This document shows, piece after piece, positions 1 to 22,051 of a DNA stretch of 22,051 bases. A program made the translations under genes and the position numbers. Numbering within the stretch: position 1 is the first letter of the stretch; the number at the start of each line of letters is the position of its first letter. The notes beneath the pieces are model-generated. The model saw nothing but the letters and a program-made list of their open reading frames with translations. It was not told the origin of the DNA and did no database searches. This stretch comes from a virus. Location of the stretch: positions 23,073-45,123 of the IMG/VR virus record IMGVR_UViG_3300030107_002180. The stretch is one strand, 5' to 3'.

Positions 1-161
1 GACGTATGGGGTCATGGTGTCTTGACCATTGCCATGATACTGACACTTTTAGAGGATGGTTGTGTCATAACTGTAATCGTTCTTTAGGGGGATTTAATGA
101 TAGTATTTTGACATTAGAGAGAGCAATAAAGTATTTAAAAAATCATAAGGAGAAAAAATGA
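1..161 (+). CDS. Recombination endonuclease VII-like HNH nuclease (C-terminal fragment)
   Basis: The 5' end is outside the window. The reading frame starts at base 3 and runs about 52 codons to a TGA at 159-161. The visible part has the pattern LDHCHDTDTFRG followed by LCHNCN and then LGGFND. This matches the second half of T4 endonuclease VII-type proteins: a catalytic D/H-rich DH.H..G..RG motif, the second CxxC zinc pair, and a short helix ending in ERAIKYL. Family members cut Holliday junctions and branched DNA during phage recombination and packaging. The stop overlaps the helicase start as ATGA, so the two genes are probably translationally coupled. The family assignment is good from the motif; the N-terminal zinc pair cannot be checked here. 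Confidence 0.8.
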   Translation, partial: RMGSWCLDHCHDTDTFRGWLCHNCNRSLGGFNDSILTLERAIKYLKNHKEKK

Positions 162-1381
162 TTGAGTTAGCATTAATTAGAAGTCTTATGCAAAAAGATT
201 TTTATGATGAGCATAAGGGAAGTAGGTGTCCTGATAGATTATTTAGTAAGGATGTTAGGAAGATAAAGGGTACGTTAGATGAAGCAATGAGTAAGCATGA
301 GAGGGATTTGACTTTGACAGAGCTTCAAGCCTTATTCTTTTCAGGTAATGGTACGCTTACATCAGCTAACAAGACAGCCTATGAGGTGTTGTTTACTAAG
401 TTGGCACGAGAAGAACCCATGAACAATGAGATAGCTAAGGAAGTATTATCTAAATTGTTTCAACAGATGGTAGGCGAGGAAGTAGCAAACTTAGGGTTTG
501 ACTTTGTAAATGGTACACGCAGTAACCTAGAGCCACTACGGAATATCCTGGAAAATTATCAGGATGACTTTACTCCTAGCTTTCGCTTTGAAGGAGACGA
601 CATTAGTTTTGACACTTTAGTAAATCATTTAAGTGTTAAGTACCAATGGAAGTTTAACATACCTTCCCTTGCTAGACGAGTTGAGGGATTGAGTGGTGGA
701 CATTTTGTTATAGTGGGAGCTAGACCTAATACAGGTAAGACATCATTCCATGCTAGTATTATAGCATCAGAGGGGGGTTTTATAGAACAAGGTGCTAGGT
801 GTGTTGTTCTTTGTAATGAAGAGTCTTATAAGAGAGTTGGTCTACGATATCTCTACTGCAAGGCAAAGATGTCTAGTGACCAAGTGCTAGAGAACAGTAA
901 GTTAGCTATTGAGAGATATCAGCCTATGAGGGAGTTACTTTCTATAAAAGATGCAACGGATAAACGCATGGATTATGTTGAGCAGTTGGCAAAGAGTGTT
1001 AAACCTGATATAATTGTGTTAGACATGGGAGATAAGTTTGCATCAGGGGGTTCGGATAGAACAGACATATACTTAAAAGAGGCGGCAGTTCATGCGAGAA
1101 ACATTGCAAAGAAGTACAACTGCGTAATTATTTGGATGTCTCAGCTATCAGCAGAAGCAGAGGGTAAGATAAATGTTAACCAATCTATGCTTGAGGGCAG
1201 TAAGACAGGAAAAGCGGCAGAAGCTGATTTAATGTTATTGCTTAGTAAGAACCCTGACATTGAGGGGCAGGATATAAATGACCCACAACGACATATTAAA
1301 TTGGCTAAAAACAAATTAACAGGATGGCATGGAACAGTTCATGTCGAGCTAGATGTTGAAACAGGAAGGTATACAGCATGA
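158..1381 (+). CDS. DnaB/gp4-like replicative DNA helicase (SF4 RecA-type ATPase)
   Basis: The protein has 407 residues. Residues about 1-150 resemble no domain I can name. The C-terminal half is a RecA-like ATPase: Walker A GARPNTGKT at 187-195, Walker B DIIVLD at 284-289, and a sensor-like stretch IIWMSQLS at 325-331, followed by an EGSKTGKAAEADLML segment typical of DnaB and T7 gp4 helicases. It should act as a ring helicase at the phage replication fork. No primase zinc finger or TOPRIM domain is visible, so a primase, if encoded, lies upstream. The ATG start has a good ribosome-binding site (AAGGAG at about 147-152) and overlaps the nuclease stop. Its own stop overlaps the polymerase start (ATGA at 1378-1381), which supports a replication operon. 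Confidence 0.9.
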   Translation: MIELALIRSLMQKDFYDEHKGSRCPDRLFSKDVRKIKGTLDEAMSKHERDLTLTELQALFFSGNGTLTSANKTAYEVLFTKLAREEPMNNEIAKEVLSKLFQQMVGEEVANLGFDFVNGTRSNLEPLRNILENYQDDFTPSFRFEGDDISFDTLVNHLSVKYQWKFNIPSLARRVEGLSGGHFVIVGARPNTGKTSFHASIIASEGGFIEQGARCVVLCNEESYKRVGLRYLYCKAKMSSDQVLENSKLAIERYQPMRELLSIKDATDKRMDYVEQLAKSVKPDIIVLDMGDKFASGGSDRTDIYLKEAAVHARNIAKKYNCVIIWMSQLSAEAEGKINVNQSMLEGSKTGKAAEADLMLLLSKNPDIEGQDINDPQRHIKLAKNKLTGWHGTVHVELDVETGRYTA

Positions 1382-3432
1382 AGATAATACTTGATGTAGA
1401 AAACACGACAACCAAGAGGGATGGTAAGTTACACCTTGACCCATTCGAGCCTGACAATTCTTTGACACTCGTTGGTGTGCTTGATTGGTTGGAGTACGAT
1501 AGTGAGGTATTTGTGTTTGACCACAAAGAGAAGCGAATAACAGATGATGATAGTAAAGAGAGGTTACAAAGAGTTCTTGACAACACTACTTTACTTATAG
1601 GTCACAACTTACAGTACGACTTACAATGGCTGTGGGCATGTGGTTTTAAGTATGATGGTGAGATTTTTGATACAATGTTGGGGGATTACATACTCCAAAG
1701 AGGTCAGAAAGGGTCTGTGAGCCTAGAAAACTGTGCAATTCGCTATAATTTAGATATGAAAAAGTCTGATACACTTAAAGATTACTTTAGAAGAGGATTT
1801 AAGACGGATGAAATACCTCTTGATGAGCTATCAGAGTACCTTAAACAGGATTTATTAGTAACTAAGGGTCTTTATTGGCAACTTATGGAAGAATATGAGA
1901 AGCCTGAGTCTAAATCTCTTATTAATGTACGAGATATTACCAACAAAGTGTGCAAATCTCTTACTAAAATGTACATGAATGGCTTTAAAATAGACCGAAG
2001 TGCCCTACAAGAGGTGAGAGGAGACTTTGAAAAGGAGTTATTGACTATAGAGGATAGGTTACAGAAGCAGGTTAAGGAGCTTATGGGAGACACACCTATC
2101 AATCTTAACTCTCCTGAGCAAATAAGTCAGGTAATTTACTCAAGAATACTCTATGACAAGAAGAAATGGGCAGTTGCTTTTGATTTAGTGAACGACAAGG
2201 CTGAGTTTAAGAGTGCTGTCAAGGAGAATAGTGCTTTAATGGTCAAAACTAAGGCTAGTGTGTGTCATAAATGCTACGGAAAGGGCAGGGTATACAAGAC
2301 TAAGAAGGACGGAAACCCCTTTGCCAAGCCTAGTCGTTGTCCTGAGTGTGATACAAGAGGATATAAGCTGACAAAACTCAAAGAGATGGCAGGTTTAGGC
2401 TTTTTTCCACCTTCTAAGGAATGGGTTAGTGCTAATGGGTTCTCCACAAGCAAGGGAAACCTGGAGAATCTTATCAATATAGCCAAGAATAAGGGCATGA
2501 CTAAGGCTGAAACTTTCCTAACTGACCTAAAAAGGCAAAGTGCTGTGTCAAGCTACCTTTCAGCCTTTGTTGATGGCATAGAACATTACACTAAGGATGA
2601 TGGATTTCTCCATGTAACCCTAACTCAACATGTTACAGCGACAGGCAGGTTCAGTGGACGTAACCCTAATATGCAAAATATGCCTAGAGGGGGTACATTT
2701 CCTGTGAAGAAAGTGTTTGTGTCGAGGTGGGAGAATGGAAAGATACTTGAAGCTGACTTTGCACAGTTAGAATTTAGAGTTGCGGCACTTTTGTCGCAGG
2801 ATAAAGTTGCAATGGAAGAGGTGAGCACTGGATTTGATGTTCACTCCTACACGGCAGAAATCATCTCTGAGGCAGGTCAAAAGACTTCGAGACAAGAAGC
2901 TAAGGCACACACCTTTGCACCTCTCTACGGAGCTACAGGGTATGGTAGAACGAAAGCTGAGGCTGAATATTACACTCACTTTATGGACAAGTATCAAGGG
3001 GTAGCAAGATGGCACAAAAAACTAGGTAAAGAGGCTCTTAATCTTGGTAAAATAAAGATACCTTCAGGAAGACAGTATGCTTTCCCTGATGTGGAGAGAA
3101 GAAAGAGTGGTACTCCAACACACTTTACTATGATAAAGAATTATCCTGTTCAAGGCTTTGCTACAGGAGACATAGTTCCGATTGTGTTGTTGGAGATAGA
3201 GAAGAGGTTAGTAGCAGACGGATTAAATAGTTTATTAGTAAATACAGTACATGACTCTGTAGTGTTAGACGTACATCCTGCAGAGGAAAGGGCTGTGCTT
3301 GGCATAATTGAGGAGATTAACAAAGGCTTAAAACATATAATAGAACACTACTATGATGTGGATGTTAATGTTCCAATGTTATTAGAGGCAAAAATAGGTG
3401 ATAATTGGCTTGACGTTAGAGATGTCGCCTGA
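1378..3432 (+). CDS. polA: Family A DNA polymerase with 3'-5' exonuclease and DnaJ-like zinc-finger insert
   Basis: The protein has 684 residues. The N-terminal proofreading exonuclease shows the DEDD residues: D6 and E8 in LDVEN, D81 in GHNLQYDL, and Y154/D158 in YLKQD. The polymerase domain shows motif A at 459-467 (D460, DFAQLEFR), the O-helix R505-K509-F513-Y517, and motif C HDS at 625-627. The residue equivalent to E. coli Pol I Phe762 is Phe (F513). Motif C has Ser where Glu is usual (HDE). Between the two domains, residues 296-328 hold CHKCYGKG and CPECDTRG, a DnaJ-type zinc finger. I recall this insert from HMO-2011-type phages. There is no 5'-3' exonuclease domain, as is normal for phage enzymes. 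The start overlaps the helicase stop. Confidence 0.95.
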   Translation: MKIILDVENTTTKRDGKLHLDPFEPDNSLTLVGVLDWLEYDSEVFVFDHKEKRITDDDSKERLQRVLDNTTLLIGHNLQYDLQWLWACGFKYDGEIFDTMLGDYILQRGQKGSVSLENCAIRYNLDMKKSDTLKDYFRRGFKTDEIPLDELSEYLKQDLLVTKGLYWQLMEEYEKPESKSLINVRDITNKVCKSLTKMYMNGFKIDRSALQEVRGDFEKELLTIEDRLQKQVKELMGDTPINLNSPEQISQVIYSRILYDKKKWAVAFDLVNDKAEFKSAVKENSALMVKTKASVCHKCYGKGRVYKTKKDGNPFAKPSRCPECDTRGYKLTKLKEMAGLGFFPPSKEWVSANGFSTSKGNLENLINIAKNKGMTKAETFLTDLKRQSAVSSYLSAFVDGIEHYTKDDGFLHVTLTQHVTATGRFSGRNPNMQNMPRGGTFPVKKVFVSRWENGKILEADFAQLEFRVAALLSQDKVAMEEVSTGFDVHSYTAEIISEAGQKTSRQEAKAHTFAPLYGATGYGRTKAEAEYYTHFMDKYQGVARWHKKLGKEALNLGKIKIPSGRQYAFPDVERRKSGTPTHFTMIKNYPVQGFATGDIVPIVLLEIEKRLVADGLNSLLVNTVHDSVVLDVHPAEERAVLGIIEEINKGLKHIIEHYYDVDVNVPMLLEAKIGDNWLDVRDVA

Positions 3433-3438
3433 TATAAT
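3410..3438 (+). promoter_or_regulatory. Near-consensus sigma-70 promoter
   Basis: TTGACG (3410-3415) and TATAAT (3433-3438) are separated by exactly 17 bases. The -10 box is perfect and the -35 box matches five of six positions. The -35 box lies in the last codons of the polymerase gene, and the -10 box begins right after its TGA stop. The predicted start of transcription is near 3445, which leaves a leader of about 24 bases before the GTG at 3469. It would let host RNA polymerase transcribe the genes from 3469 through the reductase. Known: this spacing and these hexamers define strong bacterial promoters. Inferred: that the site is used. Confidence 0.7.
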
Positions 3439-3468
3439 TCGAAATCTAAACAATAGGAGTAAATAAAA

Positions 3469-4350
3469 GTGGATAATAGTTTAGCAGTTATAGGAAAATC
3501 CCCTGCAGATCTTGCAGAACTAATGGGGATGTCAAATCTACCTGCGAAAAGCACTTCAGCTTTAGCAGAGATTAAACAGGTTCATCAGAATGTGATGGGT
3601 ACAAAGACTGTCGGTGGCGAGGAAATGGAAGTTGCTATCGTCAAGGCAGGGGCTTACTCTGTCACTTTCCCTGATGATACCATTTATTACAGTGATAAAA
3701 TAACAATGCGTCCTTTCATGCAGAGGTTTCAGTTCCAACGCTATGATAAGAGCTACCAAAGACCTGATGGTGGTGAAGGACGGATGTTACGCACTGTGAT
3801 GGCAACGTCACTTAATGGCGACTTGAAGGACAACTATGGTGGGTTCAACTGTGGTAGACCTTCAGGGTACGTTAAGGACTTCAGTTCGTTGCCACAAGAG
3901 ACACAAGACTTGATGAGGGCAACCGATAGGTTCAAAATCATCTTTGGTCTGTGTACACTCGACAAGCCTAAGGATGCCAATGGTAAAGCTGTTGATGTTA
4001 AAGAGTTCCCTTTCCTTATGAGGATTAAAAATCGTGATAGCTTCAAAGCTATGACTGATATGTTTAGTCAAATTCAGAGGAAAAATCGGCTTCCTATTCA
4101 ACATCTTCTCCACCTGTCGTCAGAAGTAAAGAGTATTCCTAGTGGAGCAACTTATGCAGTTATTAAGCCTAAGTTGGGGGAAGTAGTAGAGATTACCACT
4201 GATGACCAAGAGGTGTTGAATAACTTTGTCGAGTGGGTTGAGTCTATGAACTCTATTACAATGAGCAAATGGGAAGAACATCGCAGACCTGAGGAGCTAT
4301 CCGATGATGAGTCTGAGATTGTTGCCAATGTTGTTGAAATAGACGAGTAG
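3469..4350 (+). CDS. Hypothetical replication-module protein, possible ssDNA-binding protein
   Basis: The protein has 293 residues and I cannot assign it to a family with confidence. It starts at GTG, chosen because AGGAG (3455-3459) lies nine bases upstream and no better start is nearby. The middle (about 55-240) alternates short charged and hydrophobic stretches that look like a compact, strand-rich fold. The last 20 residues are strongly acidic (ELSDDESE, then VVEIDE). An acidic C-terminal tail and a place between DNA polymerase and an exonuclease are features shared with T7 gp2.5-type single-stranded DNA-binding proteins, so that role is a reasonable guess. It is the first gene after the promoter at 3410-3438. 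It ends three bases before the start of the exonuclease gene. Confidence 0.75.
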   Translation: MDNSLAVIGKSPADLAELMGMSNLPAKSTSALAEIKQVHQNVMGTKTVGGEEMEVAIVKAGAYSVTFPDDTIYYSDKITMRPFMQRFQFQRYDKSYQRPDGGEGRMLRTVMATSLNGDLKDNYGGFNCGRPSGYVKDFSSLPQETQDLMRATDRFKIIFGLCTLDKPKDANGKAVDVKEFPFLMRIKNRDSFKAMTDMFSQIQRKNRLPIQHLLHLSSEVKSIPSGATYAVIKPKLGEVVEITTDDQEVLNNFVEWVESMNSITMSKWEEHRRPEELSDDESEIVANVVEIDE

Positions 4351-4353
4351 ACC

Positions 4354-5214
4354 ATGAACCATCCTGCAGAAGTGGCGATCCATTCATTCTTACAGAAAGT
4401 CATGCTTGGTAAAACAAGTGTTGATGATGCTATTATTGACCTCGTAGCTAAGGACGTAAGAGATGCTATGGCTCGTCAGTTCTCAGGGGGGAAGCGAACC
4501 TTCAAAATCCGAATGTCAAATCTTGGACGTAAGAAGTGTCAGCTTTGGTTCGACAAGAATCGCCCTGAGGCTAAATTGGATGACTCGCCTTTTTTCTTAA
4601 TTAACATGATGTTAGGGGATATAGTTGAGGCTGTATTTAAAGGACTACTAAGAGCATCAAAGGTTGAGTTTGAAGATAGTGAACACACGACCCTAGAAAC
4701 TAAGAGAAAGAAAGTAGAGGGAACATATGACTTAGTATTAAATGGAAAAGTCGATGACATTAAATCAGCTTCATCTTGGGCATACGACAATAAGTTCGTA
4801 GACTTTGAGACGCTAAGGAGCAAGGATAGTTTTGGCTATGTAGCACAACTTGTAGGTTACGCTAAGGCTAGAAGTGTTCCTGTCGGTGGATGGTGGGTTA
4901 TCAACAAGGCTAACGGAAATTTTAAATACGTTAGTGCAGACATGGTAGATATGGATGAGGAGCTAAAGAAGATAGACGAAACCATAGACTACTTAGAAGA
5001 TGATAAGCCATTTGAGAGATGTTACGAGCCTGTAGAAGAAACATATTATGGAAAACCTAGTGGTAATAAGAAGTTAGGCATAGAGTGTAGCTTCTGTAAC
5101 TATAGAGAAACATGTTGGGATAATCTTCAGGTTCTACCATCTAAAGTATCAAAGTCTAGCAATCCACCATTAATTAACTATGTGGAACTTGCAGATGCCG
5201 AAGCTAAAGTTTAG
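4354..5214 (+). CDS. PD-(D/E)XK exonuclease, Cas4/RecB-like with probable Fe-S cluster
   Basis: The protein has 286 residues. The nuclease core is seen as GTYD at 123-126, then VDDIKS with D135 and K137 forming the D-x-K pair, then QLVGY at 165-169 matching the QxxxY motif of RecB-family nucleases. In motif I, GDIVE (88-92) has Glu where His is common. Four cysteines, C62 in a KCQLWF helix and C245-x2-C248-x5-C254 near the C-terminus, have the spacing of the iron-sulfur staple in AddB and Cas4 nucleases. The likely role is 5' or 3' end resection in phage recombination or host DNA breakdown, like the exonucleases beside endonuclease I in T7-like phages. No CRISPR genes are nearby, so an adaptation role is unlikely. 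The final 35 bases overlap the next gene if its upstream start is used. Confidence 0.85.
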   Translation: MNHPAEVAIHSFLQKVMLGKTSVDDAIIDLVAKDVRDAMARQFSGGKRTFKIRMSNLGRKKCQLWFDKNRPEAKLDDSPFFLINMMLGDIVEAVFKGLLRASKVEFEDSEHTTLETKRKKVEGTYDLVLNGKVDDIKSASSWAYDNKFVDFETLRSKDSFGYVAQLVGYAKARSVPVGGWWVINKANGNFKYVSADMVDMDEELKKIDETIDYLEDDKPFERCYEPVEETYYGKPSGNKKLGIECSFCNYRETCWDNLQVLPSKVSKSSNPPLINYVELADAEAKV

Positions 5215-5602
5215 GAGTAAGTTTGAAGAGGACGTAGCAAAGGAGTTACGTCTTCTCAAACAAAGGATTAGATATGAGAAAATGTCAATCAAATACGCAG
5301 TACAGATGTTCAGGTTATATAAGCCTGACTTTATTCTTAACAATGGTATTATTATTGAAGCGAAGGGATGGTTTAGACCGAAAGACAGAGTGAAGCACTT
5401 GTTGATACAAGAGCAATATCCTGAGTTAGACATACGCTTTCTGTTTCAAAATGCCTATAATACCATTAATAAGGGTTCTACCACTAAGTATTGTGATTGG
5501 TGCGACAAGTATGGATTTAAATGGACAGAGAGGGAGATACCGAAAAAATGGTTGACAGAAAGAAAGAAAAAGATAAAACTAGGGCTACTAAACAAGTGGT
5601 AA
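5180..5602 (+). CDS. T7 endonuclease I-like Holliday junction resolvase
   Basis: The protein has 140 residues from the ATG at 5180, or 135 from the ATG at 5195. The second start is preceded by GGA (5184-5186), and neither site is strong. The sequence aligns along its length with T7 gp3: FRSKFEEDV near the N-terminus, KPDF at 48-51, IIIEAKG at 57-63, then KHLLIQEQYPELDIRF. The catalytic residues of the T7 enzyme (E20, D55, E65, K67) correspond to E16, D50, E60 and K62, so it should be active. It resolves four-way junctions and cuts host or concatemeric DNA. It overlaps both the exonuclease gene upstream and the DUF3310 gene downstream, suggesting coupled translation. A C-terminal CDWC pair is an addition I do not recall from T7. 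Confidence 0.9.
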   Translation: MWNLQMPKLKFRSKFEEDVAKELRLLKQRIRYEKMSIKYAVQMFRLYKPDFILNNGIIIEAKGWFRPKDRVKHLLIQEQYPELDIRFLFQNAYNTINKGSTTKYCDWCDKYGFKWTEREIPKKWLTERKKKIKLGLLNKW

Positions 5603-5814
5603 GAGACACAGTTAATCACCCACCTCATTATAACAATGGTGGTATGGAATGTATTGATTATATTCGTCAGCAATTAGGTGACGAGTTCTCTTCCTATTGT
5701 CAGGGCAATGTTATAAAGTACCTTCACAGGTGGCGATATAAGAATGGTATTGAGGACTTGAGGAAGGCTGAGTGGTATTTAAACGCAATGATAAAAAGCA
5801 TAAGGGAGAATTGA
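5548..5814 (+). CDS. DUF3310 family small phage protein
   Basis: The protein has 88 residues from the ATG at 5548, which has AGGGAG (5531-5536) eleven bases upstream. An in-frame ATG at 5521 would give 97 residues but has no clear ribosome-binding site. After a basic, Lys/Arg-rich head comes the family signature: VNHPPHYNNGGMECIDYI, then GNVIKYLHRWRYKNG, then DLRKAEWYL. Proteins of this kind are widespread in phages and are sometimes labelled nucleotide kinase, without proof that I know of. The gene overlaps the endonuclease I gene by 55 bases in another frame. Its place next to DNA-processing and reductase genes fits a role in DNA or nucleotide metabolism, but the function is unknown. Confidence 0.85.
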   Translation: MVDRKKEKDKTRATKQVVRDTVNHPPHYNNGGMECIDYIRQQLGDEFSSYCQGNVIKYLHRWRYKNGIEDLRKAEWYLNAMIKSIREN

Positions 5815-5815
5815 T

Positions 5816-5995
5816 ATGCGATTTAAGATACTTGCAGAGGTAGATATAGATGAAGAGTCTAGTCTGATGCCTGTAACATGCGATCACGCAGATAAAGTTA
5901 AAGAAGGGGAAACAGTAGTTAAAGACATTGTTAAAGACCTTCTCTACGACATGGACGACATTGAAATTAAAAACATAAAGGTATCAAAAGTATGA
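5816..5995 (+). CDS. Small hypothetical protein (59 aa)
   Basis: This short open frame runs from an ATG one base after the DUF3310 stop to a TGA that overlaps the reductase start as ATGA (5992-5995). A ribosome-binding site, AAGGGAGA (5802-5809), lies six bases upstream. The product starts MRFKILAEVDID and ends with an acidic patch (YDMDDIEI) followed by KNIKVSKV. It has one cysteine and no transmembrane segment. I do not recognise a family. The exact fit between two real genes, with overlaps at both ends and a good ribosome-binding site, is the main support for it being translated. Confidence 0.75.
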   Translation: MRFKILAEVDIDEESSLMPVTCDHADKVKEGETVVKDIVKDLLYDMDDIEIKNIKVSKV

Positions 5996-7878
5996 ACGAC
6001 TATCAAAAATTTATAGCAATTTCTAGGTACGCTAGATGGCTACCGAAAGAAAACAGACGAGAAGCATGGGAAGAAACAGTACAAAGGTATATGGATTTCA
6101 TGTCGATTAAAGTTAAAGGACACTTGCCTATCCAACACCTTAAAGATGCCATAACTAACTTAGAAGTTATGCCTTCTATGAGAGCACTAATGACAGCAGG
6201 GTTAGCTCTTGAGAGAGACAACACAGCAGGATACAACTGTAGTTATTTGCCTGTTGATGACCCTAAGTCTTTTGATGAAGCCATGTATATATTATTGTGT
6301 GGCACAGGAGTAGGCTTTTCTGTTGAGAGACACTATGTAAGCCAACTTCCTGACATTCCTGAAAAGATTGAGGACTGTAACACTATAATAGAGGTTGACG
6401 ACAGTAAAGAAGGTTGGGCAAAAGCCTTTCGTAGGCTCATAGGACACCTTTACATGGGAGAAATACCTGAGTGGGACGACTCCAAGATTAGACCTGCAGG
6501 GTCACGACTACAGATATTTGGGGGAAGGGCTAGTGGTCCAGAGCCGTTAAGAAACTTATACAATTTTACTATTAACTTATTTAAGCTTAACGCAGGACGT
6601 AAACTGTCAAGCTACGATTGTCATAATCTTATGTGTAAAGTTGGAGAAGTTGTTGTGTCAGGTGGTGTTAGACGTTCAGCTATGATTAGTTTGTCTAATC
6701 TTTCTGATGGACGTATGAGACACGCAAAGTCAGGTAAGTGGTGGGAGAGTTCTCCTCAAATGGCTCTTGCTAATAACTCTGTGTGCTATACGGATAAGCC
6801 TGATGGAGAGACGTTTCTTAGAGAGTGGCTTTCTTTGGTTGAGTCTAAGTCAGGAGAACGAGGTATATTCAACAGAGTATCAGCAAAGGTACAGGCAAGT
6901 AAGTACGGCAGAAGAAACCCTGACTACGACTTTGGTACTAACCCTTGTAGTGAAATTATTCTTAGACCTTATCAGTTCTGTAACCTTACTGAGGTTGTTG
7001 TACGAGAGAAAGATAGATTTGACGACTTAAAGAGAAAGGTTATGTTGGCAACTATTCTTGGTACAGCACAATCTACGCTTACTAAATTTCCTTATCTTAG
7101 AAAAGTGTGGAAAAACAACACAGAGGAAGAAAGACTTCTTGGTGTTAGTCTTACAGGTATAATGGATAATGAACTAACAAGTGGTAAAAAGAAAGGTCTT
7201 GAGAGCACTCTTGAAAAACTTAGGGAGATAGCTGTTGAAACAAACAAAGAATGGGCACAAATCTTCGGAATCCCACAAAGTACAGCGATTACTTGTGTCA
7301 AACCAAGTGGGACAGTATCACAACTTGTTGACTCAGGCAGTGGTATACACCCTCGTCACAGTGCTTACTATATTAGGACTGTGCGTGGTGACAATAAAGA
7401 TCCTCTCACTCAGTTCCTAAAAGACAGTGGTGTTCCTGCTGAACCTGACTTTATGAAGCCTGATACACAGACAGTATTTAGCTTTCCTATGAAGTCACCA
7501 AAAGCTTCCGTATTAAGAAAAGACATGTCAGCTATTGAACAACTAGAGACATGGCTTATCTATCAGAGGCATTGGTGTGAACACAAGCCTTCAGTAACTG
7601 TGTCTGTACGAGATGACGAATGGATGGACGTAGGTGCTTTTGTGTTTAAGCACTTTGATGAGATGTCAGGGGTATCGTTTCTACCCTACTCTGAACATAC
7701 TTATCAACAAGCCCCCTATCAAGAGTGTACAGAAGACGTATACAATGATTTTAGCAGTAAATTCGGACATATTGATTGGGAAAAATTTAGAAATTATGAA
7801 GAAGAAGATACTACAAATTCATCACAAACATTTGCGTGTTCAGGCGACTCGTGTGAACTTGTAGATATAGGGAGTTAA
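5992..7878 (+). CDS. nrdJ: Adenosylcobalamin-dependent class II ribonucleotide reductase (monomeric type)
   Basis: The protein has 628 residues, somewhat shorter than the Lactobacillus leichmannii enzyme (about 739). Key residues can be placed by motif and spacing: C83 in YNCSYLP (its C119), N317-C319-E321 in NPCSE (thiyl-radical C408 with N406 and E410), and C330 in FCNL (C419). The 11-residue gap between the last two cysteines is the same. The C-terminal pair C616/C621 (CSGDSC) matches the C731/C736 reducing pair. VKPSGT at 436-441 is a conserved phosphate-binding loop. It reduces ribonucleoside triphosphates to dNTPs using vitamin B12 coenzyme, supplying phage DNA synthesis. No radical-generating subunit is needed and none is present. 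It is coupled to the preceding small gene by ATGA. Confidence 0.93.
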   Translation: MNDYQKFIAISRYARWLPKENRREAWEETVQRYMDFMSIKVKGHLPIQHLKDAITNLEVMPSMRALMTAGLALERDNTAGYNCSYLPVDDPKSFDEAMYILLCGTGVGFSVERHYVSQLPDIPEKIEDCNTIIEVDDSKEGWAKAFRRLIGHLYMGEIPEWDDSKIRPAGSRLQIFGGRASGPEPLRNLYNFTINLFKLNAGRKLSSYDCHNLMCKVGEVVVSGGVRRSAMISLSNLSDGRMRHAKSGKWWESSPQMALANNSVCYTDKPDGETFLREWLSLVESKSGERGIFNRVSAKVQASKYGRRNPDYDFGTNPCSEIILRPYQFCNLTEVVVREKDRFDDLKRKVMLATILGTAQSTLTKFPYLRKVWKNNTEEERLLGVSLTGIMDNELTSGKKKGLESTLEKLREIAVETNKEWAQIFGIPQSTAITCVKPSGTVSQLVDSGSGIHPRHSAYYIRTVRGDNKDPLTQFLKDSGVPAEPDFMKPDTQTVFSFPMKSPKASVLRKDMSAIEQLETWLIYQRHWCEHKPSVTVSVRDDEWMDVGAFVFKHFDEMSGVSFLPYSEHTYQQAPYQECTEDVYNDFSSKFGHIDWEKFRNYEEEDTTNSSQTFACSGDSCELVDIGS

Positions 7879-7882
7879 AATT

Positions 7883-8119
7883 ATGGAAGTATTTATTATA
7901 TATGCCGCCCTTTCTATTGGGAATCTAACCACCTTTTTTGAGTTTAAAGGTATGAATTTTGTAGACATGCAAGAGTGTAATAGCTTTTATAAGGAGTATA
8001 AAGAACCAATAGAGTTAAGTTTACAAGAACATATAAATGAAACGCATCCTGAGTATACAGTTTCATACATAGGGTGTAGCACAAGGAGTAAGTTTATTGC
8101 AAAAAGCACAGACATCTAA
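7883..8119 (+). CDS. Small hypothetical protein with hydrophobic N-terminus (78 aa)
   Basis: The ATG lies four bases after the reductase stop and is preceded by AGGGAG (7869-7874). Residues 3-14 (VFIIYAALSIGN) are hydrophobic, which could be a short membrane anchor or a poor signal peptide. Two cysteines follow, in MQECNSF and YIGCSTR, and could form a disulfide if the chain is exported. I do not recognise the family. It overlaps the next gene by 23 bases. Its position immediately behind the reductase suggests co-transcription but says little about its job. Confidence 0.7.
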   Translation: MEVFIIYAALSIGNLTTFFEFKGMNFVDMQECNSFYKEYKEPIELSLQEHINETHPEYTVSYIGCSTRSKFIAKSTDI

Positions 8120-8354
8120 ACAAAAATATGTCAAGCCTTTTGACAGAGGGTTCAGGGTCTTTGAGAAGGGTAAAATAATGTATCCCTCAAAGATGTTGAA
8201 GGGTAATCCCTTTCACCCACATACCACAGCGTATAAAGAATGGGAACGTGGCTTCAATGTCGCATATTATCGAAACTTGGAGAGGTTGGATGAACAAAGC
8301 GAGGAAAGAAGCAGAGAAAGCTTTCAAAAAATCGGAGGGAAAGATGGAAAGTGA
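8097..8354 (+). CDS. Ribosome modulation factor (RMF)/CrpP-like small protein
   Basis: The protein has 85 residues from a TTG start, chosen because AAGGAG (8083-8088) lies eight bases upstream; an in-frame ATG at 8178 would cut off part of the conserved region. The sequence FDRGFRVFEKGK, then GNPF, then EWERGFNVAYY follows the pattern of E. coli RMF (RGYQAG, then CPY, then WLGGWREA). RMF binds the 30S subunit and drives 70S ribosomes into inactive dimers. If real, a phage copy could affect host translation late in infection. The match is to a short, loose pattern, so this is a moderate inference. It overlaps the genes on both sides. The C-terminal third is charged and has no match. Confidence 0.7.
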   Translation: MQKAQTSKQKYVKPFDRGFRVFEKGKIMYPSKMLKGNPFHPHTTAYKEWERGFNVAYYRNLERLDEQSEERSRESFQKIGGKDGK

Positions 8355-8583
8355 AATTACTCTTGAAGACATGGCGAAGCAAATCAAAGAGTTGGATTCT
8401 CAACTAGCTGATATGAAGAAGGAATATCGTGAAAGGAAATTGTTGGGTTTACGCTCTGCAATGGATGCACGTAAGTCTGCTGAAGAAGCTGTTCGAGAGG
8501 AACTCAAGGCTCTAGGGGTAGCTCATCGTGGCTACGCTTGGTCAAGTGCTGATCCATTTAACCTGTACACTAAATGGTACTAG
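8344..8583 (+). CDS. Small coiled-coil hypothetical protein
   Basis: From the ATG at 8344 the product has 79 residues. GGAGG at 8334-8338 supports this start. In-frame starts at 8290 (ATG with GGAGAGG just upstream, 97 residues) and 8248 (GTG) would overlap the RMF-like gene further. Residues about 5-55 are rich in Glu, Lys and Leu and look like a continuous helix or coiled coil (EDMAKQIKELDSQLADMKKE). The tail is different: HRGYAWSSADPF, then NLYTKWY. I do not recognise it. It is the last gene of the rightward operon, 11 bases before a terminator hairpin. Confidence 0.7.
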   Translation: MESEITLEDMAKQIKELDSQLADMKKEYRERKLLGLRSAMDARKSAEEAVREELKALGVAHRGYAWSSADPFNLYTKWY

Positions 8584-8594
8584 ATTAAACAGGG

Positions 8595-8621
8595 AAGGGG
8601 GAGCTTAGTCTCCCCTTTTTT
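8595..8621 (+). terminator. Rho-independent terminator between converging operons
   Basis: GGGGAG (8598-8603) and CTCCCC (8610-8615) form a perfect six-pair, GC-rich stem around a CTTAGT loop. A run of six T (8616-8621) follows, some of which could extend the stem with AAG at 8595-8597. This is a textbook terminator for the + strand. On the - strand the hairpin is the same but is followed only by a mixed sequence with few T residues, so it would be weaker in that direction. It begins 11 bases after the last + strand gene and ends next to the stop codon of the converging - strand operon. Confidence 0.85.
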
Positions 8622-8622
8622 A

Positions 8623-11600
8623 TTATTTCCTTGTAAAACGTATATATTTAATTGCGTCTTCTAGCCTACTTACCTCTTCGTTTGTTAAGTCTCTTATATC
8701 TACGCCTTTAATCTTTGTAATCTCTCTTGCTCGTTTAAGAATAGATTTATCTACCCCTGTTATCTTTTTCTTTCTATAGTTTAATCCTTCATTTGAGTCA
8801 GGGGTTGCAGTTAAGTATTTATTAACTCTTGCTTTTACCTTTCTCAACATATCATTGACTTTGTTCTTTTTAGTATCTCCATCTCCTTTAATAAAAGATT
8901 CATCCTTTAATAATAGTTCTGATTCTCTTTCTATTAGAGGAGCTAAAACTTTATTGGCAAAGTTATCATACTCAGGGATTCTTGAGTACATACCTGTTTT
9001 CCACTCAGGCTTATCAACCATATTAAACACAATGTTGGCAAATGTACGAGGTTGTTTTATCTTTTGCCCTGTCAGAGTCCTGTAGGGGCTAGGATCTTTT
9101 AAATCTCCCTCACGATAAGCAACTTTTGCTTTATCTCCAAGTAACGTAGTCTCTTGGTTGACTATGCTCATTATCCCTTCAATAATGTTATCCACATACT
9201 TTGTAGAATTTACTGCTAACTTCTCCCCAAACCCTTTAGCCTGTCGCCTGTCTATGGTAGGAGTAACATCATACGGAGAAAGCTCCCCAAAAGCATATCC
9301 TGCTACTTTGTTAAACGTATCAAGAGGTCTAGTAGCACCTGAAATTACGTTTCCCCCTACATGCCCTAAACCTTCTAATATTTTAGGTAAAGGACCTCTA
9401 AAGTCTTCGTCTTGATTTGCCCATAAAGATATTAAAGCTGTAATGTCATTTCCAAACTCCAAGTCTGTTGCAGCCTGACCTATTGCTAATTGCTTACTAA
9501 ATTCTGCCACTAAATCTCTTTCAACAGTTTCGCCTTTACGTCTTCTCATTTCTACCCTTCCTGTAATCATAAGTAGTGAAAGAGGAAAAACATTGGTTAT
9601 GTCAGTGACTTCTCCTGTGCCAGTGTCTAGTTCATTCCAAGAATACCCTTTCTCCTGATGTTGATCTTGAAAATCAATAGCATACTTAATAGCTGCATAA
9701 CCTACTAATGCCTTTGAAAAAGCTTCAGCAGTGTCTATACTTCTACCTTTACCCCTTAGTTGTCTCATAAGTGCCACAGCACCTTCCATTCCTCCTGTAA
9801 TAGGATTCCATTGATAAGCTGTAGCAGCTACGTTGTTCATAAATCTACCAAAAGGAAGCACAAAACCTATTCCTGGAGCGTTAGAGGCTGTCTCAACAAC
9901 CTTACCTAGAGGTCCTGCAAATCCGAATAAGGCTTTACTCTGTGTGTAATCCTCTGCAAACACTGATTTAAGTGTGTCACTCATAGCTCTGTCCATGACT
10001 TCTTGGTCTATATCTATTAGTGAGCCACTTTCTAACGTATCTTTAAAAGTTTTGCCTTTTAGTAGTCTTAGATATTTGTCTAAACTTGTCATAAACATCT
10101 GACTTTTAGTCAAACTGTCTTGTAAGTTTACAGCCGAAATTGTTTGAGCCTTGTTTGTAACCCACTCTCCTGTTCGAGCAACCTTAGACCTTTCAGCAAA
10201 ACCATAGCGTTTAGAAGCTCTTTCTACACCTCCTGATATAGTTTCTTTCAAGAACCTACTTAGCTCATCATCTGTTCTAAGCATAGCTTCATAACTATCT
10301 AATGTACTGTAAGGGTCTAACAGGTTCTTCATCTTTGTGCCTTGTAGATGAAACAAGGCTCTAGCCTTCTTAAAATCACCAAAGGCAGCATAAGCTGCCC
10401 CTTGAAAGACTTCGGCTACAGTATTTGCTAAATAATATTGTCCCCACCCAAAGACGTTAGCGGCAGTTGTTTGAGGGGCAGACACAAGTAACCTTTTCCA
10501 TATGTTCTGTGCGTACTGTAGTTTACCAGATTGAGCTAGTGCCTTACGCCCAAACCTACCCTTGTAATCCTTCTTTGCAAATTCTTCTTCAGGGTCAAGT
10601 TTTCTAGCTGTCCCTGTAAGAGAAGAGCCTTCTAAAAACTTTTCTGTTGCCCCCACCAACGCTATGTCTAACTCATTTTGTCCTCGTCTAAATACACCTA
10701 AGTTTTTTCCTACGTTAGATGCAGTAAAAGCAACCCTGTGACCTAACTGTGTTGCAAAATTATTAACGTCTAACGCATCCCCTAGATAAATGCCAAATTT
10801 ATCCTTTGTTAGAGCAGACATTTCTTTTAATGTCTCAGGGGTTAGGTATTGAAAGGCTCTTGCATACTTTTGTGCATTGTTCATATTAGGCTTAAACTTA
10901 GCTCCTGCCTCTTCAGCCATAGACACTATGTCATCACCAAAAGGGCTGTCATCTGCTTTACCAAAGATAAAGTTTAATACGTCTGCACCTAGTATATAAT
11001 CTGGCTCTTTCCTACTAGCCTCTTCTCCAAGAGCCACTAAAGTAGGAAAACCTCTATAGTCAACGCCTGGTTTCATTCTTCTATGACGAGCCTGATCGTC
11101 TGTTAATTCTATACCTCCCCTAACAAGTCTTCGGTGCTGTGTTTTTAATTTTGCTGCTTGAACCCTAAGGGATTGAAGTTCTGCTTTCTTTTTAGGGGTT
11201 AAGGTTTTAACTTTTTTAGCTCTCCCTTTTTGTGTAGACCAAGGTTCTTCTAAGTTTCTGATTTGTCTAAGAATAGGTTTTAATTCTTTATCTACTTCTT
11301 TTAGCTTCTCTGCATTGTCGGCTTTAAGCTTTTTATACTTTTCGTCAATAGCTTCTTTGTACTTTTCTGTAGACTTAAATTTAGAAGTATCTTTTATAGC
11401 TAGACGTTTAGCTTTATCTTTTAACCTACGAATGTATTTTTTATTTAGCTTTTCTAAGGCTTCAACACTCTTTATCTCTGACCTTTTAACATTATTAGCT
11501 TTAATAATCTTTTGCGAAACGTCTGAAGATAGCCCTCGTTCTGCTGCTCCTGTCAAGTTAGGCACAGCCCATATAGACAACCCTGTACCTACTCCTGCAC

Positions 11601-12435
11601 CAAGAACAGATATGCCTGTCTGAAAAGGATTGTACTCCTCCTGTGCACCTGTTTCCATCATAATGTCTGTCTGAAACATATAGTCTTGCCCACCTGCTAC
11701 AGCGGCATCTGCAGCTCCTGTAATCTTTACGTTTCTTAAAGACCTATCTCGTATGGCTTTCCTTATAAAATCGTCTTCAGCTTTCTTAGCTACACCTCTA
11801 AAAGAGGATAACTTTCCCTTTCTTGAACCAAGTTTTTTTGATTCTCGTTCAAGGGCTTCTCGTCCTGCCTTTTTAGCCGCAGCTTTAACGGCTTGAACAC
11901 TTAGTTTACCTCCTCCTAGTGCTAAAGCCTTACCAACGCCAACTCCTAAGTAGGTAGAAGGAGAAGTTAATACAGCCCCTACGTAATCTGCCACACCAGT
12001 TACTGCTCCCCCTAGACCATCATTTACAAAAACATTTCCTAGCCTGTCGTAGATTTTATACGCTTCTCCTGCCATGGCTTTTTTGTCGTTATCGGCTGTT
12101 GCTACATAACGCACTTCATCTATAGTAAACATTTCATTTGTGTTGAAGTATCTCATGTGACCAATAAACTTATCGACAAGTTCATCTTTTTCCATAGAAA
12201 GAAATTGCTTACCTTTTCGGTCTACCATGTAATCTCTAATTTTGTCAACATAAGCATCGTTAGCTACAATGTCGTTGACCTTGAGCTTTTCATCTTTGTT
12301 TATTGTGGGGAGGGAAACAGAAGTAGTGTCTTCTTCTAGCTCTTCCATAGCTAAAATGTCTTTTGCAGACTGAGGAGAGAAAGGTTCTTTTTCCTCCATA
12401 GCCAAGATGTCTTTTGCAGACATTGCCTGAGCCAT
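8623..12435 (-). CDS. Large internal virion / DNA-ejection protein (1270 aa)
   Basis: This is the last and largest gene of the leftward operon. The ATG at 12435 is preferred over the GTG one codon upstream because it forms a TGATG overlap with the preceding stop. The N-terminus carries a duplicated peptide, SAKDILAMEE (residues 6-15 and 23-32). Two Gly/Ala-rich hydrophobic regions follow (about 140-176 and 271-297), then a long Lys/Glu-rich, probably coiled-coil stretch (about 325-440). Size, position at the end of the structural genes, and hydrophobic plus coiled-coil composition resemble T7 gp16-type core proteins that form the DNA-ejection channel. I see no lysozyme or transglycosylase motif. 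The role is inferred from context; similar proteins occur, as I recall, in many marine phages. Confidence 0.85.
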   Translation of the reverse strand: MAQAMSAKDILAMEEKEPFSPQSAKDILAMEELEEDTTSVSLPTINKDEKLKVNDIVANDAYVDKIRDYMVDRKGKQFLSMEKDELVDKFIGHMRYFNTNEMFTIDEVRYVATADNDKKAMAGEAYKIYDRLGNVFVNDGLGGAVTGVADYVGAVLTSPSTYLGVGVGKALALGGGKLSVQAVKAAAKKAGREALERESKKLGSRKGKLSSFRGVAKKAEDDFIRKAIRDRSLRNVKITGAADAAVAGGQDYMFQTDIMMETGAQEEYNPFQTGISVLGAGVGTGLSIWAVPNLTGAAERGLSSDVSQKIIKANNVKRSEIKSVEALEKLNKKYIRRLKDKAKRLAIKDTSKFKSTEKYKEAIDEKYKKLKADNAEKLKEVDKELKPILRQIRNLEEPWSTQKGRAKKVKTLTPKKKAELQSLRVQAAKLKTQHRRLVRGGIELTDDQARHRRMKPGVDYRGFPTLVALGEEASRKEPDYILGADVLNFIFGKADDSPFGDDIVSMAEEAGAKFKPNMNNAQKYARAFQYLTPETLKEMSALTKDKFGIYLGDALDVNNFATQLGHRVAFTASNVGKNLGVFRRGQNELDIALVGATEKFLEGSSLTGTARKLDPEEEFAKKDYKGRFGRKALAQSGKLQYAQNIWKRLLVSAPQTTAANVFGWGQYYLANTVAEVFQGAAYAAFGDFKKARALFHLQGTKMKNLLDPYSTLDSYEAMLRTDDELSRFLKETISGGVERASKRYGFAERSKVARTGEWVTNKAQTISAVNLQDSLTKSQMFMTSLDKYLRLLKGKTFKDTLESGSLIDIDQEVMDRAMSDTLKSVFAEDYTQSKALFGFAGPLGKVVETASNAPGIGFVLPFGRFMNNVAATAYQWNPITGGMEGAVALMRQLRGKGRSIDTAEAFSKALVGYAAIKYAIDFQDQHQEKGYSWNELDTGTGEVTDITNVFPLSLLMITGRVEMRRRKGETVERDLVAEFSKQLAIGQAATDLEFGNDITALISLWANQDEDFRGPLPKILEGLGHVGGNVISGATRPLDTFNKVAGYAFGELSPYDVTPTIDRRQAKGFGEKLAVNSTKYVDNIIEGIMSIVNQETTLLGDKAKVAYREGDLKDPSPYRTLTGQKIKQPRTFANIVFNMVDKPEWKTGMYSRIPEYDNFANKVLAPLIERESELLLKDESFIKGDGDTKKNKVNDMLRKVKARVNKYLTATPDSNEGLNYRKKKITGVDKSILKRAREITKIKGVDIRDLTNEEVSRLEDAIKYIRFTRK
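12341..12421. repeat. Two 30-bp imperfect direct repeats encoding SAKDILAMEE
   Basis: Copies at 12341-12370 and 12392-12421 differ at 3 of 30 bases, and all three differences are at silent third-codon positions (ATC/ATT, TTG/TTA, GAG/GAA). They are 51 bases apart, start to start, which keeps the frame. They encode the peptide duplication at the N-terminus of the large virion protein. Confidence 0.85.
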
Positions 12436-13607
12436 CACTTTAAATCCTCTGCAGTGATTGTGTGAGTTTGAAGCCCATCTTTAGCCATAACTGTAACTGT
12501 ATCCCCTACTTTTAAACTTTTGTTGTCTAGGGCTTCCCCAAACGCTTTAATAGTAGAAAAATGAGTTACTTGACCTGCCTTAGGCGTAGTATTAGTATCG
12601 TCTTTAACACCATACTTTTTGTGTAACGCTAAGAACTCAGGGCTTATTTGCGACATTTCAGCATCATCCCTGTGGAAACCTATAGAAGCATCTTTATACG
12701 CTTCATATTTCATTCTCTCAGTAAATTCTTTAAACAATAACATTCCTTTACTGTCTAATGCTGTGCTGTCCATTAAGAACTTAGTACCGTAATCTGCTTT
12801 CTCTTTATTATCTATTTCTTTATTGTTTAATTTGCTGTCTAAAAAGCTATTTAATTTAAGTCTTGCTGTGTTATTATCCCCTGTGTACTTGTCCAAATTA
12901 TTTTGTTGTCTGTCAAGTATACTTATTCTTGTGTTGTCATCCATGATACGAGGTCCTGCAGTAAAGTCTATTGGAGCAGGAGCAAACGCCCCACCAAAAG
13001 GATCAGCAAAATCTTGTTCTCCTGCCATTCTGTTTAGTTCAGCAATAGTAACATCCCCTACAAACTTTTCTGTTTCTAAGCGTTCTCTTTCTTTCTCTTT
13101 AGCACCGTAGCCCATAAGCCCCATGAGCCAATTACCTTTCAAAATCTCTGGATTCTCTGGAGTTTCTGCCTTGTCATTATCGTTAGATAAACTGTAAGCC
13201 TTGTCTAAAAAGTCAGCTAAGGAGGCGTACTCACTTGCCGCCTCTTGAAAGCCTTGAGGTACATTCATCATTTCATTTAGGGTTTCTGGTGGTAAATTTT
13301 CACCATTAATTTTATGATACGCTCTATTTTTGTCATGTATAACCTTAGCCATCGTCTGTAAACTCTGAGGACCATCTTTAGCAAAAAACATTATGTTAGC
13401 AGGGTCTATTTCTAATTTTTCTAAAGAGGCTGCAAGTTGAAGCATAGACTTCTTTTGTAGCTGTCGTTTCTTGTATAAGGGAAGGTTTCGTTGAGCCTTC
13501 TCTAGTTCCTCTTCTCTGAACTTTTCTGCCTTGTCAAATCTTTCTTTAATGTCTACTGCTTGACCTTGTAAAAAAGCTGTAGCAAATGCCTGTGCATCAA
13601 ATCCCAT
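12435..13607 (-). CDS. Hypothetical virion structural protein (390 aa)
   Basis: The family is unknown to me. Residues about 15-60 are highly charged and helical (KERFDKAEKFREEELEKAQRN). The central region is mixed, with a GNWLMGLMGYGAKEKERER segment near 155-175 and a low-complexity AFAPAPIDF patch near 205-215. The last 50 residues (VTHFSTIKAFGEALDN, then LKVGDTVTVMAKDG) look strand-rich and may be a small separate domain. It has no cysteine and no clear membrane segment. It sits between an acidic structural-type protein and the ejection protein, so it may be another internal core or chaperone-like component, as in the T7 gp14-gp16 cluster. The start lies one base beyond the stop of the gene upstream, and its stop overlaps the next gene as TGATG. 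Confidence 0.8.
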   Translation of the reverse strand: MGFDAQAFATAFLQGQAVDIKERFDKAEKFREEELEKAQRNLPLYKKRQLQKKSMLQLAASLEKLEIDPANIMFFAKDGPQSLQTMAKVIHDKNRAYHKINGENLPPETLNEMMNVPQGFQEAASEYASLADFLDKAYSLSNDNDKAETPENPEILKGNWLMGLMGYGAKEKERERLETEKFVGDVTIAELNRMAGEQDFADPFGGAFAPAPIDFTAGPRIMDDNTRISILDRQQNNLDKYTGDNNTARLKLNSFLDSKLNNKEIDNKEKADYGTKFLMDSTALDSKGMLLFKEFTERMKYEAYKDASIGFHRDDAEMSQISPEFLALHKKYGVKDDTNTTPKAGQVTHFSTIKAFGEALDNKSLKVGDTVTVMAKDGLQTHTITAEDLK

Positions 13608-13608
13608 C

Positions 13609-14193
13609 TTACGTACCTCTTCTCGCCATTAGCCCCATTGGAGCGTCTTCTTCCATAGGCATTTCTTCCTCTAAAGGTATCTCTTCCTCTACTTCGTCAG
13701 GAACAGGGTCTGCCATATCCCCTTGTACAAATTCTAAGGCTTCTTCTAGTAATTCTCTTCCTGCGTCAGCTTTAGGAGATTTTTCAAGACTTCTTTCAAC
13801 AGTAGAAGCAAGAGAATCTTTTTCTTTCTGTTCTAACTCTTCGTCTCTGGTCATAGGTCGTTCTCTAACTTTTATACCTTCCGATACTGCTGCCCCATGT
13901 ATGTATTCGTGAACCACAGGAGCAACTACAAGGCTGATATCTATGCTGTGTACCCCTTCCATAACACCTGTAGATAGTATACTCTTTACAAGAATATTGA
14001 GAGGAAACCCTTCATCAAGAGCTATAAAAATATCATCCATAACTTCTTGCTGAGACATATTTCCTATGTAAAACTTTATAACGTCCTCTACTTTGTCTAA
14101 CTGAGGAGGGTTCTCAAAAGGCATTGCTTTAGGCTCTCCTGTTAAAGACTGTCCTGGGATAGGAGCTTCAAAGTTTGGTGTTTGTTCAATCAT
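13609..14193 (-). CDS. Acidic hypothetical structural protein (194 aa)
   Basis: The protein begins with a Pro-rich head (FEAPIPGQSLTGEPKAMPFENPP). A helical middle section follows (VEDVIKFYIGNMSQQEVMDDIF, then VHSIDISLVVAPVVHEYIHGAA). The C-terminus is very acidic (EVEEEIPLEEEMPMEEDAP) and ends GLMARRGT. I recall proteins with the same APIPGQSLT start in the structural gene clusters of other marine phages, but know of no assigned function. The contrast of hydrophobic helices with an acidic tail could suit a virion assembly or scaffold role; that is speculation. The ATG overlaps the LysM-like gene's stop (ATGA at 14190-14193). Confidence 0.8.
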   Translation of the reverse strand: MIEQTPNFEAPIPGQSLTGEPKAMPFENPPQLDKVEDVIKFYIGNMSQQEVMDDIFIALDEGFPLNILVKSILSTGVMEGVHSIDISLVVAPVVHEYIHGAAVSEGIKVRERPMTRDEELEQKEKDSLASTVERSLEKSPKADAGRELLEEALEFVQGDMADPVPDEVEEEIPLEEEMPMEEDAPMGLMARRGT

Positions 14194-14609
14194 ACTGTTT
14201 CTTCCTTACGTTCTACTACTTTTATGTTTTCTCCTGCGTATAACTCTCCTTCGCTTGAAATAGTAGCTACATCCTCATTAAGTGCAAGAAACTCTGCCAT
14301 ACTCATTCCAGTTCTTTCTAAGATGTCGCTAACTGTCTCTCCAACACCTATTTCGTAGTCTTTTACTTCTTCAGGTGAAATGTCAGACAAGGCTTTCTGC
14401 ATCTCATATATTTTATTAAGAGCCTTTTGTTCTTCACTCATGCTCTCTATAATGTTTTCTGTTCCCTGAGGAGTAGGAGCTTTTGCCATAAGTGAATCCG
14501 TAGCCTGTACTCGTTTACCTGTAGCTTTATCTAATACACCTTTTAAAGGTCTAGCAAATGCCATCCTTCTGAAATTAGTTAATGCTTCTTTATATTGTGC
14601 TGTTGACAT
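14190..14609 (-). CDS. LysM-like domain virion protein (139 aa)
   Basis: Residues 84-132 fit the LysM pattern: a start DYEIGVGETVSDILERTGMS, a central EFLALN, and an end GELYAGENIKVV. This matches the usual Y.V..GDT...I....G.....L..LN......L..G..I.V layout. LysM binds peptidoglycan or chitin and occurs in phage tail and baseplate proteins as well as lysins. The N-terminal 80 residues are charged and helical with no enzymatic motif. The place in the structural operon suggests a virion part that touches the cell wall during DNA entry, or a hub protein where LysM is used for assembly. The start has a GAGGAAGT ribosome-binding site, and the gene follows the 848-residue protein after nine bases. 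Confidence 0.8.
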   Translation of the reverse strand: MSTAQYKEALTNFRRMAFARPLKGVLDKATGKRVQATDSLMAKAPTPQGTENIIESMSEEQKALNKIYEMQKALSDISPEEVKDYEIGVGETVSDILERTGMSMAEFLALNEDVATISSEGELYAGENIKVVERKEETV

Positions 14610-14618
14610 TACTTCCTC

Positions 14619-17165
14619 TTACCCAAATAGAAATTGTAAGTTTCCTGGTTTAAATATACCACTTACTACAGCACTACCAAAGCTACCTAAGGCACTAGAG
14701 AAAGCAGTGTCCCCATCTGCTTCCGACTTTAAGTCTTGCATAATAAGTTGGTTCTTTCTCTCTGCGGCACTTTCTGCTGTAGCAAAAGCATAAGCCATTA
14801 AGTCTCTTTCTTTCTGCCATATCTCGTCAAGACCTTTTTGTGTTAATCCGTTAGCCTGTAGTGCGTTTTGCCTGTTAGCCTCGTTAAGAGCTGCATTATT
14901 TACTGTAGCTAACTGTTGTCTCCACTGTGCGTTAGCCTGTGCTATAACAAGAGAGTTTTGAGCGTTAAATTGGTCACGTTGATTGTTTACCTGTGCTCTA
15001 AAAGTCTCCATTGCGTTTAACTGCCCTACATTATATTGCTCCATAGCATTAGATTGAGTAGCATTAAACTGTCCCACTTGGTTTTTAAGATTAGCAAAAA
15101 ACTGATTGGTTTGATTTTGGCTCGTTGCGTTAAACTGTGCTGAAGCATTTTGTGCTGAAGCGTCTGTAAAGAGACTTTGTACCATAGACTGATTTTTAAA
15201 CATATCGTTTTGTTGTGATATGTCGAGGTTACGGAAGTCCATTTGCAAGAAGTTTTGTGCGTTCTGAACTGCCGCCTGTTGTCTATTATTAAGGTTAGCC
15301 ATGTCAGCTTGAGCAATAGTCGAAGCCTGAGCCATTGTTATAGCCTGTCTATTATTTAAATTTGTCAGGTCTACTGTCTGAGCTAACTTTGCGTTTTCAA
15401 GAGCTATCTGTTGTTCTGCAGAAAAGTTTATATTTGCTATGTCGGAAATCTTAGAAGCGTTAAGCACCCTTGATTGAAACGTCTGGTCAAACTCCATGCC
15501 AAGAAACTGTGCTCTCTGTTGGGCTGAAAGCATAGCTCTTTGTTGTCTGTTGCTAAGGTTTTGCTCCTCAAATCGTGCTACAGTCTGAGCATCCTGTAAA
15601 GCTATTGGTAACGCACTTTCCATAGCCGCCTGAACTAAAGCCTGTCCTGCCATTGAACTTGCCGCCAACCCTCGTTGTGCCATGATAGTAGTTGCCTGTC
15701 GCATAGCCCCTGAAGCCCAAGGAGGAGGTTCACCACCCTCGAACTGTGTCATTAGTGAGGTTAACTGCCCCTGAACTGTGGCGGCAGAAGACGGTGCTCC
15801 TGTGGCTGCCTCAATACCTTCTAGGAATTGTGCTGACTGTTCTGCGTTGGCTGCCCCTGAGACAAGTTCTCCTTGGTTTAATGCTCTTTTAGCAGGAGAT
15901 ACAATTTGTTGTCCTGTGCCTTGAGCTGCCTGTACGTCCCTTATGTTAAGGTCAGCAGTTGCCTGTTCTTGTGCCTGTATAACAGCGTTTTGAGAGATTG
16001 TTCCAAACCTCTCTTGTGGCTGAAGAGCCGTTACGTCTGCTTGTGTTGTAGTGGCTTGTGTTTGAGCAGGACCAGTTACCTGTACGTCAGCAGTACCTGT
16101 TGTCCTACCTGTTGTAGCTGTAGGAGCAATACCCCCTGTAAGCTGTCCTGTTCTTGGGTCTATTGTTTGTTGTGTAGTCGCTACTAATTTATCCACAGGC
16201 TGTCTAGTAATAACATCTGATGGGGTACTGACAGCAGACCCTACTGCTTCAGACGCTGTAGGTAAAGCTGCTGTTTGAAACGAGGAAGATGCACTTGCAA
16301 GAGCCGACTCTGCCGCTGTTATCTTTGGTCCTTGCTGATTAATCTTCTCTATAAGAGCATTTCTAGTCGCCTCGTCCTCAATAGGAGTAGACGCTAGTTG
16401 TTGCTGTAGACTAGAGAGTTGCTCTTGTGCTGAGGCAAGGTTAGCCTGAGCCTGATTTAGCCCTGCTTTCTGCTTTGTTCCTGCATCACTTCTTGGTGTT
16501 GTAGGTGTTGGTAGTGGATCTCTTCTGTTGCCGAATGGAGGTATAGATCCTGTTCGTGGTGGGTTTGATGTATAACCCTCTATAGGATTGCCTTGCATGT
16601 CAATTCCTGGCAAAGGCATAAATCCTGGTGTACCTAAGCCTCCACCACTTATGTAATTTCCTTGCTCGTCCATCAAAGCAGGTCCTGAGTCACGCCCTAT
16701 GAGCTTACCATCTTTGTCAACAACCATCCCCATTGAGGCTTTTACAGGTCCTCCCTGCTGATACCCCTGTTGAGGCATAACGTTTTGAAGTGGGTCAGCA
16801 GTATTAGGAAAAACCATAGTAGGTCTGCCACGAGTTTCAATCACGTTGTCAAGGTATCTCTGTACCTCAGGTGTTTGAGGCTGATTGCTAGAAACTCTCT
16901 TAACTGCAGCGTCAAATAGTTTCTGTGACTGAGGGTCAAAGCCACCGACTTGACCACCCATCTGAAACCCTTGTCCTTGGTGCATAGTATTAGCTTTACT
17001 TCTTTGCAACAAGTCTTCAGCTTTATTAGCCATAGCTCCTAAGTATTCAGCAGCTTCACGACTATTAGGCTTTAAGCCTTTCCCTTCTAGTAGCTTTTGA
17101 ACTTGTTGTGGGGTAAACCCTTTAAAACGTCTTACGTTCCTCTCTTGTAGATTCTCTGGCATCAT
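14619..17165 (-). CDS. Q/N/A-rich repetitive structural protein (848 aa)
   Basis: The protein is built in zones. Residues 1-60 form a basic, helical head (NVRRFKGFTPQQVQKLLEG). Residues 60-230 are rich in Gly, Pro and Gln (FQMGGQVGG, then GGGLGTPGFMPLPG). Residues 230-480 are Ala/Thr/Gln-rich. Residues about 485-800 are long helical repeats rich in Gln, Asn and Ala, with recurrent NLSNRQQ, NLNNRQA and NLNNRQQ motifs at 536, 602 and 624, and FNA motifs near 678, 700 and 733. The C-terminus is hydrophobic (SALGSFGSAVVSGIF). Long helical proteins of this composition, in the gene cluster before the ejection protein, are probably internal core or ejection components such as T7 gp15. I recognise no catalytic motif. 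Two adjacent ATG codons are possible starts. Confidence 0.85.
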   Translation of the reverse strand: MMPENLQERNVRRFKGFTPQQVQKLLEGKGLKPNSREAAEYLGAMANKAEDLLQRSKANTMHQGQGFQMGGQVGGFDPQSQKLFDAAVKRVSSNQPQTPEVQRYLDNVIETRGRPTMVFPNTADPLQNVMPQQGYQQGGPVKASMGMVVDKDGKLIGRDSGPALMDEQGNYISGGGLGTPGFMPLPGIDMQGNPIEGYTSNPPRTGSIPPFGNRRDPLPTPTTPRSDAGTKQKAGLNQAQANLASAQEQLSSLQQQLASTPIEDEATRNALIEKINQQGPKITAAESALASASSSFQTAALPTASEAVGSAVSTPSDVITRQPVDKLVATTQQTIDPRTGQLTGGIAPTATTGRTTGTADVQVTGPAQTQATTTQADVTALQPQERFGTISQNAVIQAQEQATADLNIRDVQAAQGTGQQIVSPAKRALNQGELVSGAANAEQSAQFLEGIEAATGAPSSAATVQGQLTSLMTQFEGGEPPPWASGAMRQATTIMAQRGLAASSMAGQALVQAAMESALPIALQDAQTVARFEEQNLSNRQQRAMLSAQQRAQFLGMEFDQTFQSRVLNASKISDIANINFSAEQQIALENAKLAQTVDLTNLNNRQAITMAQASTIAQADMANLNNRQQAAVQNAQNFLQMDFRNLDISQQNDMFKNQSMVQSLFTDASAQNASAQFNATSQNQTNQFFANLKNQVGQFNATQSNAMEQYNVGQLNAMETFRAQVNNQRDQFNAQNSLVIAQANAQWRQQLATVNNAALNEANRQNALQANGLTQKGLDEIWQKERDLMAYAFATAESAAERKNQLIMQDLKSEADGDTAFSSALGSFGSAVVSGIFKPGNLQFLFG

Positions 17166-17167
17166 CT

Positions 17168-17401
17168 TTATTTATCCTTACTCAATACCCTGTCTAGTTT
17201 ATCTTCTAGCCTGTGTAACGCTTCCATAACTCCGTGCATCTCTTCTTTCACTTCAGACCTTGATGCGTATTCCTCTCTTGTTCTATTGAGCAGTATGTCT
17301 ATTCTTTTTACTTCAAGCATTACGCTACGAAATGTCCATATAGCAGGAGCTATGACAAGGGTAAGTATTACATTCCAAAATATTACTGGGTCTATTTCCA
17401 T
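17168..17401 (-). CDS. Small membrane protein with coiled-coil tail (77 aa)
   Basis: One transmembrane helix lies at about residues 6-26 (VIFWNVILTLVIAPAIWTF). It is followed by a Lys/Glu/Arg-rich helix with heptad spacing (SRSEVKEEMHGVMEALHRLEDKLDRVL). This layout, an N-terminal anchor and a coiled coil, is seen in Rz-type inner-membrane spanins and in some small holin-like or structural phage proteins. No endolysin is visible in the window, so a lysis role is only one option. The gene stops two bases before the start of the 848-residue protein gene and begins four bases after the upstream cysteine-rich gene. Confidence 0.75.
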   Translation of the reverse strand: MEIDPVIFWNVILTLVIAPAIWTFRSVMLEVKRIDILLNRTREEYASRSEVKEEMHGVMEALHRLEDKLDRVLSKDK

Positions 17402-17405
17402 ACTG

Positions 17406-17879
17406 TTACTTTTTAAAACTATCGTTAAGCGAATCTAACACACTATCTATATTGGGTTCTTGACCATCTGGATCATACTTACACTGATACGTTACAGGGC
17501 ATTGTCCTTCTACCACTAATGTATATGTATCGTTTGCTCCCTTGTATAAACAGACTTGTTGTCCGTTCTTTGCTGTTCTCCTCTTGTACCTACGACATGT
17601 AATGTACTTGGGGTCTTCTCTTATGCCTAGTCTCTTCTCTTGTTCCCATGTCCAATCACTGAACTTTTTTAGGAAGCAGGTGAAGCACTGCTTAATGTTG
17701 TCTGATTGTGCTAAGTGTATTGTACCATATTTATCTGCACATAAGTATTCAAACGTATACTGTCCACCTTCTTTTCTTACGCAATTATCCGAACCAACCC
17801 CTGTCAACCCCCATAAGTGTGTATACAAAGCTACCCAAAATACCAAAGCCAATAATAAGAACCACTGTAAGTACGACAT
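17406..17879 (-). CDS. Membrane-anchored cysteine-rich protein (157 aa)
   Basis: A signal-anchor or signal peptide covers residues 4-24 (LQWFLLLALVFWVALYTHLWG). The rest carries eight cysteines, at 33, 47, 65, 68, 95, 110, 127 and 133, which could pair as disulfides in the periplasm. A CFTC motif at 65-68 resembles a CxxC redox or metal pair, but no thioredoxin fold is apparent. I do not know the family. The first 95 bases of the gene overlap the end of the upstream gene in another frame. Secreted, disulfide-rich phage proteins may act in lysis, superinfection exclusion or as minor virion parts; the sequence does not decide between these. Confidence 0.75.
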   Translation of the reverse strand: MSYLQWFLLLALVFWVALYTHLWGLTGVGSDNCVRKEGGQYTFEYLCADKYGTIHLAQSDNIKQCFTCFLKKFSDWTWEQEKRLGIREDPKYITCRRYKRRTAKNGQQVCLYKGANDTYTLVVEGQCPVTYQCKYDPDGQEPNIDSVLDSLNDSFKK

Positions 17880-18282
17880 ACATTATAACCTTTTCTCTAA
17901 ATTGTTGCTTATCGTACACTTCCTTCTGTCTTCTCTTACGGATTTGCCCTTCCATTTGAAGCAACTCGTCCCATGATTTACTTCCGTGAGTAAACATTAG
18001 GAATTGTTTTAGTTCATCTCTTTGCTCCTGTAACTTCTTTTTTGCTGCAAAGGCTTCTATAGCTTCTTGTTCTACTGTTCCCCCACCAAATACTTTCTTA
18101 AACATTGTGGGGTTATTGGCTGACTTGTGAGCATTGTCAATATCACTGACTGCTCCCATCCACCGTGACAAGTCCCCTGCCATACTCTCCAAGTCTCGTC
18201 CTGCTTGGAACATTCTCTTGACATTGGAAAATGCCGCACTAGCCACGCTGAGACTAGCTGAGATTGTTATGGGGTCAAACAT
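17785..18282 (-). CDS. Conserved marine-phage protein with C-terminal transmembrane segment (165 aa)
   Basis: The N-terminal 120 residues are helical and soluble-looking (AGRDLESMAGDLSRWMGAVSD, then TVEQEAIEAFAAKKKLQEQRDELKQFL). A basic stretch (RKRRQKEVYDKQQFREK) follows, then one strong transmembrane helix at about 134-155 (VVLTVVLIIGFGILGSFVY). The basic flank suggests the N-terminus is cytoplasmic, making it a tail-anchored protein. I recall very similar proteins in many marine podo- and myoviruses beside tail-fibre genes, without a known function. The start overlaps the preceding small gene by one base (TAATG). The last 95 bases also encode the signal-anchor of the next gene. Confidence 0.85.
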   Translation of the reverse strand: MFDPITISASLSVASAAFSNVKRMFQAGRDLESMAGDLSRWMGAVSDIDNAHKSANNPTMFKKVFGGGTVEQEAIEAFAAKKKLQEQRDELKQFLMFTHGSKSWDELLQMEGQIRKRRQKEVYDKQQFREKVIMYVVLTVVLIIGFGILGSFVYTLMGVDRGWFG

Positions 18283-18458
18283 TAGTCTGCGTCTTTAATA
18301 GTAAGTGTACCTGCCTTTACTTGTGCGAGTATTTCTGCGTAGTCTGTGTTGTCAGGGTCTAATGGCACAGACATCTGCCTACCATCAATAGTGGCATTTA
18401 TACTAACATTTTTATTTGTTAGGGCTTCTTTATTATATTGTGCATTTTCTATCTTCAT
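18282..18458 (-). CDS. Small hypothetical protein (58 aa)
   Basis: A short frame fills the gap between the fibre gene and the membrane-protein gene. It begins two bases after the fibre stop and ends in TAA overlapping the next ATG (TAATG). The product starts MKIENAQYNKEALTNKNVSI, includes DGRQMSVPLDPDNTDYAEIL, and ends AGTLTIKDAD. It looks like a compact strand-helix fold with no cysteine or membrane segment. The D-G-x-x-M-x-V-P-x-D and N-T-D-Y-x-E-I elements resemble other short phage proteins near tail fibres, as I recall. The ribosome-binding site is weak (AGAG), so it may depend on translation of the fibre gene. Support comes mostly from the perfect fit into the operon. Confidence 0.75.
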   Translation of the reverse strand: MKIENAQYNKEALTNKNVSINATIDGRQMSVPLDPDNTDYAEILAQVKAGTLTIKDAD

Positions 18459-18460
18459 TT

Positions 18461-19528
18461 TTATAACTCTGCTAATAGTTGTATATGTCCATTTTGAGGT
18501 CGCAGACCATAGGCTAAATCATCAGTAAGACTACTAAAATTACCCATACTAAATTCTACTCCCTCATCTGTAGATGTAGATAGGGTAATATCACCAGAAG
18601 ATTGTGCATTATTACTTGTTCCAATATTATTAACAGTAACAGTTCCTGTTGTAGTAGCTGTAGGAGTAGCCCTCATTGGATGTATGGGAGTAAATCCAAC
18701 AATAGATGTTGTGCCGTGCGCTCTTACTAGAAGTGACTCAATCGTTTGAAAGTACCTTCTTGATTTACGGAGAGTTTCTTCATAAGGCTCATGCTCAAAC
18801 TCTGTTGCGTTCTGCCCTACTTCTAACTGAACACCTGTGATGAACCATGTGTTATCTGTGCTGTCTAACAGATTGACTGTTTGCCCTGCTGCGTAATTGG
18901 CATTAGAATATGTTGCAAAAGATGCACTCGCAGAACCAGAAGTATAACCTGTACCTGCTGCCAAGAACCATGACATCTCAAACCCTGTTCCATTGTCATC
19001 GTTTATTACACCACTTGTATCACCAGTAAAAGTAAGTGATTTTCTTTCCCATGTATCAGCAGAATTAATAGTGTAAGTTAACGTTGCTTGTTTACTTGAG
19101 TTATCGCTTTGAGCTATATTAACAGCGTATGTGCCTGTTTTATTAGACTTTACATAGAATGAAACTGTAAAATTTTTTGCACTACTTGTACCAAAAGCTA
19201 GGCTCTGTAAGTTTTGTGCTTCAACTTTATGTGCAAAAATTTCATTTTGGGTTGATGCAAGGCTTGTGTCTGCTGTGGTAACATCCACTTTTAGGCTATT
19301 AGAAAATCCATCAGGACTAGAGCTATCTTGCGTTATTGTTACTGCTCCATCATTTGAATGATGTCTGACAAACCTATCAAGCGTATATGTTCCATTAGCT
19401 ACATCAGCAAAACTCGTTCCTCTCTGTGCCACGTTCATAGCACCATTGATAATCAAGTTCCTATTTACTCCACCACCACCTGCATTGATGTTGCCTATAA
19501 GGTTTGCTAAATCTGCTGCTTTGCTCAT
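18461..19528 (-). CDS. Tail fibre / receptor-binding-like protein (355 aa)
   Basis: After a Gly-rich linker (NINAGGGG) comes NRNLIINGAMNVAQRGTSF, then YTLDRF at about 48-53. This start is very common in marine phage tail-fibre and adhesin proteins. The middle (about 60-235) is Ser/Thr/Asn-rich and strand-forming, with FTVSFYVKSNKTGTY, DTWERKSLTFTGDTSG and WFITGVQLEVGQNATEFEHEPYEETLRKSRRYF-like elements, typical of a carbohydrate-binding-module-like beta sandwich. The C-terminal 100 residues are again strand-rich and may form a tip domain. It probably binds host surface sugars or attaches to the fibre. Its ATG overlaps the stop of the previous GDLA-family gene (ATGA), and its ribosome-binding site lies inside that gene's conserved end. 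Confidence 0.85.
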   Translation of the reverse strand: MSKAADLANLIGNINAGGGGVNRNLIINGAMNVAQRGTSFADVANGTYTLDRFVRHHSNDGAVTITQDSSSPDGFSNSLKVDVTTADTSLASTQNEIFAHKVEAQNLQSLAFGTSSAKNFTVSFYVKSNKTGTYAVNIAQSDNSSKQATLTYTINSADTWERKSLTFTGDTSGVINDDNGTGFEMSWFLAAGTGYTSGSASASFATYSNANYAAGQTVNLLDSTDNTWFITGVQLEVGQNATEFEHEPYEETLRKSRRYFQTIESLLVRAHGTTSIVGFTPIHPMRATPTATTTGTVTVNNIGTSNNAQSSGDITLSTSTDEGVEFSMGNFSSLTDDLAYGLRPQNGHIQLLAEL

Positions 19529-19914
19529 GCTAAATCTCCTGCTACACTGTATGAAAGTGTGGTAGCATCTTCAGCACTACTACCTGCATAGTTAAATGTT
19601 CTAAAGGTACTTGCAGCATGACTGTCTATTCCAATAGTCTTTTCTGTTCCACTTCCTCCTGACACAACTGAAAAGTTAGCATTTGCCATATCATTAGCGA
19701 TTGTAACATTATAACTTCCTGTGCCATTGTCTACTAAACCACTTACATTAAAACTGTCACGTTCAGCAATAGTGCTTGTGCCATTAAAATTCACCCAAGC
19801 CTTAATTAACCCCTGTTGCAGATTAGTCGTGGTGCTATTCCCCTCGCCTGTCACAGCGATTGACCCTGCTGTACTTGCACCTGTTAGTGTATTTAATTTA
19901 AGTGTTGATGCCAT
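19525..19914 (-). CDS. GDLA-family tail-fibre-associated protein, paralogue 3 (129 aa)
   Basis: This is the last of three tandem related genes. It shares with them the N-terminal block AGSIAVTGEGN, then TTTNLQQGL.KAWVNFNGT, then DSFNVSGLVDNGTGSYNVTIAN, and the final SVAGDLA. The middle (about 80-115) differs completely and would be the variable part. Composition is Thr/Ser/Gly/Asn-rich with no cysteine, as in beta-structured fibre proteins. Similar KAWVNFNGT proteins occur, as I recall, in many marine phages near tail-fibre genes; the function is not known to me. It starts by a TAATG overlap and ends in an ATGA overlap with the fibre gene. Confidence 0.85.
   Translation of the reverse strand: MASTLKLNTLTGASTAGSIAVTGEGNSTTTNLQQGLIKAWVNFNGTSTIAERDSFNVSGLVDNGTGSYNVTIANDMANANFSVVSGGSGTEKTIGIDSHAASTFRTFNYAGSSAEDATTLSYSVAGDLA
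19536..19539 (-). promoter_or_regulatory. Ribosome-binding site inside the GDLA codons (fibre gene)
   Basis: GGAG, part of the codons for the conserved Gly-Asp of GDLA, lies seven bases before the ATG of the 355-residue fibre gene at 19528. The same peptide end therefore serves as a coding signal and a translation signal. Confidence 0.7.
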
Positions 19915-19934
19915 TATGCTAAATCTCCGTGTAC
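19909..19934. repeat. 26-bp exact direct repeat, copy A
   Basis: This copy is identical over 26 bases to 20421-20446, and the flanking bases differ on both sides. It spans the end of paralogue 2 (codons for V-H-G-D-L-A and the stop) and the start of paralogue 3. The two copies are 512 bases apart, almost exactly one gene. Confidence 0.9.
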
Positions 19935-20426
19935 AGTAAATGTAACTATAGAAACATCAGATAATGTACCACTAGAGTTGGAAACTAACAAATTAACTTG
20001 TGACGTAGATACAGATTCAAAAGACATTTGTGAGGCATTACCAATAGCACCTCCTGCATAGTCATCATTTCCCATATTATTTGCAAAAGTTAATATGTAG
20101 TTTCCTGTACCATTGTCCGTTAATCCACTTCTATTGAAAGTATCTTGAGTGCCTATAGTTCCTGTTCCGTTAAACTGTGTCCATGCTTTACATAGTCCTT
20201 GCTGTAAGTTAGTAGTGGTTGACCCACCTTCTCCTACCACACTTATAGATGCAGCAGATGTGTATCCTTTAACTGTATCAAGTTTAACATGACCACTGCT
20301 ATCTACTTCAGCTTTAACAGCATTAGCTATTTTAATTTTAACAGCATCATTAGTCGCAAGGTCAATGCCTGTGTCATTGTCTCCCCCTGCGTTGAATATT
20401 TCATCTACTTCTATTTTACTTGCCAT
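19914..20426 (-). CDS. GDLA-family tail-fibre-associated protein, paralogue 2 (170 aa)
   Basis: This middle paralogue has an extra N-terminal domain of about 50 residues (FNAGGDNDTGIDLATNDAVKIKIANA, then DSSGHVKL), a repeat-like element seen in phage fibre and adhesin proteins. The shared core follows: SISVVGEGGSTTTNLQQGL, KAWTQFNGTGTI, DTFNRSGLTDNGTGNYILTFAN and the final VHGDLA. One cysteine is present, in LQQGLCKAW. The region between about 125 and 160 is unlike the other two copies. Exact 26-base direct repeats lie at both ends of the gene, so the gene could be gained, lost or swapped as a unit by homologous recombination. It is translationally coupled to both neighbours by TAATG overlaps. 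Confidence 0.85.
   Translation of the reverse strand: MASKIEVDEIFNAGGDNDTGIDLATNDAVKIKIANAVKAEVDSSGHVKLDTVKGYTSAASISVVGEGGSTTTNLQQGLCKAWTQFNGTGTIGTQDTFNRSGLTDNGTGNYILTFANNMGNDDYAGGAIGNASQMSFESVSTSQVNLLVSNSSGTLSDVSIVTFTVHGDLA
19925..19928 (-). promoter_or_regulatory. Ribosome-binding site inside the GDLA codons (paralogue 3)
   Basis: GGAG in the GDLA codons of paralogue 2 lies ten bases before the ATG of paralogue 3 at 19914, within one copy of the 26-base direct repeat. Confidence 0.65.
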
Positions 20427-20446
20427 TATGCTAAATCTCCGTGTAC
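20421..20446. repeat. 26-bp exact direct repeat, copy B
   Basis: This is the second copy of the repeat at 19909-19934. It spans the end of paralogue 1 and the start of paralogue 2. Recombination between the copies would remove or duplicate paralogue 2 and leave all reading frames and ribosome-binding sites intact. Confidence 0.9.
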
Positions 20447-20815
20447 TGCTCCTGCATTTCGTCTATCTCTATCAGCACTTCCATCCCCATTGTTTATTAA
20501 TATTCTCATAGAACCTGTGCTAGTGTCATCAGTGCGAATATGTCCTGAATTGTCATCATGTATAGCATGAGGAGCAGAATAACCTCCTGCATTAGTCATA
20601 GAATTAGTAAATGAAAATTCAAAATCTCCTGTTGCGTGGTCTGTTGTACTCCCTATGTTAAAAGAGTCACTTAATATTTCCATATTGGAATGATGCCACG
20701 CTTTTGCTATTCCCTGTTGCAGATTAGTAGAAGCACCGTTGGACTCACCTGTAACAGTAATGCTACCCTTTGTTGTTCTTCCCTCTAAATTATCTACTTG
20801 TAATTTTGATGTCAT
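20426..20815 (-). CDS. GDLA-family tail-fibre-associated protein, paralogue 1 (129 aa)
   Basis: The ATG at 20815 is chosen over 20827 because it gives an ATGA overlap with the upstream gene and a start (MTSKLQVDNLEG) that lines up with MASTLKLNTLTG of paralogue 3. It is the most diverged copy: GSITVTGESNGASTNLQQGIAKAWHHSN replaces the KAWVNFNGT block, and DSFNIGSTTDHATGDFEFSFTN aligns with the NGTG block. It also ends in VHGDLA. The middle is His- and Asp-rich (SAPHAIHDDNSGHIRTDD), which may form a metal- or sugar-contacting surface. The role is probably that of a tail-fibre accessory or tip protein, inferred from its neighbours. Confidence 0.8.
   Translation of the reverse strand: MTSKLQVDNLEGRTTKGSITVTGESNGASTNLQQGIAKAWHHSNMEILSDSFNIGSTTDHATGDFEFSFTNSMTNAGGYSAPHAIHDDNSGHIRTDDTSTGSMRILINNGDGSADRDRRNAGAVHGDLA
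20437..20440 (-). promoter_or_regulatory. Ribosome-binding site inside the GDLA codons (paralogue 2)
   Basis: GGAG in the GDLA codons of paralogue 1 lies ten bases before the ATG of paralogue 2 at 20426, within the second copy of the 26-base direct repeat. Confidence 0.65.
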
Positions 20816-21276
20816 AATACTGTCCAATATCCACTAACTGTAACGGTGGCACTGCTTCCAATGGTTATAGGACCTGCACTCAGTCCGTTTGTAGAACTAC
20901 TGATTGTTATATCAGCACTGATTGTTTGTCCGTTTGTTCTTACGATAGAGTTATTACCCAAGAATGGATACCGTGTGTCTGCTTCTGACTTGGTGTAGCT
21001 GTTGGCTATACTAAAGGCATCATAGGCTATTATCTCTACAACATCATTGACAGATGCACCTGTAGTCAGAACGACTGTTGTACCTGATGTGGCTGTATAG
21101 TCTGTACTAGGCTTGAGTAGAATACCATTCTGATATACGTCTACATAAGCACCGTCTGCATATGTTAGCGTAAGTGCGTTAGAGTCAGAACCACTAAAGG
21201 TTGTCTGTCCTGCTGTCGCTTGGTACACGAACCTGTTTCGTATTCCTTGATTTGGTGCTTTTCCTATATAGGGCAT
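20812..21276 (-). CDS. Tail-fibre adaptor-like protein (154 aa)
   Basis: The first 90 residues follow a pattern I recall from many marine phage fibre and tail proteins: MPYIGKAPNQGIRNRFVYQ, then AGQTTFSGSD, then YADGAYVDVYQNGILLKPSTDY, then ASVNDVVEIIAYDAF. This looks like a small beta domain that repeats in longer fibres. A short linker, SYTKSEADTRYPFLG, resembles the YTKSEAD motif used at stalk-to-domain joints in many tail fibres. The C-terminal 40 residues are Ser/Thr/Ile-rich and strand-like (GQTISADITISSSTNGLS). It probably forms a base or adaptor for receptor-binding proteins. The start is four codons after a weak ribosome-binding region and directly follows the 88-residue gene's stop. 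Its stop overlaps paralogue 1 as ATGA. Confidence 0.85.
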   Translation of the reverse strand: MPYIGKAPNQGIRNRFVYQATAGQTTFSGSDSNALTLTYADGAYVDVYQNGILLKPSTDYTATSGTTVVLTTGASVNDVVEIIAYDAFSIANSYTKSEADTRYPFLGNNSIVRTNGQTISADITISSSTNGLSAGPITIGSSATVTVSGYWTVL

Positions 21277-21543
21277 TTACTTTTTCTCTCTGTCTGCACG
21301 ATTTTTGTAATCACTTCTTGCTACTACCAACTTTACAAAGTCAGCTTGATTAGATGGGATTGGGTCAGTAAAAGAACTGTCGTTCATTAACTTAGTCGTC
21401 CACTCAGATTGCATCCTTTTCCAACAGTTATTAATTTTACCTGTTATTGCTTCTTGAACCCATGTGTTAATGTCCAACAAATCATTCTTTAGAATAGTCT
21501 GTTGCGTATCATCTACTTCTATTGTTAGTGTAAGTTTTGCCAT
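21277..21543 (-). CDS. Conserved hypothetical tail-cluster protein (88 aa)
   Basis: A strong ribosome-binding site (AAAGGAG, 21550-21556) lies six bases before the ATG. The product starts MAKLTLTIEVDDTQQTILKN, with a strand-rich head, then a helical part: LDINTWVQEAITGKINNCWKRM. SFTDPIPSNQADFVKLVVAR follows near the end. I recall close matches in other marine phages next to fibre genes, with no known function. It has one cysteine and no membrane segment. It may be a small tail connector or fibre chaperone; that is a guess from its place. Confidence 0.8.
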   Translation of the reverse strand: MAKLTLTIEVDDTQQTILKNDLLDINTWVQEAITGKINNCWKRMQSEWTTKLMNDSSFTDPIPSNQADFVKLVVARSDYKNRADREKK

Positions 21544-21582
21544 TTTAATCTCCTTTAAGATATGTTATTTCGCATTGGCGTA

Positions 21583-22051
21583 TTAACAGGCTAGAAAGCC
21601 AGAAAAATGACTCTCGGTATGTATGTCCATAGTATTAGCACCTCCAATAATTGTTATTTCAGGGGTAGCAGTATCACTTGCGTCCATATCTGCTAAAACA
21701 TTTACGTGCATACTGTACATTCCATAATTTTGGTCGCCTAAATCTGGGTCAATTATACTCATATAGACTCTATTGGAGGTTGATATTCTAAGCTGGTAAT
21801 AATCTACGTCTATGTCTACATTATTCATTCTGACTTGAAGATTTAAAAAATATCTTCCACCAATAGGTGCTGTGAATACATTAGATGCAAAGTCTCCATT
21901 TTGGTCATAAATTTCTGTTCCAAAAACTATAGTTGTTGTAGTTCCAACCGCTATACTGCCTTGAGTTGAAGTAGGTCTTGCCAAAAAAGCAGGTTGTAGT
22001 GGCTTAGTGATGTGACCATTAGCATCAAAGACCATGTGTGATGTAGTACCA
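21583..22051 (-). CDS. C1q/TNF-like tail-fibre tip protein (5' end outside window)
   Basis: The frame stays open past the ATG at 22035 up to the window edge, reading GTTSH before MVFDANGHITKP. No ribosome-binding site precedes that ATG, so this is more likely the end of a longer fibre protein than a 150-residue gene. Residues 14-150 counted from that ATG have the C1q-like pattern: QPAFLARPTSTQGSIAVG, TTIVFGTEIYDQNGDF, FTAPIGGRYFLNLQVRM, and ending HFSGFLAC. C1q-like domains form trimeric beta-sandwich tips in many phage fibres and bind host surface molecules. It is the first gene of the leftward cluster seen here. A gap of 39 bases with no clear terminator separates it from the 88-residue gene. 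Confidence 0.8.
   Translation of the reverse strand, partial: GTTSHMVFDANGHITKPLQPAFLARPTSTQGSIAVGTTTTIVFGTEIYDQNGDFASNVFTAPIGGRYFLNLQVRMNNVDIDVDYYQLRISTSNRVYMSIIDPDLGDQNYGMYSMHVNVLADMDASDTATPEITIIGGANTMDIHTESHFSGFLAC

Follow-up and report, generated by a model that had tools for sequence, protein, structure and literature searches.

The locus and its source phage

The stretch of DNA that we analyzed (hereafter, the window) comprises 22,051 bases of a 45,123-base viral record that, judging from its sequence, is an HMO-2011-type marine podophage. The family-A DNA polymerase of the window is closest to those of HMO-2011 and its relatives, with 62% identity over 100% of its length to the Roseobacter phages CRP-2 and CRP-603 and 58% to HMO-2011. 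Like the polymerases described from HMO-2011 and the RCA phages, it contains a DnaJ-like zinc-motif insert, with CXXCXGXG at 2263-2286 and another CXXC motif, less strict, at 2338-2364. Cultured relatives infect Rhodobacteraceae, Puniceispirillum, and Pelagibacter. Downstream of the polymerase lie genes for endonuclease I, a DUF3310 protein, and a class II ribonucleotide reductase (RNR), and just over 200 nt past the RNR stop begins the small gene studied here, which encodes a relative of ribosome modulation factor (RMF; Table 1). A tRNA scan found none.

Table 1. Features of the RMF-like gene and its neighbors (positions are those of the window)
Feature	Position	Strand	Basis or remark
Class II (B12-dependent) RNR, upstream neighbor	5992-7878	+	phrog_367, E 1.5e-176; Pfam RNR matches
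Small ORF of 78 aa that overlaps the RMF-like gene at its start	7883-8119	+	ORF list
Shine-Dalgarno sequence AAGGAG of the RMF-like gene	8083-8088	+	8 nt ahead of the TTG start
RMF-like gene, 85 aa, TTG start, TGA stop at 8352-8354	8097-8354	+	Sequence and family profile
RMF-like core, residues G18-A56 (G..F..G ... NPF ... EWERGF..A)	8148-8264	+	Invariant or near-invariant columns in 41 members; hhalign probability 93
Lengthened interhelix linker, residues 26-36	8172-8204	+	Alignment and frames; middling confidence in the window model
C-terminal extension, residues 62-85	8280-8351	+	Alignment; pLDDT about 50-60
Small downstream ORF, likely ATG at 8344, overlapping the stop of the RMF-like gene	8344-8583	+	Lys/Glu-rich; last ORF of the strand's run

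The open reading frame is a real gene by three kinds of evidence: its Shine-Dalgarno sequence, purifying selection, and homologs in phages and viral contigs. The predicted duplex with the anti-Shine-Dalgarno sequence has an energy of -8.0 kcal/mol, against a mean of -1.8 for the window background. In comparisons of the window with close relatives, pS exceeded pN in all 17, and over 153 pairs summed pN divided by summed pS came to 0.44, which indicates purifying selection. The stop-to-stop frame matches the family profile at 1.2e-24 (the window itself being a row of that profile), and it is the sole match over the 45,123-base record.

For the 78-aa ORF upstream, convincing relatives were not found in phage records (best tblastn E 6). 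The ORF downstream has a GGAGG ahead of its likely ATG, and its longer frame (8248-8583) gave weak Pfam and PHROG matches only. This ORF lies between the RMF-like gene and a large convergent gene on the opposite strand, which ends at 8623. The RMF-like gene is thus the penultimate one of the rightward run, and not at the end of an early operon, where an earlier note made from the sequence had placed it.

The motifs that the same note had singled out are present, at residues 17-25 (RGF..F..G), 37-39 (NPF), and 48-56 (EWERGF..A), and they recur family-wide rather than by chance: G18, F22, E48, W49, R51, and G52 are invariant in the 41 aligned members. Two parts of the protein are more local. The linker is about 8 residues longer than in short homologs, a feature common to the close relatives of the window protein; HMO-2011 also has a long linker stretch, of different sequence. 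The C-terminal extension is found in the close relatives and is missing or dissimilar in the other members shown.

A gene family of marine phages beside ribonucleotide reductase

Searched by tblastn with an E limit of 10, the window protein matched 7 of 50,697 phage records, namely five Roseobacter phages and HMO-2011 twice, of which only CRP-1 and CRP-345 were significant (5e-4 and 6e-4; the others ranged from 0.09 to 7). A family profile recovers the ORF in six isolates at 6.8e-21 or better, these isolates being rows of the profile. In viral_contigs, a pattern scan with the single window protein gave 63 relatives and the family alignment gave 397 of 490 pattern matches, the best 80 of which were retrieved; in all, hundreds of viral contigs carry homologs. 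The family signature found six stretches in genome_contigs, with no relative among them. Our main alignment (A1) consists of the window and 40 of the 49 distinct stop-to-stop frames from 69 loci, 41 members in total; the frames left out were near-duplicates (L006, L007, L028, L035, L041, L043, L058), one truncated (L016), and one running on (L055). Two further alignments, A2 and A3, hold rows from the window and viral_contigs only.

The family sits in a recurrent setting. Of 96 viral loci, 77 have an RNR of at least 50% identity, matched into its C-terminal part, no more than 1,500 nt upstream of the RMF-like ORF; in 10 the RNR matches are weaker or partial, and in 9 there are none. The family profile finds the ORF in all 96, but the loci were collected by that profile, so the neighborhood alone is informative.

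Among 11 cultured HMO-2011-type isolates, defined by a polymerase identity of at least 35%, six have the gene (HMO-2011, CRP-1, CRP-3, CRP-212, CRP-235, and CRP-345), as does the phage genome ctYwJ313. It was not found in CRP-2, CRP-207, CRP-603, CRP-738, or HTVC033P by a profile scan of the 9.8-10.5 kb after the polymerase. In CRP-2, CRP-603, and CRP-207 (L240, L241, and L242), glutaredoxin and phosphate-starvation (PhoH-type) genes fill the slot after the RNR. Since only six of the 11 isolates have the RMF-like gene, and those three phages hold other genes in its place, we regard it as accessory; the slot itself, compared between those phages and the carriers, resembles an exchange spot for accessory genes.

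The ORF is unannotated in CRP-3, CRP-235, and CRP-212 (L066:3498-3680, L068:2468-2653, and L069:2477-2668), likely a case of missed genes, and is therefore easily overlooked. As a separate observation, in one viral contig (L055:3887-4522; a stop-to-stop frame of 212 aa) the ORF continues in frame into what by eye looks like an HNH or endonuclease VII-type domain, while its near relatives (L057-L063) end before that domain. A tail similar to this one opens the window (3-161).

Relation to ribosome modulation factor

The relation to RMF emerges at the level of the family. By itself, the window protein had no RMF match in Pfam or NCBIfam and did not align with E. coli RMF by BLASTP. Its own best matches, P63C in Pfam (E 0.11) and phrog_10676 in PHROGs (E 0.13), with none in NCBIfam, were set aside. 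Across the family, PF04957 (RMF) is the most frequent Pfam model, matched by 22 of 41 members with a best E of 3.7e-4. A PF04957 search had been proposed as one check on the resemblance, and it thus came out positive for the family and negative for the window protein; PF04957 likewise had 0 matches in the window's own 45,123-base record. The second Pfam model was P63C (13 of 41 members, best E 0.003), which we place under RMF because RMF matches more members with better E-values and the fold search agrees. The Rmf/CrpP model NF041886 matched 5 of 41 members (best E 0.034), and phrog_26347, which has no assigned function, matched 28 of 41 (best E 0.0033).

The same searches separate the family from canonical RMF. 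Of six members scored against PF04957, five reached 13.1 to 19.5 bits and one (L042) had no match at E <= 1, all below the Pfam cut-off of 27.9 bits; on the NCBIfam side, NF011162 was matched by one of 41 members (E 0.035).

We compared profiles using two cellular sets gathered independently of the phage family, 63 canonical gammaproteobacterial RMFs and 15 distant, non-canonical proteins found by PF04957. The latter come from 20 fetched regions, of which L225, L228, L229, L233, and L236 were omitted for lack of the PY motif or of a clear printed ORF. With hhalign, alignment A1 matched the distant set at a probability of 93 (E 3.5e-7), both sets combined at 92, and canonical RMF alone at 7.4; the top-scoring of 60 column shuffles reached 0.69, 1.84, and 2.78, respectively. 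Alignment A2 gave 86, 82, and 0.4 in the same order, and the family profile against the single E. coli RMF sequence gave 0.2.

HMM scores follow the same division. An HMM of the combined sets gave 8 bits or more to 30 of the 41 phage members and to one of the 1,025 shuffled decoys (859 listed), whereas with a canonical-only HMM these counts were 1 of 41 and 1 of 1,025; the window protein itself scored only 4 bits with the combined HMM. In the reverse direction, an HMM of the phage family scored 3 of the 15 distant proteins above 15 bits, with canonical RMFs (here a set of 66 sequences, including 3 wrong-strand fragments) at 11.8 or less and the best decoy at 9.1. Membership of the window protein's family in the broad RMF/CrpP superfamily is thus well supported, with the profile match lying in the family and not in the window sequence alone, and by sequence the family is distinct from canonical gammaproteobacterial RMF.

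Other searches contributed less. The matches listed for the family profile against PDB sequences were FRB chains of mTOR and a single related kinase entry, at E about 0.7-0.8; we take them as chance, and no RMF chain was among them. E. coli RMF searched against phages gave 15 records with a best E of 1 and was not used; against plasmids it gave 14 records, with RMF at 67-100% identity.

RMF-like proteins have already been annotated in phages. Agrobacterium phage Milano gp060 passes the Pfam cut-off at 35.6 bits, Klebsiella phage K9PH25C2 has a protein at 19.0 bits, under the cut-off, and the record of Delftia phage IME-DE1 names an RMF, which we liken by name alone. The Milano and K9PH25C2 proteins are short RMF-domain proteins that differ from the present family in phage taxon, in gene neighborhood, and in the absence of the KEWERGFN signature. 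We also observed the core pattern in short, unannotated or hypothetical proteins of Pseudomonas phage Ep020 (L105:2001-2132; 25.6 bits, just below the Pfam cut-off), a Rhizobium phage (L106:1956-2168), and a Yersinia phage (L107:1971-2165; no Pfam match at E <= 1). What appears to be new, as far as our searches reach, is a distinct and widespread marine phage subfamily that lies below curated cut-offs where seen and has a consistent change at the dimerization residue.

Predicted fold

The model of the window protein (pLDDT 71; helices at 14-19, 32-35, and 44-79) is weak, and a fold search of the PDB with it did not list RMF (6xwx at E 4.9), nor did a second fold search (8rok_B, Z 3.3). Its 30 matches in BFVD were small, with E-values of 0.6-9.6; the RMF-named Delftia phage protein stood at rank 23 (E 6.8), too weak to use alone.

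L049, a short homolog of 59 aa that lacks the long linker, was modeled by AF2 with higher confidence (pLDDT 89.4; helices at 9-22 and 34-58), and its model has the two helices and linker of RMF. In a Foldseek search of 350,542 PDB chains, the first three ranks were all RMF: 2jrm (probability 0.97), 9iot_y (0.95), and 6h4n_v (0.75), with a fall to 0.18 at rank 4. Over 52-56 aligned columns, the TM-scores by query length were 0.64-0.68 (0.68 for 2jrm). The E-values were weak, from 0.45 to 2.1. Weak Foldseek E-values are common for proteins of so few residues. VIA-align Z-scores for the same three chains were 7.1, 6.6, and 6.2, with the next at 5.1, which is modest support when taken alone. The predicted fold therefore draws its support from the ranking and coverage of the RMF matches and from their accord with the sequence data.

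The earlier note had compared the gene product to RMF and had named the joint lack of a profile match and of a two-helix fold as grounds for giving the comparison up. The family shows neither lack, its profiles and the short homolog's model both leading to RMF; for the window protein alone, the profile match is absent, and the model, which does not retrieve RMF, is too weak to weigh against the fold.

Residues shared with RMF and residues replaced

Mutational data on E. coli RMF allow the alignment to be read in functional terms. According to PMC8126665, alanine at G16, C29, W40, or W44 abolishes ribosome binding, whereas alanine at R3, K5, R11, G23, P30, G43, or R45 spares binding and nearly eliminates dimers. 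Of these, G23 and R45 are the two that the authors emphasize for dimerization, and R45 touches C1536 of the anti-Shine-Dalgarno sequence, as cited there.

The scaffold positions are kept in the phage family: of the 41 members, 41 retain the equivalent of G16, 38 of G23, 39 of P30, 41 of W40, and 41 of G43. Other positions are replaced. C29 becomes Asn in 37 members, Ser in 3, and Cys in 1; W44 becomes Phe in 40 and Tyr in 1; and R45 becomes Asn in 37, Thr in 2, and Asp in 2, with Arg in 0 of 41. At the G42 position, the family has an invariant Arg. The canonical combination of C29 and W44 for binding and R45 for dimerization and anti-Shine-Dalgarno contact is thus absent. The window protein follows the majority, with Asn, Phe, and Asn for Cys29, Trp44, and Arg45 on a retained glycine/tryptophan scaffold. 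The family alignment shows no clear counterpart of the basic residues near the N-terminus of RMF (R3, K5, R11).

Compared with E. coli RMF (PF04957; 6h4n_v) and Vibrio RMF (2jrm), the likeness lies in the two helices with linker, the short, basic protein, and the motifs G..(A/F)..G, (C/N)P(Y/F), and W..G(W/F). Unlike E. coli RMF, the phage family lacks the KRQKRD start and is phage-borne beside an RNR, and the window protein has a longer linker and a C-terminal tail. The nearest cellular profile match is to the non-canonical bacterial RMF-like proteins (PF04957; cf. NF041886). In these, PY is preceded by C (8 of 15) or by N, Q, or S, the W44 position is W, Y, or F, and the R45 position is mostly acidic (D in 9, E in 2, R in 1 of 15). 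As the Arg is mostly lost there too, the residue pattern places the phage family with this broad non-canonical branch. What the phage family adds, unlike that set, is KE-W-ER-GFN.AY and a basic character: net charge is +8 for the window protein and for the family median, +6 for the gammaproteobacterial RMF median, and -3 for the distant cellular median. The polar residues K47, E48, E50, R51, and N54 are invariant or near-invariant, specific to the phage family, and absent from canonical RMF.

Host type and Shine-Dalgarno context

We surveyed 190 genomes of one bacterial class, the class of genome G152, together with 14 named controls. The long-HPF C-domain was above cut-off in 127 of the 190 genomes, and also in the control Caulobacter. 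PF04957 was above cut-off in 2 of the 190 and reached E <= 0.01 in 15. In the controls, it reached E <= 0.01 in E. coli only; at E <= 10 it matched 6 of 14, including Caulobacter, and was above cut-off in 1. The census suggests the type of host rather than the window's own host, which it does not identify, and on this basis the likely hosts would have a long HPF and no clear RMF. Separately, G152 itself held five PF04957-like matches (L223, L228, L231), which suggests expanded RMF-like families in some proteobacteria.

At the late starts of the phage, the mean Shine-Dalgarno energy is -5.0, against a background of -1.8; these figures come from 11 early and 15 late starts picked by eye, some of them perhaps false. 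With Shine-Dalgarno sequences at its own late starts, the phage would itself be hurt if the anti-Shine-Dalgarno were blocked in general.

Discussion

We give a probability of about one half to the reading that this phage protein of the RMF/CrpP superfamily binds the 30S subunit of the host and modulates initiation or protects ribosomes, probably without forming 100S particles. The superfamily relationship is well supported; the function is what we infer from it. At the family level, the predicted structure is a pair of helices with a linker between them, in which conserved glycines and aromatic residues would make up the packing. On the 30S subunit, its site would be near the anti-Shine-Dalgarno and the 16S rRNA 3' end; PMC8778775 places RMF near that end. 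Once bound, it may tune translation initiation or shield ribosomes during infection. Unlike E. coli RMF, it probably would not promote 100S dimers: R45, which is tied to dimerization, is replaced, and the likely hosts are of a type with long HPF and no clear RMF. The earlier note had proposed that the protein could park or reshape host ribosomes: the first, in the 100S sense, is weakened by the unmatched canonical RMF profile and by the loss of R45 (mostly to Asn), and reshaping is the reading we prefer.

A more specific version of this reading is tentative, and we would not expect it to hold in full: the family may be a distinct viral RMF subfamily, spread across a large group of marine phages, that keeps the scaffold, has Asn in place of the dimerization Arg, carries an invariant Arg three residues earlier, and docks near the anti-Shine-Dalgarno of hosts without a clear RMF, retuning initiation toward phage messages rather than making 100S.

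Another account, which we consider somewhat unlikely, is that the RMF/CrpP scaffold has been reused for a non-ribosomal task, such as binding other nucleic acids or blocking a host or rival-phage protein. The phage-specific polar residues noted above, the several RMF-like copies in some genomes (five in G152), unlike a single hibernation gene, and the accessory distribution of the gene are all consistent with it. Our searches found no convincing alternative domain, active site, or partner, P63C being the nearest, and the strong positive charge suits RNA or ribosome binding. A CrpP-like function was dropped, as the evidence points neither way and the open literature searched pairs no CrpP with ribosome modulation factor.

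Classical hibernation, in which the protein together with host HPF would dimerize 70S ribosomes into inactive 100S particles and so turn host translation off or store ribosomes, is improbable. It would fit the superfamily and predicted fold in common with RMF and the retention of G23, which PMC8126665 ties to dimerization along with R45, in nearly all members, with the dimer-needed P30 and G43 mostly kept. The R45 position, on the other hand, is N, T, or D in every one of the 41 members, and E. coli RMF partners a short HPF, whereas the likely host type has a long HPF, which is reported to dimerize ribosomes without RMF.

Least probable is a protective competitor that occupies the RMF site against host silencing factors or nucleases and keeps slow-growing marine hosts productive: the loss of R45 on a retained scaffold would suit it, and other proteins of the 30S subunit are known from phages, for example bS21 from pelagiphage HTVC008M, with bS21 carriers almost solely from aquatic samples and largely lytic (PMC6375957), but the likely host type seems to have no RMF to compete against.

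Returning to the putative 30S binder, it would join a set of ribosome-directed factors carried by phages. According to PMC6375957, these include bS21, bL12, bL9, and HPF, with bS21 acting in the step of mRNA-16S pairing and with bS21 and HPF confined, among cultured phages, to genomes above 130 kb; the term "modulation factor" has 0 occurrences in that paper. All belong to protein families different from the one described here. Phage TayeBlu reportedly carries a homolog of another, recently described hibernation family. Our search of the open-access literature did not find HMO-2011 together with ribosome modulation factor, a search for RMF in bacteriophage genomes gave none, and among the papers listed by broader searches none was on target by title.

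To our knowledge, the means by which lytic phages gain control of translation in slow-growing marine alphaproteobacteria are poorly known. Cultured carriers and apparent non-carriers of the gene share hosts: on FZCC0023, CRP-1 has it and none was found in CRP-2, and on FZCC0040, CRP-3, CRP-212, and CRP-235 have it and none was found in CRP-207. The idea is therefore directly testable, and a phage relative of RMF with a replaced dimerization residue could separate binding the 30S subunit from making 100S particles.

Follow-up and report, generated by a model that had tools for sequence, protein, structure and literature searches.

The window analyzed here comprises the last 22 kb (22,051 nucleotides) of a 45,123-base IMG/VR virus record and its gene content includes a family A DNA polymerase carrying a DnaJ-like cysteine insertion, together with a DnaB-like helicase and a ribonucleotide reductase of class II. 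The polymerase matched the Pfam profile DNA_pol_A (E = 6.7e-53) and also DnaJ_CXXCXGXG (E = 0.00059, under Pfam's own cut-off), and CXXCXGXG motifs have been reported for HMO-2011-type phages (PMC6918029). The IGK gene of the window was 69.5% identical to gp33 of HMO-2011; together with a CBM gene it flanks an array of three tail genes ending in the residues GDLA, and these syntenic flanks are as expected of HMO-2011-type phages. Only HMO-2011 carried this array among the cultured phages searched, and a Microcystis phage carries two GDLA genes. The phage was named HMO-2011-type because, among cultured phages, the IGK gene and a GDLA array were found together in HMO-2011 alone, and it is a marine virus of bacteria. 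Phages of this type are reported to be among the most abundant in the ocean, and tail-fiber variation between them is already known (PMC6918029).

Three tail genes, their junctions and their core

The three genes, P3, P2, and P1 (Table 1), all matched the tail fiber protein family phrog_11355 at the profile level (E = 1.1e-10 to 7e-16). The start of P3 was taken as the ATG overlapping the upstream stop; the mechanical open reading frame begins at a TTG at position 20827. The shared core that an earlier note had described in the three genes is real, and the counts of GDLA endings given below indicate a likeness that is not due to chance. Two other observations of that note, exact 26-bp repeats 512 bp apart at the ends of the middle gene and an identical 17-bp block in genes 1 and 3, were found again as claimed.

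Table 1. Features of the tail gene array and its borders (window positions)
Feature	Position	Strand	Remark
IGK marker, conserved upstream tail gene bordering the three slots	20812..21276	-	
P3, slot-1 tail gene	20426..20815	-	Start overlaps the upstream tail gene's stop (ATGA)
17-bp core block in P3 (TNLQQG)	20712..20728	-	5′ edge of the putative exchange unit
Putative exchangeable C-terminal domain of P3	20426..20704	-	
26-bp junction P3/P2	20421..20446	-	VHGDLA codons, GGAG, TAATG, and second codon
P2, slot-2 tail gene	19914..20426	-	N-terminus longer, slot-specific
Core TTTNLQQG in P2	20196..20219	-	Diverged at the DNA level
Putative exchangeable C-terminal domain of P2	19914..20189	-	
26-bp junction P2/P1	19909..19934	-	Identical to the P3/P2 junction
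P1, slot-3 tail gene	19525..19914	-	
17-bp core block in P1	19811..19827	-	
Putative exchangeable C-terminal domain of P1	19525..19803	-	Predicted beta domain (residues 37-125)
Diverged junction P1/next gene	19520..19545	-	GGAGATTTAGCATGA; ATGA overlap
CBM marker, downstream tail-fiber gene bordering the three slots	18461..19528	-	

On the coding strand, the 26-bp repeat reads GTACAC-GGAG-ATTTAGCATAATGGCA and encodes VHGDLA, a GGAG ribosome-binding site, and the overlapping stop/start TAATG; its codons are GTACAC GGA GAT TTA GCA TAA, the stop overlaps the next ATG (TAATG), and GCA follows. A third, weaker copy (69%) lies where P1 meets the next gene, and the distance from GGAG to the start is 10 nt in the 26-bp junctions and 7 nt at the end of P1, where the overlap has the ATGA form. 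The 17-bp block reads ACTAATCTGCAACAGGG on the coding strand and encodes TNLQQG. The exactness of the 26-bp repeat can be resolved into a conserved junction of about 20 nt and 6 further nt, and these 6 nt upstream of the junction were identical at all six positions in 1.3% of cases within arrays vs 1.2% between arrays. Because the likeness within arrays is no greater than that between arrays, the last 6 bp look incidental, and recent gene conversion as a cause of the exactness is unsupported. The 12 GDLA nucleotides were identical more often within loci (36%) than between loci (20%). The repeats need not have arisen as recombination sites, because the combination of C-terminal codons, ribosome-binding site, and overlapping start provides an ordinary reason for their existence.

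The GDLA end as a putative translation signal

GDLA formed the gene end in 617 of 659 family genes, a set that includes loci fetched by the junction pattern so that counts including L240-L357 are biased, and in 335 of 359 genes of an earlier set without those loci. When the loci were restricted to those retrieved through protein similarity alone, GGA encoded the terminal Gly in 284/288 genes vs 1231/4082 (30%) of the Gly residues inside the same genes. Several exceptions to GGA still keep GGAG, and genes that have lost the Asp of GDLA often retain the purines, as in GSLA, encoded with GGGAGT. A stop/start overlap with the next gene, TAATG or ATGA, was present in 351 of 359 genes in the earlier tally, and all five GDLA genes of the isolate HMO-2011 overlap the gene that follows, which is a different one in each case. 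GGAG followed by a short spacer is used at many other sites of the phage, although the pattern also scores when read backwards (59 vs 33).

The C-terminal homologues found in other phages and genomes (n = 154) were scored as 139 without and 15 with an overlapping next gene. The former mostly have AIFR- or AVFR-like ends and usually carry a distinct start signal beyond the stop, whereas the ends of the latter are often GDLA, GSLA, GNLA, GGNS, and similar. A Shine-Dalgarno (SD)-like motif within the last 21 nt occurred in 12/15 overlapping vs 10/139 non-overlapping homologues (p = 1e-9, for distant loci that are mutually non-independent and were retrieved with a consensus-like probe composed for the search). 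The scoring missed an overlap, ATGA or TAATG, in at least two of the 139 genes: L526, which alone among them ends in GDLA, and L420. If anything, then, these figures underrate the contrast. GDLA was rejected as purely a protein motif, since homologues without a coupled next gene lack it. A pure RNA signal was not accepted either, because the Asp and Leu codons vary synonymously while the amino acids are unchanged; this indicates a protein-level constraint too, and ribosome binding alone does not explain GDLA. These patterns suggest that expression of the next gene would be coupled through the GDLA junction.

Unrelated short tail genes from the same region of other loci (L168, 5205-5726; L171, 3197-3715) also have the SD of the next gene inside their own last codons, reading GAGGAGATACAAGCATAATG in L171 and CAGGAGATAGCTCAATGA in L168, and the design therefore appears to extend beyond the GDLA family. 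In L198, a P1-type gene that has the usual TAATGGCATCAACACTTA start comes immediately after a gene (118-825) whose end resembles, by eye, a chaperone-like S74-type sequence.

Exchange of C-terminal domains between loci

We split the genes at the invariant Lys after TTTNLQQG and compared the domain DNA between loci of related marine phage contigs. This yielded 50 swap pairs with at least 75% domain DNA identity (75-98%) in which the N-terminal part and the following gene were both unrelated; all were between different loci and came from metagenome contigs, and they formed 34 connected groups covering 66 loci. Profiles of 10 bp between L109 and L257 stayed at 90-100% identity across the domain as far as its final few bases, with near-background values on either side. 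Within the 85-99% identity band, both flanks differed in 26/62 domain pairs vs 55/762 pairs among the remaining genes from these loci (Fisher p about 2e-12, with pairs not independent), and the control rate was higher in the 75-85% band (557/2151). The 5′ exchange edges fell 0-43 nt upstream of the invariant Lys codon, 25/26 of them within 33 nt, and the 3′ edges fell 0-8 nt past the stop.

Swaps were also seen in genes of the window. Between P2 and L001, the N-terminus and the next gene were mostly 80-100% identical and the domain was near background, which by this comparison is a clean domain replacement. The P3 domain recurs at 79% DNA identity in L396, where both the N-terminus ahead of it and the gene after it differ. 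In most of the near relatives examined, slot-3 N-terminal DNA was 88-99% identical and the domains 51-61%, random sequences scoring 43-51%. Judged from sequence comparison, the exchange unit is the C-terminal beta domain of about 90 residues, edged by the core and the junction, and not the whole gene. The related contigs thus support the earlier proposal of recombinational swapping with edges in the repeats, but they narrow the unit from an entire gene to the C-terminal domain, which the 17-bp core and the 26-bp junction delimit. As a separate observation, two genes of L027 with different N-termini (350-796 and 3313-3735) share a C-terminal domain that is 91% identical at the protein level, which suggests copying within an array.

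Gene number and alternative explanations

The array could instead be composed of whole-gene cassettes, with entire tail genes gained or lost by recombination between the 26-bp junctions. The spacing of the junctions equals one gene, intervals with 0, 1, or 5 genes were found, and in L171 non-GDLA tail genes take the same place. The gain and loss of whole genes that the earlier note had envisaged is uncommon, however: of the 81 contiguous IGK-to-CBM intervals, 57 hold three genes, or 67 if counted from the last IGK where there are two. The occupants were GDLA-GDLA-GDLA in 48 intervals, the others being mixed with C1q or unrelated genes. The N-termini are also mostly slot-specific, the first mostly MTS-type and the last mostly MAS-type, and the 5′ edges lie at the core rather than at the upstream junction. 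Gene number between the flanks thus appears largely fixed at three; whole-gene gain and loss was rejected as the main mode on this slot constancy, and we consider the cassette explanation unlikely. In L161, the array genes were 44-59% identical in amino acids vs 89-98% for the flanking genes.

Two explanations that dispense with exchange appear far less probable still. In the first, a long-established tandem family would have C-terminal halves that selection drives apart quickly and a core and junction under functional constraint. The background divergence of most domain pairs and the constraint on the junction would resemble this in most comparisons; divergence alone, however, cannot produce domain DNA that is 75-98% identical with both flanks unrelated, which makes this reading highly improbable. 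Short-read assemblies might also have joined different phages at the repeated junctions, an equally improbable source of the pattern: metagenome contigs are involved in every swap pair and the edges coincide with repeated sequence, but many shared domains differ by 5-25% where a chimera would give near 100%, and each event needs two independent edges. The same junction, moreover, stands before five different genes in HMO-2011, an isolate, and assembly words are usually longer than the 17-bp core.

Predicted structure and proposed mechanism

An AlphaFold2 model of P1 built from 115 sequences (pLDDT 81.6) contained an eight-strand beta domain at residues 37-125. Matches of this model in the PDB were weak, comprising the phiAB6 and Pam1 tailspikes at E = 0.13 and above (best phiAB6, E = 0.13, probability 0.99); the PDB structure search matched no solved structure with the P1 fold at E ≤ 0.001, and a sequence search found no homologous solved structure. 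Predicted viral structures matching the model included tail-fiber domains (1e-9 to 1e-4). A receptor-binding role of the domains is likely given the model, and a change of host range through domain exchange is plausible.

We consider it probable that the locus is a three-slot tail-tip array in which C-terminal domains are exchangeable between core and junction and the junction doubles as the ribosome-binding site of the next gene. The slot-characteristic N-terminus would anchor each protein in the virion, and the C-terminal beta domain would form the receptor-binding tip. The last four codons, GDLA, would double as the ribosome-binding site and continue into the overlapping next start. Sequence comparison shows recombination with edges at the core and junction replacing domains within and across slots, and the incoming domain would carry the ribosome-binding site of the next gene along. 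Because each incoming domain brings this site with it, downstream translation should stay intact after exchange. Among the predicted gene products of the phage are a T7-type endonuclease I (Pfam E = 1.7e-41) and a Cas4-domain exonuclease (PHROG E = 8.5e-33), and short-homology recombination with these two enzymes would be the likely route. Whether GDLA has been kept as a dual-coded 3′ boundary, an evolved plug-in system that makes tips exchangeable among slots and phages with operon translation undisturbed, is a more tentative matter, and we regard this reading as possible but somewhat doubtful.

Relation to known systems

Lambdoid phages have conserved boundary sequences between modules and, as in the array, a short conserved sequence at the exchange edges; in the array, by contrast, coding sequence on one side of the boundary meets a translation signal on the other, and the boundary is repeated in tandem. 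The tail-fiber cluster of the Puniceispirillum phage HMO-2011 (NC_021864) shares with the window the gene family, the GDLA stop/start junction, and the IGK and CBM flanks, but its five GDLA genes are interleaved with other tail genes, and between IGK and CBM it has a GDLA gene, a C1q gene, a gene for an 81-aa protein, and a further GDLA gene, where the window has three GDLA genes. No description of its junction and domain exchange was found in the literature searched. In the metaviromic islands of marine phages, host-recognition genes (tail fiber, C1q, carbohydrate-binding) vary and the rest is conserved (PMC3909814), much as in the array; those islands, however, are under-recruiting regions with no defined exchange unit bearing a ribosome-binding boundary, and the terms recombination and Shine-Dalgarno are absent from the text of that paper. 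C-terminal shuffling of tail fibers and tailspikes (e.g., PMC10408124) likewise combines a fixed N-terminal anchor with an exchanged receptor part, whereas the array differs in having three parallel short genes and a 3′ boundary that is the ribosome-binding site of the next gene. Literature searches on GDLA in phages and on translational coupling with tail fibers gave nothing relevant, and no account of the GDLA boundary design was found in a literature search short on most subscription journals.

An exchange unit with recognizable edges would allow recombination at host-recognition genes to be counted directly in metagenomes. The array also offers a testable example of a protein whose end contains a translation signal, and a conserved C-terminal motif that would otherwise be taken for a purely protein feature could be explained in this way.

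Variation was also visible beyond the three slots. The CBM-marker gene was only 51% identical in amino acids in L161, though the genes beyond it were 96-98% identical, and the variable region therefore reaches past the array. On the other side, a C1q-like tail protein (21583-22035 in the window) was 47% identical in L161, with the adjacent 88-aa gene at 97%, and by this comparison it is another variable host-recognition gene.
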